DNA of 64,000 bases from Magnetococcales bacterium (GTDB lineage Bacteria; Pseudomonadota; Magnetococcia; Magnetococcales; DC0425bin3). The stretch covers positions 1 to 64,000 of the forward strand of contig JADGCO010000008.1 in the NCBI GenBank assembly GCA_015228935.1, given 5' to 3'. Below, piece by piece: positions 1-64,000 of this stretch; position 1 is the stretch's first letter; each line of letters opens with the position of its first letter. Under the pieces are notes generated by a model that saw only the letters and a program-made list of their open reading frames with translations, was not told where the DNA came from and made no database searches. Both the position numbers and the translations under genes were made by a program.

Positions 1-171
1 CAGGTCCGCATCACCATAACCATGACACGCCAAGATGGAGAACTTGTCCATCTGAGAAAAAGCAGCCGAGCAGAACCCCACCAGCAGGCCATTTACAATG
101 CTCTCGGTCTTCCTCATCACCCTGGCAAAACGCTGAAAACATCTCCTCTCCCAAATTCAGTCAAGATGTAG
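1..171 (+). CDS. C-terminal end of an unrecognised ORF, possibly a transposase
   Basis: The reading frame is open from the first base of the window to a TAG at 169-171, giving the last 56 residues of a protein whose start lies outside. The tail is basic and hydrophilic and contains the stretch IYNALGLPHHPGKTLKT. Short C-terminal ends of this kind (a small helix, then a proline/glycine turn) occur in some DDE transposases, for example IS1634-like ones, but too little is present to assign a family. No terminal inverted repeat is recognisable before the next gene. The identity is a guess; only the open frame is seen directly. Confidence 0.35.
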   Translation, partial: QVRITITMTRQDGELVHLRKSSRAEPHQQAIYNALGLPHHPGKTLKTSPLPNSVKM

Positions 172-311
172 TGCCATACTGAGACAAAAAACTTTAATAA
201 ACTATTGAAAGAAATCAGATTTTGCACTACATGTGACGAACATGGGTCAAGGAACTGAACAAACTGCAAAGTTCCCCAAACAGGCTCAACGGGAACAGGC
301 TTTTTCCGCAA

Positions 312-1316
312 TTGCCAGTGCGTTTCGCGCAAAAATATTCTCTGCGCCAGATCACGCACCTGGTTCTGCGTGGCATTGTGGTGGGAATTTTTCTGTCGGC
401 CTTGTGGTTTGCCCTGGGATGGGAGAATCCGGTTTCGCAATTGAAATCCATGGCCAAGCTTCCGACAACCTTCCCTCCACCTGTCAGCAATACAACAGAC
501 CAGGAAAAGGGGCAATCTGTTCCGTCTGCAAACCTTGCCATTTTGTCGTCAAGACCGCCCGCTGCCGAAGCCCAACCGGGGCCGGTATCAGCAACCCGGG
601 ACTCCGGGCATGTCACCACCCTGGTCCCAGCCTCTCTCCCGGCTCCCAGGATCCAGCCCGAACCAACCTCGGCAACCGAAAATCCCGTCTCCAACCCCCA
701 ACCAACCCCAAGCCTCTCCGCCTCGGGTACACAGCCTGAGTCAACCTCGGCAACCGAAAATCCCGTCACCAACCCCAAACCAGCCCCAATCCTGCCCGCA
801 TCGGATACACAGCCCGAACCAACCTCGGCAACCGAAAATCCCGTCTCCAACCCCATTCCAACCTCAGGCCTCTCCGCCTCGGCTACACAGCCTGAGCCAA
901 CCTCGGCAACCGAAAATCCCGTCTCCAACCCCATTCCAACCCCAGGCCTGTCCGCCTCGGGTACACAACCAGAATCGCCGGTAACCATTGCGAATCGAAA
1001 TCTTGGCGGGGCGACACAGACCATAACCAGACACATCAAGATACGCGGCATGCCCGATATTCAACCTGGACATTTTCTGGTCCTGATCGGAACCTATGCC
1101 AATCCTGAAACCCTGGAGTCCCGCCGCAAAAAAATTGTTGCCATCGGTATCCCGGTGCGCATCAGAAATGCAGAAATCCCTGGACAGACATTGACCCACC
1201 TCCAGGTAGGCCCCTTTTCAACCCGGCAGGACGCCCGGAAGGCAGCCGCGCTGATCCGGAAAAAAACCGGCCTGCCAGCCGAGGATCTCTATACCCGTTA
1301 CTATCTGACCGAATAG
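312..1316 (+). CDS. SPOR-domain membrane protein with a proline-rich repeat linker
   Basis: The predicted protein (334 residues from a TTG start) has one membrane segment at about residues 17-38, a long linker rich in Pro, Ser and Thr built from near-identical 26-residue units with the core TSATENPVSNP, and a C-terminal SPOR domain at about 250-330 (beginning near HFLVLIGTYANPETLE). SPOR domains bind denuded glycan strands of septal peptidoglycan, and bitopic proteins of this design usually sit at the division site. The linker would reach across the periplasm. The start is uncertain: there is no clear ribosome site before the TTG at 312, a GTG follows at 318, and another frame carries a plausible N-terminus from about 233. 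Confidence in SPOR is high; the exact N-terminus is not settled. Confidence 0.72.
   Translation: MPVRFAQKYSLRQITHLVLRGIVVGIFLSALWFALGWENPVSQLKSMAKLPTTFPPPVSNTTDQEKGQSVPSANLAILSSRPPAAEAQPGPVSATRDSGHVTTLVPASLPAPRIQPEPTSATENPVSNPQPTPSLSASGTQPESTSATENPVTNPKPAPILPASDTQPEPTSATENPVSNPIPTSGLSASATQPEPTSATENPVSNPIPTPGLSASGTQPESPVTIANRNLGGATQTITRHIKIRGMPDIQPGHFLVLIGTYANPETLESRRKKIVAIGIPVRIRNAEIPGQTLTHLQVGPFSTRQDARKAAALIRKKTGLPAEDLYTRYYLTE
654..965 (+). repeat. four 78-bp tandem repeats inside the SPOR gene
   Basis: Four head-to-tail units of exactly 78 bp start at 654, 732, 810 and 888, with a decayed fifth start at 966. Each encodes 26 residues of the periplasmic linker. The core GGCAACCGAA recurs at 671, 749, 827 and 905. 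Units are similar but not identical, so the array is not newly expanded. Copy number could change by in-frame slippage and alter linker length. Confidence 0.9.
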
Positions 1317-1467
1317 ATCCCGAGCTCCACTCCAACTGCAATGGCCGTACCGAACATGCCAACAAGATCGGGCACCACGGCATGATGGATCAAAATACAC
1401 TTTTCCGTGTGCCGGACCCTGCTGATACAAAATCCCAGAGCATGTTCACTCAGGAAATCCCGTGCTT

Positions 1468-2493
1468 TCAGTCGTGGCCGGATTCCGGGCGCAGGCGGGA
1501 GATGGCGTTGCCCAGGCTCAGGCCGGGGAATTCCCGATTGAGGCAGTAGAATCCGGCCAACAATTCGGGCACCAGGGAGGTGATGTGATAGAGGAGACCA
1601 AATACGGCCACCCGGGCCGCCATTTCCGGTGACTCCAGGGCACCGGCGGGCAGGGTGATGCTCAGGGAGAGATAGGCGACAAATTCATAGATGCCCATGC
1701 CGCCGGGGGCCGTGGGGATGGCAATGCCGACCGCAGTCAGAAAAATCAGCACAAAAGCGGTATGCAGGGGCGGAGCCGGCTGGAAACCCATGGCATGCAG
1801 GAGGGGCATGAAGGCGGTGACCAGGCACCCCCACATGAGGAGGGTTCCCAGCAGGGCACGGCCTGAATAACGCCAGTGGCCCAGGGTCTGGAATCCCTGA
1901 CTGATCCGCTCCAGCAATTCACCCACCTTGGCAGTCAGCGAACGCGGCAAGAGTGCCCCCAACAGGCGGTGCAAGAGCGAGCGGCTCCACAAAAACACCA
2001 GCAGGCCCACCACCAGGACCGCCAACATGCCACCACCCAGGATCAGGGATTTATCCAGCAGGTGGTGATGCAGACCCAGACCCAGAATGGCCACCGTCGA
2101 AATGGTCAACACCGAAAGAATGTCAAAGATGCGTTCCACCACGACGGTACCCAGAACGGTCACCCGACTGATGCCAATCTTGCGGCCCACCAGATGCGAG
2201 CGGATCAGCTCGCCCACCTTGCCGGGCAGCACCTGATCGACCAGGGTACCCAGGGAGATGCCGGAGAATACGGTCCACAAGGTGACCTCGCCGTGGACCG
2301 CCGTCAACAAGGCACGCCAGCGCCAGGCCTTGAAAAACAGGCTCAAACCCACCAGAACCGGCGTCAGCAACACCCATTCGAAGCGGGTCGATTGCAACAC
2401 GCTCCAGAGCGAACCAATCTCCACATTGCGAAACACCCAGTAGAACAGCAACAGGCTGAGAACCACCGGCAAGGCCTTGCGCAACCAGGACAT
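1468..2493 (-). CDS. flippase-like integral membrane protein (LPG synthase TM / UPF0104 family)
   Basis: This 341-residue protein is mostly hydrophobic, with about eight membrane spans. It carries hallmarks of the lysylphosphatidylglycerol-synthase transmembrane family (TIGR00374-like): FKAWRWRALL near residue 57, LVDQVLPGKVGELIRSH near 110, and a GIAIPTAPGGMGIYEF motif in the C-terminal half. Family members act in lipid or polyprenyl-linked glycan translocation, but substrates are rarely known. The gene starts 24 bp downstream of the radical-SAM gene's stop on the same strand, so the two are probably co-transcribed and may modify and move the same lipid. The ATG at 2493 lies just after a purine-rich stretch. 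Substrate not assignable from sequence. Confidence 0.75.
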   Translation of the reverse strand: MSWLRKALPVVLSLLLFYWVFRNVEIGSLWSVLQSTRFEWVLLTPVLVGLSLFFKAWRWRALLTAVHGEVTLWTVFSGISLGTLVDQVLPGKVGELIRSHLVGRKIGISRVTVLGTVVVERIFDILSVLTISTVAILGLGLHHHLLDKSLILGGGMLAVLVVGLLVFLWSRSLLHRLLGALLPRSLTAKVGELLERISQGFQTLGHWRYSGRALLGTLLMWGCLVTAFMPLLHAMGFQPAPPLHTAFVLIFLTAVGIAIPTAPGGMGIYEFVAYLSLSITLPAGALESPEMAARVAVFGLLYHITSLVPELLAGFYCLNREFPGLSLGNAISRLRPESGHD

Positions 2494-2517
2494 TCGAGTT
2501 TCCCTTTCCTGTTTCCG

Positions 2518-3981
2518 TTACCGAAAAAGTTTCAAAAAGCCGTTGAACTTGATCTTGAACTCATACCAGGAACGAATTCCCAACACACTGCGCACAATGT
2601 AGCTCGGGCGCATATAAAACCGTCGATAGGCCTGGCGTTGGAGGACGATCTGGCGTTGCACCGGGATATGTTCTTCCCAATGATCGACATGAAAGCCCGG
2701 TTTGGGATCCAGAACCCAGCGTTGCCAGCGGTCTCCGTCCACCAGACCTTTCTGGCGGGCCTCCTCGAAGAGGGCGGTATTGGGATAAAGGCTGAGAACG
2801 GAAACCTGGAAATAATCGGGGTTCAGGCGGTGGGCCAGGGCAAGATTGTGGCGAATATCGGCCTCGGTCCGCTCGAAAGGCAAGCCAATCATGAAATCGG
2901 CCACGGTCTTGATGCCCAGCTCGTGGCACCAGCGAAAAACCTGTTGGATCTGGGCAACGTTGGTCCCTTTTTTCAGGGCTTCCAGACCGGCGTCCGTGGA
3001 GGTTTCGACCCCGAAGGAGATCATGCGACATCCAGCCCGCCGGGCACGTTCCAGGGATTCCCGGGTGACGGTATTGACCCGCCCCCGAAAATCCCAGTGA
3101 AATTTCAGGCCCCGCCGTTCCACTTCGTCGCAAAACTCGATCACCTTGCGGGGTGATACATTGAACAGGTCATCGTAGAGGTGAATCTCTTCGTAGCCCA
3201 TGCCCAGACACACTTCCACCTCGTCAATGACATTGGCCGTCGAGCGTCGGCGATAACGTTTGTAGGGCACGTCACAAAAGGTGCATTGATAGGGACACCC
3301 CCGGCTGCTGATCAGGGTGGCCAACCGGTCACTGACACCGAGAATGCTGTGATAATCGATGTGGCGGATGAAACGGCGATCCGGAAAAGGAAGGGTATCC
3401 AGGTCCTCGGTATATCCCGGCATCACGCCCAGACTTCCCAGAAAGCGTTTGTCGTGGAAAACCCGTTCGCGCCAGGGCTGGATGGACTCCCGGGTATAGA
3501 CCCCCTGGATGGTGGTGATCTCTTTTCCCTCCTCCAGAGCCTTGACCAACTGCGTGAAGGCAACCTCACCCTCTCCCACGACGATGGAGTCAAACTCCGG
3601 CAATTGGGCCGCCTCGAAGGGAAAGGCAATGGGGTGATGCCCACCCAGGCAAATATGGGCCTTAGGGACCACAGAACGCACGGTACGCGCTGCCTGGATC
3701 ACATCGAGCAGGGAGATGGTAAAGCTCGTGATGCCCACCACATCCGGCTGAATGGCCCGCACCACCTCTGGCAAGGTCGCCTGGGTGATGCGTTCCCCGA
3801 TACAATCCTTGAAAAACAGCTCGTGGCCAGTGGAGTGTTCTTGCAGATAGGTCAGAACATAAAGCGCCCCAAGGGGTGGGAATGCGCCAAAATCATCGGC
3901 TTCAAGATACCCTTCCCCGGTTTCGTCGGGATATTCGACCACGGTGTTTTCATCGGGGGGATTGAGAATCAGGATTTTCAT
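2518..3981 (-). CDS. B12-binding-domain radical SAM enzyme
   Basis: The protein (487 residues) starts MKILILNPP, typical of the cobalamin-binding radical SAM group. An N-terminal Rossmann-like B12 domain (about 1-160, containing VVGITSFTISLLD and VVGEGE) precedes a radical SAM barrel with the cluster motif CPYQCTFC (CxxxCxxC) near residue 230. The ISFGVETSTDAGLEALKKG segment is also characteristic of the family. Relatives methylate unactivated carbons or form rings in hopanoid, chlorophyll and lipid pathways. The downstream flippase-like partner favours a lipid or lipid-linked substrate, but that is inference. The classical DxHxxG cobalamin motif is not evident, which is common in this class. 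Its 5' end is duplicated at 4704-4852. Confidence 0.82.
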   Translation of the reverse strand: MKILILNPPDENTVVEYPDETGEGYLEADDFGAFPPLGALYVLTYLQEHSTGHELFFKDCIGERITQATLPEVVRAIQPDVVGITSFTISLLDVIQAARTVRSVVPKAHICLGGHHPIAFPFEAAQLPEFDSIVVGEGEVAFTQLVKALEEGKEITTIQGVYTRESIQPWRERVFHDKRFLGSLGVMPGYTEDLDTLPFPDRRFIRHIDYHSILGVSDRLATLISSRGCPYQCTFCDVPYKRYRRRSTANVIDEVEVCLGMGYEEIHLYDDLFNVSPRKVIEFCDEVERRGLKFHWDFRGRVNTVTRESLERARRAGCRMISFGVETSTDAGLEALKKGTNVAQIQQVFRWCHELGIKTVADFMIGLPFERTEADIRHNLALAHRLNPDYFQVSVLSLYPNTALFEEARQKGLVDGDRWQRWVLDPKPGFHVDHWEEHIPVQRQIVLQRQAYRRFYMRPSYIVRSVLGIRSWYEFKIKFNGFLKLFR

Positions 3982-4046
3982 GGGGATTGCCGTCCTGCCG
4001 GAGTTCAGATGGCGAACATCCTAACCCAAACCCGGTTCCCTGACCA
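3897..4046 (-). repeat. original of a 150-bp segment duplicated at 4704-4852
   Basis: The first ~85 bp of the radical-SAM coding region and ~65 bp upstream of it recur at 4704-4852 in the same orientation. The match is close across the start codon and upstream region (AGGATTTTCATGGGGATTG on the plus strand in both) and looser further into the coding part. The parDE module lies between the two copies. Confidence 0.9.
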
Positions 4047-4088
4047 GTTTCCTGTTTCTCATGGCTGTAGCCAAAAAAATTGGCGTTC

Positions 4089-4394
4089 TCAATGCTGGTA
4101 TTCTGTTTCAAACAAAACATCCATATTTCTTGCCCCATGTAAAATGCGAACAACCTGAACACCATCATGTGTTTCACGATAAAAAATAACGTAGTCTCCA
4201 ACTGGAAAATAACGCAATCCAGGCGCGATGTCTGAACGTGATCGACCGAGACGTGGATTATCTGCCAATAGAATACATTTACTTTCGAAAGTCATGACCA
4301 GACGATCAGCCGCTTCTGGATTATCTTCGGCAACATATTGCCAGATCGACAACAGGTCATTTTCCGAAGCTTTTGTGCGAGTCAGTTTTGCCAA
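4089..4394 (-). CDS. parE: RelE/ParE-family toxin
   Basis: A 101-residue protein of the RelE/ParE superfamily. The N-terminal KASENDLLSIWQYVAEDNPEAA matches ParE helix patterns, the middle has NPRLGRSRSDIAPGLRYFPVG, and the C-terminal strands read DYVIFYRE and VVRILHGARNMD, the usual ParE ending. ParE toxins poison DNA gyrase; chromosomal ones stabilise loci or respond to stress. The start is a TTG with AAGGA about 8 bases upstream, 8 bp beyond the antitoxin stop, so expression is coupled to parD. The module lies between two copies of the radical-SAM gene's 5' end, suggesting insertion by a duplication event. Function rests on family resemblance and partner. Confidence 0.85.
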   Translation of the reverse strand: MAKLTRTKASENDLLSIWQYVAEDNPEAADRLVMTFESKCILLADNPRLGRSRSDIAPGLRYFPVGDYVIFYRETHDGVQVVRILHGARNMDVLFETEYQH

Positions 4395-4402
4395 GATATT
4401 CC

Positions 4403-4681
4403 TTATTCCTGGTTGCGTTCAGCGGCAAACCGTCGCCGTGCTTCCTGCAAAAGGTCTTCCATGCCAACAAACTGACCCGGGCCGCTCTCGATACCCTCCT
4501 GCCATTGTCGGCGAATTTCTTCGAACTTCTGCTGACGAACAGACCTTTTATTCATCCACTCCTGCAAGGCTTCAAGAACAACTTCGTCGCTGGAAGCATA
4601 TTCGCCATCGGCGATGGATTGGCGCACGACAGATGCCATCTCCTGGTTCAGAACAATGCTGATTGTTTCAACAGTTGTCAC
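4403..4681 (-). CDS. parD: ParD-like antitoxin
   Basis: A 92-residue antitoxin with an N-terminal ribbon-helix-helix region (TISIVLNQEMASVVRQSI, then GEYASSDEVVLEALQEW at about 27-43), the standard ParD DNA-binding fold. A charged C-terminal helix (RRQWQEGIESGPGQF and following) would wrap the toxin. It precedes parE by 8 bp, the standard antitoxin-first order. ParD dimers normally repress their own promoter together with ParE, which would lie just above 4681. Length and motif order are typical of the family. Confidence 0.86.
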   Translation of the reverse strand: MTTVETISIVLNQEMASVVRQSIADGEYASSDEVVLEALQEWMNKRSVRQQKFEEIRRQWQEGIESGPGQFVGMEDLLQEARRRFAAERNQE

Positions 4682-4703
4682 GATTGCACCTGAGCATGGG
4701 CCT

Positions 4704-4852
4704 CGGCCTCAAGATATCACTCCCCGGTTTCGTCAGGATATCCGATCACGGTGTTTCCATCGGGGGAGGTTGAGAATCAGGATTTTCATGGGGATTGCCG
4801 TCCTGCCGGAGTTCAGATGGCGAACATCCTAACCCAAACCCTGTTCCCTGAC
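4704..4852 (-). pseudogene. duplicated, frameshifted 5' fragment of the radical-SAM gene
   Basis: This ~149-bp copy of 3897-4046 holds the upstream region and start of the radical-SAM gene. It begins MKILILN as in the parent, but small indels shift the frame and a stop follows within about 20 codons. It is non-coding debris, though it may still carry the promoter or ribosome site. It lies upstream of parD with the same polarity, so it could drive the TA module. Similarity is visible by eye; the order of events is inferred. Confidence 0.85.
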
Positions 4853-4904
4853 CATCCCCCGAGATCAACCCGAAAAAAGGATTATTCGTGCGCCTGAGTT
4901 AAAA

Positions 4905-5240
4905 TCAGGCTTGCTTTTCCTGCAAAAGATTGGCGACCATTTCTGGATGGCTCTGAATTACCTGCAACAGGATTCGGGCAGGTCCTTCCGGTTTGCGTCT
5001 TCCCTGTTCCCAGTTTCTCACCGTTGCCAAAGAAAATTTGAACCGTTCGGCAAATTCCTGTTGGGTCAGGTGCAATTTTTGTCTGATGATCTGCACATTG
5101 ATATCGACAACCGGAACCTTGGTAATACGAACCCGGCTTTCGTCCCCCTGGATATAGGACAAAACATCATCCAAACCAGAGAGAATCATTTTATCTTGCT
5201 CGGTAACAAAATTTTCAGGATTTTCAGATGACATAGACAT
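4905..5240 (-). CDS. XRE-family HTH protein, HigA/NadS-like antitoxin
   Basis: The 111-residue protein has a C-terminal Cro/C1-type helix-turn-helix (LHLTQQEFAERFKFSLATVRNWEQGRRKPEGPAR, residues ~56-90) after an acidic N-terminus containing GLDDVLSYIQGD. This layout is typical of HigA/NadS-type antitoxins, normally encoded just after a RelE-type toxin. No toxin ORF lies directly upstream; the preceding gene (5383-5802) does not resemble RelE. It is therefore either an orphan antitoxin or a stand-alone regulator. The ORF extends to an ATG at 5240 and a second ATG follows two codons later, so the start may be either. Confidence 0.72.
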   Translation of the reverse strand: MSMSSENPENFVTEQDKMILSGLDDVLSYIQGDESRVRITKVPVVDINVQIIRQKLHLTQQEFAERFKFSLATVRNWEQGRRKPEGPARILLQVIQSHPEMVANLLQEKQA

Positions 5241-5262
5241 GGCAGCCCCCTAAACTTAATAA

Positions 5263-5301
5263 TTCTAAAAGCAGCATGGTTACAATACAGCAAGCTGCTT
5301 G
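5263..5301 (-). terminator. possible hairpin between two genes
   Basis: Read on the minus strand, AAGCAGC and GCTGCTTT flank an 18-base loop, followed by an A/T-rich run. It lies after the 5383-5802 gene and just above the HTH gene, so it could be a weak terminator or an operator for the HTH protein. The loop is long, so confidence is low. Confidence 0.3.
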
Positions 5302-5382
5302 GCTTTGTTTTTGTCTTCCAGGTTTGTCGCGTGATCTATACCACATAAATTTCTCCATTTTTCATTCAATATAGATAAAAAA

Positions 5383-5802
5383 CTACTTTTGCATAAAATC
5401 TTTCAAAAATTCATAAACAGCCTTAGCAATAACTCCCTTCGTAATTATGCCGGCATGTTTTTTAAAAGCACCGTATAATTTTTCGATCTTTTCAAAATAT
5501 TGTTTAATCCCCTCTTTCGCTTTATCACAAGATTCTACATTATTATCAGGCTTCAAAACAATTGAAAGCAAGAATATTTCGTCAAGAGTTTCTGAAACCA
5601 TATAGCCAATGAGTAATGGCCGTTGTTTACCCCACTCCATTATCAGTATTCCTTTGTGTTCAGAAGATTGCCCTCGCATTGGTTCACTGCCAAGAAGCAA
5701 ATACAGAGCTTCCTTTTCGTGGCCGCTCATCAGAATATCAACCTGTTTGGCGAATCCATCTGACTCGACAAACGTCACACTCTTGATTTCCTGGGTATTC
5801 AT
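5383..5802 (-). CDS. hypothetical protein, AT-rich gene
   Basis: An ORF of 139 residues with no family I recognise. It looks soluble: the N-terminal half is beta-rich (VDILMSGHEKEALYLLLG, GILIMEWGKQRPLLIGYMV) and the C-terminal half helical and lysine-rich (ending FLKDFMQK). The coding DNA is clearly more AT-rich than neighbouring housekeeping genes, suggesting recent acquisition. It lies upstream of the HTH antitoxin-like gene on the same strand, but about 140 bp and a possible hairpin separate them. The ATG at 5802 has GAGGAG about 10 bases upstream. Confidence 0.55.
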   Translation of the reverse strand: MNTQEIKSVTFVESDGFAKQVDILMSGHEKEALYLLLGSEPMRGQSSEHKGILIMEWGKQRPLLIGYMVSETLDEIFLLSIVLKPDNNVESCDKAKEGIKQYFEKIEKLYGAFKKHAGIITKGVIAKAVYEFLKDFMQK

Positions 5803-5986
5803 AAAGACTCCTCATTCTGTTGGATTGGAAAACATCATGCTTTTTTCTTGATTTTTCAGGTTACCAGGCAACCTGCCAAATTTTTGTACATTTTCCGGAT
5901 ACCATCAGGATGCAGGATAACGCCATTGGCTTACTAAGTCAATGGCGCACATGACCCAAAACAAAATAATTTCTACGCCCATAAAT

Positions 5987-6020
5987 AAAAGACCCCATTC
6001 TCACGGGAGGATGGGGTCAG
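5987..6020 (-). terminator. rho-independent terminator for the gene at 6043-6486
   Basis: On the minus strand, GACCCCAT (6018-6011) pairs with ATGGGGTC (5998-5991) around a 12-base loop and is followed by a T-rich tail (TTTTATTTA). It begins about 25 bp past the stop of the upstream gene, as expected for an intrinsic terminator. Confidence 0.8.
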
Positions 6021-6042
6021 GTGGGTGGCGGCGGTGGGCGGA

Positions 6043-6486
6043 TCAGACTTCGATGTTGACCGGTTCCACATTGGAAGCTGAGGTGGATGCTTGGCCATTG
6101 TGTTCGGAAGAGTCACCCCGTCGTCCATAGGTTGCCGAGTTGAGAAGAAACCGTTCGGTTGCCTGCCGGGTTTCCGCCATTTTTTTGCGGGATTCGGCTT
6201 CGAGTTTTTCCAGGTGCGAAGGTTCGGGTTTGGGTGCGCCGATATACTTTTCGCGACTCGATTTTTCCTCTGCCGATTGCTGCCCCTGGAGCTTTTCCCG
6301 CAAAGAGACCGTATCACCCGGAAAAGATCCCAGGGTACCTTGCGGAGCGGTCTGTTCTACATGGCGACTCTCCAATTCTTCGCCGTTGTTGGTGTTGATG
6401 TCACGGGTGGCGCGTTGCAGGGTGGCCTGTTCCTGCACGGTTCCCGCCGTCCCGAACCCGTTGACCCCTTGCATGAGCGTAAACAT
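6043..6486 (-). CDS. hypothetical hydrophilic protein
   Basis: A 147-residue hydrophilic protein of unknown function, rich in Glu, Gln, Lys and Ser. A helical stretch around residues 70-120 (HLEKLEAESRKKMAE) could form a short coiled coil. The ATG at 6486 is preferred over an upstream ATG at 6531 because AGGAGG lies 7 bases before it. No signal peptide or membrane span is visible. A clear terminator follows, so the gene is probably monocistronic. It shares a strand with the PilZ gene 110 bp upstream, but no functional link can be read. Confidence 0.6.
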   Translation of the reverse strand: MFTLMQGVNGFGTAGTVQEQATLQRATRDINTNNGEELESRHVEQTAPQGTLGSFPGDTVSLREKLQGQQSAEEKSSREKYIGAPKPEPSHLEKLEAESRKKMAETRQATERFLLNSATYGRRGDSSEHNGQASTSASNVEPVNIEV

Positions 6487-6595
6487 GGCACGCCTCCTGT
6501 TGATTGCCCCTTTCAACAGATTTATCGGCATCTGTTGGCAACGGGTTGAGAGAAAGGTCGTTTGATCCAGTACGAAGCTCTACAGGTATATCCCT

Positions 6596-8428
6596 CTACA
6601 TTCCTGGCAGGCGATCCGATACGAGGTGCCACAAACGCTCCTGGTCCTCATTCTGGATCACGGTAATCCGGCACCAGATTGAATACCAGGTCCCTTCATC
6701 CGTATGTTCGGTCACGGCGGCCACCACACCAATACAGGCCAGCCAATGCCAGGGATCCTCGGGAATGGCGAAGCGCAAACGCAACACGTCATCGACCTCG
6801 GGTGGTGGTGCCGGAACCATGAAATGAATCACCGGCCCTTCTCCGGGTCCCATCTGGACGACCACCGGCGTCATGACATAGCCCAGCAATGTGATCATAT
6901 CCTGCCGGATCACCCATTTGACCAGGGTATCCAGATTTTCTCCAAGATTTTGTATTTGTTTACGAAGATTTGACTTTTCCCTGCGCCGCTGCAAGGCCAG
7001 ACAGGATGTCATCTCCTTGCGGATGCAACGCATCTGCTGTTCCACATCCCGAACCTTGGCCTGACGCCTTGCGGCCAATATTTGTTGCAAAATTTTCAGA
7101 TAGCTCTGAAATACCTTGCCACAAGCGACCGTGGACTCCGCATCCTGGCCGACCAGGCTGACAACCAACACATCCAGACGGCGTATGACGGTCAGGAAAG
7201 GATCTTCCTCATCCGGGACGACGCCCCGGGCACTGACGGCATCCAGCAACAGACGCAAGGCGTTCATGAGTTGTGCCAGGCGCGCATGGGTCACACCCAA
7301 CGTCTTGACATTGGACATGAAGGCCTCCCGAGCCCGCAGCCGCGAAGGCAACTGCCGGGCATCCGGAAATCTGCCCTCCTGGGCCAGACTCTCCCGAATC
7401 CACTCCAGAAGACCGGGAGAAATATTCTCCCAATAAAACGGCAACACCACTTCCACAGAGAGATCTTCCGCCGTGAACGATGCCTCGGACGGCTCCTCTT
7501 CTCCCCAGGCTGGTGTTGCCGGCAATTGGATTGAATCCTCATCGGCTTTTCCAGAATCGTGCCACCCGGTACCATGCCATTCGGGATACTCTCTTTCCTG
7601 ACTGGCAATTGTCTCGTGCAACCGGGATTTTTGTTCCGGAAGAAGCTTGTTGGCCTGCATCATCCGTTGCACGACACCGGCTATTTTGCGGACCACCCGG
7701 GTGCCACCCCTTTTATTCCCGGAAAGTGACCCGGCGCGTGAGGCATGCTCTTTCTGTTCCGTATCCAGGATCACCTGGGTGTGGTCCTGGCTGATGGGGC
7801 GGGATGAACGGGTCAGATCCCCCCAGGAGATTCGTCTGGAATTTTGCGAACGGAGCCGGGCCTGTTGCGCCCGCGTGATGTAGGCGACCAGATCATCCTG
7901 ATCCTGGACCGCCATCAGGATGAATTCACAAATCACCTGCCGACGGTCCTGATGCGAATGCCCCTGTTGGTGCCGGTCTGCTCCGGTCACTGCCCGCACC
8001 CGCACCACCCGTGCCATGCAGACCAGTTCCGGCAGGTTGGCCCCCATGACCGTGAACTGCAAAGCCAGAATGCTCTCATTCTGCAATTCGGTCCGACGGA
8101 GCAAAAACGACAGCCCACCCCCGCTGACATCTCCCTGCACGTCATCCGCAGATTCATAAATCACCCGGACACGTTCCCGCCCGGCATGTCCCGGAAAGGC
8201 AATCGGGTCGGGGAGACTCCTCTCCAGATCAATTTCCTGTCGGAATGGCAACACACCGGTTTTGGCAAAAAACAGGCGCGCCGCCTGTTGGGCCTGGGAA
8301 TCCAGTTCCCGCCAACGCACGGAGAGCAGAGAGGAGAGGCGAAAAAAATTTCTTTGTTGGGTGACCATGGCACGGGAAATCATGACGGAGGCTCCAGAAC
8401 AGTCAAACTGCGAATCCATCCGGTTCAT
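6596..8428 (-). CDS. PilZ-domain c-di-GMP effector with a long central region
   Basis: The 610-residue protein has an N-terminal PilZ domain with both c-di-GMP elements: RNFFR (RxxxR, residues 26-30) and DVSGGG (DxSxxG, D100/S102/G105), then the strand MARVVRV. A low-complexity, charged middle (about 190-320) follows, then a helical segment (about 330-480) and a C-terminal beta-rich part (about 490-605, LGYVMTPVVVQMGPGEG and following) that could be a second, degenerate PilZ-like barrel. No membrane span is seen, so it is probably cytoplasmic. PilZ receptors control motility, exopolysaccharide or attachment; the output here is unknown. The start is ambiguous: ATG 8428, or ATG 8383 with GGAG 8 bases upstream, which would still keep the RxxxR motif. 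It is divergent from the cytochrome operon. Confidence 0.78.
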   Translation of the reverse strand: MNRMDSQFDCSGASVMISRAMVTQQRNFFRLSSLLSVRWRELDSQAQQAARLFFAKTGVLPFRQEIDLERSLPDPIAFPGHAGRERVRVIYESADDVQGDVSGGGLSFLLRRTELQNESILALQFTVMGANLPELVCMARVVRVRAVTGADRHQQGHSHQDRRQVICEFILMAVQDQDDLVAYITRAQQARLRSQNSRRISWGDLTRSSRPISQDHTQVILDTEQKEHASRAGSLSGNKRGGTRVVRKIAGVVQRMMQANKLLPEQKSRLHETIASQEREYPEWHGTGWHDSGKADEDSIQLPATPAWGEEEPSEASFTAEDLSVEVVLPFYWENISPGLLEWIRESLAQEGRFPDARQLPSRLRAREAFMSNVKTLGVTHARLAQLMNALRLLLDAVSARGVVPDEEDPFLTVIRRLDVLVVSLVGQDAESTVACGKVFQSYLKILQQILAARRQAKVRDVEQQMRCIRKEMTSCLALQRRREKSNLRKQIQNLGENLDTLVKWVIRQDMITLLGYVMTPVVVQMGPGEGPVIHFMVPAPPPEVDDVLRLRFAIPEDPWHWLACIGVVAAVTEHTDEGTWYSIWCRITVIQNEDQERLWHLVSDRLPGM

Positions 8429-8579
8429 ACATTTTCCAGGCCAACGCCGAACATGGCACCCTTTTCCGGAAGAACAAAAAAAAATCTTTCGCCGGCCATT
8501 TTTTTTGATTTGTTCAGCTTGAATTCATGTTTCTCCCCTAGAGTGCCCCCAACAGCAACGCTTCTCAGGGAGAACATCC

Positions 8580-9644
8580 ATGAATGCACACCATGCAAAT
8601 GAGACCATCGGTACCTGGCAGGAGAGATTTTTTGGCCATGAAAATAACATGCGCACGGAACACGCCGCAAAACAGGATCAGGAGGCGGGCATCGTTGTGT
8701 GGGATCCTCTGGTCAGAATTTTTCACTGGGGTCTGGTGTTGATGGTGACTCTGGCCTTTTTGACGGAGGATGATTTCATGTTCCTCCATGTGTTGGCGGG
8801 ATATCTGATTCTGGGCCTGGTGATATTCCGTCTCATCTGGGGTGTGATGGGTACATACCATGCCCGTTTTCAAACGTTTGTGCATGGTCCACGCCGTATT
8901 CTCGGATATCTGTCCACCATTTTGCGCGGTCAGCCGGAACACCATGTGGGACACAATCCGGCTGGTGGCGGCATGGTGGTTGCCATTCTTCTGGTCCTGC
9001 TTGTGACGGCTTTATTGGGCATGGCAACCTTTGCTGCCAAGGAGTTTCAGGGTCCTGTGTGGCTGCTGGCCGCCGGACTGGGCACGATGACCGTCAAAAC
9101 CCTGGAAACTCTGCATGAACTCTTTGCCAATCTGCTGCTGATTCTGGTGGCCTTGCATGTAACCGGCGTGGTGGTGGCCATGGTGCAGCATCGGGAAAAC
9201 CTGCTCAAAAGCATGTTCACCGGTCGCAAAAGGGCCGTGCCAGTACCAGCCATGATATTGATTCTTGGCCTGATGATCGGTTTCCCGACCCGGACGGTTC
9301 ATGCCGCAACCCTGGATGACATCCTGGCAACCTATCGCACCCAAGGTGGTCAGGCTTTCTCGGCCCAAAAGGGCGAAGAACTCTTGAACCGGCCTGTCAA
9401 GGATCCGGAAGGGGGAGCGGATCGCACCTGCGCCACCTGCCATACCCGCAATCCAAAACAGCGCGGTCAACATCCGAAAACCGGCAAACCCATCGAGCCG
9501 CTGGCCCCTGCCGCCAATCCCGAACGACTGACCGATGCCGCCAAGGTGGAAAAATGGTTTGGCCGCAACTGCGAATGGACTCTGGGACGGGCCTGCACCC
9601 CCCAGGAAAAGGGTGACTTTCTGACCTACCTCAAGAGTTTATAA
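8580..9644 (+). CDS. cytochrome b561 fused to an SHP/DUF1924 haem domain
   Basis: Residues ~40-210 form a four-helix cytochrome b561 unit with likely haem-ligand histidines H49 (RIFHWG), H70 (FLHVLAG), H179 (LHELFAN) and H193 (ALHVTG). A hydrophobic segment (~222-242, ending TRTVHA) then leads to a C-terminal domain (~243-354) matching DUF1924, the sphaeroides haem protein (SHP), with CATCH at 284-288 and paired cysteines C331/C339. SHP is an oxygen- and nitrogen-oxide-binding high-spin cytochrome normally encoded apart from its b561 and reduced by DHC. Here donor and acceptor are one polypeptide, with the SHP part predicted periplasmic. ATG 8580 has AGGGAG 7 bases upstream. It heads an operon with DHC, PepSY and a response regulator. 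Confidence 0.88.
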   Translation: MNAHHANETIGTWQERFFGHENNMRTEHAAKQDQEAGIVVWDPLVRIFHWGLVLMVTLAFLTEDDFMFLHVLAGYLILGLVIFRLIWGVMGTYHARFQTFVHGPRRILGYLSTILRGQPEHHVGHNPAGGGMVVAILLVLLVTALLGMATFAAKEFQGPVWLLAAGLGTMTVKTLETLHELFANLLLILVALHVTGVVVAMVQHRENLLKSMFTGRKRAVPVPAMILILGLMIGFPTRTVHAATLDDILATYRTQGGQAFSAQKGEELLNRPVKDPEGGADRTCATCHTRNPKQRGQHPKTGKPIEPLAPAANPERLTDAAKVEKWFGRNCEWTLGRACTPQEKGDFLTYLKSL

Positions 9645-9722
9645 ACCGAACCGAATGTTTGTTCGATCCGAAAACCATACTTCTGAACCAGTCGAAATAG
9701 TTGAAATACAGGAATAAGGAGC

Positions 9723-10475
9723 ATGACCATGGAAAAAATGCGGCTTGCCATCGGTACCATCGTGTTGGCCGGATGTGTAGGGGGATCCCTGTTTTTTGGG
9801 TTGGAAACGGCCCTGGGCATGGAAAATCTCGACACATTCAATACGAATACCCTCCTCCAGTTGGCCAGTGCCAGGGAGGGTGGCAAGGATGAGGGCAAAG
9901 ATGAGGGCAAGGATCAGGATGACAATGGGAAAGATTTCGGCTCCAGGGATGACCGGGGCCGGTCGGGTGCCAAAGGTGACCGCCAACAAGGCTCGAACCA
10001 GAACAGACCGAACAACAGGTCCGGTTCACAGCGCGGACTTGAACCGGTCACCCATGCGCAATATACAAAGGAGTGTGGATCGTGCCATTTTGCCTACCAG
10101 CCTGGATTGCTGCCGGCCCGCTCCTGGGAAAAAATGCTGGCCGGACTGGACAACCATTTTGGCGACAATGCCAGCCTGGAGGCTGCGATCCGGACTGATC
10201 TGGCCGGCTATCTGACAGCCAAGGCCGCCGACCGGTCCAACTACAGTCGGTCCATCAAGATCATGCGCTCGATCCGACCGGAAGAGACCCCCCTGCGGAT
10301 CACGGAGACCCGATATTTTACCAATCAGCATCAGGAAATTCCCCGGCGTCTCTGGGCTGACAATCCGGAAGTCAAATCCCTGATCCGGTGCGAAACCTGC
10401 CACCCCGACGCGACCAAAGGTTCCTACAATGAACATGCCGTCCGCATTCCGGGCCATGGCCGTTGGCAAGATTAA
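9723..10475 (+). CDS. DHC-type dihaem cytochrome c
   Basis: A 250-residue exported dihaem cytochrome. An N-terminal signal or anchor segment (residues ~8-28, LAIGTIVLAGCVGGSLFFG) is followed by a charged, low-complexity spacer rich in Gly, Asp, Lys and Arg (~50-100), then two CxxCH haem sites, CGSCH near residue 119 and CETCH near 223. This matches the DHC family, the electron partner of SHP in Rhodobacter and Shewanella. It sits 78 bp after the b561-SHP gene and probably passes electrons to the SHP domain. The repetitive spacer (three DEGK-like units) is unusual. Its last 51 bp overlap a tandem duplication that also contains the next gene's start. Confidence 0.88.
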   Translation: MTMEKMRLAIGTIVLAGCVGGSLFFGLETALGMENLDTFNTNTLLQLASAREGGKDEGKDEGKDQDDNGKDFGSRDDRGRSGAKGDRQQGSNQNRPNNRSGSQRGLEPVTHAQYTKECGSCHFAYQPGLLPARSWEKMLAGLDNHFGDNASLEAAIRTDLAGYLTAKAADRSNYSRSIKIMRSIRPEETPLRITETRYFTNQHQEIPRRLWADNPEVKSLIRCETCHPDATKGSYNEHAVRIPGHGRWQD

Positions 10476-10530
10476 GTAAATGAACACGCCGTCAGCATTC
10501 CGGACCATGGCCATTGGCAAGCTTAAGTAC
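10429..10530 (+). repeat. 51-bp tandem duplication spanning the DHC stop and PepSY start
   Basis: Two copies with period 51 start at 10429 and 10480. Copy 1 contains the 3' end of the dihaem cytochrome gene; copy 2 contains the first ATG of the PepSY gene. Both copies have an ATG in the PepSY frame, but in copy 1 that frame reaches a stop after about 16 codons, just before copy 2. Confidence 0.9.
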
Positions 10531-10845
10531 CGGTCATCGCTCCCCAGGGGCATGGGGTGGGTCGCTCTGACGCTCTGCTGCATGGTGTTTGCCGGCATTG
10601 TTGCCGCCGACGAGGATCATGAAACGGCCAGACGCCTCGTCCAGGCAGGGACCATCCTGCCCCTGGAAAAAATTCTTGCGCTGCACCAGAACATTCAACA
10701 AGGTCGCATCCTGGAGGTGGAATTGGAGCGGCACCACGGGAGATTCATCTACGAGGTGGAATGGGTCAATCGACAGGGAATTGTTTGGGAAACGGAGTTG
10801 GACGCCACCAACGGTGCCCTGCTCAAACAGAAAAGGGAGAATTGA
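10480..10845 (+). CDS. exported PepSY-domain protein
   Basis: The ORF (121 residues) has a hydrophobic signal-like segment (GWVALTLCCMVFAGIVAA, ~27-44) followed by a PepSY domain (ILPLEKILALHQNIQQGRILEVELER, ending near GALLKQ). Small periplasmic PepSY proteins often accompany cytochrome b561 genes and their two-component systems, perhaps as regulators or assembly factors. The ATG at 10480 lies in the second copy of a 51-bp tandem repeat with a poor ribosome site. An internal ATG at 10552 would begin a conventional signal peptide and may be the real start. The next gene follows within 4 bp, so the operon continues. Confidence 0.78.
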   Translation: MNTPSAFRTMAIGKLKYRSSLPRGMGWVALTLCCMVFAGIVAADEDHETARRLVQAGTILPLEKILALHQNIQQGRILEVELERHHGRFIYEVEWVNRQGIVWETELDATNGALLKQKREN

Positions 10846-10848
10846 AGC

Positions 10849-11514
10849 GTGCGTCTCCTGCTCGTGGAAGACGATGCCGAGTTGGCAGCCAGCATCCGGG
10901 CGGATTTGCAGCGGGCCGGATTTGCCGTGGATCTGGCTGGCGATGGTGTGGAAGCGGAATTTCTGGGTGACTCCGAACCCTATGACCTGGTGGTCCTGGA
11001 TCTGGGACTGCCAGGTCGGCATGGTCTGGAAGTCTTGAAAAACTGGCGCAAGAACGGCAACTCCATGCCGGTGTTGATCCTGACTGCCTGGGACGCCTGG
11101 CACGAACGGGTGGACGGCTTCAAGGCCGGCGCGGATGATTATCTGGGCAAACCGTTTCATATCCAGGAACTCGTGGCACGCATCAACGCCCTGTTGCGTC
11201 GCAGTCACGCCACTCTCCAGGGAACCTTGTCCGCCGGCAACATGACCCTTGACGAAGAGACCCAGACAGTCCACCTTCCCTCGGGCGAAACCCGCTCCCT
11301 GACCGGAACCGAATTCCGCCTGTTGCGATATTTCATGCTGCACGCCGACAAGCTCCTGTCCAAAACCCGGCTGACGGAACACATCTATGAATATGATGCC
11401 GACAAGGACAGCAACGTGCTGGAAGTCTATATCAAACGGCTGCGGCGTCTCATTGGTCCGGAACGCATTGAAACCCGCCGGGGCCAGGGATATCTCTTTC
11501 GAAAAAACCCCTGA
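10849..11514 (+). CDS. OmpR-family response regulator
   Basis: A 221-residue regulator: N-terminal receiver with acidic pocket EDD at residues 7-9, phosphoacceptor aspartate in VVLDLGLPG (~51) and conserved lysine in GKPF (~101), then a winged-helix DNA-binding domain (~125-218; LTGTEFRLLRYFMLH and VLEVYIKRLRRLIG). The GTG start at 10849 is 3 bp past the PepSY stop, with AGGGAG upstream. It closely resembles QseB/PmrA-type regulators that control SHP/DHC-cytochrome b operons. Such operons normally end with a histidine kinase, but none follows here; a dispersed repeat and an unrelated ABC transporter come next. It must use a distant kinase or another phosphodonor. Confidence 0.9.
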   Translation: MRLLLVEDDAELAASIRADLQRAGFAVDLAGDGVEAEFLGDSEPYDLVVLDLGLPGRHGLEVLKNWRKNGNSMPVLILTAWDAWHERVDGFKAGADDYLGKPFHIQELVARINALLRRSHATLQGTLSAGNMTLDEETQTVHLPSGETRSLTGTEFRLLRYFMLHADKLLSKTRLTEHIYEYDADKDSNVLEVYIKRLRRLIGPERIETRRGQGYLFRKNP

Positions 11515-11624
11515 GCCGGATACATTTTTCCCTGAACTCCGAACCTTCATTTCAGTTTTTCTGCGGCTGCTTTCCAAGAAGGGTATCTATTCAGATCCCT
11601 TGCAAAAAAAGGATTTGTCATGAA

Positions 11625-11718
11625 AGACTTTGTTGGGGCTCCGCCCCAAACCCCGCCAGGAGGAAGGGCACAGCCCTTCCTCCTGGACCTCCATCCCAGT
11701 TTTTCAAACGTTTTTTAA
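11625..11718. repeat. dispersed palindromic repeat, copy 1
   Basis: An intergenic element of ~94 bp with two nested palindromes: GGGGC-TCC-GCCCC and a 12-bp perfect stem AGGAGGAAGGGC / GCCCTTCCTCCT with a 3-base loop, ending CATCCCAGTTTTTC. A second copy lies at 35585-35678 and a degenerate core at 20797-20840. It resembles REP-type elements. It lies where a sensor kinase gene would be expected after the response regulator. Confidence 0.85.
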
Positions 11719-11752
11719 TGGGGGGGACTGAACAGTTTCCAAGAAGGAATCC

Positions 11753-13531
11753 ATGAATCTGAAAATCCATGCCACGCTCATCTATTTTTTTCGGCCTTTT
11801 TTCAGGGAACTTTTGACCCTTTTGGCCATTGTCGTCACCTTCACGTTCCTGGAAATCATCTCCCTGGCCGTGGCCTTTCCCTTGTTGTCGATGCTCTTGG
11901 GGGCGGATTCCATGGGTACCGGAGGCCGGTTTTTGAAACTGGTCGCCGATTGGGTCACCCATTTCCACCCGCATGATCCCCTCGGATTCACCATCCTTTT
12001 TTTCTTTTTTGTCATGAGCCTGGCCGGACTGTTTCATTATCTCCGGGAGTATTATTCGTACACCCTGGCACAAAAAATCCGGACACATTACAGCAAAATT
12101 GTTTTTGAAAAATTCATCCGATCCGACTTTGAGTTCATGGTCGAACAAAAACAGGGAAAAATGTTGCACAATATCATGACCGCTCCGTCCATGATGTCCA
12201 CCCTCTTTTTCCGTGCCCCGGTCCTGGCTGGTAATATATTGAAGCTGGCGGCTATTTTCATTGTTCTCATGACCATCTCCATCCCAGTCACCATCAGCAT
12301 GGCCATCATCGGTGCGCTGTTTCAATGGGGCATCCAGGTCATTTCCCAGAAAGTCACGCTCCGCCACGCCCGGGAGATCGTCAAGGCCGAGGAAGATGCC
12401 AACATTGTGGTCAACGAAGCCCTGACCGGATTTCAGCAGGTCAAAATATTCCAGGCGGAAGCACACTGGGGAAACCGTCTGGCAAACCAGATGGAAATTT
12501 TTGAAAGATCAAACAACACAAGCCTGTTTTATCAGGAGATGGGTGCCTTTGCCGCCAAGTTTGGTGTCCTGGCCATGGGGTGCGGGGTGTTTCTGGTCAT
12601 GCATGGGTGGTTTCCCCATAAAATGACGGATCTGCTGCCTGTTTTCGGTATTTTTTTTCTGGCCACGGTACGGGTTCTTCCGGCCCTGCAGATCATTGCC
12701 GTTGACTGGTTGACGATTCATGGGCGGTTGCCGTTTGCCGAGAGCGTCTACCAGGTTCTCAACGAACCATCCCGTCACACAAGCCAGGGAAATGCCCCGG
12801 TACCCACACCGGGACAAATTCGCCTGCACAACGTTTCCTACCGGTATCGTTCCCGCAAAAAACCGGCAGTCACCGACGTGAACATGGTCGTCGAACCTTT
12901 GCGCATGACAGCCCTGGTGGGTGAATCGGGGTGTGGCAAGAGTACGCTGGCCAATCTGATACTCGGTTTGCTGCATCCCACTGCCGGGGAAATTCTCGTG
13001 GATGATGTGCCCCTTGCCCGGATCGAGCCAGGTGCCTGGTTGCAGCATGTCGGTCTGGTCAGTCAGGACACTTTCCTGTTTCACGGCACGATCCGCGACA
13101 ACATTCAATTCGGTTATTCCTGTTCCGATGCCCAGTTGGAGAGTGCCGCCCGGCAGGCCCATGCCCACGATTTCATCATGGGATTTCCCCAGGGATATGC
13201 CACCGTGGTGGGAGATCGGGGTGTCAAATTGTCGGGAGGCCAGAGACAGCGTCTGGCCATTGCGCGTGCCATCGTGCGGCAACCCCGCCTGCTCATCATG
13301 GATGAAGCCACCAGCGCCCTGGATGGTGTCTCCGAAACCGCTGTCTGGGAGGCCATTCGCAATCTGACCCGCCACTATACCGTGGTGGTGATTGCCCATC
13401 GTCTGGCCACCATCCGGGAGGCGGACGCCATCATTGTCCTGAAAGAGGGGCGGATTGTGGAAGCGGGCCAACACGACCAGCTCCTTGCCAGCCGGGGCGA
13501 ATATGCCCGTCTGTACCAGAATCCGCAGTGA
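11753..13531 (+). CDS. ABC exporter, fused permease and ATPase
   Basis: A half-transporter of 592 residues: six membrane helices (~15-320), then an ATP-binding domain with Walker A GESGCGKST (~390), signature LSGGQRQR (~495), Walker B LLIMDEATSALD and the H-loop in VVIAHRLAT. This is the MsbA/lipid or peptide exporter architecture; it would work as a homodimer. The substrate is not evident. It precedes gmd and msbA by a few kb, but an MNT gene and a secreted-protein gene on the other strand intervene, so a polysaccharide or lipid role is only a suggestion. ATG 11753 has AAGGAA about 7 bases upstream. Confidence 0.85.
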   Translation: MNLKIHATLIYFFRPFFRELLTLLAIVVTFTFLEIISLAVAFPLLSMLLGADSMGTGGRFLKLVADWVTHFHPHDPLGFTILFFFFVMSLAGLFHYLREYYSYTLAQKIRTHYSKIVFEKFIRSDFEFMVEQKQGKMLHNIMTAPSMMSTLFFRAPVLAGNILKLAAIFIVLMTISIPVTISMAIIGALFQWGIQVISQKVTLRHAREIVKAEEDANIVVNEALTGFQQVKIFQAEAHWGNRLANQMEIFERSNNTSLFYQEMGAFAAKFGVLAMGCGVFLVMHGWFPHKMTDLLPVFGIFFLATVRVLPALQIIAVDWLTIHGRLPFAESVYQVLNEPSRHTSQGNAPVPTPGQIRLHNVSYRYRSRKKPAVTDVNMVVEPLRMTALVGESGCGKSTLANLILGLLHPTAGEILVDDVPLARIEPGAWLQHVGLVSQDTFLFHGTIRDNIQFGYSCSDAQLESAARQAHAHDFIMGFPQGYATVVGDRGVKLSGGQRQRLAIARAIVRQPRLLIMDEATSALDGVSETAVWEAIRNLTRHYTVVVIAHRLATIREADAIIVLKEGRIVEAGQHDQLLASRGEYARLYQNPQ

Positions 13532-13577
13532 TCCTACCCTCGGATCACCGTAAAAATCGGGGTCATCAATGACCGGA

Positions 13578-13691
13578 TCAGCCAACGACCAGTTTCTCAG
13601 CCCAATCCCGCACCGCAAATACCAGTCTGGTCAATTCATCCCGACTGGGCAGAGTGGTGATTTTGTCTGAGCGATCGCAGTGCCTCGTCAA
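13578..13691 (-). CDS. short ORF overlapping the MNT stop, possible HEPN relic
   Basis: A 37-codon frame starts with a TTG whose last two bases are shared with the MNT gene's TGA (TTGA overlap). It ends LPSRDELTRLVFAVRDWAEK plus a few residues. MNT antitoxins are normally followed by a HEPN toxin at this spot, and the coupling geometry fits, but the ORF is far shorter than a HEPN domain and shows no RxxxxH motif. It may be the residual tail of a deleted toxin or chance. Confidence 0.25.
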   Translation of the reverse strand: MTRHCDRSDKITTLPSRDELTRLVFAVRDWAEKLVVG

Positions 13692-14011
13692 CGCTGGGAG
13701 GATTCATACATCACGCGACCTTCCTTGAAGGCCCAATAGACAATGGTTCCCGGTACCTGGCTGCGCCGCCGGGCATCTTCCTCGGTACAGACGATAATAT
13801 CCACACCAACGCCCACATCACCAACCGCATCCCGAAAAAGCACACGACTGTGCAGTGTATTCTCCATGGATGGTCCGATGACCATGAAATCCAGGTCGGA
13901 ATCTTCCGTGGCCTTGCCAGTCGCATAAGAACCGAACAGGATCACCTTGACCGGTTTGGCAACCTCAACCAGCCGCTGTACAGCCTCGGCCAGGCTTTGT
14001 TCGCTGACCAT
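13688..14011 (-). CDS. MNT-type minimal nucleotidyltransferase
   Basis: A 107-residue minimal nucleotidyltransferase with the catalytic signature GSYATGKATEDSDLDFMV (GSx10DxD, residues ~32-49) and a later acidic strand GVDIIV supplying the third carboxylate. In MNT/HEPN modules this protein is the antitoxin that AMPylates a HEPN ribonuclease. No full HEPN gene follows, only a 37-codon frame overlapping the stop. The ATG at 14011 with GGGTGG about 5 bases upstream is chosen over a longer reading frame, whose extra N-terminus would overlap the neighbouring gene and looks non-coding. Function by homology; current activity as a TA partner is doubtful. Confidence 0.78.
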   Translation of the reverse strand: MVSEQSLAEAVQRLVEVAKPVKVILFGSYATGKATEDSDLDFMVIGPSMENTLHSRVLFRDAVGDVGVGVDIIVCTEEDARRRSQVPGTIVYWAFKEGRVMYESSQR

Positions 14012-14063
14012 GTTTCCACCCTTTGATACATGAAACAGAAAATATCCGTTTGTCAGCACTCGG

Positions 14064-14495
14064 TCAGGGTCGCGATCCCTGTCCCTGGCTGCCCGGGTTG
14101 ACACAACCACTCCCCGGCACAGGCGTATTCATGCCACCGGGTTGATATTCGGGATAGAGATACCCTGGACCTCTCTGTTCCAGGTAGCGAAGTGTCAGGA
14201 CATTCTGGATGGTGGCGCAGGCAATCCCTTTGACAACATTGCCTTCACGACCCGAATCGGCCTGTTCCGCAGCCGGTGTTGTGGAAAAATTCAATTGCGC
14301 TGGCCTGGGAAGCGATTGACTGAGAGTATCTTGGGAAACACTCTCTTCAGGCATTAGGCGAAAGACCGGCATCGGAACGGAACCAGGTGTTGCGGGCAGC
14401 ACCTCGCCGGTCCGGATCTGGTCGGAGGAGTCCGCCCAGGCTGCCGTGGCCAATAACATGCAACCGGTCAACCCATACAATCGGGTCCTGTTCAT
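14064..14495 (-). CDS. hypothetical exported protein
   Basis: A 143-residue protein starting MNRTRLYGLTGCMLLATAAWA, a good Sec signal peptide with probable cleavage after AWA (~residue 21). The mature part is Pro-, Gly- and Ser-rich and unrecognised; two cysteines sit in IACATIQNV and GSGCVNP and could form a disulfide. A longer frame extends upstream to 14630, but the ATG at 14495 is preferred because the signal peptide starts there. It lies upstream of the MNT gene on the same strand with about 50 bp between. Probably periplasmic or envelope-associated; function unknown. Confidence 0.6.
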   Translation of the reverse strand: MNRTRLYGLTGCMLLATAAWADSSDQIRTGEVLPATPGSVPMPVFRLMPEESVSQDTLSQSLPRPAQLNFSTTPAAEQADSGREGNVVKGIACATIQNVLTLRYLEQRGPGYLYPEYQPGGMNTPVPGSGCVNPGSQGQGSRP

Positions 14496-14713
14496 GACAT
14501 TTTGTTCCCGCTCATCGAAAGAAAGCCTCCCCACTCCGGTCGAAAGGAACTCTCTCCCTTCCAGACCCCATGGCAGGCCATTTTCGCACCATTTCCGCAA
14601 AACTCCAACCACGAAACATTGTGTGGCCAAGGATTTTGGCTTACGTTATGCGTCGCACTGGAGAAGGCGGCGATACCCCGGGATCGACGCCCGTCGCCTG
14701 AGGAGAATGGATT

Positions 14714-15748
14714 GTGAGCAAGGTCGCATTGATCACCGGCATTACCGGACAGGACGGAGCCTACCTGGCAAAACTCCTCCTGGAAAAAAATTATAGCGTT
14801 TTTGGTGCCTGTCGGCGCAGCTCGTCGCTCAACCTGTGGCGACTGGAAGAGCTGGGCATCAAGGACCAGGTCCACTATGTTCCGCTGGAATTGACGGAAT
14901 TTACGAATATTCTGCGCGTGATCGAAAAAGTCAAACCGGACGAAATCTACAATCTCGCCGCCCAGAGCTTTGTCCACGTCTCGTTCGAACAGCCGCTCTA
15001 CACCTCCATGGTCAGCGGCATGGCCGTGCTGCACTTTCTGGAAATCATCCGCGAAGTCAATCCGAAAATCCGCTTCTATCAAGCCTCGACCTCGGAATTG
15101 TACGGCAAGGTGGTGGAAATTCCACAATCCGAAACAACACCCTTCTACCCGCGCAGTCCCTATGCCGTGGCCAAGCTGTTTGCCCACTGGATGGTGGTCA
15201 ATTATCGGGAGTCCTACAATCTGCACGCCTCGGCGGGAATCCTGTTCAATCATGAATCACCGCTGCGCGGCATGGAGTTTGTCACCCGTAAAATCACCGC
15301 CGGCTTGGCCCGCATCCGCCATGGCCAGCAGGATCACCTGGAACTGGGCAACCTTGATGCCCTGCGTGACTGGGGATTCGCGGGGGATTATGTGGAAGGG
15401 ATGTGGCGCATGCTGCAACAGCCCCAACCCCAGGATTATGTCCTCGCCATGGGTAAAAACAATTCGGTGCGGGAATTTGTGGAGATTGCCAGTCGGGCCG
15501 CAGGATTCGATCTGGTCTGGGAAGGCTCCGAAGTCAATACCCTGGGCCGGGACAGAAAAAGTGGCCGCGTACTCGTGCGCGTCAACCCGGAATTTTATCG
15601 CCCGGCGGAAGTCGATCAGCTCTGCGGCAATCCAGAACGGGCCAGGACCCAAATGGGTTGGCACCCCCAGGTAAACCTGACCCAACTGGTGGAAATGATG
15701 GTCCGGGCTGACATCGACCGGGCTGCCCAGAGTCGCATCATGTTTTGA
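14714..15748 (+). CDS. gmd: GDP-mannose 4,6-dehydratase family enzyme
   Basis: An extended short-chain dehydrogenase of 344 residues. The N-terminal NAD(P) motif is GITGQDGAYL (GxxGxxG, ~9-18), the catalytic YxxxK is in SPYAVAKL (~155), and Gmd-type residues include NLAAQSFVHVSFEQP, GILFNHESPLRG and VTRKIT. Gmd converts GDP-D-mannose to GDP-4-keto-6-deoxymannose, precursor of GDP-fucose, rhamnose or perosamine for surface polysaccharides. It starts with GTG, with AGGAG about 9 bases upstream. No reductase partner is adjacent. It precedes msbA, so the neighbourhood is envelope-related. A dehydratase of another NDP-sugar is possible but less likely. Confidence 0.82.
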   Translation: MSKVALITGITGQDGAYLAKLLLEKNYSVFGACRRSSSLNLWRLEELGIKDQVHYVPLELTEFTNILRVIEKVKPDEIYNLAAQSFVHVSFEQPLYTSMVSGMAVLHFLEIIREVNPKIRFYQASTSELYGKVVEIPQSETTPFYPRSPYAVAKLFAHWMVVNYRESYNLHASAGILFNHESPLRGMEFVTRKITAGLARIRHGQQDHLELGNLDALRDWGFAGDYVEGMWRMLQQPQPQDYVLAMGKNNSVREFVEIASRAAGFDLVWEGSEVNTLGRDRKSGRVLVRVNPEFYRPAEVDQLCGNPERARTQMGWHPQVNLTQLVEMMVRADIDRAAQSRIMF

Positions 15749-15911
15749 AAATCGTGTGACGCCGCGACTCTCTTTTTCCAGTCTTACCGGCAATCCCGGC
15801 CCAATTTTGTCATCAACACGCTCCGGGAAGGGGTTTTCCCTGTGGTTGCTGATCAACACTTGACATGGACTTTGGCTTGATCCCTACCGGATCCAAGCCG
15901 CTGACAGACAC

Positions 15912-17672
15912 ATGCAATGGACTTTGGATCAGACCCGTCTGGATCTGCTCCGGCGCTTCTGGAAACTGGTTTGGCCCTTCCGCTGGTATTTGATACCGGC
16001 CTTTTTTGCCATGGTCCTTCTGGCGGCCACCGATGGGGCCATCGCCTTTTCCGTGCAGCCCATCCTGGACCACGTATTCATCAATCAGGATGCGACCACC
16101 CTCTACACCCTGCCGTTTTTGCTGCTGGGAATCTTTGCCATCCGGGGTTTTGCCTATTTCATTCAACGCTACTGCATGGAACTCGTGGGAAATCGTGTCG
16201 TCCGGCAGCTCCAGGTGGATCTGTACCGGCACCTGCTCACCATGGACATGAGCTACCTGTTGTCACAAAGCACCGGGAGCCTTATTTCACGGGTGATCAA
16301 TGACACCAACCTGCTGAAAGGAGCGGCATCGTCCACCATTGCCAATCTGCTGGGCGAGGGGTTGTCGGTCTTTTTTCTGGTGGGTGTCCTGTTTTACCGC
16401 GATGCCAAACTTGCCATGATGGCCATGATCGGCATGCCCCTGGCCGGCTATCTGATCGTGCAGTTTGGCCGGCGCATGCGCCGCCTGAGCCATTCGCGCC
16501 TGGAACTGATGGAAGGGGTGGTGGCCCATCTGGAAGAGACCATCTCCGGTCTGCGTATCGTCAAGGCGTTTTGCATGGAGCCTTTTGAACGGGCCGCCTT
16601 TCGCAAGGAAACCAAGGCGGTGTTGAAAAATCAAATGCGCTCTGCCGTGATCCAGTCCGTCTCCAATCCCTCCATGGATCTGGTGGCCGGCTTTGCCATC
16701 GGGGGCGTCGTCTTTTACGGCGGACAGTCCGTCATCGACCATACCACGACAACGGGCAACTTTTTTTCGTTCATCACTGCCCTGCTGATGGCCTATACCC
16801 CCATCAAGCGACTGTCGAACATCAACAACTCCTTGCAGGAGAGTTTTGCGGCTGTCCAGCGCATTTTTGCCTTTCTGGATATCAAACCCCGCATCGTCAA
16901 TGCGCCCCAGTCGGTGCCCCTCCCGCCGATCCGGCATGCACTCCATTTTGACAATGTGACGTTTGCCTATGCTCCGGAGCTGGATCCGGTTCTGAAAGAG
17001 ATCAATCTGGAAATCCGGGCCGGCGAAAGGGTGGCCCTGGTGGGAGCCAGTGGCAGTGGCAAAAGTACCCTGGTCAATCTTGTTCCCCGTTTTTTTGATG
17101 TCACCTCGGGGAGCATCCGCATTGATGGGCACGATATTCGAGGGGTTACCCTGAACTCTCTGCGGGCACAGATTTCCATGGTGACCCAGGAGATCATTCT
17201 GTTCAACGACACCATCCACCGCAACATTGCCTATGGCGACAAAAACCGCGCCGATGCCGAGGTTCATGCGGCGGCGGCGGCGGCCAATGCCCTCGAATTC
17301 ATTCAAGGATTTCCCGAGGGATTCAACTCCCGCATCGGGGATCGCGGCATCATGCTGTCGGGCGGGCAGCGGCAACGGGTCTCCATTGCCCGTTCCCTGC
17401 TCAAGAATGCCCCGATCCTGATCCTGGACGAAGCCACGAGTGCCCTGGACACGGAAAGCGAACGTGCCGTCCAGGAGGCCTTGGACCTTCTCATGCAGGG
17501 TCGCACCACCCTGGTGATTGCGCACCGTCTCTCCACCATCCGCAATTGTGACCGGATCGTGGTGCTGGAGGCGGGACGCATCATCGAAATGGGCACACAC
17601 GAGGAACTGCTGACCAGAAACGGCGAATATGCCCGTTTCCACCGGTTGCAGTTTGAATATGACACCCCTTGA
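15912..17672 (+). CDS. msbA: lipid A export ABC transporter MsbA
   Basis: A 586-residue half-transporter. Six membrane helices span ~20-310 and the nucleotide-binding domain ~340-580, with Walker A GASGSGKST (~380), signature LSGGQRQRVSIARSL and Walker B LILDEATSALD. Length and motif spacing, including YTPIKRLSNINNSLQESFAA before the ATPase, match MsbA, which flips core-lipid A across the inner membrane. It fits with the LPS genes further along. The ATG at 15912 lacks a strong ribosome site; a similar ATGGACTTTGG stretch occurs at 15865 and 15917. It is followed 18 bp later by typA on the same strand. Confidence 0.88.
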   Translation: MQWTLDQTRLDLLRRFWKLVWPFRWYLIPAFFAMVLLAATDGAIAFSVQPILDHVFINQDATTLYTLPFLLLGIFAIRGFAYFIQRYCMELVGNRVVRQLQVDLYRHLLTMDMSYLLSQSTGSLISRVINDTNLLKGAASSTIANLLGEGLSVFFLVGVLFYRDAKLAMMAMIGMPLAGYLIVQFGRRMRRLSHSRLELMEGVVAHLEETISGLRIVKAFCMEPFERAAFRKETKAVLKNQMRSAVIQSVSNPSMDLVAGFAIGGVVFYGGQSVIDHTTTTGNFFSFITALLMAYTPIKRLSNINNSLQESFAAVQRIFAFLDIKPRIVNAPQSVPLPPIRHALHFDNVTFAYAPELDPVLKEINLEIRAGERVALVGASGSGKSTLVNLVPRFFDVTSGSIRIDGHDIRGVTLNSLRAQISMVTQEIILFNDTIHRNIAYGDKNRADAEVHAAAAAANALEFIQGFPEGFNSRIGDRGIMLSGGQRQRVSIARSLLKNAPILILDEATSALDTESERAVQEALDLLMQGRTTLVIAHRLSTIRNCDRIVVLEAGRIIEMGTHEELLTRNGEYARFHRLQFEYDTP

Positions 17673-17690
17673 CAAATGAGATGACACCCG

Positions 17691-19523
17691 ATGGATTCCG
17701 TAGACCATCTGCGCAATATCGCCATCATCGCCCACGTCGATCATGGCAAAACCACCCTGGTGGACAAACTCCTGCAACAATCAGGAACCCTGGAATCACG
17801 CGGTCCCGCCCGGGAACGGGTCATGGACTCCAACGATCTGGAACGGGAACGCGGGATTACCATCCTCTCCAAAAACACGGCCATTCGCTGGGGCGAATAC
17901 CGGATCAACATTGTCGATACCCCGGGACATGCCGATTTTGGCGGCGAGGTGGAGCGGGTTCTCTCCATGGTGGATTCGGTGTTGTTGCTGGTGGATGCCG
18001 TTGATGGTCCCATGCCGCAGACCCGCTTCGTCACCCGCAAGGCCTTTGACATGGGTATCACGCCCATCGTGGTGATCAACAAGGTGGATCGCGACGGTGC
18101 CCGTCCAGACTGGGTGGTGGATCGCACCTTCGACCTGTTCGACCGTCTGGGAGCCACCGAACACCAGTTGGATTTTCCCATCGTCTATGCCTCGGCGCTC
18201 CAGGGATGGGCCATCCTCCATCTGGATGACCCACGCCAGGATTTAGGCCCTCTGTTCCAGACCGTCATTGACCGTGTCTCTCCCCCCAAGGTGGATCCGG
18301 AAGGGAGCTTCCAGATGCAGGTTTCGGCCATGGATTACGACAACTATGTCGGTGTGGTCGGCATTGGTCGCATTCAGAGGGGCCGGATCCGGACCAACAA
18401 TCCGGTGGTCGTTGCCACCCCGGCCAATACCCGGCGTCAGGGCAGAATATTGCAGATTTTTTCCTACATGGGACTGGGACGTACCGAAGTCCCGGAGGCC
18501 TCGGCGGGTGACATCATCGGCTTTTCAGGCATTGGCGGTCTGGGCATCTCCGATACCCTCTGCCATCCGGATTGCGTGGAACCCCTGCCGCCCCTGGTCG
18601 TCGATGAACCCACCATCAGCATGACCTTCCAGGTCAATGACTCCCCCCTGGCCGGACGCGAAGGCAAATTTGTCACGAGCCGGCAACTCCGCGACCGTCT
18701 TTTCCGGGAACTGGAACACAACGTCGCCCTCAGGGTTGAAGAGACCTCGGATGCCGACAAGTTCAAGGTATTTGGTCGTGGAGAGTTGCATCTGGGCATC
18801 CTGATCGAAAACATGCGCCGGGAAGGATACGAGCTGGGGGTTTCCCGCCCCGAGGTGATCATCCGCACTGTGGATGGCAAACCCACCGAACCCTATGAAC
18901 AATTGACCGTGGATGTGGAAGATCAGCATCAGGGAGCCATCATGGAAGCCCTGGGCAATCGCCGGGGTGATCTTGCCGACATGGTCCCGGATGGACGGGG
19001 CCGGGTGCGCCTGGATTACATGATTCCGGCCCGCGGCCTGATCGGATTTTTGACCGAATTCCGGACGCTGACCTCCGGCAGTGGCCTCATGTATCATGTC
19101 TTCGACCATTACGGACCCCTCATCCAGGCCACCATCGGCCAGCGCAACAATGGGGTCCTCGTGGCCAAGGAAGATGGCAAGGCCGTCGCCTACGCCCTGT
19201 TCAATCTCCAGGAGCGGGGACGCCATTTCATCTCGCCAGGTGAGATTGTCTACGAAGGGATGGTCATCGGCATTCACATCCGCCGGGGCGATCTCGTGGT
19301 CAATCCCATGAAGGGCAAGCAGTTGACCAACATGCGGGCCTCCGGCAGCGACGAAAACGTCATCCTGACCCCGCCCTTGCGCCTCAGCCTGGAAGAGGCC
19401 CTGGAATTCATCGATGACGATGAACTGGTCGAAGTGACGCCACGCAATATCCGGCTTCGCAAAAAACAGCTCAAGGAAACCGACCGCAAAAAAACCAGTC
19501 GTTCCCGTGCCCCTGCTGCCTGA
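17691..19523 (+). CDS. typA: ribosome-associated GTPase TypA/BipA
   Basis: A 610-residue translational GTPase. The G domain has AHVDHGKTT (G1, ~15), the ERERGIT switch [17 protein letters not shown] (G3) and NKVD (G4). Then come EF-G-like domain II, domains III and V and the TypA-specific C-terminal domain (about 480-600, containing [15 protein letters not shown] and [18 protein letters not shown], diagnostic of TypA). TypA helps 50S assembly and stress adaptation, especially in the cold. The tail is basic ([11 protein letters not shown]). It follows msbA by 18 bp and may be co-transcribed. Length is normal. Confidence 0.95.
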
Positions 19524-19682
19524 TTCAAATGGAGCGTGCCAAGGAAAGAACAATCCAGCCCGTTTGTTGGATGCAACGGGCGGATTCTACCAGATCCGGG
19601 GTACGGCTCAGAAAAATGCCACTTTGCACCCGGTTTCGTATTGATGGGATTGCCCTTTGCGTGTTCCCGGCAATGAGGTACG

Positions 19683-20672
19683 ATGCCAAGCATGATCGAC
19701 GACGATGATTCCATCTACCATCGCCTTTTTTCCCATCCGGAAATGGTGTCCGACCTGCTGCGGAATTTTCTGGAGCCTGACCTCCTGACGGAGCTTGACC
19801 TGTCGCACATGCGGCGGATGAACACCAAGTTTACGTCCCGGAGTGGTCAACGGCGGCGGGGAGACGTGGTATGGGAAATTCCCACCTGCGCTGGCAGCAG
19901 TGTGTTCTTGATCCTGATTTTAGAATTTCAGTCCGATATTGACGAGTGGATGGTGTTGCGTCTCGATGTCTATGTCGGATTGCTCTACCAGCAGTTGGTC
20001 GATGAGCGCAAATTGAAGCCTGCGGATGGTCTGCCGCCGGTACTTCCCATCGTTCTTTACAATGGCGAGAAACCGCGCTGGAATGCGGCCACGAGTTTGC
20101 GGGATCTGATCCGACTACCGGCAGGCTCACCGTTGTGGCAATATCAGCCCGAGATGCGGTACCATGTGATTGACGAAGGGAAATTTCCGGATCAGGATTT
20201 GAAGGGCCGTTGGTCCCTGACCGCCGTTTTTTTCCGAATACAGCATCCGGTCAGCCCTGCATCGGTCCTGGATGCCAGTCGCGACCTGGTTGTCTGGTTT
20301 GACAAACACCCAGATGGTCCACCCCTGAAGTATTTGTTCCGGGAACTGTTGGTTGTGGCCCTGGAACGGGTCAAGCAAAAAGATCCTGGCCCACCTGTTC
20401 CTGTGGAACTTGAGGAGGTTGTCATCATGCTGACAAATTATATCGATAAATGGGAAAAGGATATTGAACACCGAGTTCGTCAAGAAGTTCGTCAAGAAGA
20501 AGCGGCGGCCATCCTTGCCCGACAACTTCAGAGACGTTTTGGTCCACTACCACAAAATATTCTTGACGTGATGAAATCCGCTGACCTTGCATCTTTGGAG
20601 CAGTGGAGCGATATCATTATCGAAGCCAAATCGATTGATGATATTTTCGGTAGCGGTCACCATTTTGCATGA
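19683..20672 (+). CDS. Rpn-family PD-(D/E)XK nuclease / putative transposase
   Basis: A 329-residue member of the Rpn (recombination-promoting nuclease, formerly transposase_31) group. The N-terminal part reads HPEMVSDLLRNFLEPDLL; the nuclease core has RRGDVVWEI and LILILEFQSDIDEWM, giving the D...ExQ version of PD-(D/E)XK. The C-terminus has the coiled tail found with many Rpn proteins (ARQLQRRFGPLPQNILDVMKSAD), shared with DUF4351 proteins such as the one at 41856. Rpn enzymes nick or cut DNA and some act in phage defence. It stands alone after typA. A partial copy of its 5' end lies just downstream at about 20705-20790. Confidence 0.85.
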   Translation: MPSMIDDDDSIYHRLFSHPEMVSDLLRNFLEPDLLTELDLSHMRRMNTKFTSRSGQRRRGDVVWEIPTCAGSSVFLILILEFQSDIDEWMVLRLDVYVGLLYQQLVDERKLKPADGLPPVLPIVLYNGEKPRWNAATSLRDLIRLPAGSPLWQYQPEMRYHVIDEGKFPDQDLKGRWSLTAVFFRIQHPVSPASVLDASRDLVVWFDKHPDGPPLKYLFRELLVVALERVKQKDPGPPVPVELEEVVIMLTNYIDKWEKDIEHRVRQEVRQEEAAAILARQLQRRFGPLPQNILDVMKSADLASLEQWSDIIIEAKSIDDIFGSGHHFA

Positions 20673-20704
20673 TCTGATCGCCGACCGATCCGAATTGTTC
20701 TCTT

Positions 20705-20790
20705 GCATGTTTCCGGCAACAAGGTACGAGATGCCAAATATGATCGACGACGATGATTCCGTCTGCCATCGCATCTTTGGCCACGATCAT
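20705..20790 (+). pseudogene. duplicated 5' fragment of the Rpn gene
   Basis: About 85 bp repeat the region around the start of the Rpn gene at 19683 (the GTTTCCGGCAACAAGGTACGA stretch and the MPNMIDDDDSVCHRIF reading match GTTCCCGGCAATGAGGTACGA and MPSMIDDDDSIYHRLF). After about 16 codons similarity ends and the sequence runs into a degenerate copy of the dispersed repeat. No nuclease domain remains. It is the relic of a second Rpn gene or of a misrepaired duplication. Confidence 0.85.
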
Positions 20791-20796
20791 CCATTC

Positions 20797-20840
20797 GGCT
20801 CCGCCCCCTACCCCGCCAGGACTCTGTCCTGGACCTGTCC
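20797..20840. repeat. degenerate copy of the dispersed repeat
   Basis: GGCTCCGCCCC, then CCCCGCCAGGA and CCTGGACCTG occur in the same order as in the repeats at 11625 and 35585, with the central palindrome shortened. It abuts the truncated Rpn fragment, so the element may mark the breakpoint of a deletion. Confidence 0.6.
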
Positions 20841-20942
20841 GGTCGCCAGCCCCCTGGACCCCGTTATCAGAATGGCCGAAACATTGATCAAGGGCTGGAC
20901 AGAAAATATTTCAGGTGTCCGGAAAAAAGATCGGGCATTCCA

Positions 20943-21245
20943 TTATAGATATTGTTTGATCTGTTCGTAGTATTCCGGAAAATTATGGGAGATGAGGGTC
21001 AAATCGAAACGATTCAGGATGGCCTCCTTGGGTTCCCGCTCCAGGAGAAACCGGAACGACGCTTCGATGATTTTGACTGGTTGACACTCTGTGCCGACAA
21101 TCCGGGAGATTTTGTCAAAGGTCATCTGGTCAACGGTCACGGTGTGTTCGGTGCGCACGGACTCCTCTTCCACAGCAACCCGGAAACGAAACGGACAGGA
21201 ATCGGTTTGCACCTGTTGAACCACAATGCGACGGTCTGTGGCCAT
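20943..21245 (-). CDS. conserved hypothetical protein
   Basis: A 100-residue soluble protein of no family I can name. It starts MATDRRIVVQQVQTD and contains CPFRFRVAVEEE, TVDQMTFDKISRIVG and a C-terminal IIEASFRFLLEREPKEAIL, FDLTLISHNFPEY. The regular helix-strand pattern and lack of low complexity suggest a real conserved protein. The ATG at 21245 has GGGGGTG just upstream and is preferred over one four codons earlier. It lies downstream of the STAS remnant and the HD-GYP/kinase cluster on the same strand, so it may be the last gene of that group. Confidence 0.6.
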   Translation of the reverse strand: MATDRRIVVQQVQTDSCPFRFRVAVEEESVRTEHTVTVDQMTFDKISRIVGTECQPVKIIEASFRFLLEREPKEAILNRFDLTLISHNFPEYYEQIKQYL

Positions 21246-21286
21246 GTTCACCCCCAATCAATGTCAAATTTTTTTATGCGACCTGT

Positions 21287-21505
21287 CTACCCATGAGTCC
21301 ACGATGTCGGTCCCTGGCGTTCCTCGCAAGAATCCCGATCCGTACCATCAATACCATGTCGGCTTCCGAAAATCCATTCCCGGCTGACCTCGCCGCAGAG
21401 CAAAAATATGGCTGAAAAAGTGGAATGCTTGCGCATCAGCAACAGCATACCGAGGGCAGAACTGTCCATGCTGACCACATCCTGAAAATCAATTTTGTAG
21501 AACAC
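21287..21505 (-). pseudogene. truncated STAS-domain (anti-sigma antagonist) remnant
   Basis: The frame reads YKIDFQDVVSMDSSALGML, then LLMRKH, the phosphorylatable-serine strand and helix of SpoIIAA-like STAS domains (DSSALG is the signature). A STAS domain needs about 100 residues; here its N-terminal half is missing and after RKHS the sequence loses resemblance (GTDRDSCEERQGPT), as after a frameshift. The frame stays open upstream into the 3' end of the HD-GYP gene. The relic suggests a STAS gene once lay in this signalling cluster. A shortened functional domain is not excluded but unlikely. Confidence 0.6.
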
Positions 21506-21509
21506 TCCA

Positions 21510-22586
21510 TCATGCCTTTGGAGAAAAAGGACGGTGTGAAACTTCCATCTGTTTCGACTCCAAATGGGCGTAGGTACGATGGATTTTTACAATTTCCGGC
21601 AAAGCATCCACGAATATATGCACCAGGTTGGGATCAAAAGCGGTTCCGGCACAACGTTGAATTTCATCCACGGCTTGATCCAGGCTCCAGGCTTTTTTGT
21701 AGGGACGGGCGGAGGTCAGTGCATCAAACACATCGGCCAGGCTGCAAATACGACCCATGAGCGGAATCGCCTCACCGACCAGGCCAAAGGGATAACCTGC
21801 CCCATCCCACCGTTCATGGTGCGTCAGGGCAATCATATGGGCGGTACGCAAGAGCAAGGAAGGTTCCTGGTCGAGCAGTTCCCCCCCCAGAGTGGTGTGG
21901 GTTTTCATAATTTCAAACTCTTCGGCAGTCAACTTGCCTGGTTTCAGGAGAATTTTGTCCGGTATGCCAATCTTGCCCACATCATGCATGGGAGCCGCAT
22001 TGAGCAGCAGCTCCTGATCATGAGAAGAGAGTCCCATGGCACGTCCCAGCAAGGCAGAATACTGGCTCATGCGCTGGATGTGATAACCGGTTTCATTGTC
22101 CCGATATTCAGCCGCCTGCCCCAGACGGCGGATGATCTCCATGCGGGTGCGCAGCAAATCCAACTCGCGTTCGGACAGGGCCTGAGCATTACGGGCACCC
22201 CGTAAGATATAACGTATCCGATGACCCAACAGACCCCAGTTGATGGGTTTGGTGATAAAATCCGTGGCCCCTGCATGATAGGCATACTCAATGGATGTCA
22301 CATCATCCAGGGAGGTGGCCAAGACGACAGGCAGGTAGGCCATGTCATCGTGTTTGCGGATGGTCTGACACAGGCCAAAACCATCCATCACGGGCATGAT
22401 CACATCGGATATCACCAGATCCGGACGCTCCATGTGCAACAACTCCCAGGCCTGTTGCCCGTTTTCGGCCTCCACGACCCGGTAGCCAAACTGTTCCAAC
22501 GCCTCCCGCATCGGCAATCGTTGCAAAAATTCGTCGTCCACAATCAATACCAGGGGGGGTGTCAATATCTCAATCTCATCACGCAT
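21510..22586 (-). CDS. response regulator with HD-GYP phosphodiesterase domain
   Basis: A 358-residue two-domain protein. The receiver (residues 10-130) has the DDE acidic pocket, phosphoacceptor D61 (DLVISDVIMPVMDG) and lysine in TKPI. The HD-GYP domain (~160-340) keeps its motifs: MHDVGKIGIPD, the HTTLGGELL histidine, HHERWDGAGYP (HHExxDGxGYP) and LADVFDALTSARPYK. Such proteins hydrolyse c-di-GMP when phosphorylated. The ATG at 22586 is chosen; a GTG at 22616 would overlap the upstream kinase. It follows the two hybrid kinases on the same strand and is probably their output. A PilZ receptor lies at 6596. Confidence 0.92.
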   Translation of the reverse strand: MRDEIEILTPPLVLIVDDEFLQRLPMREALEQFGYRVVEAENGQQAWELLHMERPDLVISDVIMPVMDGFGLCQTIRKHDDMAYLPVVLATSLDDVTSIEYAYHAGATDFITKPINWGLLGHRIRYILRGARNAQALSERELDLLRTRMEIIRRLGQAAEYRDNETGYHIQRMSQYSALLGRAMGLSSHDQELLLNAAPMHDVGKIGIPDKILLKPGKLTAEEFEIMKTHTTLGGELLDQEPSLLLRTAHMIALTHHERWDGAGYPFGLVGEAIPLMGRICSLADVFDALTSARPYKKAWSLDQAVDEIQRCAGTAFDPNLVHIFVDALPEIVKIHRTYAHLESKQMEVSHRPFSPKA

Positions 22587-22600
22587 GGTATGGTCCAACT

Positions 22601-25600
22601 TCAATCCGAAGCACACAAATCACGCAAAGCCTGTTTGACTTCAACATACAGGGGACCGCTCAATCGGAAATATTCCCGCACCTTCACCAGATCGACATGC
22701 CCTGCCTCCATGGTCCGCCCCAGCTCCGCCAACCGGGCGGCACCCATGGTCAGGCTGGAAGATTTCAGGGTATGGGCAGCGATACGCACCGCATCGGAAT
22801 CGTTTTTTTCCAGGGCATTGGCCAATTCTTCCAACAATTTTGGGGTTCGCACCAGGTAGTGTTCCACCATCCTGCCCAACAAGCCAGTTCCCCCTTTCCG
22901 GGCCAATTCCAGGATGCGGTCCACCGCAATCCTGTCCAGCACCGGCACGAGTGACAAAACATGTTCACTTGCAGGATTTTGCACCGGTGATGCGGGAGAA
23001 AAAGAGGCAGGAACAGGATTGTAACCCGGATCCGGAGACAAGGGGGAACTTTTTGGCGGGGTCGAAGGAAGGGCAGCCTGGACAGGATTGTGACCCGGAT
23101 CCGGGGACAAGGGGGCACGCGCCGGTCTGGGCAGCCAGCGTTGCAGTATGGTTTCCATATCCGCCTGACTGAAAGGCTTTTGCAGATAGTCATCCATTCC
23201 CGCATCCCTGCATCGCTGCTGACTTTCGGGCAAAACGTGGGCAGTCAGAGCGATAACGGGCGTATGCAGACTCCCCGTCTGTTTTTCCCATGCACGCAGG
23301 CGTCTGGTCGTCTCGAATCCGTCCAGAATGGGCATTTCGCAATCCATGAAAACGGCATCGAAAGACAACACGGCATCACGAATCAGGGTCAGCGCCTGCT
23401 GGCCATGGCCGGCGACGGTTACCTGACAACCGAGCAACTTCAACGTTTCCAGTGCCACATCCTGATTGACCAGGTTGTCTTCCACCAGCAGGATATGTCC
23501 CTCGAAGCGGGTGAGATTCGATGCGTCCGGTTTCTTCTGACTCCAGGTAAAAAATTCCCGTTGATCCCCCGGTTGCTGCTTGCCAAACCGCACCGTAAAC
23601 CGGAACGTCGATCCCTGCCCGGGAACACTTTCCATCCACAAATTTCCGTCCAGAAGGCGGACCAGTTTCCGGGTTATGGCCAATCCCAACCCGGTGCCGC
23701 CAAACCGGCGGGTGATGGAGGAGTCTTCCTGGGAAAATGTCTGAAACAGGTGCTGTTGATATTCGGGAGAAATACCAATGCCGGTGTCGGCTATCTGAAA
23801 ACGCAACAAAACATCCACATCCCGCTCTTCCATGCTGTCTACCGCCAGGGTGACAGAGCCTTTTTCGGTAAACTTGACGGCATTACCCACCAGATTATAG
23901 AGAATTTGATTGAGACGATGAGGATCTCCCAGAAGGTGCAGAGGTATACCATCCGCCATTTTACACTGAAAATCCAGTTTGCCGAGTCTGGTCCGTGACA
24001 AAAACATGGCGCACAGGTCCTGAATCACCACATCCAGATCAAACCTCAATATATCCGGAGAAAACCGCCCATCCTGGATTTTGGAAAAATCGAGAATGTC
24101 GTTGATGATCCGGAGCAGTGTGTGTCCTGAACGGTGGATGGTTTCGGCATAATGGCGTTGCTGTTCCGTCAAGGAGGTTTTCAGGATCAGATCGGCCATG
24201 CCCAGCACCCCGTTCATGGGGGTGCGAATTTCATGGCTCATGGTGACGAGGAAATTTTCCTTGGCTCTTGCACCCGCCTCGGCGGCATGGCATGCCAGAT
24301 CCAACTCCTCTGTTCTTTTGCGCACGGTCTCTTCCAGGTTGTCCCGATACTGACTTAGTTTTTCCTCAGCCAATTTGCGGGCGGAAATATCCTGATGCAG
24401 GCTGATCCATATTTCGCCATGTTCCGCATGGGTCATGGTGGAGATGGAAACATGCCCCCAAAATGGAGTACCGTCTTTTCTGACATGCAGCACATCCCCT
24501 TCCCAGACCCCTTTTTTGAATAAATGGGCCATGATTTCATCAGCAATTTGCCTGGGCGTTCTGTCGGTGGCAGCGTAGATCAGGGAAATGGGCTTGCCCA
24601 TGATCTCCCCCTTCTCACAGGCAAGCATTTTTTCGAAGCCTCGATTCACAAAGACAATGATGCCATCTTCTGCCCGGACCAGACATACTCCTTCTGTCAT
24701 ATGTTCAATAATCCTGGCCTGCAACCTGACATCTTCTTCCCGCACGGCCCGGGCATTGATTGGCAGGTGACTGTAACGCTCGGGTATTTTTGGATCAATA
24801 CTGCCAAAACTTTTCACGATGGAGAATTCACCTGCCGCATTGCAACGCGACAAAAAGGTGTTGACTTTGGCGTGATGGGTTTCCGGGTCCATGGAAACCA
24901 CCCCCTGCGGACCGCTGATGGAAAGCGTCTCCAGGGCATCGACCAGCGCCTCTGGATCGAGGCTTCCGGCCTTGTTTGCCGCCTGTGCAAACGCTTTCAC
25001 GCACAGGTAGGTTCCTTCGCCAAAGTTGGTGAGTATGCCATTTCCCTGCGGCCAGAGGCCGGTGATTCCCGGCATGGTTGCCAACCTGGCCAGAAATTCC
25101 TGATTTTTTTCAGTAGCCACCGTCATAAAATAGGTATTACTGGAATAGTGACCATCCCGAACATCGGATGGCAATTGACTCGCCATCATTTCGTCATAAT
25201 GCCCCATCACGACGGCCATCCGGCTTTTCAGGCCCATCTCGGCAAAACGGGTCAGGAGCAACACCTGGTCAGCCCCGGCAAAATAGGGAACGAACACATC
25301 GGCTCCAGATTGTGCCACTTGTTGCAGTAATGAATCGATCTGTTCCCGGGCAACGCCGATGGAAAAGTACTCTTCGCCAACGACCTTGCCCTTGGCATGC
25401 AGCAACACCTGTTGTGCCGCACCAATCGAGCCACGCGGCCATTCATAATTATTGCCCGCAAAATACATGCATGGACCGTATTTTTCTTTCATATACGGGA
25501 TCATTTTTTCAATTTGTTGATTGGGCAGAGCGGCAAAATGGAAAAAATAACGGCTGAGAATGCTTCCTTCATAAAAAGAAAAATTCAGCAGGGGTATTTT

Positions 25601-25903
25601 TCTGGGTTCGGCCACCCGATAGGTCACGGCAATGCGCGAGTTGGAGAGCAGATTGCCGATCAGGGCCACACAACCATGTTGGTCGAGCAATTTTTCAGCC
25701 GCCCCCACGGCACTGTGCGGCATACTGCCATCGTCCTCGATGACCAGGTGCAACGGCCTTCCCAATACACCGCCGGATTCGTTCACCTCCATGGCGGCCA
25801 CCTGTCCCGCCAGGGTAATCTCCGGGCCATAAATCCGCACCACCCCCGTCAAAGGTGGCATGAGGCCCAGGCGCACAGGATGGTTAAAAATTAAATTCTT
25901 CAT
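22601..25903 (-). CDS. hybrid histidine kinase with an AmiC-like ligand-binding domain
   Basis: The 1,100-residue protein has domains in this order: a type-I periplasmic-binding-protein fold (~8-380, [18 protein letters not shown], like AmiC/branched-chain amino acid or amide sensors), PAS (~400-510), HisKA with MSHEIRTP (H557), HATPase (N box [17 protein letters not shown]), receiver with D854 (FMDCEMP) and Hpt with H1044 (AAHTLKSSS). There is no signal peptide or membrane span, so the binding domain should be cytoplasmic, as in AmiC. The linker before Hpt holds a 23-residue duplicated unit ([18 protein letters not shown]). ATG 25903 lies inside the end of the upstream kinase gene (20-bp overlap), implying coupling. 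Ligand unknown. Confidence 0.9.
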
Positions 25904-28595
25904 CACGCAAGGCCTGGGCAACCTCGGCAAAGAGAGATCTACACAACTGGAAATGTTGACGGACCATGCTCAGATTGGTGGCATTCTCCTCCATGGTCCG
26001 TGCCAGTTTGGCCAGACGTGCGGCACCCATGGTCAGGCTGGATGATTTCAGGGTATGAGCGGCAACCCGGACACCTTCAAGATTGTCCTGTGCCAAAGCC
26101 TGTTCCAGTTCAGCCAATAACTCCGGTGTCTGCACGAGAAAGTGATCAATCATTTTATCCAGAATGCCGTTGCCACCTTTACGGGATAATTCCTGGAGGC
26201 GTTTCAAGGCAACCTGGTCCAATACGGGATCAGATGGGAACAATTCTTTGTCGAAAGTGGCATGGTTCAATACGGAATCAGACGGCAATGTCTCTTCGCC
26301 AGCCGCAGCATCCGTTGCCGATACGACATCTGGCCTGTCCCGGGAAGGTTTCTGACACCGCTTCTGAGGCAACCATTGTTCCAACAAGGTTCCCAGGTCA
26401 GCCTGGCTGAACGGTTTTTGCAGATAATCATCCATCCCTGAATCACGGCATTTTTGCCGGGTTTCCTGCAACACGTGCGCCGTCAGGGCAATGACGGGAA
26501 TATGCGCCTTTCCTGCCTGTATCTCCCATTGCCGAATCTGTCGGGTTGTTTCATAGCCATCCAGGATCGGCATTTCGCAATCCATGAAGATGATATCAAG
26601 GAGACCATCGCTTGCCCGTACCTCAGCCAGGGCCTGCTGGCCATTACTGGCAACCGTGACCTGGCAACCAAACAGTTTCAGGATTTCCACAGCCACTTCC
26701 TGGTTGACGAGATTGTCCTCGACCAGGAGGATTCGCGCATCAAAATGACAGTTTTCCGGTATGGTTGGTTGATGTCCAGCCTGCCATGCGGAAATTTCAC
26801 TTTGATCTCCTGGCTGTTGCAGGCCAAAACGAATCGTGAACCGGAAAGTGGATCCCTGACCGGGAACACTTTCCACCGCCAACTCACCCTCCATGATGGC
26901 AATCAGCCGCAAGGTAATTGCCAATCCCAGCCCGGTTCCGCCAAACCGGCGCGAAAACGAAGGATCCTCCTGGGAAAATGCCTGGAACAGTTGGCCCTGA
27001 AATTCCGGGGAAATACCTATGCCCGTATCCGTGACCTGGAAACGCAACCGCACATCCACATCCCGCTTTTCCATGACCTCGACCAGCACGGCAACAGATC
27101 CCTTGTTGGTAAATTTGACCGCATTGCCCACGAGGTTGAGGAGGATCTGGTTCAGGCGATACGGATCCCCCAGGAGATAGTGTGGCACCCCTTCGGCAAT
27201 TTGAAAACTCAGTTGCAACCCTTTGGAACTGGCTTGTTCGGCCAAAATGCTGTTGATATCCTGGAAAATCTCATTCAAATCGAACCGAACGATATCCATG
27301 ATCAACCTGCCAGCCTGTATCTTGGAAAGATCCAGAATATCGTTGATGATGCGCAACAGGGTGCGCCCGGAACGGTGAATGGTTTCAATGAAATGACGCT
27401 GCCGTTTGCTCAGACGGGTGGTCAATACCAGGTCCGCCATTCCCAGGACCCCATTCATGGGCGTGCGGATTTCGTGGCTCATGGTGGCCAAAAAAGCCGT
27501 TTTGGCCTGGTTGGCAACTTCGGCAGCCTCCTTTGCCTGCTGTAATTCCAGCGTCCGACTCTGCACGGTCTGTTCGAGTTGTTCCATCATGGCTGCATGG
27601 GCAAGCAATTTTTCCCGCTGAGCATGCACCATTTGCCGCCAGAACATCCCAATGCTGGCAGAAATGATGACCACCGCAATGAGGGTCAACAGGCTGACCC
27701 AATAGATCAACTGATCAAGAGGTGCCATGATTTCATCCCGATCAATCTTGGCTATCAGAAACCAGGGAGTACCCGCAACAGGCCTGGTACTCGCAAACAC
27801 GGAGACATCGCGATAATCCATACCCTCAATGATCTGCACCTTGTTACTGAGAACGGCAGATACAGCCGGTATATTGGTCTTGTCGAGAGGATAACGCAGG
27901 ACAAACGCAGCATTGCGACGATGCCGCAGTTCATTGAGAAACAAAACCGTGTCATGATCACGTTTTACCAATAAAGTTTCGGCACTGGCACTAAGCGTCG
28001 GCCAGGTCTGGATCATGGAAAATAAAAAGGGGTCCGTTGGTATGGACAAAACCACGATCGCCACCCGTTGCTTTCCATCTGGCCCCATCAACGGCAAGGC
28101 ATAATCCATGTCAATATTTCCAGCAGCATCCTTATACAAATCACTGCGCTCAATTCGACCATTCTTCAAACTGTCCAACGCGGTCTGTTGCGAGACAGAC
28201 GTGAGATTGTCAACATGTTCCCCAATACCAATCACCTCCTGCCCGGAGGAATTCAAAACATGTGCTGAATGATAATATTTGGAGTTGGTAAACTGGGTCA
28301 ATTTTTTGGCAACAACCTGCTTCGAATCCGTATTGTCGGACAATACCAAACGTCTGGCATGCAGGGAAAACTCTTCATCGGAAGCCAAAAATTCAGCATC
28401 GGTTTGGCGCTCTGCAAGCCAGTTTTCAATCTGCACGGCTTTCAGCAAGGCAATTGCACTCAAGCCGTCGAAGGCTTTTTGCCGAATTTCAGGTCCATTG
28501 ATGCGCACAATGGTATAGGCAACCAGAGGCACAATCAGCAGCAGACCCAGGAATAAACCAATAAATTTGAAACGATCCTGCAATGCGATCATCAT
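25884..28595 (-). CDS. membrane hybrid histidine kinase with dCache-like sensor
   Basis: A 903-residue hybrid kinase: membrane helix 11-30, extracytoplasmic sensor (~31-295, dCache-like, with [18 protein letters not shown] and [14 protein letters not shown]), membrane helix ~297-318, coiled linker, HisKA with MSHEIRTP (H374), HATPase ([17 protein letters not shown]), a receiver with phosphoacceptor in [11 protein letters not shown], and a C-terminal Hpt with HTLKSSS. The catalytic part is very similar to that of the downstream kinase, so the pair probably arose by duplication. ATG 28595 has AGGGA about 8 bases upstream and is chosen over longer frames. It starts a three-gene unit ending in the HD-GYP regulator. 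Signal unknown. Confidence 0.9.
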
Positions 28596-28799
28596 GGAGT
28601 CCCTGGGAAAATCCCAGTCTGTACTGTCAGCCATACTGCGGATTGACCATTTTTCCTTTCTGGAAAAGACGATATTATGCCCTACGGTGGCATAATCAAG
28701 TCTTGAACGCAAATTAAACTATTTTATGTATGGGTAAACCATGGATCAGGACTCCACCTCGAATCCCACCTGGGATAAAGAGAGGAGCAGAGAGGAAAC

Positions 28800-30068
28800 A
28801 TGAACGAGATCATGGAGCTTGTCGAAAAAACCTGCCAGCAGGCACGCCATGGTGCCCGGCTGTTGGTGCGGAGTTCCGGTGCGGCCCGCAATCGGGCGCT
28901 GGAAATGATGGCCGATACGCTGGTGGCCCAAAGCACGGAATTGCAGACCCGGAATCGCCTGGATCTGGACAATGCCGAAAAAAACGGCCTGAGTCCGGCC
29001 ATGATCGACCGGTTGCGGCTGACCGGACCCCGCATCCGCGACATGGCGGAAGGTTTGCGGCAGGTGGCGGCCCTTCCCGATCCGGTGGGCGAAATCACCG
29101 AAATTCGCACCCGGCCCAACGGCATGCGGGTAGGACGCATGCGCATGCCCCTGGGCGTCATCGGCATCATCTATGAGTCCCGCCCCAATGTCACCGCCGA
29201 TGCCGCCGGCTTGTGCGTCAAATCCGGCAATGCCGTCATTTTGCGTGGCGGCTCGGAGGCTTTCCACTCCAACCGGGCCATTGCCTCCTGCCTGGCCCAG
29301 GGCCTGGAAGGGGCCGGGCTGCCGGGCGAAGCGATCCGCTTCATCGACACCGTGGATCGTGCTGCCGTCGGTGCCCTGCTGCAAAGCGACCGGTATGTGG
29401 ACGTGATCATTCCCCGAGGTGGCAAAGGGTTGATTTCACGCATCATGGCCGAGTCACGCATCCCGATCATCAAACATTTGGACGGCATTTGTCATGTCTT
29501 TGTGGACGCCTCCGCCGATCTGGCCATGGCCGAAGAGGTGGTCTTCAACAGCAAGATGCAACGCACCGGCGTCTGCAATGCCGCCGAAACCCTGTTGATT
29601 CATGCCGCCGTGGCGGAAACCTTTCTGCCTGTCATGGCCCGGCGTCTGACTGCCGCCGGTTGTGAGCTGCGCGGCTGTCCGGCAACCCAAAAAATATTGA
29701 CGGGTGTGACGCCGGTCACCCCGGCCACGGCCCAGGATTGGGATACCGAACATTTGGCCGCCATTCTGTCGGTGCGGGTGGTCCCCGACCTGGATGCGGC
29801 CCTGGAACATATCGATCTGCACTCCTCCCGCCATACCGAGGTGATTCTGACCCGCGATCACCCCCGGGCCATGCGTTTTTTGCAGGAAGTGGACTCTTCA
29901 GCGGTCATGGTCAATGCCTCCAGCCGGTTCAATGACGGCTTTCAATTCGGACTCGGAGCGGAAATGGGCATCTCGACCGATAAACTGCATGTCCGGGGTC
30001 CCGTGGGTCTGGAGGGTCTGACCAGCCTGAAATATATCGTCCTGGGCGATGGTCAACTCCGTCAATAA
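28800..30068 (+). CDS. proA: gamma-glutamyl phosphate reductase
   Basis: A 422-residue aldehyde-dehydrogenase-fold enzyme reducing gamma-glutamyl phosphate to glutamate semialdehyde in proline synthesis. Characteristic stretches include GVIGIIYESRPNVTADAAGLC, GNAVILRGGSEA, the catalytic cysteine region RTGVCNAAETLL (~257), and the C-terminal SSAVMVNASSRFNDGFQFGLGAEMGIST. The ATG at 28800 has AGAGGA about 4 bases upstream. It heads a tight unit with nadD, rsfS and rlmH, a common arrangement in proteobacteria. Length is normal. Confidence 0.95.
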   Translation: MNEIMELVEKTCQQARHGARLLVRSSGAARNRALEMMADTLVAQSTELQTRNRLDLDNAEKNGLSPAMIDRLRLTGPRIRDMAEGLRQVAALPDPVGEITEIRTRPNGMRVGRMRMPLGVIGIIYESRPNVTADAAGLCVKSGNAVILRGGSEAFHSNRAIASCLAQGLEGAGLPGEAIRFIDTVDRAAVGALLQSDRYVDVIIPRGGKGLISRIMAESRIPIIKHLDGICHVFVDASADLAMAEEVVFNSKMQRTGVCNAAETLLIHAAVAETFLPVMARRLTAAGCELRGCPATQKILTGVTPVTPATAQDWDTEHLAAILSVRVVPDLDAALEHIDLHSSRHTEVILTRDHPRAMRFLQEVDSSAVMVNASSRFNDGFQFGLGAEMGISTDKLHVRGPVGLEGLTSLKYIVLGDGQLRQ

Positions 30069-30089
30069 TCCTCTCGACCGGTCTGAATC

Positions 30090-30734
30090 ATGACCTCGCG
30101 TATCGGCATTCTGGGTGGTACATTCAATCCGCCCCATTTCGGTCACCTGCGCTCGGCCCTGGAAGCCCGGGAAATTCTGGGACTGGAGCAGGTGTTGTTT
30201 CTCCCTTCCGGTCGGCACCCCTTCAAAAGGGACCCGCGCCTGGTGGCAACCCACCACCGCCTGGCCATGACCCGCCTGGCCATTGCCGCAGAACCGGAAT
30301 TTGCCTTGTGTTCCCTGGAGGCCGATCAGGAACAGACCGCCTTTACCTGTGATACCCTGACCACACTCGGCCACTCCTATCCGGAGAAAGAGTTGGTGTT
30401 TTTGTTCGGTGCCGATCTGTTGGCGGAAATGCACCTCTGGAAAGGATGGCAACAGCTCATCCAGTTGGCACATTTGTGTGTCCTGGTCCGCCCCGGATTT
30501 CAGGGTGCCTTGACCCAAACCCAGGCTGGGCAGCACTTTGCATCGGCCCGGGTCCAGACCGCCGCAGACATGCGCCGGCAGGCGACCGGGCATTGCTTTC
30601 TGGTGTTGCCGGTGACCATGCTGGAGATCAGCTCGACGGATTTGCGGCAACGCCAGCAAACAGGACGTTCCCTGCGCTATCTGACCCCCCAGGCCGTGGT
30701 GGACTATATCGCCAGGCAGGGACTTTATGAATAA
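30090..30734 (+). CDS. nadD: nicotinate-nucleotide adenylyltransferase
   Basis: A 214-residue nucleotidyltransferase with the GGTFNPPHFGHL signature at residues 9-20 and the C-terminal ISSTDLRQRQQTGRSLRYLTPQAV, corresponding to the ISSTxIR motif. NadD adenylates nicotinate mononucleotide in NAD synthesis. It starts 21 bp after proA and is followed 15 bp later by rsfS, the usual neighbour. Length and motifs are normal. Confidence 0.95.
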   Translation: MTSRIGILGGTFNPPHFGHLRSALEAREILGLEQVLFLPSGRHPFKRDPRLVATHHRLAMTRLAIAAEPEFALCSLEADQEQTAFTCDTLTTLGHSYPEKELVFLFGADLLAEMHLWKGWQQLIQLAHLCVLVRPGFQGALTQTQAGQHFASARVQTAADMRRQATGHCFLVLPVTMLEISSTDLRQRQQTGRSLRYLTPQAVVDYIARQGLYE

Positions 30735-30749
30735 TTTTTTGGAGGAATC

Positions 30750-31187
30750 GTGATCACTATGGACAGTCCGGACATGGCAGCAACCCTCGAACACCTTCTG
30801 GATGAAAAAAAAGCCCAGGAGATCACCCGGATCGATCTGCGCGGACGGTCACCGTTCACGGATTTTTTTCTCATTGCCACCGGCACTTCCGAAACCCATG
30901 TGCGCTCCATGGCCATGGAAGTGGATCGTTTTGCCAGTCAGGCCAAAATCCAGGGGTTGGGCATGGCCGGCATGGAGGCCGGACAGTGGGTTTTGATCGA
31001 TCTGGGCGATGTGGTGATCCACCTGTTCCAGCGCGAAACACGGGCCTTTTACAATCTGGAAAAACTCTGGAGTCCGGAAAGCCTGGCCATCGATGACCAA
31101 TTGGCCAACGCTCTTCCAGATCAGGATGGCCCCCGCAAGGCCTCTTTCCAGGAACGTTTGACCTCGTTTCAGGGTGGTGCCGCTTGA
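30750..31187 (+). CDS. rsfS: ribosome silencing factor RsfS
   Basis: A 145-residue RsfS/Iojap protein (core ~10-115). Diagnostic stretches are DLRGRSPFTDFFLIATGTSETHV, GQWVLIDLGDVVIHLF and ETRAFYNLEKLW. It binds uL14 of the 50S subunit and blocks subunit joining in starvation. The C-terminal ~30 residues are a non-conserved tail. Start is a GTG at 30750 with GGAGG just upstream; an ATG five codons in would also work. Its TGA overlaps the next start (TTGA), coupling rlmH. Confidence 0.93.
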   Translation: MITMDSPDMAATLEHLLDEKKAQEITRIDLRGRSPFTDFFLIATGTSETHVRSMAMEVDRFASQAKIQGLGMAGMEAGQWVLIDLGDVVIHLFQRETRAFYNLEKLWSPESLAIDDQLANALPDQDGPRKASFQERLTSFQGGAA

Positions 31188-31657
31188 AATTTCATATCCT
31201 GGCCGTGGGTCGCGGCATGCCCGCACCGGTCCGGGATCTGGTGCTGGATTATAAAAATCGCCTGGAACGGTTTGCGCCGGTTGCATTGCATGAGGTTGCC
31301 GAAGCCAAACGCAATCCGGCCCAAAAAGGCGACCCGCAAGCCATGGCCATGGAGGCCGAACGCATCCGCCGCCTGCTGCCGAAAGCGGCGCTGATGGTGC
31401 CCCTGGACAGCCAGGGCCGCACCCTGACCTCACTGGAACTTGCGCAGACGTTGCGCCATTTACAGGAAGATGCCGTCAGGGAAATCTTTTTTTTGATCGG
31501 TGGACCCGATGGACTCGATCCGGATTTGTTGACACAAGGTTCCTGGCGGCTGTCGTTCGGTCCCATGACCTTTCCGCACATGTTGATGCGCGTTCTGCTC
31601 CTGGAACAGTTGTTCCGGGCCATGACCATTTTGCAAGGCGTTCCCTACCACCGGTAA
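31184..31657 (+). CDS. rlmH: 23S rRNA pseudouridine-1915 N3-methyltransferase
   Basis: A 157-residue SPOUT methyltransferase. It has FHILAVGRGMPAPVRDL at the start, the knot motif FLIGGPDGLDPDL (~105) and the ending RVLLLEQLFRAMTILQGVPYHR, near-invariant in RlmH. It methylates pseudouridine 1915 in 23S rRNA helix 69. The TTG start shares bases with the rsfS stop. It is the last gene of the proA-nadD-rsfS-rlmH unit, with a strong hairpin about 10 bp after the stop. Confidence 0.95.
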   Translation: MKFHILAVGRGMPAPVRDLVLDYKNRLERFAPVALHEVAEAKRNPAQKGDPQAMAMEAERIRRLLPKAALMVPLDSQGRTLTSLELAQTLRHLQEDAVREIFFLIGGPDGLDPDLLTQGSWRLSFGPMTFPHMLMRVLLLEQLFRAMTILQGVPYHR

Positions 31658-31667
31658 ACCGTGCGTT

Positions 31668-31696
31668 CGGGGGAGGTGCCCAGGACACCTCCCCCG
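31668..31696. terminator. strong hairpin between convergent rlmH and cytochrome c genes
   Basis: GGGGGAGGTG (31669-31678) pairs perfectly with CACCTCCCCC (31686-31695) around a 7-base loop, with one more C-G pair outside. A short T-rich stretch follows on the plus strand (GTTCTTCCTC). Position between convergent genes fits a bidirectional terminator. Confidence 0.8.
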
Positions 31697-31714
31697 TTCT
31701 TCCTCTGGGGAAGA

Positions 31715-32104
31715 TTACTTCATGGTGTTGAGGTAGGCGATCACGTTATCGCGCTCAGCGGCATCTTTCAGACCGGGGAAGGTCATCTTGGTCTTGGGAA
31801 CAACTTTCTTCGGATCTTCGAGGTATTTGCCAAGGGTGGCATCATCCCAGGTCAGGCCGGCTTTCACCATGTCTTCGGTGTATTTGCCGGTGTAGGAGGC
31901 ACTCTTGCCAGCGCCAGCTCCGGAAATCGCAAACAGGTTGGGTCCGACTTTGGCGGGACCACCTTTTTCGGCGGTATGGCAGACGAAGCATTTGGTCTTG
32001 AACACCTGGGCTCCAGCGGCAGCATCACCGGCGGCCTGGGCGGACTGTCCGGCCATGACAAATGCAGCCGCGGCACCGAGAACCAACAAAGATTTGATTT
32101 TCAT
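31715..32104 (-). CDS. soluble class I cytochrome c
   Basis: A 129-residue periplasmic monohaem cytochrome c. The signal peptide is MKIKSLLVLGAAAAFVMAG, cleaved near QSAQA (~24). The mature domain has one CFVCH haem site (~residues 39-43), a glycine- and proline-rich loop (GPNLFAISG) and a methionine ligand in KTKMTFPGLKD. The C-terminal helix DNVIAYLNTMK matches cytochrome c2/c550 proteins. It would shuttle electrons between bc1-type donors and oxidases. A strong ribosome site (AGAGGAG) precedes the ATG at 32104. It is convergent with rlmH. Confidence 0.92.
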   Translation of the reverse strand: MKIKSLLVLGAAAAFVMAGQSAQAAGDAAAGAQVFKTKCFVCHTAEKGGPAKVGPNLFAISGAGAGKSASYTGKYTEDMVKAGLTWDDATLGKYLEDPKKVVPKTKMTFPGLKDAAERDNVIAYLNTMK

Positions 32105-32363
32105 TTTAACTCCTCTGCTGAACGTGAATATAATGAAACCGTCTCTCCATCTCTGGTGGAGTTCAAACTGCCCATTGAGTGGGCAGGGGTGGGAAAAAGT
32201 TCATTCCCAACCATTCCAAAACGCTCTGCCGTCACTCCCCGGGAACAGGGCAGAAAGCAAAGACCGCATCCTCTGGTGAACCATTCTGAAACGCCTGGTA
32301 CTCAAGGGTGTAGGCCGAGGCCGATCTTGAGCGGACAGGAGTCAAGCGAGGAAAATTCCGACG

Positions 32364-32729
32364 ATGAAACCCTTGAAACCGATGCATCATACATTCATTT
32401 CATCACTTTTTCTGGCCTGCTGGATGCCGGTTCTGGCCGGGGCCTATTGCATCGAGAACACCACGTCCGTGCCCCTGCACATTCAGTCACTGGACTCAGG
32501 GGTGTTCACAGCGGACGCGGCCCCGGGAGGCCAGACATGTTGCCAGGAAGCAGAATGTATTGGCAACAAACGCCCCGACACTCTCGTCCTGATAGTAACC
32601 GGTTACGTGCCTGTCGGTCAAGTCAAGCCGGGTTGGCATGCCGAATGCCGGATCCGTCTCCAGTCCGGCAGCCGGGTTCAGGTGCGCGGCAACAAGGAAC
32701 GTATTGAATGTGAACGTCAAGAACCTTGA
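32364..32729 (+). CDS. small exported cysteine-rich protein, unknown
   Basis: A 121-residue ORF with an N-terminal signal-like stretch (FISSLFLACWMPVLAGA, ~11-27). The mature part carries six cysteines (including CIENT, TCCQEAECIG, ECRIR, ECERQ), suggesting disulfide bonds in the periplasm or outside. No family recognised. It precedes the ECF sigma gene by ~160 bp on the same strand and could belong to its regulon, but nothing proves this. The start could be ATG 32364 or the in-frame ATG at 32382. Expression and start are not certain. Confidence 0.5.
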   Translation: MKPLKPMHHTFISSLFLACWMPVLAGAYCIENTTSVPLHIQSLDSGVFTADAAPGGQTCCQEAECIGNKRPDTLVLIVTGYVPVGQVKPGWHAECRIRLQSGSRVQVRGNKERIECERQEP

Positions 32730-32815
32730 AAATTTTCACGGTGTTTGTTAACATCGTGGCCGATACCTTTTGGGGGGGGAGCGTCTCTTCGGATTGCACG
32801 GAGAGCAACGTCACC

Positions 32816-32893
32816 ATGGTCTGGTCAATGACGGAATATTTTGCTTCCGGATTCAAAAAGGTGCAGTGGATGACGTGTGAGGCAGGTCGGTGA
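32816..32893 (+). CDS. possible 25-residue leader ORF coupled to the sigma gene
   Basis: An ATG at 32816, with GGAGAG 10-11 bases upstream, opens a 25-codon frame (beginning MVWSMTEYFASG) whose TGA overlaps the GTG start of the sigma factor (GTGA, 32890-32893). Such stop-start overlaps usually mean translational coupling. A frame this short can occur by chance, so this is only a candidate leader peptide. Confidence 0.3.
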   Translation: MVWSMTEYFASGFKKVQWMTCEAGR

Positions 32894-33465
32894 ACACGGA
32901 TCCCGATGCAGAGCTGGTCCGACGGGCGGCAGGTGGTGATTTGCAGGCCTATACCAGTCTGGTGCAACGTTTGCAACCACGGGTGCTGCGGTTTATTTTT
33001 CGCCATATCGGCGGAACCCAGGACTCCGAGGACCTGACCCAGGAAACCTTCATCGAGGTCTTCCGGAAACTGAAGACTTTCCAGGGGAATTCAAGATTTT
33101 CCACCTGGGTCCTCGGCATTGCCCGCAACATTTCCCTCAACCACATGCATCGCTCGCCCGATTTTCGGGTCCAAACCACCACCGAAGAGGCCCTGATGGA
33201 TCTTCCCTGTCTGGAGCCAGGTCCGGATGAACGTCTTGCCATGCAAACCCGTATCAAAGTCCTGCGCCAGGGATTCGATACGTACCTGACCCCGGAACTG
33301 CGCGAAGCCATGGTCATGGTCTCCCTGGAGGGTTTGAGTTACCAGGACGCGGCCGCCATCTGCAACATACCGGTCGGCACCATGAAAACCCGGGTCTTCC
33401 GGGCCAGAAAACTGCTACGGGATGGCCTGGAACAGGAAGGCAAACTCGATCTGTTTCTCTCCTGA
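32890..33465 (+). CDS. ECF-family RNA polymerase sigma factor
   Basis: A 191-residue sigma-70-family factor of the ECF (RpoE-like) group. Region 2 (~10-80) includes AYTSLVQRLQPRVLRFIFRH, the DSEDLTQETFIEVFRKL segment and FSTWVLGIARNISLNH; region 4 (~130-185) has LRREAMVM-type spacing and the helix-turn-helix LSYQDAAAICNIPVGTMKTRVFRAR. GTG start at 32890, with GAGG about 10 bases upstream. The membrane protein encoded next is a likely anti-sigma. No promoter matching an ECF consensus was recognised, so autoregulation is unproven. Confidence 0.92.
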   Translation: MNTDPDAELVRRAAGGDLQAYTSLVQRLQPRVLRFIFRHIGGTQDSEDLTQETFIEVFRKLKTFQGNSRFSTWVLGIARNISLNHMHRSPDFRVQTTTEEALMDLPCLEPGPDERLAMQTRIKVLRQGFDTYLTPELREAMVMVSLEGLSYQDAAAICNIPVGTMKTRVFRARKLLRDGLEQEGKLDLFLS

Positions 33466-33497
33466 CGATCACCTGATGATCACCTGACGATTACTCC
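33462..33497 (+). repeat. short tandem repeat at the sigma gene stop
   Basis: Three near-copies of a 12-base unit (CTGACGATCAC, CTGATGATCAC, CTGACGATTAC) start at the stop codon of the sigma gene and run into the intergenic region. A small slippage duplication. Confidence 0.7.
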
Positions 33498-33648
33498 GTC
33501 GGATCATGTGCCGATTGTGCGGAAATTTTTTGGACAATTTGCACGACTTCCGAGTGAACCAAAGATGGAACATGGGTTACCAAACAGGTAGGGCAGTGCA
33601 GAACGCCCGATTTCAATACGCTGTGAATGCCGGGAGCTTTGGCAAAAG

Positions 33649-34449
33649 ATGAAAGACCTTGATGCAATCCGGGAAATGATGAGCCGTGGTCTGGATGCCG
33701 ATCTGGACCGAACGGAAATCCGTCGTCTCTTTCTCATGGTGGCCCGTGATGAAACCGTCCGCAAAGAGATGGAAGAGATGGCTGTCCTGGAAGAAGCCCT
33801 GGCAGGAATGGCCCGGGAGTCCGCCCAGCCGGTTGCGCTTCCCGATATTTCCGGACGTGTGCGTGCCGCATTGCAAGCCCCTGCGACCCGTCCCCTGTCA
33901 ATCTTCCCTGCCTGGCTGGAGCCGTTGCGTTCCTTCGCCGGGACGGCCTTTTCCAGACTGAAAGAGATGAACCGGTGGCAGCTTTCCATTGGCACCGGAT
34001 TGGCCGTGGCTGCCCTGGCCATGTTTGTCATCGTGCCACTCTGGAGTCGTCCGAGCCAGGGCGATGGTCCCCGACTGGTCGTCCACGATCTTCAGTTCAT
34101 CGATGCCCAGCCCCGCGTTGCCTGGACCAATCAATTCATTGTCCCCCCCGGCGGCGACACGCACCTTGTCCTGAAACTGGCCGATGAAAAGCTCATCCGC
34201 ATCCAGTTTCAGTCCGTCGAATCGACCACGGTGCGGGTCATCCACGATACACCGGGATCCATGCGGGGTTCGACCAGTGAGTTTACGGTTGATGGCATTG
34301 GTTATGCCACCCTGCGCCGTCCGCGGACCGGTGACGGTGTGGTGGTCCAGAATCAGGGTGCGGTCCCTCTGGTGGTCTATCTGCAAGTGACAGGTTCCGA
34401 TGGAACCATTTTCAGTCACACCCCGAAGGATCGCCGTCACGCCCTCTGA
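33649..34449 (+). CDS. single-span membrane protein, putative anti-sigma factor
   Basis: A 266-residue bitopic protein. The N-terminal ~80 residues are soluble, acidic and helical (AIREMMSRGLDADLDRTEIRRLF, EEMAVLEEALAGM), like the sigma-binding part of RseA-type anti-sigmas. A membrane helix is at ~120-138 (IGTGLAVAALAMFVIVPLW) and a beta-rich periplasmic domain of ~125 residues follows (HDLQFIDAQPRVAWTNQFIVPPGG). The zinc motif HxxxCxxC of many anti-sigmas is absent. Position 183 bp after an ECF sigma gene and the topology support anti-sigma function, which would release the sigma on envelope stress. Not proven by a conserved motif. Confidence 0.65.
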   Translation: MKDLDAIREMMSRGLDADLDRTEIRRLFLMVARDETVRKEMEEMAVLEEALAGMARESAQPVALPDISGRVRAALQAPATRPLSIFPAWLEPLRSFAGTAFSRLKEMNRWQLSIGTGLAVAALAMFVIVPLWSRPSQGDGPRLVVHDLQFIDAQPRVAWTNQFIVPPGGDTHLVLKLADEKLIRIQFQSVESTTVRVIHDTPGSMRGSTSEFTVDGIGYATLRRPRTGDGVVVQNQGAVPLVVYLQVTGSDGTIFSHTPKDRRHAL

Positions 34450-34493
34450 TTATTTCCTGTTACACCCCGCAGGATCGCCGCCACGCCCTCTGA
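34417..34493 (+). repeat. 44-bp tandem duplication at the anti-sigma gene stop
   Basis: A ~33-base core (ACACCCCGAAGGATCGCC and following, through CACGCCCTCTGA) is repeated with period 44, the second copy at ~34462-34493 in the intergenic region. The gene's own stop TGA lies at 34447-34449 and its duplicate at 34491-34493. Confidence 0.85.
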
Positions 34494-34514
34494 CCGTCTC
34501 CTCCCGCTTGCGGT

Positions 34515-35075
34515 TCAGCCGCCCTCCCCTTTGCGAAACCGCTTCAGGCGCAGCTTGACATTCGGGGCGATCTCGCCGCCTGCCAGATGCCCGGCCCCGT
34601 TCAATCGGGTCAGTTCTTCATGGACAATTTTCTGGATTTTGCGCCGCAGATCGGGTTCTGGGGAGGGAATAGGGTTTGTGTCGGCGGCAGGTTGAACCCT
34701 CTCAGAACCGGCAGGCAGGGTTGTGGGGAAATGTGCCTCGTCCCGGCATGCAGACCTGGAACGCAGCCGATAGCGGGTTGCAGATTTTCCGGAACCGGAT
34801 TGTTTTTCCAGCCAACCCAGGGTGGCCAGACGGGTCGTGATCGTGGAAATCCGGCTGGTCGGCAGACCAGTGACCGTCGCGAGGGTATCGCGTGTCGGCT
34901 GGCTCGTGCCGCTTGAATCCGCAAAGGCGTAAAGGGCCAGCAACACCCGCAGATCGTTCAAATTGATCTGTCGATCCGTCAACAGCGCCAACGGAATGCA
35001 CACCGGATCCTGCATTCCCTCCCGCACCACATCCGGACCGGTCCCTTGCGGGTTTTCTTCCCTGCTTGCAGTCAA
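34515..35075 (-). CDS. winged-helix DNA-binding protein, HTH_36-like
   Basis: A 186-residue protein with a helix-turn-helix at ~35-100: LNDLRVLLALYAFADSSGTSQPTRDTLATVTGLPTSRISTITTRLATLGWLEK. This pattern resembles HTH_36/replication-initiator winged helices of plasmid and phage proteins. The C-terminal half is Pro- and Ser-rich, then charged (KIQKIVHEELTRL, ending KRFRKGEGG). The TTG at 35075 has a GGAGGGG run upstream. It converges on the anti-sigma gene. Target and role unknown; a mobile-element origin is possible. Confidence 0.6.
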   Translation of the reverse strand: MTASREENPQGTGPDVVREGMQDPVCIPLALLTDRQINLNDLRVLLALYAFADSSGTSQPTRDTLATVTGLPTSRISTITTRLATLGWLEKQSGSGKSATRYRLRSRSACRDEAHFPTTLPAGSERVQPAADTNPIPSPEPDLRRKIQKIVHEELTRLNGAGHLAGGEIAPNVKLRLKRFRKGEGG

Positions 35076-35281
35076 ATCACCCCTCCCCCGCGATCCAGAG
35101 CGGCACCTTGCCTGGCTCTCCCGGTCGCGGTCAGATCCCCTCTCGCCAACACCCTCACCACCCTTGCCACAACCCCTTTGCCAGGATGAGCCGTTTGCTG
35201 TTTACATCCAACCCATTCTCTGACATATAAACTGTTTCGGAGTGGCTGGGGCAAGGTGTTTTGCATCGAGGAGGGTCAACA

Positions 35282-35536
35282 ATGTCTGGCAAACCCCACC
35301 AGGTCGTCCAAAAGCACCAGATACTGGTCGAGATGACCCTGGATCATCAAAGATTGTTGAAAGGGACCCTCTTCCTGGCCATGGATGAACGATTGCTCGA
35401 TTTCATGAATCGTCCTGAGCGGTTCATTGTCCTTGTTGACAAGAAAAAATCAAACCTGACCACCATCGTCAACAAATCCCATGTGGTCACGATCCGGGAA
35501 CTGGACCGACTGGAGGTTGATTTTCCATTTGCCTGA
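35282..35536 (+). CDS. small conserved protein, possibly DUF6812-like
   Basis: An 84-residue soluble protein starting at ATG 35282, with GGAGGG about 7 bases upstream. The pattern ILVEMTLDHQRLLKGTLFLAMDERLLDFMNRPERFIVLVD is seen in small proteins that resemble an Hfq/Sm-like or PilZ-like beta fold. I recall this layout as DUF6812, but that is weak memory. The C-terminus is VVTIRELDRLEVDFPFA. It stands alone, convergent with the MscK-like gene and followed by a dispersed repeat. Confidence 0.5.
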   Translation: MSGKPHQVVQKHQILVEMTLDHQRLLKGTLFLAMDERLLDFMNRPERFIVLVDKKKSNLTTIVNKSHVVTIRELDRLEVDFPFA

Positions 35537-35584
35537 CCGGGATTTGCGCCAAAGCCACCAACAAGAATTTTTTTAAAATTGGAA

Positions 35585-35678
35585 AGAAAGATTTTATTGG
35601 GGCTCCGCCCCAAACCCCGCCAAGAGGAAGGGCAGAGCCGCTTCCTCCTGGACCATCCCAGTTTTTCATTCGTTTTTC
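35585..35678. repeat. dispersed palindromic repeat, copy 2
   Basis: Shares TTGGGGCTCCGCCCCAAACC and the following CCGCC...GAGGAAGGGC...CTTCCTCCTGGACC...CATCCCAGTTTTTC with the element at 11625-11718. Its central palindrome has small changes that weaken the stem. It lies between two convergent genes. Confidence 0.85.
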
Positions 35679-35767
35679 TTTAAAATTAAGAGGTTGCAAA
35701 AAATTTTTTATTGGAAATACACGGCTTATTTAAAATTCTGGTTTTTATTCAAGATTTCTGGTTCTGG

Positions 35768-38700
35768 TCAAGAACCCTTGCCGGGTGTTCCCGGAACCAC
35801 CGGGGCCACCGGGCGCTCGACCGGTTTGATGTCGTTGGCTGCGAGAACTTTCCAGATTTCCAGCCAGAGTTGCCGGGTCAGGCGGTTGCGGGTGCTGTAA
35901 TCGTGCCCAAGGCAGGAAATTTTATAATCGGCTCCCGTGTCGGAAAAACCGATGAAATCTGCCGCAGGTTTGATGCTGTTTGGAATTTTTTGCAAGGCTT
36001 CGAGCAGGAGCTTTTCGGTACTCAAGGGTTCCAGGTCTTGGGGAAGATGCAGGATTCCCCCCACCTTGAACAGATCACTGGGTGCGTGAAAATTGAGAAC
36101 CTTCGACTGGGCAATGACATGGTTGGGAATGGTATAAGATCTTTCCCAACTGGGATCAAACAGGTGCGTGGAACGCCAGGTCATGTTGGTCACCTTGCCC
36201 ACAATATTGTCCACCTGAATCCAGTCGCCAACCTTGAAAGGCTGTTCCAGATTGATCGCCAAACCGGAAAATATGTTGGAAATATTGATCTGAACGGCCA
36301 GACCAATGACCATGGCCAGGATACCGGATGTGGCAAGCAGACCGGTCAGGGTCTGCCCGAACACAAACGCCACAATCATGAAAAAAGCGCTCGTGTATAT
36401 CAAAAAAGCAACCATGCCCCGAATCAGATTGGGAATGGGACGCCCGGCCTTTTCCTGCATCGGCACCCAAACCATGACCTGGATGAGGCGCACCAGAAAA
36501 AATGCCGTCATGTAGATGCCGGCAAATTTGAGCAATGCCCAAATGGCGGCCATCTCCTGCTCCTGCAAGCGGTCGGCCTGGATTTTGCCGATCTTGCCAA
36601 GTTGCAGCTCCCGGATTTCCGACTCCGTCAGCGTGGTCCCTTCCATGGTTTGCAACTGGTTGATCTGCTTGAGAGGCTGGCCGGTATACCGATAGAGTTC
36701 CTGCTGGGCATTCTGGCTCAGGGCCTTCAGCTTGCCGTTCTCCTCCTGATACACGGCCAGTTCGTTCTGAATGCCAAACCGACCCCGGCGATTGTCAAAC
36801 AGGACGATCCGTTTTTGCGAAGCAATCAGGTTGACACTGATTTCAAACAGGGTCTCCACCCCCTGGTCAAGGAGAGACTGCCTGAGTTTGTCATCCACGG
36901 CCTGGGGCAGGGGAAGCTGAATGCCCAGATTTTTTTCCAACTGCTTTTGAATCTCGCCGGCCTTTTTGGGAGCCAACTGCATGTGCAGGGTGGCCTGCTG
37001 CACGGCCAGTTGTTGTTCCAGCTCCTGCACGGCCAGTTTCAGCAACGGCTGCAACTGAAGCAGCAGGGGATTTTCCTTTTCCGTCAAACGCAACAGACGC
37101 TCCATGTCCTCCTGCTGGGTGCCCAGGTTTTTCAACTGACCTTTCAGGTTCAACACCTTTTCGTGAAAACCCAGAAGAATTTCCGTCAGGGATTGTCCCC
37201 GTTCCGAGGCAAAGGCCCCGAACAGTTTTTCCTGCAAGGTTTCTGAATCCTTCAAATGGCGAATGGCCTCCTGGTGGAGATTTTTCTTTTCGGTTTCCGA
37301 CCAGCTTTCCAGGGACTGGTTGAATTTTTCCCGATATTTTTCCCGGTCGCTGATGATCCGCAATTTCGAGCCGATGATCGACATGATGCCGGACAGTTGC
37401 TGTTGCAAATCATCCGGGGCAGGCTCGGCTTTTTCGGCTGGGGTGGCGGATTTTTCCTGGGGTTTGCCTGGGGAGTCGGTCCCGGGAGAGGGTTCCCTGG
37501 CCTGGATCCCGGCCCGGATCTGCTCGACAGCGGACTTGCGGCTGGTCACCTGGGAAAGACTCTTCTGCAATTTGGCCGGAAGGGAACGATCCATGAGCAG
37601 GGAGAGATTTTCCGGCAGCTGCTCGGGCTTGATCTCGCCCCGACCCAGGCGACGTTGAATTTCCATCGCCCCGTAAAGGGATTGCTGGGCATAGAGCAGG
37701 GCCGCATTGAGCTTGTCAATGTGGTCCGCCAGAATGACCAGCTCCTGCTGCGCCGCCTCCGCCAACTCTCCCTGGCGCTGCTTGTTGACCTCCAGATATT
37801 GAATATGACTGGCAATCAAATTGTGGTAGGTGGACAACTCCTCCGGCAGACCATGGAGCTGTTGCGTTTCCCGATCCCCCCATTTGGCCAACAATTCTGT
37901 CGGATCCATGGTGGTGGTGGCGGCTGTCGTGGTGGCCGGAAGGGCTTCTTTTTTGGCTTCGGCTGGCGCGGGCAGTTCCGCCATGCCATAGAGTTGCTCA
38001 CGAATCTCCTGGCGTCTGCCCTCCATTTTTTCCCGCACCAGAACAAACAGGGGATCCTTGGTAGATTGCAGTTTGAATTGAATACCGGTAACCCTGGCCT
38101 GGGTCTGTTTCAAAACCTCCTGGCCTTCCTCGATTTTTTTTTGGGTGTCGGCCAGCGAGCGGATCGACTTTTGCACGAGATCCAAAAGAATTTTCGCATC
38201 CATCTCCTGGAAACGCTCCTCCTGACCTTTGCGCTGACTGGCCAGTTGCATGGCCTTGCCGAGATCATTTTTTTTATTCTGGATCACCTGCAAGGCTTCC
38301 CTGGATTTCTGGAGCTGTCTGGACAGTTTGGCCTGCTGCTGACGCACATTTTCCGTTGCGGTGAGGGCTTCACTCACCAGCCTGGTCATTTCCTCGGCAG
38401 ACTTTCGAATTTGTTGCGTATTTTTCTGTACTTTAAAATCAGGCATTTTTTTTTGGATTTCCGGATTTTCCAGCAACCCGGCCAAGGTGGACAAACGGGA
38501 AAATTGACTGTTTAAATTCGTGTTTTGCGTCCCCAGGGCGTCGCCGATCTGCAACAGCCTGTTTTGTTGCTGTTGCTGGGCTTCCAGGAGCTGAATCTCC
38601 TCCTGATAGGCCTGGATGCGAACGTTCATCTGCTCGGCATGAGACTGCGCCCGGGCCTCATCGAACAGCAGAGAGTCCTGGCTGACATCTTCAAGCTCAG

Positions 38701-39658
38701 CCGGGCCTGGTTTGTCCAGTACCTCCTGTTTTTCTCGGATCTGTTCCAACAAGCGGTTGAACTGGTTTGATTTTATATAAAAAGACCCAACCTCCTGCTC
38801 GTTTTCCGCATGGAGACTCCGATAGTTCGCGACCCATTGCTCAGGAGACTGGCGCTGCAAGGTTTCCTTGTATTGGGTGGTTTTCTGGGTTTGCTGTAAC
38901 TGTTTGTTGAGCAGGTCCAAATGGACTTCGGTATCGGAACGATCCTTGTTCAAAGCAGCCAGGTTGTTTCTGAGTCTGGTCTGGAAACCCTGGATCTGCT
39001 CAATCTCTTTTTGCCATGTTTGCCGTAAATTTTGATACTGTTGGCGACGTTTATGGATAAAATCGGCTTGCAGACGTTGGGAGACGGGACTTTTCGTCAG
39101 GGTTCCATCCTGGATGCGCCATTGAATTTCCAGAATCAACAGGTTAATCTGGTCCAGATTGTTTTCCCAGGAGTGGATGGCGGTCTGGATGGTTTCAATC
39201 AGTTTCAGGCGCTGGTTCCAGAGGGCCAATTCCACCTCGGCCTGGGCCAGATTGAGCCTGATGGCTTCCATGCGGCTGTTGTGCAGGGTAACCTGCTTCT
39301 GGATCTCCCCCGGGGTCGAAACGTCGCCGGAACCGGTAGGTGTCGATTCCGGAAGGGGTTTTTCCTGTTGCCTTTGCACCTTCTGGATCTGAATCTGGTT
39401 GGCGGACAGGGCGCGCTTCTGGTTCTTGATGACCGCTTCCGCCGCATCAAGCAGAGATGAGGTCTTTTCCAGCAGCACATTGTTTTCCATCTCGTGCAAG
39501 GGCGGAGCCGGAGTGTCAGCCAGGGCCGGTACCGGAGTCATGCCAGCCAGGCCCAGAATGCCCCACCATGCCAACCAGACAAACAGCAAGCAGGATTGGT
39601 TCGGGGTCTGATGCAGGCGCACACCGGGCACATTCCCTGCTGAGTATCGGCCAATCAT
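35768..39658 (-). CDS. giant MscK/KefA-type mechanosensitive channel
   Basis: A 1,296-residue protein. The first ~45 residues form a signal/anchor (LFVWLAWWGILGLAGMTPVPALA, ending in an Ala-x-Ala site). Residues ~50-1000 form a very long, Gln/Leu/Glu-rich, mostly coiled-coil periplasmic region, then several membrane helices (FAGIYMTAFFLVRLIQVMVW, MVAFLIYTSAFFMIVAFVFG) and the MscS pore and beta domain: LLATSGILAMVIGLAVQINI, IFSGLAINLEQPFKVGDWIQV. MscS-type channels open under membrane tension and release solutes in hypo-osmotic shock. E. coli MscK is about 1,120 residues, so this is longer and its N-terminal part is unusually coiled-coil rich. No operon partner is evident. Confidence 0.85.
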   Translation of the reverse strand: MIGRYSAGNVPGVRLHQTPNQSCLLFVWLAWWGILGLAGMTPVPALADTPAPPLHEMENNVLLEKTSSLLDAAEAVIKNQKRALSANQIQIQKVQRQQEKPLPESTPTGSGDVSTPGEIQKQVTLHNSRMEAIRLNLAQAEVELALWNQRLKLIETIQTAIHSWENNLDQINLLILEIQWRIQDGTLTKSPVSQRLQADFIHKRRQQYQNLRQTWQKEIEQIQGFQTRLRNNLAALNKDRSDTEVHLDLLNKQLQQTQKTTQYKETLQRQSPEQWVANYRSLHAENEQEVGSFYIKSNQFNRLLEQIREKQEVLDKPGPAELEDVSQDSLLFDEARAQSHAEQMNVRIQAYQEEIQLLEAQQQQQNRLLQIGDALGTQNTNLNSQFSRLSTLAGLLENPEIQKKMPDFKVQKNTQQIRKSAEEMTRLVSEALTATENVRQQQAKLSRQLQKSREALQVIQNKKNDLGKAMQLASQRKGQEERFQEMDAKILLDLVQKSIRSLADTQKKIEEGQEVLKQTQARVTGIQFKLQSTKDPLFVLVREKMEGRRQEIREQLYGMAELPAPAEAKKEALPATTTAATTTMDPTELLAKWGDRETQQLHGLPEELSTYHNLIASHIQYLEVNKQRQGELAEAAQQELVILADHIDKLNAALLYAQQSLYGAMEIQRRLGRGEIKPEQLPENLSLLMDRSLPAKLQKSLSQVTSRKSAVEQIRAGIQAREPSPGTDSPGKPQEKSATPAEKAEPAPDDLQQQLSGIMSIIGSKLRIISDREKYREKFNQSLESWSETEKKNLHQEAIRHLKDSETLQEKLFGAFASERGQSLTEILLGFHEKVLNLKGQLKNLGTQQEDMERLLRLTEKENPLLLQLQPLLKLAVQELEQQLAVQQATLHMQLAPKKAGEIQKQLEKNLGIQLPLPQAVDDKLRQSLLDQGVETLFEISVNLIASQKRIVLFDNRRGRFGIQNELAVYQEENGKLKALSQNAQQELYRYTGQPLKQINQLQTMEGTTLTESEIRELQLGKIGKIQADRLQEQEMAAIWALLKFAGIYMTAFFLVRLIQVMVWVPMQEKAGRPIPNLIRGMVAFLIYTSAFFMIVAFVFGQTLTGLLATSGILAMVIGLAVQINISNIFSGLAINLEQPFKVGDWIQVDNIVGKVTNMTWRSTHLFDPSWERSYTIPNHVIAQSKVLNFHAPSDLFKVGGILHLPQDLEPLSTEKLLLEALQKIPNSIKPAADFIGFSDTGADYKISCLGHDYSTRNRLTRQLWLEIWKVLAANDIKPVERPVAPVVPGTPGKGS

Positions 39659-39752
39659 GAAGGGGTTCCTGTTTTTTCAGTCGATTTTTTTTGGAAAATG
39701 TTCCAACACCGGGTAGAACCCATAAATACCACGGAACCATGGGAGGGACCAG

Positions 39753-40361
39753 ATGGAAGAAAACAAGGATGGCAACAAATTTCTGGACTTTGTTGAAAGT
39801 GCGATCGAGGATGTGATCTTTCGCAGTCGCTGGCTGTTGGCACCTCTGTATCTGTGCCTGATTTTCGGACTCATGGCGCTGCTGGCGCATACGCCGCACA
39901 TGTTGATGAACATTGTCCATGCGGTGATGGAAGGCAATTCCAAAAAGGTGTCAATTGACCTGTTGGAACTCGTGGACATGGTCCTCATGTCCAATCTGAT
40001 CCTGATCATTCTGATGAGCGGCTACACCAATTTTGTGTCAATTCTCAACGTCGCCGAGGCGAGCGAAGATCGTCCGGTTTGGCTGGATCATGTCGATTTC
40101 GGTACGCTGAAACTCAAGCTGATCGGCTCCATCGTCGCCATTTCCGCCATTGCCCTGCTCGGGGATTTCATGGAGATTGAGAAGGTTGACAAGAATGATC
40201 TGGCCTGGAAGTTCGGACTGCACATGTTGTTCACCTTTTCCGGTCTCTTTTTTGCCGTCACGGAATGGGTGATGAAGAACGGCGAAATCATGGTTCACAA
40301 AGGCATGCCCCATGCCGGCAAGCATGATGCCAATCACAAGGCCACACCTGAAGGACATTGA
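39753..40361 (+). CDS. UPF0114 / TIGR00645 (YqhA-type) membrane protein
   Basis: A 202-residue integral membrane protein with four predicted spans: SRWLLAPLYLCLIFGLMALLA (~28-50), VDMVLMSNLILIILMSGYT (~74-95), LIGSIVAISAIALLGDFME and the last near LHMLFTFSGLFFAVTEWVM. These and the FESAIEDVIFRSRWLLAPLY-like opening are diagnostic of UPF0114 (TIGR00645), widespread but of unknown function. The ATG at 39753 has GGGAGG about 8 bases upstream. The last ~25 residues are hydrophilic, His- and Lys-rich, and the 3' end is duplicated into the next gene's start. Confidence 0.85.
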   Translation: MEENKDGNKFLDFVESAIEDVIFRSRWLLAPLYLCLIFGLMALLAHTPHMLMNIVHAVMEGNSKKVSIDLLELVDMVLMSNLILIILMSGYTNFVSILNVAEASEDRPVWLDHVDFGTLKLKLIGSIVAISAIALLGDFMEIEKVDKNDLAWKFGLHMLFTFSGLFFAVTEWVMKNGEIMVHKGMPHAGKHDANHKATPEGH

Positions 40362-40420
40362 ACGAACCACAACGCAACCAACAACGCCACACCTGAATCT
40401 CATTGAACGAACAACAACGG
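40341..40420 (+). repeat. 45-bp tandem duplication spanning a stop and the next start
   Basis: GCCACACCTGAAGGACATTG with the following AACGAACCACAACG (40341-40373) is repeated with period 45 at 40386-40420. Copy 1 contains the UPF0114 gene's stop codon (40359-40361); copy 2 contains the TTG proposed as the methyltransferase start. Confidence 0.85.
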
Positions 40421-41740
40421 ACCCGTGCTGACCAGAAGCCCGGCATGGCCGAGATTGACCTCACCGTCGAACGTCTGGTTGCGGGAGGTGATGGTCTGGG
40501 TTTTCATGCCGGGCGGGCTGTTTTCATTCCCTTTACGGCTCCCGGGGATCATGTACGGGCGCGGCTGACCCGCATGGGAAAACACTTTCACCGGGCCGAG
40601 GTGGCAACCCTTCTTGCCCCCGGCCCGGAGCGGATTGCGCCGCTCTGTTCCCTGTATGGCCATTGCGGCGGCTGTCAGTTGCAACACCTGCAACCTCAGA
40701 GTTGCCAAATGGCCAAACAGGGATTTGTGGTGGATGCCCTGCACCGCATCGGCCATATCGCAGATGCCGCAGCCCTGACCAGGCCATTGCTGGCCGCCCC
40801 GGTCACAACGGGTTATCGGCGGCGGGCCAGTTTCAAGGTCCGAGAAATCCAGGGTCGCATTCTGGTGGGTTTTTTTGCCCCCGGGTCGCACCATCTGCTG
40901 GACCTTGCCCACTGTCCCGTTTTACATCCCGCCCTGGCAAGCCTGCTGCATCCATTGCGCCATCTGCTGGGCACGCTCACCATGCGGGCACGCCTGCCCC
41001 AGGTGGATGTCGTCCAGGGTGACAATGGTACCGCCCTGATCTGCCATCTATTGGACCCCCTGTCCGGAAAAGATCGGGAACGCCTGATACAATTTGCCCG
41101 CGACCTCGGTCTGCTGCAACTCTGGCTCCAGGGCGGACGCAAACACAACCTTCTCCCCCTGGTGACCGAAACGGAACCTCTGTATCACCTCGACGGGCTG
41201 GAACTCCGCTTTCGTCCCGGCGATTTTACCCAGGCCAATTTTGAACAGAATCAACACCTTGTTCGGCAGGCCATGGCATGGGCCGGTTCCGGAAGCAGAG
41301 CCGTGGACCTCTTTTGTGGGGTTGGCAACCTGACCCTGCCGCTTGGGCAACGCTTTACCGAGGTCCTGGGCCTGGAAGGGTATGGACCGGCTGTGGAACG
41401 CGGCCTGGCCAATGCCCAGGCCAATCGTCTGGGCCATATTGCCTTCAGGCAGATGGAGTTGCACGGCAAGCCCCCGTTGCCCATTCCGGAGCTGACTGAG
41501 GCGGATATCTGCCTGGTCAATCCCCCCCGGACCGGTGCTTTGTCGGTCATGAAATCCCTGGTCGCCGCCCAGGTGCCGCGCGTGGTTTACGTTGCGTGCG
41601 ATCCGGCCACCTTTGCCCGCGATGCCGCCCACCTCGTGCATCATGGCTACCGTCTGGAACAGATCCAGCCCCTGGATATGCTGCCCCTGACTCACCACGT
41701 TGAAACAATCGCGCTGTTTGTCTGGGATGGCTCTTCCTGA
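40403..41740 (+). CDS. 23S rRNA uracil-5 methyltransferase, RlmD/RumA type
   Basis: A 445-residue class I methyltransferase. An N-terminal TRAM domain (~10-65, DLTVERLVAGGDGLGFHAGRAVFI) precedes Fe-S cysteines (APLCSLYGHCGGCQLQHL). The catalytic domain has the SAM site VDLFCGVGNLTLPLG, NPPRTG and the nucleophile VYVACDPATFARD. RlmD makes m5U1939 in 23S rRNA; RlmC and TrmA relatives act elsewhere, so the target is assigned by resemblance. The TTG at 40403 lies in a 45-bp duplication of the upstream gene's end. An ATG at 40446 (MAEIDLTVE) gives a more conventional N-terminus and may be the real start. Confidence 0.85.
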   Translation: MNEQQRTRADQKPGMAEIDLTVERLVAGGDGLGFHAGRAVFIPFTAPGDHVRARLTRMGKHFHRAEVATLLAPGPERIAPLCSLYGHCGGCQLQHLQPQSCQMAKQGFVVDALHRIGHIADAAALTRPLLAAPVTTGYRRRASFKVREIQGRILVGFFAPGSHHLLDLAHCPVLHPALASLLHPLRHLLGTLTMRARLPQVDVVQGDNGTALICHLLDPLSGKDRERLIQFARDLGLLQLWLQGGRKHNLLPLVTETEPLYHLDGLELRFRPGDFTQANFEQNQHLVRQAMAWAGSGSRAVDLFCGVGNLTLPLGQRFTEVLGLEGYGPAVERGLANAQANRLGHIAFRQMELHGKPPLPIPELTEADICLVNPPRTGALSVMKSLVAAQVPRVVYVACDPATFARDAAHLVHHGYRLEQIQPLDMLPLTHHVETIALFVWDGSS

Positions 41741-41773
41741 ACAATGCGGTGGTGTCCTATACTGGCAAGGGTC

Positions 41774-41812
41774 CTTGTGTGCCTGTTGCAACGCCATTTT
41801 GGTAATTTACGT
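41774..41812 (+). pseudogene. fragment of an Rpn/DUF4351 gene 3' region
   Basis: TGTTGCAACGCC-TTTTGG-AATTTAC occurs both here and inside the DUF4351 gene at about 42708-42733. The frame reads LLQRHFGNL, matching LLQRRFGNL in the intact gene. Only ~37 bp are visible, the size of a remnant left by a lost copy or a local duplication. It lies in the 115-bp gap before the intact gene. Confidence 0.65.
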
Positions 41813-41855
41813 GGCATCTTTTCCTTGAAAGTGGCTCACGAAGGAATAAAAATTT

Positions 41856-42848
41856 TTGGATAATCGAGCAACAAAAATTTACTGGCATCGTCTGGTCGGC
41901 GAAACGCTGAAAATACAGATGCAATCTGTCAGTATCGAAGTGCGTTCAGAAGTCGAGGTCATCTCCATTCCACCCAAAGCAGACCTGATCCTGATTCAGC
42001 GCAATGAAGGTGGGTGGACAAAAGAGCAGCGTTTGCTCCTGGCGGACGGACTGCGGGACCTCGATGCGGACCAGATTTTGATCGAATTGAAAATCACCGA
42101 AAGTCTGAATGAGGATGCACTGTCCCAAATCACGGTGTACGATACCCTGTATCTGGAAACTGCCTGTCTGCAACGCCAGCAATTGCGGAGCGTTGTCATC
42201 AGTTCCATAACGCCGCAGTCGAATTTTCTCGAACGGTTTTCCTTCCAACCTGTTGGACCTGCCGGAGTTTATGAAAGCAAACCCCTCTGGGGCGGCATGC
42301 TGCGGTTGATTCTCTTGAACGAACTGGCCAATGAACCTCAAAATGCCCCCCTGAAATGTTTTTCCAGCCGCCAGGATGAGCGAAAAAAAGCCTTCGAAAC
42401 AATCAAGCACACGGGTTTGCTTAATCTCTCTGAGGCATTTGGTCGGAACATGGCCGGTTTATGGAGGTTGCTCATGAAAGGTTCACTGAATAGTCCAGAA
42501 ATCGAAGAAATCACCCCCGAGTATGTTTCCAGGCTTGGGCAGGAATTGTTCGATGCTATCATCAACTCTGCACCTGATGAGAAGCTTTTTTCTTTGCCAA
42601 GATTTGAGCATCGCCTACTGCAAGAACGTCGGGATGGCGAAAAAAATGGCGAAAAAAATGGCGAAAAAAATGGCGAAAAAAATGGCAAAGCTAAAATCCT
42701 TGCGCAACTGTTGCAACGCCGTTTTGGCAATTTACCTGTTTGGGTGGATGAAAAAATCGCCCAAGCCGAGACATCGACACTGGAAGAGTGGAGTCTCCGG
42801 ATTTTGGATGCCCAGTCACTGGACAGCGTGTTCGAAGACCCGCAGTGA
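41856..42848 (+). CDS. PD-(D/E)XK nuclease-like protein with DUF4351 tail
   Basis: A 330-residue protein. The N-terminal region contains PKADLILIQ (D) and ILIELKITES (ExK), a PD-(D/E)XK core typical of Rpn/YhgA-type proteins. A Glu-rich region leads to four GEKN repeats (residues ~260-275) and a C-terminal DUF4351 domain (KILAQLLQRRFGNLPVWVDEKI, STLEEWSLRILDAQSLDSVF). Rpn proteins promote recombination; some act against phage. The TTG start has AAGGA about 10 bases upstream. It shares its C-terminal module with the Rpn gene at 19683, suggesting the same mobile family. Confidence 0.78.
   Translation: MDNRATKIYWHRLVGETLKIQMQSVSIEVRSEVEVISIPPKADLILIQRNEGGWTKEQRLLLADGLRDLDADQILIELKITESLNEDALSQITVYDTLYLETACLQRQQLRSVVISSITPQSNFLERFSFQPVGPAGVYESKPLWGGMLRLILLNELANEPQNAPLKCFSSRQDERKKAFETIKHTGLLNLSEAFGRNMAGLWRLLMKGSLNSPEIEEITPEYVSRLGQELFDAIINSAPDEKLFSLPRFEHRLLQERRDGEKNGEKNGEKNGEKNGKAKILAQLLQRRFGNLPVWVDEKIAQAETSTLEEWSLRILDAQSLDSVFEDPQ
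42634..42681 (+). repeat. four 12-bp tandem repeats (GEKN units)
   Basis: ATGGCGAAAAAA occurs four times in a row, then diverges. Each unit adds four residues (GEKN) to the linker of the DUF4351 protein. Since 12 is a multiple of 3, slippage changes length without a frameshift. Confidence 0.95.
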
Positions 42849-42881
42849 CGGTGAGTTTCACCTGATATATTTGGAGAAGTC

Positions 42882-43433
42882 ATGACCAGGAAAAGGATCA
42901 AGATCGCCTGGCTGGGTTGGCTGGCGTTGTGGGCCTCATCCGTGCAGGCCGAGGTGGTGCAGAAAGGGGATATCTCCCCGGCGGACATGGCCAAGGCGAT
43001 GGTCAAACGGCACAATCACCATCGCAGTCAGGTGGGCGTGGGTGGACTTGCCTGGTCGGCAAAACTGGCGAATCATGCCCTGGAGTGGGCCAAAATTCTG
43101 GCCGCCGATGGCTGCAAAATGCGCCATCGCACCGATGGCCTGTATGGGGAAAATATTTTCTGGCAAAGCCCCATCATGTGGTCCGATGGTCGCCGGGAAG
43201 TGGCCAAAGTCAATCCAGACACGGTGGTGGACTCCTGGGCCAGCGAACAGAAAGATTACAATTACGCCCAGAACACATGCACGCCCGGGCAGGTTTGCGG
43301 CCACTATACCCAGGTGGTATGGCGGGCAACGGAAGAGGTGGGATGTGCCATGCACATCTGCCCGGATCGCGGACAAATCTGGGTCTGCAATTATCATCCG
43401 CATGGCAACATGGTCGGGGAAAAGCCCTACTGA
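42882..43433 (+). CDS. secreted CAP (SCP/PR1-like) protein
   Basis: A 183-residue exported protein. The signal peptide (IKIAWLGWLALWASSVQA, ~4-21) is followed by a CAP domain: MVKRHNHHRSQVGVGGLAW, LYGENIFW, VVDSWASEQKDYNY, the signature CGHYTQVVWRATEEVGCAM and VCNYHPHGNMVGEKPY. CAP proteins are small secreted cysteine-rich proteins of uncertain role; some bind lipids. All key motifs and the disulfide cysteines are present. It is followed 41 bp later by trpC, but no functional relation is evident. ATG 42882 has GGAGAAG upstream. Confidence 0.9.
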   Translation: MTRKRIKIAWLGWLALWASSVQAEVVQKGDISPADMAKAMVKRHNHHRSQVGVGGLAWSAKLANHALEWAKILAADGCKMRHRTDGLYGENIFWQSPIMWSDGRREVAKVNPDTVVDSWASEQKDYNYAQNTCTPGQVCGHYTQVVWRATEEVGCAMHICPDRGQIWVCNYHPHGNMVGEKPY

Positions 43434-43474
43434 ACTCCTGTCAGATAACCCATTGTCACGTTGAGGAAATTTCC

Positions 43475-44284
43475 TTGCAAGAAAAAATCCCCATTCTGGA
43501 CCGCATCATGGCCCGCAAGCGGGAAGAGGTGGCGGAACGGCGGCGGCGTTCACCGGAATCCCGGCTGGTGGAACAGGCACGGACCCTGCCGCCAACCCGG
43601 GATTTTACGCAGACCTTGACCGGCAAAATCCAGAACGCGAAGCTGGCGATCATTGCCGAGGTCAAGAAAGCCTCCCCATCCAAGGGGGTGATCCATCCGG
43701 ACCATCCCCCCTTCGATCCGATACGCATTGCAGCGGGTTATGCCCAACACGGTGCGACGTGCATCTCCTGTCTGACGGATCGGGATTTTTTTCAGGGGAG
43801 CGAGGAATATTTGACCCGCATCCGCGCCGAAGTGGACCTGCCCTTGTTGCGCAAGGATTTTTTGTTTGATCCCTACCAGGTGATCGAATCCCGGGCCATC
43901 GGTGCCGATGCCATCCTGCTCATCATGGCGGTCTTGTCTGTCGGGCAGGCCCGGGAGTTGGAGGCCGCCGCCCGGGAAATGCACCTGCACGTCCTGGTCG
44001 AAGTCCACGATGAAGCCGAACTCGATGCCGCCCATGAATTGCAAACCCCCCTGCTCGGCATCAACAATCGCGATCTGCGCACCTTTGTCACCTCCCTGGA
44101 GACCACTCTGCGTCTTGCGGTGCGGGCCGATGCGGGGCGTTGCATCGTCTCGGAAAGCGGCATCCGCACTCCGGCGGATATCGCGCACCTGCAGCAACAC
44201 GGAATCCATGCCTTTCTGGTGGGGGAATCCCTGATGCGGGAGAGTGATCCGGGTGCCGCATTGGCACGTCTCATGGGATCCTGA
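43475..44284 (+). CDS. trpC: indole-3-glycerol-phosphate synthase
   Basis: A 269-residue TIM-barrel enzyme closing CdRP to indole-3-glycerol phosphate in tryptophan synthesis. It has ILDRIMARKREEVAERR at the start, IIAEVKKASPSKG, CLTDRDFFQGS, LLRKDFLFDPYQV and GINNRDLRTF with SESGI. TTG at 43475 with GAGGAA about 9 bases upstream is taken as start; the longer open frame upstream overlaps the CAP gene in another frame and is not real. trpF starts 4 bp after its stop. The trpB and trpA genes that complete the pathway are not next to it. Confidence 0.94.
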   Translation: MQEKIPILDRIMARKREEVAERRRRSPESRLVEQARTLPPTRDFTQTLTGKIQNAKLAIIAEVKKASPSKGVIHPDHPPFDPIRIAAGYAQHGATCISCLTDRDFFQGSEEYLTRIRAEVDLPLLRKDFLFDPYQVIESRAIGADAILLIMAVLSVGQARELEAAAREMHLHVLVEVHDEAELDAAHELQTPLLGINNRDLRTFVTSLETTLRLAVRADAGRCIVSESGIRTPADIAHLQQHGIHAFLVGESLMRESDPGAALARLMGS

Positions 44285-44288
44285 CGCG

Positions 44289-44942
44289 ATGGTCAAAATC
44301 AAGATTTGTGGCATGACCCGCGTTGCGGATGCCCTGGCGGCGGTGCGTTGCGGGGCGGATGCCATTGGCCTGGTTTTCTATCCAAAATCGCCGCGTTATA
44401 TCGATCCCGACCAGGCCGCCAGGCTGGTTGCCGCCTTGCCCCCTTTTGTGGCGGTGGCGGGTTTGTTCGTCAACCAGCCGCCCGAATGGATCCATGAGAT
44501 CACCCGCCAGTGCCGTCTGACCGACATTCAACTGCATGGCGATGAACCCCCTGCCGCCTGCCTTGGTCTCCCTGCCCGGGTCATCAAGGCCATCCGGGTT
44601 GCCACCCCCGCCGATCTGCAAAATATTGACCAGTACCCGGTTGCCGGTATTCTCCTGGATGCCAAGGTTTCCCATGCCTATGGCGGCACCGGGCAGGCAT
44701 TTGACTGGACCATGCTGGATGGTTTTCAATGCCGAACCCCCCTGATTCTGGCCGGGGGTTTGAATCCCGATAATGTGCAACAGGCCATCCGGATGGTCAA
44801 ACCCTACGGGGTGGATCTTTCCAGTGGTGTGGAGGTCGCGCCGGGCATCAAGGACCATGACAAAATGTGCCGGTTCATGGATCGTGTACGCCAAACGGTT
44901 TTGTCTCCCCCCACCCCACATGCAAAACCCTCTCCTGGTTGA
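44289..44942 (+). CDS. trpF: phosphoribosylanthranilate isomerase
   Basis: A 217-residue barrel enzyme: VKIKICGMTRVADAL (catalytic Cys ~7), GLVFYPKSPRYI, LQLHGDEPP-like DIQLHGDEPP, GILLDAKV, ILAGGLNPDNV and VDLSSGVE. It isomerises phosphoribosylanthranilate to CdRP, the step before TrpC. ATG 44289 lies 4 bp after the trpC stop; a longer frame from 44244 is less likely. accD follows 12 bp downstream. In many proteobacteria trpB and trpA sit between trpF and accD; here they are missing. Confidence 0.95.
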   Translation: MVKIKICGMTRVADALAAVRCGADAIGLVFYPKSPRYIDPDQAARLVAALPPFVAVAGLFVNQPPEWIHEITRQCRLTDIQLHGDEPPAACLGLPARVIKAIRVATPADLQNIDQYPVAGILLDAKVSHAYGGTGQAFDWTMLDGFQCRTPLILAGGLNPDNVQQAIRMVKPYGVDLSSGVEVAPGIKDHDKMCRFMDRVRQTVLSPPTPHAKPSPG

Positions 44943-44954
44943 CGGGTACGCCGC

Positions 44955-45878
44955 ATGAACTGGTTTGAACGCATCATTCGCCCGAAAATCAAGGTCAGTG
45001 CCAAACGCACTCAGGCACCGGAAGGGTTGTGGATCAAGTGTCCTGAATGCAGCCAGACCCTTTTCCAGAAGGAGTTGGAACGCAATCTGGATGTCTGCCG
45101 GCATTGTCAATACCACTTTCGCATTTCCGGCAAGCGCCGCATCGACATCACCCTGGATCCCGACGGGCGGCAGGAACTCTTTCCGGCGCTTTATCCAGCG
45201 GATCCCCTTAAATTCAAGGATCTCAAGCGGTATCGGGATCGCATCAAGGATGCCCAGAAAAAAACGGGCGTCAATGATGCCGTGCGGGTCTATAAGGGGT
45301 ATATCGAAAAGGTGCCGGTGGTCGTGGCGGCCCTGGATTTTGATTTCATGGCTGGTTCGATGGGATCCGTGGTCGGGGCCAAGATTGCCCATGCCGCCCT
45401 GGCTGCGGAACGGGCCAAATGCGGTTTTGTGGTTTTTCCGGCCTCGGGAGGTGCCCGCATGCAGGAGGGGATTCTCTCTCTCATGCAGATGGCCAAGACC
45501 ACGGCGGCCATCACCCGCCTTGAAGAGGCGGCCCTGCCCTACATTGTCGTCCTGACCGATCCCACCACCGGGGGTGTCACGGCCTCTTTTGCCATGCAGG
45601 GTGACATTATCCTGGCCGAACCCAATGCCCTGATCTGTTTTGCCGGTCCACGGGTGATCGAACAAACCATTCGCGAGGCCTTGCCGGAAGGGTTTCAGCG
45701 CAGTGAATATCTGCTGGAACACGGTTTTCTGGATCGTATCTGCCAACGTCATGAAATCCGCCCCCTGCTCGCTTTGCTGCTTTCCCGTCTGACCGGGCGG
45801 AGCGTGACCCGGAATGGGGTATACTCCTTTGTGCCTGAACCGGAACAACCCTCGCTCTTTGATCCGGATGCGCCTTGA
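44955..45878 (+). CDS. accD: acetyl-CoA carboxylase carboxyltransferase beta subunit
   Basis: A 307-residue protein. A zinc ribbon at ~27-52 (CPECSQTLFQKELERN, then CRHCQYHF; four Cys) precedes the carboxyltransferase domain: FMAGSMGSVVGAKI, FPASGGARMQEGILSLMQMAKT, VVLTDPTTGGVTASFA and FAGPRVIEQTI. AccD pairs with AccA to move CO2 from biotin to acetyl-CoA, making malonyl-CoA for fatty acids. accD followed by folC is a classic arrangement; folC's ATG begins at the base after the stop codon. Confidence 0.96.
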   Translation: MNWFERIIRPKIKVSAKRTQAPEGLWIKCPECSQTLFQKELERNLDVCRHCQYHFRISGKRRIDITLDPDGRQELFPALYPADPLKFKDLKRYRDRIKDAQKKTGVNDAVRVYKGYIEKVPVVVAALDFDFMAGSMGSVVGAKIAHAALAAERAKCGFVVFPASGGARMQEGILSLMQMAKTTAAITRLEEAALPYIVVLTDPTTGGVTASFAMQGDIILAEPNALICFAGPRVIEQTIREALPEGFQRSEYLLEHGFLDRICQRHEIRPLLALLLSRLTGRSVTRNGVYSFVPEPEQPSLFDPDAP

Positions 45879-47327
45879 ATGACGACCGCCTGGGGTCAAA
45901 CCGCTCATGAACGTCTTCTTTCGCAGGCAGCACAATTTTCCGCGCAGCGCATCCGTCTGGGTCTGGGCCGGATGCGGCGTCTTATGAATGTCCTGGGCAA
46001 TCCGGAAAGGGGTTTGCACGCCATTCATGTGGCCGGCACCAACGGCAAGGGATCCACGGTCGCTTTCCTGGAGGCCATTCTGCACGAGGCCGGCCATGAA
46101 CCCGCTGTCTATACCTCTCCGCACCTGCAACGCTTCCATGAACGGATTCGCAGTCAGGGTCGGGACATCGATGATGCCACCCTGGAGTCCCTGCTGACGA
46201 CGGTATTGCGAGCCAATGCCGGGGAACCGGCCACTTTTTTTGAGCTGACGACAGCGGTTGCCCTGCTCCATTTTTCCCACCTGCAACCTCGATCCCCTCC
46301 TCCATCCGACACGCGCTCCCGTCCGCATGCCGACAGCCAGTCCAATACCCGTTTCGACCACCACGCCCATGCCTGTGCCGATGCCCATTCCGACAATCGA
46401 GCCGGCACCCGATCCCCTGTGCATGCCCGTCCGTCCATCCCCCCCCCGGCAGTGATCCTGGAAACCGGTCTTGGTGGCCGTTTGGACGCCACCAATGTGA
46501 TCCATCCCCATCTGACCTTGATCACGCCCATTGGTCTGGATCACCAGGAGTATCTGGGAGAGACCCTCAGCCGGATTGCCCGGGAAAAGGCCGGCATTTT
46601 GAAACCCGGGGTTCCGGCAGCGGCGGATCCCGGTTCGGAAACAGCCTCTGCAAGCATTGCACGCCGGGCAGAACACTTGGGCATCACCCTCTGGTTGCAC
46701 CAGCGGGATTACCGGTTTACCCAGCCGGATGACTCTGGAATGTGGCGCTATCAGGACGCTTTGGGAACCCTGGACCTGCCACCCCTGCGCCTGCCGGGAC
46801 ACCATCAATATGGCAATGCCGCCCTGGCCCTGGCCGGTTTGCGTCTGCTCTCGACCGTGGCCTCCTGCCCCTGGTCTGTCCCGCTGGCAGCGTGCCAAAA
46901 GGGCATTTCCCAGGCTTGGCTGCCGGGACGTCTGGAACTTGTTCCGGGGACTCCGCCTGTCTGGCTGGATGGGGCACACAACTGTGCGGGAACCCGGGTG
47001 TTGGCCGCCGCCCTGGCCGATATGGAACCTCTTCCCACCCATCTGGTCTTTACGGCCTTGCAGGACAAGGACATACCCGGCATGGCCGACCTGTTGGCCC
47101 CCTGGGTGCGGCAGGTCTGGATCGCCCCTCTGTCGGAACCTCGCGCCGCCAACCCCGAAGCCATGGCCCATATCTGGCGGCAACAAGGAATTGCCACCTC
47201 CATTTGCCCGGATCCGGCAACGGCCTTGCGGTCGGCACAAAAAAGCTGCCCACACCCTGGCCGGGTCCTGGTCACCGGGTCGCTGCATCTGGTCGGCATC
47301 GTTCGTTCCCTGCTGTTTGCCAGATAA
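45879..47327 (+). CDS. folC: dihydrofolate / folylpolyglutamate synthase with low-complexity insertion
   Basis: A 482-residue Mur-ligase-like enzyme adding glutamate to dihydropteroate and folates. Features include VAGTNGKGSTVAF (ATP loop, ~52-64), TSPHLQRFHERI, LETGLGGRLDATN (~194-206), TPIGLDHQEYLG, KAGILKPG and LVFTALQDKD. E. coli FolC is about 422 residues; the excess is mainly a Pro/His/Arg/Ser-rich insertion at ~136-190 (46284-46446) between the FELTTAVALLHF helix and the AVILETGLGG strand. The inserted DNA is skewed and repeat-like. The enzyme should tolerate it as a surface loop, but this is untested. Its ATG abuts the accD stop. Confidence 0.92.
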   Translation: MTTAWGQTAHERLLSQAAQFSAQRIRLGLGRMRRLMNVLGNPERGLHAIHVAGTNGKGSTVAFLEAILHEAGHEPAVYTSPHLQRFHERIRSQGRDIDDATLESLLTTVLRANAGEPATFFELTTAVALLHFSHLQPRSPPPSDTRSRPHADSQSNTRFDHHAHACADAHSDNRAGTRSPVHARPSIPPPAVILETGLGGRLDATNVIHPHLTLITPIGLDHQEYLGETLSRIAREKAGILKPGVPAAADPGSETASASIARRAEHLGITLWLHQRDYRFTQPDDSGMWRYQDALGTLDLPPLRLPGHHQYGNAALALAGLRLLSTVASCPWSVPLAACQKGISQAWLPGRLELVPGTPPVWLDGAHNCAGTRVLAAALADMEPLPTHLVFTALQDKDIPGMADLLAPWVRQVWIAPLSEPRAANPEAMAHIWRQQGIATSICPDPATALRSAQKSCPHPGRVLVTGSLHLVGIVRSLLFAR

Positions 47328-47411
47328 TCAACAGCGTCATGGTTTATGGAATGGATGCCTCGTGGAAAAGGCGGTACACTTTGTGTTCAATTCTCACGAG
47401 GAGTCATCATC

Positions 47412-47795
47412 ATGGGTCTGATTCACGCTGACCTGGTCTTGAAAAATCCCCTGCTGGACTCGACCATGGTCATTCGCGCCATGGTTGACAGTGGCGCTCT
47501 CCTGATGTGCATACCGCAACATGTTGCCATGCAGCTCCAACTGAAAGAGCTGGAGAAACGCGAAGTCACCCTGGCCGATGGCCATCGACATCTGGTTCCC
47601 TACGTTGGTCCGCTGGAGATTCATTTTGCCAATCGCCGCTGTTTTGCCGGCGCGTTGGTGCTGGGCCATGAACCCTTGCTGGGTGCTGTCCCCATGGAAG
47701 ATATGGATATCGTGATCAATATGGCACAACAAAAACTGGTGGTGAATCCGGAGAATCCACATATCGCCATGGCACCCGTGAAAACCACTGCCTGA
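47412..47795 (+). CDS. retropepsin-like aspartyl protease (clan AA)
   Basis: A 127-residue protein of the clan AA aspartic protease family (TIGR03698-like). It contains MVDSGALLMCIP, where DSG holds the catalytic aspartate (~residue 26), then GPLEIHFANRRCFAGALVLGHEPLLGAVPMEDMDIV and a C-terminal LVVNPENPH. Proteins this size would dimerise as retropepsins do. ATG 47412 has GAGGAG about 9 bases upstream and is preferred over longer frames. It follows folC by ~85 bp and has no evident partner; targets unknown. Confidence 0.85.
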   Translation: MGLIHADLVLKNPLLDSTMVIRAMVDSGALLMCIPQHVAMQLQLKELEKREVTLADGHRHLVPYVGPLEIHFANRRCFAGALVLGHEPLLGAVPMEDMDIVINMAQQKLVVNPENPHIAMAPVKTTA

Positions 47796-47819
47796 CACGC
47801 ATGATCAATTGACGAACGG

Positions 47820-50800
47820 TCAGATGATTTGAATCTTGTTTTGGGAAAGAATTTCCTGCATGACCACCAGGCCAAACCGGGCGGTATCGGAGTGGATGGT
47901 CAACATGACATCACTGCCGGAAACCCGCACCACGCGGCAGGAAAAGCCTGCATCCCTGGTCAAACGCACAAAGCGAAAAGTCCCCTGCATGCCCTCTCTC
48001 AGACCATCTCCGGCCCGTTCCAGTTTCATGCGGACGCCAACGACGCTGACATCTTCTGTAACACCCCGATGGGCAACCCCATCCGGCATTACAATTTCGA
48101 CTTTGGTTTTCAAGACAGACCTTTCCACCTCCCGACGGGATCCGACTTCCTCTGTCTGACTCCGGAAAGGAGATTGTGGTGGTCCAGGTCTTGTGGAAAG
48201 CCTGGATGCCAAGCGACCCGGATTGGTCACGGGACTTTTTTGACCCCGAATGGCAATCGCCCAGTCACCCTTGGAACTCTTTTGGATCTCCTCCTGGGCT
48301 GGGAACAAATCGCGAATATCTTCTTTTGCGTAGATCGGCGTTTCCTGCTGGATCGCCGGACCAGCCAGGTGATCCAACTCCACAAATTGTTCCTGACGGG
48401 CCGGAGAAAAAGCCGGCTGTTCCTGACGGGACGGAATAACAGCCGTCTGTTCCTGACGAGCCGGAAAAACGGCCGGCTGTTCCTGACGGGCCGAAAAAAC
48501 GGCCGGCTGTTCCTGACGGGCCGGAAAAACAGCCGGCTGTTCCTGACGGGTTGCAAGTGCAAACAGTTGATCCTGCCGGGTTGGTATGGAGGTCTGTTGT
48601 TCCTGCCAGATCGGAATAGCGGAAGTTTGCTCCTGCCGGGTTGGCAGAGGAGCCTGGTGTTCCTCCTGCCAGGTTGGCGTGGTGGTGGCCTGCTGTGATT
48701 CCTGCCGGGTCGGATCTGCGGTTGACTCCGTTACAGGTTCAAAGTACGCCGCGTTTCCCTTTGATGACAGATCATGATGACGCGCCAGTGGTTGACTCAT
48801 GACCTCTTTGGCACTCAACAATTGCTCATGCAATTGTTTGGAGCGATTGCGCAACTGAGTCAGTTTGGAAATAACTTCTTCACCCTGTTCGACCACATCC
48901 TGTTGATGGTGTTCCTGGGAAGCTTCCAGAATTTTTTGAATTTCCTCTGTAACCTGTTGGTAGACCTTGTCACCGCCCAACAGCTTCCAACCCTGATAAT
49001 CCATCTCGCCACTGACCAGGCCCATCTTGATGTTGGTCAGCAATCGACTGATATCGGAGCAGGTATCCTCGATTTCCTTGATAAACTGAACTTTTTGTTG
49101 ATACAGGGAATCAACTTCACTGATCCGTTCTATGGCATCCTCGATTTGCAATTCAATCGTCTTGAATTGTTCCAGCAAAGAAAAATTGTGCGGGCTTTCA
49201 TAATACAACAGGTTGCCCAATCCAATCCCTTTATTGTAAAGCAACATTTCATCGGCAACGTCGCTGGCATTCTTTCCAAGCCCGCGAATCATTCTTGCTT
49301 CTTCTTCGATACCCTGGAGAATATTATCATAATGAAGTATCGATAACTTCCATGTTTTGGCCCAATCCGTAGAGAATCCATCAAGCTTGTCAAATATTTC
49401 CTTTATTTTATTGATTTTTAATTTTGGGATTCTTTTCAAAATATCTTCAATATCAATTATTTTGTTTTTTTCCACAGAGGTTATTTTTACTCTTTCAAGG
49501 CGTCCTCTATTGGATACGCAAAAATTGTAAAGCCATCTTTTCCGTGACCATGGATAATCAATTTTTTCATTAATAAATGAAACCGTGAAAATCCAATATT
49601 TTGCCTGCCAAATCGGGCAATAAACATAATAGATCAAAAAGAATGCAATTTTTTTGTACAAGGTAACCCAGTAAACCGGATCTTCATCATGAGCAGAACA
49701 CCCTTCGCGCATGGAGACCATGACACAGCGCCAGATTTGCAGCATACCTTTTGGGGCACAGCGGGTACAGGTTGCAGAATTTTTCGTGATCTTGCCGGTT
49801 GCAGGGGAACGGTTGCCAGTTCCAGCTTCCTGGCGTTGCCGTCTGGCTTGCGGATCCAGTTCCTTGTAGGCCTTGTCGAGGGTCAACTCAAAATCGCGTT
49901 GCATTTTGGATTTTGTTTCTTCGCGGAGCGTTCCTCCCCGGACGATGGATTTGCACAGGGGCACACCACTGGTTTGTTTCAGGCTCAGCTCGAATTTTTC
50001 CTGTCCCTGCTGCATGCCTGCCGAGATTTTGGCACCCAATTGCACGAACAGCATTTTTTCCAGCTTTCCGTCCCATTGCAGACCTGGGTACAAGACTCCC
50101 AGGAACCGGCATTCATTTCGGTTCAAGGCTTTCTGGACACGATCCAGGGCACGATCCCAGGCTTGCAGGCCATAGCAGATTTCCTTGCGCACCGTGGCCC
50201 TGAAGAGACGGACCAGCCAGATTCTCCATCTGAGCCAGGGAGTGACATGGCCTCCGGTATATTTCAACTCCCCATCCATATCGAACAGCCACATGACGAG
50301 GGCATCCCGCATCAGGATTTCGGAGGGGCGTGGCAGCCAGCTCAGGAGGGAAAACCATACCTCTTTTTTTTCAAAAAAAGTCCTGACTTTACTCACGAAT
50401 TCGTCATTCCACATCGTGATGGCCGTGCTTTTATGGTCCAGAATTTTTTCATCTTTTTTGGCAATTTTAACCGTGAAACGAGTGAACAGCAGGAGTTCAC
50501 CGAGATCAAGCGAAATGGAAAAGAGCAGGATGGCCATCAGAAGAAATCTGGCCATGGTTGCGCCATATTCATCGATGAGAAACCGGTTCAGGGCGGCGAG
50601 GTCTTTATGGATGGCAGCCGGAATGACCCCTTTTTTCAACGCATCGATTCCCTCGATATCCGGGGCATCGACAGCGGCTGAAATATGATACTCGACCTGT
50701 TGTGTACTGCCGTACTTATCGACTTGGCGCAAAACGGAAACATGCAATTTCAGAAGTTTGTTGAGTTCGGTAGCCACTTCATCATAGACACGCTTATTGT

Positions 50801-52295
50801 CTTCGAAAGATGCTGTTATTTTTTGCACCAGGGTATTGATGTCATAGTGTTCCAGGGTCATGAAACGACGCAACTCGGCCACCGAGCGTCCACTGGGTCG
50901 CATGATATGGTCCAATTTATCCAGGTCCTCACGGATTGACCTGTGAGTTGCCTCAAAATTCTGGAAATAACGGGTGGTCAACTCCCGAATTTTTTCATCG
51001 ATGCTTTTGCTGAAATTCAATCCGGAGCCAAGCAGGATGGCATTGATGGCCCGCGAGGTTTCCGAATTCGTATGGACCTTGGGCAAATCGACCAGTCCTT
51101 CGGTGAAGCCGCCAAACACCACAAAATGTTTGGCCCAATAGCGGGGTCCCTTGCGGGGATCCTGGCTGGAGGCAATGCCGGAGAGTTCATCTTCGGGCAA
51201 TTTTTCAAAAGTCACGACCGACTGTTTGACGGTCAGTTCCAGGGCTTTTTTCAGGCCATGCAATGTTTGTGGATGGTCTGGATTGGCGGTGTCGGGATCG
51301 CCGAGAACGAGTTCGACCCGCCCCTTGATATCCAACCACTGTTTTTGCAGCTCACCCTGCTTGGAAACCAGGGAGACAATGCCATCATAATTGGTGTAGA
51401 CCGAAAAGAAAGTCAGCAACGTCGCCAGGACAATCCAGCGTGGATTGATCCCGAACGCATGGACCAGCCCTTTCCAAAACCGCCCTTTTTCGGCAAAGCC
51501 CTGGAACAGGCGACCCTTGAAGTCAAGAATGGCCAGCGAAAGAGAAATTCCGACGGCCAGGCCAACGACGTAACGGGCTGTTTCCCCGGCACCGCCTGCA
51601 AACAGGGTCCCAAAAATTTTATGGGATATGGGAAGCTGAAGCAGTTCGTTGATGCCACGAAACGTGGTGACTGTTGACAGAATGAAAAGCAATACAGAAA
51701 TGAATGGTTTCAGGCCAATGATCAACCACCGCAAAGAATCGGCCATATTCCGGATGAACGACCGTTTTCCACTTGAACCCCACCAGATTTCCCGGATGGG
51801 AGGAACCGCTTGCAGGTTCATGCGTTCCCGTTCGGCCAGCGCTTCGGCCACGGCCACCTTCAAGGCACCCCGGGCAGCTTCCATATTGAGCTGGAAAATC
51901 ATCCGGGTCAGTTTGAGAAACGGATTATCCTCAAGGGCCTCTTCGTCCCACTGCCGGATGGCTCCCTGGAAAGCGATAAACCGGTCGAGAATGGGGGTTT
52001 TGACCTCACTGACCTGAGAGGGATCGACGGCCTCGGCCTGTCGTCTCTCCTCGACCAGGTTTTTTTGCAGCAGGGAGATGGCCCGCAGGGTATCCGACCA
52101 TTTATCCTGGGCGCGGGAAAAAAATTCCTGATAACTCTCTTGGAAAAGAACCTGGTCTCGATTGTAAATCGGCAGAAGGCAGACTTGTGATCCCGGTTCG
52201 GTCTCTTGCGTAAACAGATTGATGACCGTCTGGCCATAAACTGCCAAAGGACGCAGGTCCGGTCTTTCTTTGACTTCGCTCTCAAGTAGATCCAT
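47820..52295 (-). CDS. very large membrane-anchored protein ending in repeats and a PilZ domain
   Basis: An uninterrupted 1,491-codon gene. The N-terminal ~180 residues are soluble; membrane helices are predicted at ~188-212, 240-258, 286-308 and 580-606, bracketing a helical domain (~310-580). A further helical region runs to ~860, then an AT-rich hydrophobic patch (AFFLIYYVYCPIW), coiled-coil-like helices (~950-1170), a tract of 10-residue units (TRQEQPAVFP-like, ~1190-1310) and a C-terminal PilZ-like domain (~1395-1470) with DVSVVGVRM (DxSxxG) and CRVVRVSGSD. The RxxxR arginines are not obvious. It may be a membrane receptor for c-di-GMP. No family recognised for the main body. ATG 52295 has only a weak ribosome site. 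Confidence 0.7.
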   Translation of the reverse strand: MDLLESEVKERPDLRPLAVYGQTVINLFTQETEPGSQVCLLPIYNRDQVLFQESYQEFFSRAQDKWSDTLRAISLLQKNLVEERRQAEAVDPSQVSEVKTPILDRFIAFQGAIRQWDEEALEDNPFLKLTRMIFQLNMEAARGALKVAVAEALAERERMNLQAVPPIREIWWGSSGKRSFIRNMADSLRWLIIGLKPFISVLLFILSTVTTFRGINELLQLPISHKIFGTLFAGGAGETARYVVGLAVGISLSLAILDFKGRLFQGFAEKGRFWKGLVHAFGINPRWIVLATLLTFFSVYTNYDGIVSLVSKQGELQKQWLDIKGRVELVLGDPDTANPDHPQTLHGLKKALELTVKQSVVTFEKLPEDELSGIASSQDPRKGPRYWAKHFVVFGGFTEGLVDLPKVHTNSETSRAINAILLGSGLNFSKSIDEKIRELTTRYFQNFEATHRSIREDLDKLDHIMRPSGRSVAELRRFMTLEHYDINTLVQKITASFEDNKRVYDEVATELNKLLKLHVSVLRQVDKYGSTQQVEYHISAAVDAPDIEGIDALKKGVIPAAIHKDLAALNRFLIDEYGATMARFLLMAILLFSISLDLGELLLFTRFTVKIAKKDEKILDHKSTAITMWNDEFVSKVRTFFEKKEVWFSLLSWLPRPSEILMRDALVMWLFDMDGELKYTGGHVTPWLRWRIWLVRLFRATVRKEICYGLQAWDRALDRVQKALNRNECRFLGVLYPGLQWDGKLEKMLFVQLGAKISAGMQQGQEKFELSLKQTSGVPLCKSIVRGGTLREETKSKMQRDFELTLDKAYKELDPQARRQRQEAGTGNRSPATGKITKNSATCTRCAPKGMLQIWRCVMVSMREGCSAHDEDPVYWVTLYKKIAFFLIYYVYCPIWQAKYWIFTVSFINEKIDYPWSRKRWLYNFCVSNRGRLERVKITSVEKNKIIDIEDILKRIPKLKINKIKEIFDKLDGFSTDWAKTWKLSILHYDNILQGIEEEARMIRGLGKNASDVADEMLLYNKGIGLGNLLYYESPHNFSLLEQFKTIELQIEDAIERISEVDSLYQQKVQFIKEIEDTCSDISRLLTNIKMGLVSGEMDYQGWKLLGGDKVYQQVTEEIQKILEASQEHHQQDVVEQGEEVISKLTQLRNRSKQLHEQLLSAKEVMSQPLARHHDLSSKGNAAYFEPVTESTADPTRQESQQATTTPTWQEEHQAPLPTRQEQTSAIPIWQEQQTSIPTRQDQLFALATRQEQPAVFPARQEQPAVFSARQEQPAVFPARQEQTAVIPSRQEQPAFSPARQEQFVELDHLAGPAIQQETPIYAKEDIRDLFPAQEEIQKSSKGDWAIAIRGQKSPVTNPGRLASRLSTRPGPPQSPFRSQTEEVGSRREVERSVLKTKVEIVMPDGVAHRGVTEDVSVVGVRMKLERAGDGLREGMQGTFRFVRLTRDAGFSCRVVRVSGSDVMLTIHSDTARFGLVVMQEILSQNKIQII
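48391..48720 (-). repeat. 30-bp coding repeats in the giant PilZ gene
   Basis: Units of exactly 30 bp begin TCCTGACGGG or TCCTGCCGGG on the plus strand at 48391, 48421, 48451, 48481, 48511, 48541, 48571, 48601 and 48631, with two degenerate units to ~48720. Each encodes 10 residues with a conserved RQEQ. Adjacent units around 48451-48540 are the most alike, suggesting recent local expansion. Confidence 0.95.
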
Positions 52296-52361
52296 TGTGC
52301 CAAAATCCCGGGGAATCCGGAAAGTGAAGAATATTAAGAATGTTATTGTTGTCCTGGATCG

Positions 52362-53099
52362 TCATACGTGACCGGCTGCGAATAATTTTCTGACCTTGTC
52401 GAGGTCAGTAGCCGTATCCACCCCAGTGGCAGAAAAAGTCGTCACCACAACGCGCAATGGAAAACCGTTTTCCAGGGCGCGTAATTGTTCGAGTTTTTCC
52501 ATTTGTTCCAGCGGAGTGGGATTCATCCTGGCAAAGTGCTGCAAAAAATCGGCACGGTAAACGTATAAGCCTATATGACGCAGCACACCCGATGCAACAC
52601 CTTTTTGGTCCCTGGCAAAAGGAATGGGGGCACGGGAAAAATAGAGCGCAAATCCTTCCCGGTTACAGACCACCTTGACCACATCAGCCGAAAAAAAATC
52701 GATCGGATCGGTCAGGGGATGGGCCAGGGTCCCCATGGGGATTGTCGAATCGGTACGCATCGGTTCCAGAAGCTGGTCCAGCATGTGGGGATGGAGCAGG
52801 GGTTCATCACCCTGGACGTTGACGATCAGGTCTGCCTCCAGAGTTCTGGCGGCTTCGGCCACCCGGTCCGTTCCTGACGGATGGTCGGGGGAGGTCATGA
52901 TCACATCGCCACCGAAGGCCAGCACGGCCTGTTGAATACGTTCATCGTCGGTGGCCACCAGAACCCGGTCCAATCTGGCCTGGGCCGCACGTTCATAGAC
53001 ATGCTGGATCATGGGTTTGCCGGCAATGTCCGCCAGCGGCTTGCCGGGCAGGCGCGTGGAGGCGTAACGCGCTGGAATGATGGCCACGATCCTGGTCAT
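52362..53099 (-). CDS. kdsB: CMP-KDO synthetase
   Basis: A 245-residue cytidylyltransferase that activates KDO to CMP-KDO for LPS inner-core synthesis. Signatures are IIPARYASTRLPGKPL (~6-21), PMIQHVYERA, VLVATDDERI, DHPSGTDRVAEA and NVQGDEPLLHPHML. Length is typical. Its ATG overlaps the upstream gene's TGA by 4 bp (ATGA), so the DUF3108 gene and kdsB are translated together. The LPS heptose genes run the other way from ~54.1 kb, so this is an LPS region. Confidence 0.96.
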   Translation of the reverse strand: MTRIVAIIPARYASTRLPGKPLADIAGKPMIQHVYERAAQARLDRVLVATDDERIQQAVLAFGGDVIMTSPDHPSGTDRVAEAARTLEADLIVNVQGDEPLLHPHMLDQLLEPMRTDSTIPMGTLAHPLTDPIDFFSADVVKVVCNREGFALYFSRAPIPFARDQKGVASGVLRHIGLYVYRADFLQHFARMNPTPLEQMEKLEQLRALENGFPLRVVVTTFSATGVDTATDLDKVRKLFAAGHV

Positions 53100-53992
53100 G
53101 GTGTCCCCCCGGGTCGGGCATTTTCCGGCACGGCAGGTTGATCATGCAAGGCCTGGGAATGTCCCCGACCATCCACAAAACCAATCAACTCCGCCGTCAC
53201 CTGGCCAATACGAACCTTGGTTGCAACCCGCAGCGGCAAACGCCGTTCATCATGGGTGACCCAGATGGTCAAATCACCCTGCTGCCGAAACAGTTCCGAT
53301 GCCTGCAACAAGGGATGGATCGGAAATACCTGAAACCAGCCGAGTGGCGTGAAAAGATCTTCCGCCGGACCTGTCGTCACTTCAGCCATGTACCAACGGT
53401 CGCTGTCCAGGACCGGCAGGTGGATCTTGCCGGCACCCGGTTTCAAATCCGTCTGACTCCGCAGTTGGTAGAAAACGGTCATGGGATCGCTGATGTTATC
53501 GGAAATATTGTCCAGAATTTTGGGTGGATCGTCGTTTTTACGCAAGACGACCTGATCCTTGTCGCGCTGAAAATCGTAATCGACACGTCGTTGCCGGCGT
53601 CCCTGATTTTGCAGCTTGAGATAATTCAGGGTGGTCAACCCCCAGGCATTGCGAACCCCTCTGGCAGTGATGACATCATTGACCCCATAGATCCAATCGA
53701 CAGGCCCGATGGAAACCAGATTGGCCTTGATGGTATACTGAAAATCTCCCTTGGCAGGATCACCAGTGGTATCGTAGGCCAGGGAAGCCCGGCCAGCCGG
53801 GACCCCTTTCCAATGCACGTTGAAATCCAGCCGTTCGCCGGTCACGGCCCCCGTGGATGCCGGTTCTGCGCGGGCAATGCCAGGATCCCGGATCAATGAC
53901 TGTGTCCAGACCAGAAGCTGAATCAGGCAAACGCGCACCAGGAATAACCTTGGCCCGGATGGTTTGTTTGCTGCCGTCGTTGCCATGTGCAT
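53096..53992 (-). CDS. DUF3108 exported protein
   Basis: A 298-residue protein with an N-terminal hydrophobic export segment (FLVRVCLIQLLVWTQSLI, ~17-34, then ARAEPAS) and a DUF3108 domain (~50-275): GERLDFNVHWKGVPAGRASLAY, SDPMTVFYQLRSQ, VLDSDRWYMAEV, LTIWVTHDERRLPLRV. DUF3108 proteins are periplasmic and of unknown function, though often near envelope genes. The stop overlaps kdsB's ATG, so they form an operon. The promoter would lie in the divergent ~150-bp region shared with gmhB. Starts at ATG 53992 or 53986 are equally possible. Confidence 0.8.
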   Translation of the reverse strand: MHMATTAANKPSGPRLFLVRVCLIQLLVWTQSLIRDPGIARAEPASTGAVTGERLDFNVHWKGVPAGRASLAYDTTGDPAKGDFQYTIKANLVSIGPVDWIYGVNDVITARGVRNAWGLTTLNYLKLQNQGRRQRRVDYDFQRDKDQVVLRKNDDPPKILDNISDNISDPMTVFYQLRSQTDLKPGAGKIHLPVLDSDRWYMAEVTTGPAEDLFTPLGWFQVFPIHPLLQASELFRQQGDLTIWVTHDERRLPLRVATKVRIGQVTAELIGFVDGRGHSQALHDQPAVPENARPGGTP

Positions 53993-54145
53993 GGTAAAAA
54001 CCGTTTTCCTGCATGCAGGGGGATTGTCCGCACGATCACCAGATCGTAGTATTAACCCTGTTTACGCATCGGAAAGCAAGGAGCCGCTCTTCGTCATCAA
54101 CTGCTCATGAGGATCTCAAAGAGGATTGGAAAGGGAACTGGCGGG

Positions 54146-54709
54146 ATGCAACGTAATTCGCGCATACTTCTTCTGGATCGGGATGGGGTGCTGAACCAGG
54201 ATCGGCCCGACTACATTCAAACCGTGGCCCAGATGCAGGTTTTGCCGGGTATTCCCCAGGCCATGCGCCGCCTGCGGGATGCCGGAGTCTCCTGTCTGGT
54301 GATCACCAACCAGGCCTGTGTCGGCAAAGGCCTGGTCACCCCGGAAACCTTGCAGGCAATTCATGCCCGCCTGGCTGCGGAGATTTCTGCGGTCGGTGGT
54401 GACATTGCGCAATATTATTTTTGCACCCATCGCAATGAAGACCGGTGCGGTTGCCGCAAGCCCGCTCCAGGAATGATCCTCCAGGCACAGAAGGAGTGGG
54501 GCTTCGATCCCGCCCGAACCTGGATGGTGGGCGATGCCGAACGCGATATCCAGGCCGCAGAAGCCGCCGGTTGCCGTCCGGCAGTGGTCCGAACCGGCAA
54601 GGGGGAAATGACGGCCCTGAAACGTCCCGATGTACCGGCCTTTGCCGACTTGTCGGCCTTTGTTGACATGTTTCTTGCGTCCGACGTGTTCATGGAAGAT
54701 GCCAAATGA
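54146..54709 (+). CDS. gmhB: D-glycero-D-manno-heptose-1,7-bisphosphate 7-phosphatase
   Basis: A 187-residue HAD phosphatase. Motif I is LLDRDGVLNQDRPDYI, motif II is VITNQACVGKGLV, the zinc-loop cysteines/histidine are in YFCTHRNEDRCGCRKPAPGM (CxH...CxC), and motif IV is MVGDAERDI. GmhB removes the C7 phosphate of heptose bisphosphate on the way to ADP-heptose. ATG 54146 with AGGGAAC about 9 bases upstream gives E. coli-like length; a longer frame begins at 54107. The next coding element overlaps its stop codon. Confidence 0.93.
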   Translation: MQRNSRILLLDRDGVLNQDRPDYIQTVAQMQVLPGIPQAMRRLRDAGVSCLVITNQACVGKGLVTPETLQAIHARLAAEISAVGGDIAQYYFCTHRNEDRCGCRKPAPGMILQAQKEWGFDPARTWMVGDAERDIQAAEAAGCRPAVVRTGKGEMTALKRPDVPAFADLSAFVDMFLASDVFMEDAK

Positions 54710-54786
54710 ATGAACACCATCGTGCCCTCGATGGCCGTCTGGTTCTGGTGCGACATGTGTTCACGGAGGGAGGGGAAGTGACTTGA
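54706..54786 (+). CDS. 26-residue micro-ORF linking gmhB and gmhA
   Basis: The frame opens with an ATG overlapping the gmhB stop (ATGA at 54706-54709) and closes with a TGA overlapping the gmhA TTG start (TTGA at 54783-54786). It encodes 26 residues beginning MNEHHRALDGRLVLVRH. The double stop-start coupling is neat for an otherwise 73-bp gap. No domain is recognisable. It may be a translational coupler or chance; GGAGGGAGG just before gmhA is also a normal ribosome site. Confidence 0.4.
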   Translation: MNEHHRALDGRLVLVRHVFTEGGEVT

Positions 54787-55346
54787 TCGATTTCAATCAT
54801 GCCTTTGACGACCATCTGGCCATGGTTCACGCCGTGCGCGGGCTGATACCCGATCTGACCCGGGCCGCCGCCGAAATGACCCGCGCCATTCGCAGTGGCG
54901 GCAAGATACTCTGGATGGGCAACGGCGGCAGCGCCGCCGACAGTCAGCATCTGGCCGCCGAACTGGTCGGTCGTTTCAGTCGCGAACGACGCGCCCTGGC
55001 CGCCCTGGCCCTGACCACGGATACCTCGATTCTCACCGCCCTGGGCAATGATTATGGCTTCGACACCATTTTTGCCCGGCAGGTGGAAGCCCTGTTGCGC
55101 CCGGAAGATGTCGTGGTGGGCATCTCCACCTCCGGCAACAGCCCCAATGTCCTGGCTGGCATGCAGACCGCCCGGCGTCTGGGTGGTTTTACCATCGGCT
55201 TTTCCGGTCACGCCGGGGGCCTCCTGCGGGAAGCGGTCGATCTCTGCCTGACCGTTCCCTCCCAGGTCACCGCCCGCATCCAGGAAGGCCATATCTTGAT
55301 CGGCCATCTCCTGTGCGATTGGGTGGAAGCCTCGATCATGGAGTAA
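54783..55346 (+). CDS. gmhA: sedoheptulose-7-phosphate isomerase
   Basis: A 187-residue SIS-domain enzyme converting sedoheptulose 7-phosphate to D-glycero-D-manno-heptose 7-phosphate, the first step to ADP-heptose. It has ILWMGNGGSAADSQHLAAELVGRF (~42-65), DTSILTALGNDYGF, VVGISTSGNSPNVL and EGHILIGHLLCDWVE, all diagnostic. The TTG at 54783 has GGAGGGAGG upstream. hldE follows 6 bp after the stop. Length matches the family. Confidence 0.95.
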   Translation: MIDFNHAFDDHLAMVHAVRGLIPDLTRAAAEMTRAIRSGGKILWMGNGGSAADSQHLAAELVGRFSRERRALAALALTTDTSILTALGNDYGFDTIFARQVEALLRPEDVVVGISTSGNSPNVLAGMQTARRLGGFTIGFSGHAGGLLREAVDLCLTVPSQVTARIQEGHILIGHLLCDWVEASIME

Positions 55347-55352
55347 GCGGCC

Positions 55353-56861
55353 TTGTTCCAGAATCGCGACCAGATTTTGCACACCCTGACCACGGGTTTT
55401 GGTCAACTCCCCATTCTTGTGGTGGGTGACCTGATGCTGGACCGCTACCTCTGGGGCCAGGTCCAGCGCATCTCGCCCGAAGCACCCGTGCCGGTGGTCC
55501 GCCTGACCCGCGAAAGCGAAGGGGCCGGCGGTGCCGCCAATGTCGCCATGAATCTCGCCCGTCTGGGCGTCCGCCCCCGCATGGCCGGCCTCGTGGGCCA
55601 CGACAAAAACGGTCTGCGGGTCCGCCAAACCCTGGAACAGGCCGGCGTCGATTCCTCCCTGATTCAGGTCGTGGAAGGGTGGCCGACCATCACCAAAACC
55701 CGCATCCTCGGTGGCCACCAGCAGATGCTGCGCCTGGACCGGGAAGAACCCCTCACCGCCGCCGAACCGGTCCAGGAGCAATTGCTGTCCGCCATCCGGC
55801 AGCAACTGACAGGCGATTCCCCTCCGGCGGCGATCATTCTTTCGGATTATGCCAAGGGCCTGCTGACGGAACCCTTCTGTCGGGCGATCATCGACCAGGC
55901 CAAAGCGAGGGGCATTCCCATCCTGGTGGATCCCAAGGGGGTGGCCTACGCCAAGTATGCGGGGGTCACGGCGCTCTCCCCCAACCGCTCCGAACTGGGT
56001 GCCGCCGTGGGGCTGGATACCAGCAACCTCGAACCCCTTCTGGCAGCCGGGGAACAACTCCGGCAGCGTCTGGCGGTTGATTTTCTGGCCGTCACCCTGA
56101 GCGAAAGCGGTATTGCCCTGCTCGAACCGGGTCTGCCCCCGCGACGCATCCCCGCCACGGCCCGGGAAGTATTCGATGTCTCCGGGGCTGGCGATACGGT
56201 CATTGCCACCCTGACCGCTGGTTTGGCGTCTGGACTCTCTCGGCTGGATGCCCTGCATCTGGCCAATCTGGCGGCGGGTATTGTCGTCGGCAAGGTGGGC
56301 ACCACCCCCATCACCCTTGAAGAGTTGCGCGCCATCGTCGCCGATGGCCACGGCAGGGAACAGGCCGAAAAACTCCTCTCCCTGGAACAGGCCGTAAAGC
56401 TGGCCGCCGTTTGGCGCTCCCGGGGAGAGCGCCTCGTTTTTACGAACGGATGTTTCGATCTGCTCCATGCCGGGCATGTCACCTACCTGGAACGGGCACG
56501 GCAACTCGGCAATCATCTCATCATCGGACTCAATACGGATCGCTCCGTGCGCGCCCTGAAAGGCCCGCAACGCCCCCTGATCCATGAACAAGACCGGGCA
56601 CGGGTTCTGGCAGCCCTGGCCTCTGTCGATGCCGTGGTGCTTTTCGACGCCGAGACCCCCCTCCATCTGATCCAGGCCTTGCAACCGGATTTCCTGGCCA
56701 AGGGGGCTGATTACACCGAAGAGACCGTCGTTGGTGCCCGTGAAGTCCGTGCCTGGGGGGGCCGTGTGGCCCTGGTGCCCCTCGTCGAAGGGGTCAGCAC
56801 GAGTCGCATCGTGGCCGGAATTCGTACCGGCGCAGAAAATACCGCTGCATCAGGAGGCTAG
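55353..56861 (+). CDS. hldE: bifunctional heptose-7-P kinase / heptose-1-P adenylyltransferase
   Basis: A 502-residue fusion. The N-terminal PfkB-type kinase (~1-330) contains GDLMLDRYLWG, GGAANVAMNLARLG, GHQQMLRLDREEP and DVSGAGDTVIATL. The C-terminal adenylyltransferase (~345-490) has FTNGCFDLLHAGHVTYL and GLNTDRSV. Both steps of ADP-heptose synthesis are thus in one protein, as in E. coli HldE (477 residues). The start is a TTG at 55353, only 6 bp after gmhA. hldD follows 3 bp later. Confidence 0.95.
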   Translation: MFQNRDQILHTLTTGFGQLPILVVGDLMLDRYLWGQVQRISPEAPVPVVRLTRESEGAGGAANVAMNLARLGVRPRMAGLVGHDKNGLRVRQTLEQAGVDSSLIQVVEGWPTITKTRILGGHQQMLRLDREEPLTAAEPVQEQLLSAIRQQLTGDSPPAAIILSDYAKGLLTEPFCRAIIDQAKARGIPILVDPKGVAYAKYAGVTALSPNRSELGAAVGLDTSNLEPLLAAGEQLRQRLAVDFLAVTLSESGIALLEPGLPPRRIPATAREVFDVSGAGDTVIATLTAGLASGLSRLDALHLANLAAGIVVGKVGTTPITLEELRAIVADGHGREQAEKLLSLEQAVKLAAVWRSRGERLVFTNGCFDLLHAGHVTYLERARQLGNHLIIGLNTDRSVRALKGPQRPLIHEQDRARVLAALASVDAVVLFDAETPLHLIQALQPDFLAKGADYTEETVVGAREVRAWGGRVALVPLVEGVSTSRIVAGIRTGAENTAASGG

Positions 56862-56864
56862 TCC

Positions 56865-57812
56865 ATGTATATCGTCACCGGCGGGGCCGGTTTCATCGGT
56901 GCCAACATTGTCGAAGGGTTGAACCTCCGGGGAGAAAACGACATCCTGGTCGTGGACAACCTGGAAAAGAGTACCAAATTTCGCAACCTGGTCGATCTGG
57001 AATTTTCCGATTTCCTGGACAAGCGCGATTTTCGGGATGCCATCGAAAAAGGCCGTTTCGATCATGCCCGTATCCGGGGAATCTTCCATCAGGGAGCCTG
57101 CTCCGATACCATGGAGTATGATGGCCGGTACATGATGGACAACAATTTTTCCTATTCCAAGCTCCTGTTTCACTTTGCCGTGGAGCGGGAAATTCCTTTT
57201 GTCTACGCCTCCAGTGCCGCCACCTATGGCAACGGCATCCGCTTTACCGAGGAACGGTCCAGCGAAGAACCCCTGAACATCTATGGTTATTCCAAGCTGC
57301 TGTTCGACCGCTATGTCGAACGGCATCTGGCCGACGTGGAGAGTACCGTGGCCGGGTTGCGTTATTTCAATGTCTACGGTCCCCGCGAAGAACACAAGGG
57401 GCGCATGGCCTCCATGGTCTACCAAAGTTATCGGCAGCTCCGCGACGATGGCGTCACCTGGCTGTTTCAGGGCACCGGCGGTTATGGCGATGGCGAACAG
57501 CGGCGTGATTTCGTCTATGTGCGCGATATCGTCGATGTCAATCTCTTTCTGGCCGATGGGGTCCCGGTACAGGGGGTCTTCAACGTCGGCACCGGCAAGA
57601 GCCGCAGTTTCAACGAAATCGTCCATACCCTGATCGTCCTCATGGGACGGGGTGAACTCAAATACAAACCCATGCCCGACAACTTGCGGGAAAAATATCA
57701 AAACTTTACCGAGGCCGATATCACCCGCCTGCGACGGGCGGGGTACGGCAAAGCGTTCACCTCAATCGAGGAGGGTCTCGGCGAATACGTGGCACGCTTG
57801 CGGGAGGCGTAG
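56865..57812 (+). CDS. hldD: ADP-L-glycero-D-manno-heptose 6-epimerase
   Basis: A 315-residue epimerase converting ADP-D,D-heptose to ADP-L,D-heptose. It has the NAD(P) motif VTGGAGFIGANIVEGLN at the start, YASSAATYG, the YGYSKLLFD (YxxxK) site, YFNVYGPREEHKGRMAS and FVYVRDIVDVN. All match HldD/RfaD. ATG 56865 lies 3 bp after hldE. The order gmhB-gmhA-hldE-hldD-waaF forms a complete heptose-supply and transfer operon. Confidence 0.95.
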   Translation: MYIVTGGAGFIGANIVEGLNLRGENDILVVDNLEKSTKFRNLVDLEFSDFLDKRDFRDAIEKGRFDHARIRGIFHQGACSDTMEYDGRYMMDNNFSYSKLLFHFAVEREIPFVYASSAATYGNGIRFTEERSSEEPLNIYGYSKLLFDRYVERHLADVESTVAGLRYFNVYGPREEHKGRMASMVYQSYRQLRDDGVTWLFQGTGGYGDGEQRRDFVYVRDIVDVNLFLADGVPVQGVFNVGTGKSRSFNEIVHTLIVLMGRGELKYKPMPDNLREKYQNFTEADITRLRRAGYGKAFTSIEEGLGEYVARLREA

Positions 57813-57817
57813 GTCCG

Positions 57818-58855
57818 GTGGCGGCCATCTCTGCTGCCGCACGTTCCATTCTCGTGGTGGGACCTGCCTGGGTTGGGGACATGGTGCTGGCCCAATCGCT
57901 GTTCAAGGTCCTGGTCGCCCGGCAGCCCGAGGGAACCATTGATGTCCTGGCCCCGGCCTGGAGTCGCCCCCTCCTGGAACGCATGCCCGAAGTACGCCAT
58001 GCCCTGGCGTTACCCCTGGGACATGGTGCCCTGGGTCTGGGGATTCGCTATCGTCTTGGACACCAACTGCGCCAGGCTGGGTACGCTCAGGCCATTCTTC
58101 TTCCCAACTCCCTGAAATCAGCCCTGGTGCCACTTTGGGCCGGAATTCCGCGCCGGACCGGATTTTTGGGCGAGTGGCGGTGGGGTCTGCTCAACGATAT
58201 CCGGCCCCTGGATCGCCAGCGTCTCCCGCGCACCGTGGACCGGTTTGTGGCCCTGGCCCTCGATTCCGAAGAGAGTCTGCCTGCGTCACTCCCGTTTCCC
58301 GCCCTGCGAGTGAATCAACGGGCCATCCCTCCCCATCTTGCCGCATTGGGGGTGTCTCTTGATCGTGGTCCGATACTCGCCTTGTGTCCGGGTGCCGAAT
58401 ATGGCCCGGCCAAGCAGTGGCCCATCAACCACTATGGTGCCTTGGCCCGGCAGTACTCTCTGCGCGGCTGGCAGGTTTGGGTCTTCGGTTCCCCCAAAGA
58501 AAAACAACTTGGGGATCAGATTGCGGCCCAGGTCGGCGCGGGTGTCATTAACCTTGCCGGGACAACACAACTCGGCGAGGCCGTGGATCTGCTCGCCCTG
58601 GCCCGGGCTGTCGTCACCAACGATTCGGGTTTGATGCATGTGGCCGCCGCCTTGAATCTCCCCGTCCTGGCCCTGTTCGGCTCTTCGGATCCCACCCACA
58701 CCCCACCCCTCGGCACCAGAATTCGCATTCTGACCCTGAACCTGCCCTGCTCTCCCTGTTGGCGGCGACGCTGTCCCCTGGGGCACATCGACTGCCTGCG
58801 CCGCATCACTCCTGCGGATGTGGCAACGGCTCTGGATCAGTTGCTGATTGAATAA
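57818..58855 (+). CDS. waaF: LPS heptosyltransferase II
   Basis: A 345-residue GT-B glycosyltransferase of family 9. It has VVGPAWVGDMVLAQSLFKVL (~11-30), the IRYRLGHQLRQAGYAQAILLPNSLKSAL segment, LCPGAEYGPAKQWP, FGSPKEKQLGD, VTNDSGLMHVAAALNLPVLALFGSSDPTHTPPLG and a C-terminal four-Cys region (LPCSPCWRRRCPLGHIDCL), all typical of WaaF. It adds the second heptose to the LPS inner core, using the ADP-heptose made by the preceding genes. GTG start at 57818, 5 bp after hldD. Confidence 0.93.
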   Translation: MAAISAAARSILVVGPAWVGDMVLAQSLFKVLVARQPEGTIDVLAPAWSRPLLERMPEVRHALALPLGHGALGLGIRYRLGHQLRQAGYAQAILLPNSLKSALVPLWAGIPRRTGFLGEWRWGLLNDIRPLDRQRLPRTVDRFVALALDSEESLPASLPFPALRVNQRAIPPHLAALGVSLDRGPILALCPGAEYGPAKQWPINHYGALARQYSLRGWQVWVFGSPKEKQLGDQIAAQVGAGVINLAGTTQLGEAVDLLALARAVVTNDSGLMHVAAALNLPVLALFGSSDPTHTPPLGTRIRILTLNLPCSPCWRRRCPLGHIDCLRRITPADVATALDQLLIE

Positions 58856-58886
58856 AAACGCACTCTTTTCCTTCAGAATCCAAGGG

Positions 58887-59147
58887 TTATGGATTTTGCG
58901 GTGCCGGTGCCCCGCGCAACAGTCCTGCAACGCTCAAATCCTCGTCAATCTCTTCCCAATGAATTCCATATCCACCGCCACAAAGCGCCCATTTATTGCG
59001 TTGTTCGGGTGTTGCCTGGAGAAGTCGGGGAAACCATGCCAAAGGAACCATGACAGAACGTCCATCCATCAAATCAACCTGGATGGTATCGTTGGTCACC
59101 CCAACATATCTGACTCGTTTATCTGCCCGCAGAGCCAAAATACCCAT
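58887..59147 (-). CDS. DUF2442-domain protein, TA-like
   Basis: An 86-residue protein matching DUF2442: VRYVGVTNDTIQVDLMDGRSVMVPLAWFPRLLQAT, then a WALCGGGYGIHWEEIDEDLSV ending. DUF2442 genes are usually paired with DUF4160 genes and behave like TA partners. A decayed DUF4160 frame lies directly upstream and overlaps this start by ~29 bp. ATG 59147 begins MGILALRAD. Function by family only. Confidence 0.82.
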   Translation of the reverse strand: MGILALRADKRVRYVGVTNDTIQVDLMDGRSVMVPLAWFPRLLQATPEQRNKWALCGGGYGIHWEEIDEDLSVAGLLRGAPAPQNP

Positions 59148-59391
59148 TCCATATCTCCACCAAAAAATTTCGATTTTCCTGGATTATCCTTCCCAGCTCG
59201 GCCAGATCTTTGGATGAGAAACCAAAATTTGATGGTAATTGCAAGGGAGCCAGCCAAAATTTAGCGGAACATCCCACTTTGTCCACATGGACACGCATCG
59301 GTTCATTGGCTTCGTGACTGTAGGTGGTGGTTGCCTTTGCAATAAAGCCATGATTCTCATGAGAAAACCTTGAAAAAACATGGTTTGTTGA
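59119..59391 (-). pseudogene. DUF4160-like gene lacking a start codon
   Basis: One frame reads HGFIAKATTTYSHEANEP, VHVDKVGCSAKFWLAP, then NFGFSSKDLAELGRIIQENRNFLVEIWNGYFG, the DUF4160 pattern (short basic fold with HVHV-like strand and RI-helix). It ends at a TAA (59119-59121) inside the DUF2442 gene, as usual. Upstream the frame runs to the brnA stop without an in-frame ATG, GTG or TTG; an ATG at 59381 is out of frame by one. A one-base indel or a start-codon loss has probably killed it. It could still be read if a non-standard start is used. Confidence 0.6.
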
Positions 59392-59676
59392 TCAAGGCGA
59401 TTCGGATTGAGGCGCATGGGTGGCCACCCAATCTTTAAGCACATCGTCCACACGAGATTGCCATCCGTTACCGGTTGCCCGGAATGCATCCACCACTTCG
59501 CGTGAAAGACGGATGGTGATCCGCTCCTTGGTGGTTTTTTTTTGCGCACCGCGCACTCCCAGCTTGCGTGCAAGTGACGGCGGCAACGAATTCGCCGGCT
59601 TGAAATACCGGAAATCCGCTGCTGTCAGTTCACGGACTTCGCCCTCTTCATCCGTCAATGGTTTTCGGTTTTCCAT
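59392..59676 (-). CDS. brnA: BrnA-type antitoxin
   Basis: A 94-residue BrnA antitoxin. An acidic N-terminus is followed by a ribbon-helix-helix in the C-terminal half: KERITIRLSREVVDAFRATGNGWQSRVDDVLKDWV (~49-84). BrnA neutralises the BrnT ribonuclease and autorepresses the operon. Its ATG overlaps the brnT end by 29 bp, a usual arrangement. Length is typical. Confidence 0.9.
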   Translation of the reverse strand: MENRKPLTDEEGEVRELTAADFRYFKPANSLPPSLARKLGVRGAQKKTTKERITIRLSREVVDAFRATGNGWQSRVDDVLKDWVATHAPQSESP

Positions 59677-59932
59677 GTCGTCTTGCCTCCCGTGCGTTAG
59701 CCTTGCGAAAACTGATTATTCTAATACCATCAATGGTTTCAATAAAGCACAACACATGCAGCCGATGCCCAAGATACCCGACAGCGATATGGCGAGTCTC
59801 ACTCCCATAATCGCGACGGGCATCAATCTCGAAATCTGCTGTGCTGAAGTCGAATTTGACCGCTTCCTCGAACGAAAGCCCTCGCTCTTGGATATTTTTC
59901 AGGTTCTTATCCGGGCCAAAGGTGATCTTCAT
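59648..59932 (-). CDS. brnT: BrnT-type ribonuclease toxin
   Basis: A 94-residue RelE-fold toxin: MKITFGPDKNLKNIQERGLSF, DARRDYGSETRHIAVGYLG, HRLHVLCFIETIDGIRIISFRKANAREARRHG. BrnT cleaves RNA and is activated when BrnA is degraded under stress. Chosen start is ATG 59932; six extra codons are possible upstream. It precedes brnA with a 29-bp overlap, the reverse of ordinary antitoxin-first modules but normal for BrnTA. Confidence 0.9.
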   Translation of the reverse strand: MKITFGPDKNLKNIQERGLSFEEAVKFDFSTADFEIDARRDYGSETRHIAVGYLGHRLHVLCFIETIDGIRIISFRKANAREARRHGKPKTIDG

Positions 59933-60035
59933 ACACCAAACTGTATGCACAGTTACTATGAGGCGTCAAACTATTCCTTGGACACCACCTCCAAAGTGGT
60001 GGATGGGGAATTCACCGGAACACGCAAAGATAAGA

Positions 60036-62230
<2,195 letters not shown>

Positions 62231-62318
62231 CTCTTTGGGTTTTACATTTTGTCTGAAGTGTCTCATGTTCGGCAGGTGCTGGTCATGTTGATTCACATTC
62301 AAACTGCGAGCGTGCCTG

Positions 62319-63665
62319 ATGACGATCACCTGGAACCCCTGGCGAAAAACCCTGGACGTGTATGGCCATCCACGGGTCATGGCCATATTTTTTCTGGGCT
62401 TTTCCAGTGGCCTTCCCCTGGCCCTGACCTTTGGAACCCTCTCCCTGTGGTTGATGGAGGCCGGAGTTGCCAAATCCACCATCGGCCTGTTTGCCCTGGC
62501 GAGTGCCCCTTATACGGTAAAATTTCTTTGGGCACCCCTGCTGGATCGCCTGCCCATGCCGTTTTTTACCGCCCGCTGGGGACAACGCCGTGGCTGGGCG
62601 CTCTGTATCCAGATATTGCTGGCCCTGGCCATATTGGGTCTCGGCAGTGCCAATCCGGCCCATGATCCGCGTCTGACGGCCTTGCTGGCCCTGGCGGTTG
62701 CCTTCCTTTCCGCCAGCCAGGACATTGTCATCGATGCCTACCGGGTGGAAATTCTCGACAAATCCCAATACGGGGCCGGCGCGGCAATGATTGTCCTGGG
62801 CTATCGCATGGGCATGCTCGTCTCGGGGGCCGGTGCCCTGTATCTGGCAACCTATTTCGGCTGGTGGGTCACCTATGCCGTCATGGCGGTTTGCATGGCC
62901 GTGGGCATCGTGACCATCCTGGTCAATCCCGAACCCGTGCGAACCATGGAACCGGAATCCCGCCAGCAGGAAAACAGGATCGACTCTGCTCTCGGCAGGC
63001 ACCTGCGACAGGAAGGACGCTGGGTTGCCCTGGTACGCTGGCTCTCGGTGGCCGTGGTCGCCCCCCTGGCCGATTTTTTGACACGGCGCGGGTGGTTGGC
63101 GGTCTTGATGTTCATCCTGCTTTATAAATTGGGTGATGCCCTGGCCGGGGTCATGACCGGACCTTTTTATATCGATCTTCAGTTCAGCAAAATAGAAATT
63201 GCCAATCTGACCAAAATTTTCGGCCTGATTGCCACGCTTGTGGGTTCCGTCATCGGCGGCTTCATGGTGCATCGCTGGGGCATCATGGTTTCGCTGCTGT
63301 ATTGTGGCATCCTGCAAATGGTTTCCAACCTCATGTTCGTCTGGCTCGCCCTGGCCGGACGGGATTTGACCATCCTGGCCCTGACCATCGGCATCGAAAA
63401 CCTGAGTGGCGGCATGGGTTCTGCGGCCCTGGTGGCCTATCTTTCCAGCCTGTGCAACGTCGCCTATACGGCAACCCAGTATGCCCTGCTCTCCTCATTC
63501 ATGGCCTTCGGGCGCACGATTCTCGCCTCCTGGGGCGGGTTTCTGGCCGACAAAATGAGTTGGGGGCCGTTTTTTTTCCTGACGACCGTGGCAGCCCTGC
63601 CGGGTATGGTACTCCTGATGTGGATGCTGCGCCACTTCCCCCAGGAACCAAAAACCAAAACCTGA
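62319..63665 (+). CDS. AmpG-like MFS muropeptide permease
   Basis: A 448-residue transporter with ~12-14 membrane spans. AmpG-type signatures are FFLGFSSGLPLALTFGTLSLWL (~24-45), YTVKFLWAPLLDRLP, SQDIVIDAYRVEIL, YRMGMLVSGAGALYLA and AYTATQYALLSS. AmpG imports anhydro-muropeptides from the periplasm for cell-wall recycling and beta-lactamase induction. Length is shorter than E. coli AmpG (491) but normal for the group. It is divergent from queA. An alternative substrate is possible within the family. Confidence 0.85.
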   Translation: MTITWNPWRKTLDVYGHPRVMAIFFLGFSSGLPLALTFGTLSLWLMEAGVAKSTIGLFALASAPYTVKFLWAPLLDRLPMPFFTARWGQRRGWALCIQILLALAILGLGSANPAHDPRLTALLALAVAFLSASQDIVIDAYRVEILDKSQYGAGAAMIVLGYRMGMLVSGAGALYLATYFGWWVTYAVMAVCMAVGIVTILVNPEPVRTMEPESRQQENRIDSALGRHLRQEGRWVALVRWLSVAVVAPLADFLTRRGWLAVLMFILLYKLGDALAGVMTGPFYIDLQFSKIEIANLTKIFGLIATLVGSVIGGFMVHRWGIMVSLLYCGILQMVSNLMFVWLALAGRDLTILALTIGIENLSGGMGSAALVAYLSSLCNVAYTATQYALLSSFMAFGRTILASWGGFLADKMSWGPFFFLTTVAALPGMVLLMWMLRHFPQEPKTKT

Positions 63666-63760
63666 ATGGCAGTCACGCACCTTGTGCATGCCCAGCACAT
63701 GCCCGGTCGCAGGATTGAACACCTGGGGTATGCCTGCCAAAATGGATCGTTCACGCTGAA

Positions 63761-63789
63761 TTGACGACAGCGTATGCGATCCGCATATG
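63761..63789 (+). promoter_or_regulatory. candidate promoter and palindromic operator
   Basis: TTGACG at 63761-63766 resembles a -35 box; CATATG/TATGAG about 17-18 bases later could be a -10. The perfect inverted repeat TATGCG-ATC-CGCATA (63773-63787) overlaps the putative -10, as an operator would. It lies ~85-110 bp upstream of the DUF2281 gene. The -10 match is weak. Confidence 0.4.
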
Positions 63790-63871
63790 AGATCAAGGCA
63801 AATATTGCTAGACTGGTCAAAATGCTGATCACCATGCAGACGGGTTGATGTCAACAATCGGGAGAACAGAC

Positions 63872-64000
63872 ATGGGTAACGCTGAATTGCTGGAAAAGTT
63901 GCAGACACTTCCCCCCGAGAAACAATTGGAAGTTTTTGATTTTGTCGAATTTCTCACAGCACGTCACCGTGCGTCAACCGGTACAAAGCCCGTTCCTGGT
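63872..64000 (+). CDS. DUF2281-like protein, 5' part only
   Basis: The gene opens with ATG 63872, GGAGA about 6 bases upstream, and runs off the window after 43 codons. The visible part reads NAELLEKLQTLPPEKQLEVFDFVEFLTARH, the standard helix of DUF2281 proteins, which are often small antitoxin-like partners of a PIN or other toxin. Its partner, if any, lies beyond the window. A palindrome upstream could be its operator. Confidence 0.7.
   Translation, partial: MGNAELLEKLQTLPPEKQLEVFDFVEFLTARHRASTGTKPVPG

Follow-up and report, generated by a model that had tools for sequence, protein, structure and literature searches.

Insertion with long target duplication is said to have been described for restriction-modification (R-M) systems by Nobusato in 2000 and by Furuta in 2010. 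In passages of these and other papers, R-M units lie between direct copies of the target, which are variable in length and on the order of 100 bp, and are unlinked to any known mobile element (PMC3874152, PMC1643837 and others); a CGAT passage calls long target duplication "frequently associated" with R-M genes. For toxin-antitoxin (TA) modules, the only case that we found in the literature passages compared is an uninterpreted one in Microcystis aeruginosa PCC 7806, in which two direct repeats of 152 bp enclose a ParE/ParD-like pair next to MaOC1, an orthocaspase gene (PMC7935541); the comparison does not extend to the primary literature on ccdO157 or on TA transfer in E. coli. The locus described here is a parDE operon of a Magnetococcales bacterium, which stands between two direct copies of the start of a radical-SAM gene.

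The parDE locus and its duplicated gene start

The window (the whole 64,000-nucleotide stretch of DNA analysed) contains an intact B12-binding radical-SAM gene (2518-3981, minus strand, as are all features below; 487 aa), and it turned out that the 5' end of this gene is present twice. Copy 1 (3896-4046) comprises 65 bp of upstream region, the start codon and the first 28 codons of the intact gene, while copy 2 (4703-4854), the fossil, is on the upstream side of parDE and differs from copy 1 by 10 substitutions and one 1-bp insertion. As direct repeats they align over 152 columns with 92.8% identity, which bears out the first-pass annotation, where a repeat of about 150 bp covering the gene start and its upstream region had been reported on both sides of parDE; the limits proposed there for the structure, 3897-4852, are correct within 2 bp. 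The same annotation ascribed the loss of the reading frame to small indels. The frame is indeed lost, since the open part of the fossil (4733-4789) reaches a stop after 18 codons, but the single 1-bp indel stands in place of the several that had been supposed.

The local alignment of the two copies scores 247, against a best of 26 in 200 shuffles, and a search of the whole genome with copy 2 found the segment nowhere else, the best match outside the two copies being 20 bp long (E 0.11). A chance repeat is ruled out by these results, and the count of two copies genome-wide also rules out a dispersed repeat family. The differences between the copies are uneven, with 1 in the 65 upstream columns versus 10 in the 87 coding columns (p 0.025), which is not predicted by a single neutral duplication and therefore counts against the explanation that we favour below. 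Copy 2 agrees with the congener G002 at some bases where copy 1 differs, and each copy has private changes.

The segment between the copies (4047-4702, 656 bp) is a predicted type II TA pair, ParDE, with a further 42 and 21 bp on its two sides. The putative antitoxin gene parD (4403-4681, 92 aa, GTG start) is upstream and the putative toxin gene parE (4089-4394, 101 aa, TTG start) follows 8 bp downstream, in the arrangement known for ParDE. Both Pfam matches are above the cut-off, PF05016 with E 1.5e-20 for parE and PF03693 with E 8e-5 for parD, the latter barely, and the TIGR02606 score of parD is under the family cut-off. Apart from parDE, 4047-4702 contains no ORF of a recognisable family and no integrase, transposase or tRNA. 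Terminal inverted repeats of the 656-bp segment are not clear (score 6, in a range of 5-10 over 15 cases that has no null). No donor copy of this parDE was found, and a search of plasmid DNA with window positions 3800-5260 gave one weak match, inside parE.

A promoter-like element, TGGTCA-N17-TAGGAT, can be read in copy 1 (4018-4046) and again in copy 2 (4826-4854), where its first hexamer is the start of the copy and it points towards parDE, a position in which it may function as a promoter. Both hexamers and the N17 spacing are also present upstream of the radical-SAM ortholog in G002; a consensus promoter scanner makes no call for the element of copy 1. It had been claimed that parDE now separates the intact gene from its usual upstream region. 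The operon does lie between the copies, but the upstream region is not lost, as copy 1 keeps 65 bp of it with the promoter-like element.

In G002, the PilZ gene is followed directly by the radical-SAM gene, with one 5' end and no parDE, and thus the empty site that the first-pass annotation suggested looking for in relatives exists. This evidence comes from one relative with about 80% DNA identity, whose junction has other differences too. Three genes (HTH, 139 aa and 162 aa) stand between the PilZ gene and copy 2 in the window and none of them at the G002 junction; the HTH gene, MqsA/NadS-like, is located at 4905-5240. The history of the site is therefore not one clean event.

Direct repeats recur around other toxin-antitoxin operons

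We searched for direct repeats around 81 ParE loci of the same order. They bracket 14 of these loci versus 213 of 9,067 positions (2.3%) in the same loci (binomial p 6e-9), a background whose repeats are unmatched to accessory, TA-sized cassettes; without the window and G002:C99, 12 of 79 loci are bracketed (p 3e-7). The set consists of 80 of at least 150 listed places, mostly top-ranked and including all those listed for G000-G003, plus G002:C99, which was added when already known to be bracketed; the bracketed locus G033:C18 (L072) is not in it. Besides the window, five of the 14 had already been seen before the survey count. It had also been proposed to look for duplicated gene starts on both sides of the other parDE loci of the genome. 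This does not hold within the window's own genome (G000), in which only the window is bracketed among 10 loci surveyed, of 17 PF05016 matches listed, and the 40-bp pair at an eleventh locus (contig C81) belongs to a type recurring elsewhere in the genome; it does hold in sister genomes.

According to our own sorting, 9 of the 14 bracketed ParE loci have locus-specific repeats, which vary from case to case in sequence and in length (47-152 bp); their uniqueness was checked against 299 locus records, and that of the window's repeat against the whole genome. In seven of these nine, the interval (574, 605, 651, 656, 718, 738 or 776 bp) corresponds in length to a TA operon on its own. The repeats span ends of neighbouring genes, such as the ycjX 3' end with the ycjF start, the dctM 3' end, and the 5' ends of Fur, SHMT, phage portal and AAA ATPase genes, those within repeats that lack a Pfam call being named by eye. 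The weakest of the nine are L135 and L193, with repeats of 52 and 47 bp at 1.4-1.5 kb from each other, and at L135 one of the copies is within a gene. For L196 and for L280, the repeat matched a single further locus in the comparison set. For the Fur case in G033, the polarity is ambiguous, as this TA and its left neighbour stand together in G021, where no Fur gene is present; in G046, the repeats are at a junction of genes that stand apart in relatives, so that a rearrangement or misassembly is possible.

The other bracketed ParE loci were set aside, namely L134, with a dispersed repeat, L170 and L172, whose repeat we take to be RAYT-type, L169, with a tRNA-Arg in the repeat and an integrase-like fragment nearby, and L150, with 40 bp around a 2.7-kb interval. 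For VapC, 6 of 30 loci are bracketed versus none of 50 control loci (SmpB 0 of 30, radical-SAM genes 0 of 20), in counts made without the multiplicity filter of the ParE survey and with contig-end loci (4 of 30 VapC, 2 of 30 SmpB) tested loosely. Among these six, L211, L226 and L230 were set aside as dispersed or RAYT-type, and L216 was left out as wide (2.2 kb). L225, outside both sets, has a tRNA-Gln in its repeat, L125 is a VapC remnant and L272 resembles a transposase copy; all three were set aside. Examples of a TA between repeats exist for HigBA and VapC-type modules as well.

In another order, that of G059, a bracketing pair was found at 3 of 30 ParE loci, and L280 alone is a clear gene-start duplication; L294, with a 60-bp repeat that is presumably dispersed, and L296, with a 536-bp repeat, were set aside. 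A total of 1.2 Mb not centred on TAs contains 7 repeat pairs, of which 4 are paralogous genes or domains by eye and none was recognised as a TA. None of 10 TA modules of E. coli K-12 is bracketed within 1.5-kb flanks. Among named ParE relatives, 1 of 7 in plasmids is bracketed, and 0 of 6 in genome contigs within 3 kb, two of the left flanks there being just 1.1 and 0.8 kb; L204 of the contigs has repeats about 7 kb apart. In a complete plasmid of Nostoc NIES-3756, parDE lies between 142-bp copies of the 3' end of a DUF488 gene, 651 bp apart, and two plasmids of the related strain UHCC 0870 lack parDE and carry this segment in a single copy. Beyond the outer repeat, the NIES-3756 site has no match in Trichormus or UHCC 0870 plasmids; as the match is on the gene side only, these sites have a single copy but do not count as two-sided empty sites.

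Explanations of the repeats

The likely explanation, in our view, is an insertion of parDE as a bare operon of about 650 bp at the 5' end of the radical-SAM gene, with about 150 bp of the target duplicated on entry. The first-pass annotation had left the choice between a module that duplicated its insertion site on arrival and one captured by a tandem duplication; the former is favoured by the G002 site, by the recurrence of the structure, in which both the repeats and the TA family vary, and by the Nostoc case. If the 5' end of the gene had first been duplicated in tandem, and parDE had entered between the copies later, the final structure would be identical, and this course of events is consistent with the private changes in both copies and with the G002 bases of copy 2. 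It is nevertheless unlikely, since two events would be needed at many loci, with the TA between the copies each time, and small duplications free of a TA are at least rare in the 1.2 Mb (7 pairs, 4 of which look paralogous). A little less probable again is a Campbell-type single crossover, in which a circle that carried parDE along with DNA homologous to the target integrated by recombination, leaving a repeat on each side. Such a foreign copy could account for the uneven divergence, and passages of PMC2869330 propose for transposed Arabidopsis genes that circles inserted and left genic repeats at their flanks, but a TA circle must already hold the right target piece for each site and none was found in the search of plasmid DNA.

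It is very improbable that the repeats are attL and attR of a site-specific integrative element of which only the TA module survived decay. Repeats of this kind are seen at two other loci, L169 with tRNA-Arg and L225 with tRNA-Gln, whereas only parDE stands between the window copies, with no tRNA or integrase, and the locus-specific repeats differ between cases in sequence as well as in length, from 47 to 152 bp. Survivorship, which is compatible with the favoured explanation, has close to an even chance: insertions with long duplications would hit all DNA, and those carrying an addiction module persist, while others are lost by recombination between the repeats. The enrichment at TA loci fits this, as does the description of TA modules as opposing deletion of dispensable regions in passages of PMC2654758, although survivorship and TA-specific insertion give the same pattern in these data.

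If parDE entered with duplication of its target, the insertion would be harmless, because the radical-SAM gene retains the promoter-like region and start in copy 1, and the promoter-like region of copy 2, which faces parDE, may drive or modulate it. A general promoter capture is unsupported, as other cases duplicate gene 3' ends, the scanner calls no promoter, and GGTTAGGATG showed no enrichment in the window. The joining was probably either replicative, with a fork that departs from the target, uses donor DNA as template for the TA operon and returns to the target 50-150 bp upstream, or a fill-in of a widely staggered break. Recombination between the repeats would remove parDE, and as selection acts against the loss of an addiction module, this would explain why the repeats persist.

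More tentatively, and with chances somewhat short of even, bare type II TA operons may be minimal mobile units that enter both chromosomes and plasmids with no element of their own, and whose 50-150 bp target duplication leaves gene boundaries undamaged while addiction locks the repeats. If true, this would explain how chromosomal TA modules integrate and give one shared route for R-M and TA addiction modules. The recurrent gene-preserving scar would be a footprint searchable in any genome, the divergence of the repeats would date each acquisition, and a testable prediction is that the toxin shields its own flanking repeats from recombination. The scars, seen in relatives and in some unrelated bacteria, hint at how bare TA pairs enter genomes without breaking neighbour genes.

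Comparison with described systems

The window differs from IS elements and unit transposons in having no transposase, no clear terminal inverted repeat, and a duplication of 152 bp rather than a short one. As with attL and attR of integrative elements, direct repeats from a gene end flank the insert, but the segment lacks the integrase found within such elements, and there is no shared core, no common target and no constant repeat length. Transposed Arabidopsis genes are likewise single genes between direct repeats, to which the target site in a relative is homologous, whereas that case is eukaryotic, with a circle excision model and cargo other than addiction modules, according to passages of PMC2869330. 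The MaOC1 repeats are identical and contain an inverted repeat, unlike the window copies, and the passages of PMC7935541 give no target-duplication reading or empty-site test for them.

As in the long target duplication of R-M systems, which in the passages cited are also addiction modules, the insert stands between direct copies of the target; in the window, G002 provides a single-copy relative without the insert, and no known mobile element is present. The cargo differs, since R-M genes are typical of that class, though not stated as exclusive, and the window carries a ParDE pair. In general, the inserts in our cases are bare type II TA operons (ParDE, YefM/Phd-ParE, VapC-type, HigBA), mostly of about 0.6-1.1 kb, and, unlike in the R-M case, the repeats often hold the start or the end of a gene or a promoter-like region.

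Repeat anatomy of the window locus and its counterpart in relatives

On the minus strand of the window (genome G000, contig C8), the PilZ gene (6596-8428) is followed by a 162-aa ORF, a 139-aa ORF, an MqsA/NadS-like HTH gene (4905-5240), copy 2 of the repeat (4703-4854), parD (4403-4681), parE (4089-4394) and copy 1 (3896-4046), inside which the intact B12-radical-SAM gene (2518-3981) starts. The first-pass annotation had placed parDE between two copies of the radical-SAM gene 5' end, and this was confirmed: an alignment of the two spans 152 columns at 92.8% identity, with a single 1-bp indel (score 247; best of 200 shuffles 26), and copy 2, searched against the whole genome of the window (G000), matched only the places of copy 1 and copy 2. 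The radical-SAM gene has a full paralog, 79% identical, at G000:C6:78173-79633 (L022), where the repeat has no match; a glycosyltransferase-like gene (by eye) comes next there.

Both copies open with TGGTCA-N17-TAGGAT, and 65 bp precede the ATG, followed by about 28 codons of the radical-SAM gene; in copy 2 the frame runs for 18 codons before a stop. The ortholog in the congener G002 has TGGTCA and TAGGAT at equal spacing upstream, while the remaining leader aligns poorly. Because the consensus scanner called no promoter at TGGTCA-N17-TAGGAT, the putative promoter is proposed from this conservation. Differences between the copies are unevenly spread: 1 falls in the 65 columns before the ATG and 10 in the 87 after it (Fisher p 0.025), and 72 consecutive columns show none (permutation p 0.007). 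Both tests were picked post hoc. Selection acting on the putative promoter, or else partial gene conversion, could explain the pattern. Neither copy has stayed unchanged, since at some synonymous sites copy 2 agrees with G002 against copy 1.

In G002 the radical-SAM gene (86% protein identity) lies directly after a PilZ-family homolog. The empty site sought in relatives was found there in part: G002 has a single radical-SAM 5' end and no parDE, but the HTH, 139-aa and 162-aa genes are absent too, so the junction was altered more than once and parDE is one among several differences. The radical-SAM ortholog of G003 has a different upstream region, and a search for the parDE region with its repeats in genomes G001 and G003 gave no match at E 1e-3.

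Other repeats were also seen in the window. A pair at 19657-20778 (76 columns, 84%) consists of the beginning of a 329-aa gene, judged Rpn-like by eye, and a second copy of it 1 kb further downstream; it resembles what is left of a tandem gene copy. Tandem repeats of 78 bp (654-1043) lie within a 334-aa ORF (312-1316), and those of 30 bp (48358-48657) give eight overlapping 90-nt copies in register. One repeat (GGGGCTCCGCCCCAAACCCCGCC...) occurs at 11615-11675 and 35579-35639 with 89% identity and looks like a dispersed intergenic repeat.

Recurrence of bracketing repeats at toxin-antitoxin loci

In a first set of ParE relatives, bracketing repeats were present in 7 of 30 loci, window included. 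The survey was then extended to 81 ParE loci from the same order (80 among at least 150 places listed, plus one already known to be bracketed), counting direct repeats that were 40 bp or longer, at least 75% identical and 200-3000 bp apart. It turned out that ParE was bracketed in 14 of 81 loci, compared with 213 of 9067 other positions of the same loci (2.3%; binomial p 6e-9). The count was 12 of 69 when each flank had to exceed 600 bp, and 12 of 79 (p 3e-7) once the window and the locus known beforehand were dropped.

Nine of the 14 (window, L132, L135, L146, L153, L164, L180, L193 and L202) have repeats that we sorted as locus-specific against the sequence fetched for this study, with intervals of 574-776 bp in seven. 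The others were set aside for dispersed or RAYT-type repeats (L134, L170, L172), a tRNA-Arg in the repeat (L169), or a 40-bp repeat with a wide interval (L150). L169 (5548-6851), where a RelB/ParE-like pair lies between the repeats that include the tRNA-Arg gene and an integrase-like fragment is close by, is likely a decayed integrative element. The repeats (GGGGACAGTATATCCATTTC) of L170, L172 and L226, which we take to be RAYT-type, adjoin toxin-antitoxin (TA) modules. Besides, the single-contig genome G013 (C1) has four ParE matches with identical scores.

VapC-type loci were bracketed in 6 of 30, three of which were rejected for dispersed or RAYT-type repeats; L234 and L235 have locus-specific repeats with intervals below 1.1 kb, and that of L216 is wider. 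ParE loci of a different order had a bracketing pair in 3 of 30, including a clear copy of the serine hydroxymethyltransferase (SHMT) gene start in L280. No bracketing was found at SmpB (0 of 30) or radical-SAM gene (0 of 20) control loci; core genes are an easy control, and the within-locus positions used above give a fairer comparison. A scan for repeat-X-repeat arrangements of any kind in the fetched loci (1.24 Mb) also gave, away from the central gene of each locus, a HigBA pair in L196 (HigB PF05015, E 2e-17) and, in L190 (3678-4197), a lone 75-aa ORF, antitoxin-like by eye and with no Pfam match, between copies of an AAA ATPase 5' end. In 60 hand-picked 20-kb stretches not centred on TA genes (1.2 Mb), there were 7 repeat pairs, whose intervals span 0.3-0.6% of the sequence; by eye, four of them consist of paralogous genes or domains, and no TA was recognised from the ORFs alone.

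Sequences covered by the repeats

The repeat sequences differ among loci and are located at the ends of neighbouring genes: the ycjX 3' end plus ycjF start (L146), the dctM 3' end (L164), the region upstream of a histidine-kinase gene (L132), and the 5' ends of Fur (L072), SHMT (L280), phage portal (L234) and AAA ATPase (L190) genes. No clear terminal inverted repeats were found in 15 cases (raw scores 5-10, without a null). For L146, ycjX and ycjF are adjacent in genome G046. For L132, the antitoxin and inserted segment were not found in the 4.5-kb loci of kinase-gene matches in G000 and G001; in G000, a similar TAGGAT element and a further gene lie upstream of the start of the kinase match.

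Two loci are ambiguous. At L072, the related genome G021 carries the same TA by the same left gene but without Fur, which leaves the direction of change ambiguous. In L164 (5820-6607, G046), parDE is at the junction of genes far apart in relatives: dctM and ycjF are separated by about 80 kb in G022, and nine further genomes of the genus have them on different contigs. This TA therefore sits at a rearrangement, unless the contig was misassembled. Of five relatives aligned, three have a recognisable counterpart of the dctM end that lies in the repeat.

The best plasmid match of the window ParE (58%) is on Nostoc sp. NIES-3756 plasmid pNOS3756_1, the only bracketed case among 7 plasmid loci examined. 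On this complete plasmid, a DUF488 gene 3' end is present in two 142-bp copies (85%), 651 bp apart, which enclose parDE; parE reaches up to the second copy and terminates at its edge. Both repeats also occur on plasmid A of Trichormus variabilis ATCC 29413, where the parE they enclose is shortened and accompanied by two additional genes. In two plasmids of Nostoc sp. UHCC 0870, the stretch read contains a single DUF488 gene end and lacks parDE. None of the Trichormus and UHCC 0870 plasmids compared shares the flank outside the outer repeat of pNOS3756_1, and the comparison is therefore one-sided. None of 10 TA modules of E. coli K-12 was bracketed by repeats, and none of 6 contigs from named genomes that carry ParE relatives had such repeats nearby.

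Proposed mechanism and known systems

The repeat-TA-repeat structure recurs, and relatives exist with one copy and without the module. The first origin offered by the first-pass annotation, arrival with a duplication at the insertion site, is supported and generalises to other TA loci. On the favoured reading, a bare TA operon was inserted with a long duplication of the target, and neither neighbour was disrupted; replicative template switching or staggered-break fill-in may have joined the ends, and copy 2 could serve as a promoter. Recombination between the repeats would delete an addiction module, and addiction may thus account for retention afterwards.

Nobusato 2000 and Furuta 2010 are reportedly the primary papers on long target duplication at restriction-modification (R-M) systems. 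Target duplications there are described as long and variable, of the order of 100 bp (review, PMC3874152; CGAT, PMC1643837), and Nobusato is cited in an R-M sentence of PMC2654758. A Microcystis ParDE-like module has 152-bp direct repeats, and the passages describing it give no target-duplication reading (PMC7935541); among the open-access titles and abstracts listed, only this paper came up for long target duplication at TA modules. The term "direct repeat" is absent from the main texts of PMC2701414, PMC5481352 and PMC7167474. A passage of the last calls the TA integration route unelucidated, and another reports that some strains keep the relA-mazG and dinB-yafP operons undisturbed; strains without ccdAB are described with a 77-bp folA-apaH gap (PMC7232551). 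In conclusion, insertion with long target duplication is known for R-M systems, and the window would represent a variant with a TA cargo.

Follow-up and report, generated by a model that had tools for sequence, protein, structure and literature searches.

A membrane protein with a C-terminal PilZ domain belongs to a family associated with magnetosome and ZorAB-like genes

A 64,000-nucleotide stretch of a Magnetococcales genome (contig JADGCO010000008.1; here called the window) encodes a 1,491-residue protein whose N-terminal core defines an undescribed membrane family. Within the collections searched, this family was restricted to genomes with magnetosome genes, from which magnetotaxis is presumed, and several of its clades are encoded beside a ZorA/ZorB-like gene pair. 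At somewhat less than even confidence, we favor a reading of the family protein as a membrane transducer through which c-di-GMP and two-component signals would act on a ZorAB-like motor that is anchored to peptidoglycan and serves magnetotaxis.

RESULTS

The window gene encodes a membrane protein with a PilZ end

A preliminary description of the window, made from its letters, had proposed an open reading frame for an unrecognised membrane protein with a repeat arm and a PilZ-like end (Table 1). This reading frame is a maintained gene on the minus strand, because a genome of the same genus carries a homologue with 60% identity and no stops across residues 6 to 1488 and three further copies (one on contig C105 of the source genome and two in genome G002) share 61 to 64% identity over residues 3 to 1275. 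A suspected frameshift at residues ~780 to 900 was dropped, since paralogues align across the region. Promoter and terminator scans gave scores no better than shuffled sequence. The neighboring genes encode a cytidylyltransferase, a DUF3108 protein, and biosynthetic proteins; a reading of the neighborhood found no motor (ZorAB), mam, or signaling genes beside the window gene, which thus lies outside the magnetosome gene cluster.

Family-averaged hydropathy placed four membrane helices in the window protein, in agreement with the multi-span portion proposed earlier. Lys and Arg are abundant in the loop that joins helices 2 and 3 and in the stretch following helix 4; by the positive-inside rule, this suggests an N-in/C-in orientation with residues 304 to 578 (~275 residues) in the periplasm. 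Conservation within the core is strongest at DNPF, TT.RG.N.LLQ after helix 1, ILDFK, TNYDG, and RKGPRYWAK. The AlphaFold2 model of residues 1 to 780 was all-helical (mean pLDDT, 80.9), and residues 949 to 1167 formed a confident helical bundle (pLDDT of about 90), in line with the large helical region and the coiled-coil-like segment of the preliminary description.

The N-terminal region remained without a characterised family after profile searches and structure modeling, as had been anticipated. Sequence searches of Pfam, NCBIfam, and the PDB, whether started from the single protein or from family profiles, retrieved no family for residues 1 to 780, only chance-level or coiled-coil matches, and a Foldseek search of the PDB with the core fold returned nothing at an E value of ≤0.001 (best match, the MukB coiled coil at 0.057). 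The best sequence match, an N-acetylhexosamine kinase (E value, 0.001), was rejected, as it covers ~97 residues over membrane helix 4; matches to CdvA, LUC7, and OppF at residues 1031 to 1179 are coiled-coil artefacts. A Pfam scan and family profile searches found no methyl-accepting chemotaxis protein (MCP) signaling domain, HAMP domain, or kinase output domain, and neither the window protein nor the MC-1 family protein (see below) had a PADLOC match to any Zor component.

Toward the C terminus, the 10-residue repeats seen in the translation correspond to a 30-bp array of 5.4 copies inside the predicted disordered linker. The PilZ domain behind it scored 25.0 bits in the genome search (Pfam cut-off, 22.5) and 19.7 bits, just under the cut-off, in a whole-protein hmmscan. 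A PilZ fold at this end had been proposed: residues 1389 to 1485 were modeled as a six-stranded beta barrel, which Foldseek matched to the PilZ domains of BcsA, PA0012, Alg44, and YcgR and also to MotI (9fnn, E value of 1.4e-6; 8u0i, TM score of 0.81 on target). The RxxxR motif, previously called not obvious, is in fact present (R1388-EVE-R1392) at normal spacing to DVSVVG. Given the Pfam match, both motifs, and the modeled barrel with its likeness to known PilZ domains, this end likely binds c-di-GMP. All seven other members of the clade that holds the window gene retain both RxxxR and (D/N)xSxxG.

The source genome contains 39 GGDEF and 17 PilZ matches; thus, the suggestion of an extensive c-di-GMP network was a fair point. 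The two other window proteins named in its support, a PilZ protein (6596 to 8428) and an HD regulator (21510 to 22616, REC-HD), are both real. A hybrid histidine kinase with a periplasmic-binding-protein sensor (22601 to 25930) overlaps the start of the latter.

Table 1. Features of the window gene and adjacent genes (window positions; transmembrane helix boundaries are approximate)
Feature	Position	Strand	Basis
Small ORF, convergent with the window gene; weak likeness (below cut-off) to retropepsin-type aspartyl proteases	47346..47795	+	
Window gene (1,491 aa), undescribed membrane family with C-terminal PilZ	47820..52295	-	ORF, homologue alignments
PilZ domain, residues 1388-1485; RxxxR (1388-1392), DVSVVG (1415-1420)	47841..48134	-	Pfam, model, Foldseek, motifs
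Disordered linker, residues 1172-1388; holds 10-residue RQEQ repeats	48132..48782	-	Model, tandem-repeat search
30-bp tandem array, 5.4 copies, 89% matches; encodes RQEQPAVFPA-type repeats	48388..48550	-	Tandem-repeat search
Cytoplasmic helical bundle / coiled coil, residues 949-1167	48795..49451	-	Model, pLDDT about 90
Cytoplasmic helical part of conserved core, residues 603-780	49956..50489	-	Hydropathy, model
Transmembrane helix 4, residues 579-602	50490..50561	-	Hydropathy, model
Predicted periplasmic helical domain, residues 304-578; signature RKGPRYWAK; absent from source-genome C15 paralogue	50562..51386	-	Conservation, model
Transmembrane helix 3, residues 285-303; then conserved TNYDG	51387..51443	-	Hydropathy, conservation
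Transmembrane helix 2, residues 239-259; then conserved ILDFK	51519..51581	-	Hydropathy, conservation
Transmembrane helix 1, residues 191-211	51663..51725	-	Family-averaged hydropathy; helix in model
N-terminal helical segment, residues 1-190, predicted cytoplasmic; conserved DNPF (123-126)	51726..52295	-	Conservation, AlphaFold2 model
Cytidylyltransferase, kdsB-like; upstream neighbor, 66-bp gap to window gene	52362..53099	-	
DUF3108 protein; upstream, overlaps cytidylyltransferase start	53096..53992	-	

The core was found only in genomes with magnetosome genes, in two phyla

A profile of the core (residues 1 to 780) retrieved members from 24 of 41 Magnetococcales genomes, often in several copies, and from 27/399 genomes of the phylum, all of them within Magnetococcales. 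A single-protein scan of genome contigs found no relative, but an alignment-based pattern scan of 84,980 species genomes did, retrieving 42 loci (41 in Magnetococcales and 1 in a Bdellovibrionales metagenome-assembled genome [MAG]). In the class of this MAG, 5 of 129 genomes carry the core. Magnetochrome matches occurred in 6/129, namely, all five core carriers plus one weak match (Fisher P = 2e-8); three of the five carriers scored over the curated cut-off. No further carrier was found among 369 Bdellovibrionota genomes. A magnetosome-type cluster is recognisable in the Bdellovibrionales MAG, on a different contig from its family gene.

MamB was matched in all 41 Magnetococcales genomes (38 of them over the curated cut-off). 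By these profile and pattern searches, the family is restricted to genomes with magnetosome genes within the collections covered, which are Magnetococcales, its phylum, Bdellovibrionota, and the pattern-scanned genomes; the assemblies compared are fragmented. Because 17 of the 41 Magnetococcales genomes have magnetosome genes without the core, the core is not essential for magnetosomes.

The C termini of family members vary: some end in one PilZ domain, some in two, some in none, and one in a cyclophilin. Since PilZ is a variable accessory, it is the core that defines the family. The Bdellovibrionota members lack PilZ; in one from Bdellovibrionales (L102, 9536 to 12832), a cyclophilin-type isomerase takes the place of the C-terminal PilZ, and in two related genomes (L155 and L156), the cyclophilin-like part is a separate adjoining gene.

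Family genes lie in magnetosome gene clusters with ZorA- and ZorB-like genes

Two of the genomes compared, G013 and G020, are presumed to be those of Magnetococcus marinus MC-1 and Magnetofaba australis IT-1, respectively; each has a family homologue of 1,420 residues, the only core copy in the complete MC-1 genome. Each homologue sits within the magnetosome gene cluster, where it forms a single run with ZorA-like and ZorB-like genes. In MC-1, mamS and mamT (NCBIfam MamT, 248 bits) are followed by genes for a ZorA-like protein of 1,705 residues, a ZorB-like protein of 286 residues, and a protein of 200 residues (c5); the family gene comes next, and then two genes for small unknown proteins and one for a TPR protein. 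Seven genomes have a family gene on the same contig as an over-cut-off MamB; in five of them (MC-1, IT-1, G024, G023, and G019), the two are separated by 6.5 to 9.7 kb. In the source genome, one contig (C149) carries MamB, mamT, and a ZorA-like gene up to its end, and another (C105) starts with a ZorB-like gene, c5, and a family paralogue; these two contigs presumably join. As a separate observation, the magnetosome gene cluster of another genome (G040; L164, 8045 to 8560 on contig C153) contains a 171-residue PilZ-like protein with weak likeness to the family PilZ end.

Of the family genes, 62 have flanking sequence; a ZorA- or ZorB-like gene lies no more than 10 kb from 19 of these, and on the same strand in 18 cases. 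The window copy is not one of the 19, and for the other 43 no such gene was found in the flanks, partly as contigs end. A chance association was rejected, as the link recurs in several separate clades and on the same strand. No ZorA- or ZorB-like gene was found in the flanking sequence of the Bdellovibrionota members. ZorB-like genes occur in 38 of the 41 Magnetococcales genomes, and in 18 of these 38, including genomes without the family, the gene shares a contig with an over-cut-off MamB, about 1 to 23 kb away.

The partner genes encode proteins with the architecture of the Zorya pair. In ZorA-like proteins, three membrane helices are combined with a coiled tail of great length (in some, more than 2,100 residues); ZorB-like proteins have a single helix at the N terminus, in which an acidic residue (Glu) is conserved, and an OmpA-type C terminus. 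The MC-1 pair scored 58 bits (ZorA) and 93 bits (ZorB) against PADLOC models; ZorA-like scores of 56 to 76 bits fall far below the NCBI ZorA_1 cut-off of 190 bits. The Thr of the GLLxTF motif is lost from the ZorA-like proteins of MC-1, IT-1, and the source genome, so ion flow through these is doubtful; it is kept in other clades. ZorD and ZorE were not found in the sequence scanned, and the proteins of the MC-1 module were negative for ZorC, ZorD, and ZorE. A ZorC-like protein occurs only in G008, a genome without the family, where ZorA-, ZorB-, and ZorC-like genes (L158, 17124 to 19900, and L159, 990 to 3199, on contig C1) are followed by feoB, ~20 kb from MamB.

Signaling genes adjoin the family in both phyla

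Response regulator or histidine kinase genes adjoin family genes in both phyla. One Magnetococcales clade of the family is adjoined by a REC-HATPase protein and the Bdellovibrionota members by an HD-domain protein, a histidine kinase, and a response regulator. Beside another Magnetococcales clade (L053, 10575 to 11462, and 10 further loci) lies a gene for a protein with cNMP-binding and hemerythrin parts, which hints at oxygen input.

The window gene is a relocated paralogue of the cluster gene

A tree of 59 cores placed the window gene within an eight-member clade of cluster-type genes (SH-aLRT, 100) comprising those of MC-1, IT-1, and G024, the C105 copy of the source genome, and close kin; its end branch is short (0.17). 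Because it nests among cluster-type genes, the tree identifies it as an extra, relocated paralogue of the magnetosome-cluster gene, intact and with its PilZ motifs kept. The source genome holds two further paralogues. One on contig C15 (L048, 545 to 3310; 921 residues) lacks both the periplasmic domain (window residues 309 to 548) and the PilZ end and seems to be adjoined by a STAS-like gene. The other, on contig C6 (65608 to 68007; L049, 5608 to 8007), is a divergent protein of 799 residues directly behind two degenerate GGDEF matches (C6:61418 and C6:65005).

DISCUSSION

Under the transducer reading, the four membrane helices, flanked by helical cytoplasmic and periplasmic parts, would anchor the protein in the inner membrane, and the long cytoplasmic helical arm with its disordered repeat linker would carry the c-di-GMP-binding PilZ domain. 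In relatives, the partner would be a ZorA/ZorB-like complex, made up of a MotA-like channel whose cytoplasmic tail is very long and a MotB/OmpA-like protein with a peptidoglycan-binding-type domain. Control would presumably run from transducer to complex, with c-di-GMP and two-component signals (and hemerythrin-cNMP input for some paralogues) setting the state of the motor or envelope anchor, so that magnetosome-chain anchoring or swimming might be adjusted during magneto-aerotaxis. The window copy, as an extra paralogue of the cluster copy, would presumably act in trans, supplying that complex with a second signal. The REC-HATPase, HD, histidine kinase, response regulator, and cNMP-hemerythrin neighbors support a transducer role. 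Of the earlier proposal that a membrane-anchored PilZ on a flexible arm acts as a scaffold, the unrecognised membrane family with that build stands; a free-standing scaffold is not supported, because the family is tied to magnetosome gene clusters and a ZorA/ZorB-like motor.

A bolder extension, about which we are doubtful, is that magnetotactic cocci possess machinery dedicated to magnetotaxis, in the form of a ZorAB-type complex that is ion driven, gated by c-di-GMP, and anchored to peptidoglycan. Regulated by the family protein, this complex would mechanically couple magnetosomes or their chain to the envelope or report magnetic torque. If so, magnetotaxis would be actively controlled rather than passive.

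We give a minor share of our confidence to the possibility that the family protein is itself the membrane sensor for magneto-aerotaxis, its periplasmic part sensing the envelope or torque and signaling via neighboring response regulators, with the ZorAB-like genes as linked accessories. The signaling neighbors (response regulators and histidine kinases in both phyla, HD beside the Bdellovibrionota members, and cNMP-hemerythrin beside one Magnetococcales clade) fit a sensor, the Bdellovibrionota members lack ZorAB in the flanks examined, and the periplasmic RKGPRYWAK stretch is among the best conserved. However, the protein has no known sensor fold and neither a HAMP nor a kinase output domain, and the ZorAB linkage recurs across several separate clades.

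It is unlikely that the family protein works as a YcgR-like brake, in which a c-di-GMP-loaded PilZ acts on the flagellar motor and sets its speed or direction. The complete PilZ motifs, the Foldseek matches to YcgR and MotI, and the strong swimming of magnetotactic cocci reported in the literature would fit such a role, but four helices fix the protein in the membrane, the Pfam scan found no YcgR-N before PilZ, no flagellar genes were recognised alongside in the loci read, and PilZ is absent from many members. For the window copy alone, we also considered a duplicate, redundant or drifting, whose role would be in the envelope beside kdsB and unrelated to magnetotaxis. Its separate locus behind the cytidylyltransferase and DUF3108 genes, without motor genes nearby, is compatible with this; the 1,491 intact codons, the retained PilZ motifs, and the short end branch within the cluster clade make it improbable. 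That the module is an anti-phage defense system, a Zorya relative with the family protein as effector, is highly improbable: the ZorA and ZorB profile matches and the EH-signature (ZorC-like) protein beside the ZorAB pair in G008 point that way, but the family protein and the other MC-1 neighbors match no defense model, no ZorD or ZorE turned up in the sequence scanned, ZorA-like scores are far under the cut-off, and the site lies between mam genes in a family restricted, within the collections searched, to magnetotactic genomes.

The family is a concrete candidate for a role in magnetotaxis: it follows magnetosome genes in two phyla, has a receptor for a second messenger, and shares its loci with a motor-like pair. 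In the open-access literature, we found no description of the family, of its members in Bdellovibrionota, or of its ZorAB-like partners, and nothing linking magnetosomes to Zorya or to MotA and TolQ.

Comparison with known systems

The Zorya motor, built from ZorA and ZorB in a 5:2 ratio, is driven by ions, binds peptidoglycan, and has a cytoplasmic tail (PMC11890865). The family-linked genes match both profiles and encode the same kind of pair, a MotA-like protein with a long C-terminal tail and a MotB-like protein with an OmpA-type C terminus. They differ in their low scores, much longer ZorA tails, the conserved Glu in the ZorB-like membrane helix, the absence of ZorD and ZorE from the sequence scanned, and their position among mam genes, and the family protein is not a Zorya component. 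ZorAB-type complexes appear here in a setting that does not resemble phage defense. In strain UR-1, a trio of EH-signature, MotB, and apolipoprotein-domain genes near mamD-like and feoA was reported among unknown genes without known homologues in magnetotactic bacteria (PMC6783814). This is the same kind of ZorC/ZorB/ZorA-like set as lies beside feoB in G008, although that paper made no link to Zorya or to the present family.

BcsA, Alg44, and YcgR share the PilZ barrel with its RxxxR and DxSxxG motifs, and BcsA and Alg44 are likewise membrane proteins; the window protein, in contrast, has no glycosyltransferase, HlyD, or YcgR-N domain, and its core is unrelated to theirs by sequence or fold search. 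The closest precedent is a "protein with a PilZ domain" near mamAB in IT-1 (ORF 02273) and MC-1, about 31% identical between the two over 99% of the sequence, for which flagellar control was suggested (PMC5088516). With its PilZ end and position beside mamAB, it almost certainly belongs to the same family, although only the PilZ domain was reported, and that paper describes neither the membrane core and the paralogues nor the wider family across Magnetococcales and Bdellovibrionota and its ZorAB-like partners. What was known from that 2016 paper is a PilZ protein near mamAB; what is new is a core-defined, multi-copy Magnetococcales family with Bdellovibrionota members and ZorAB-like partners.
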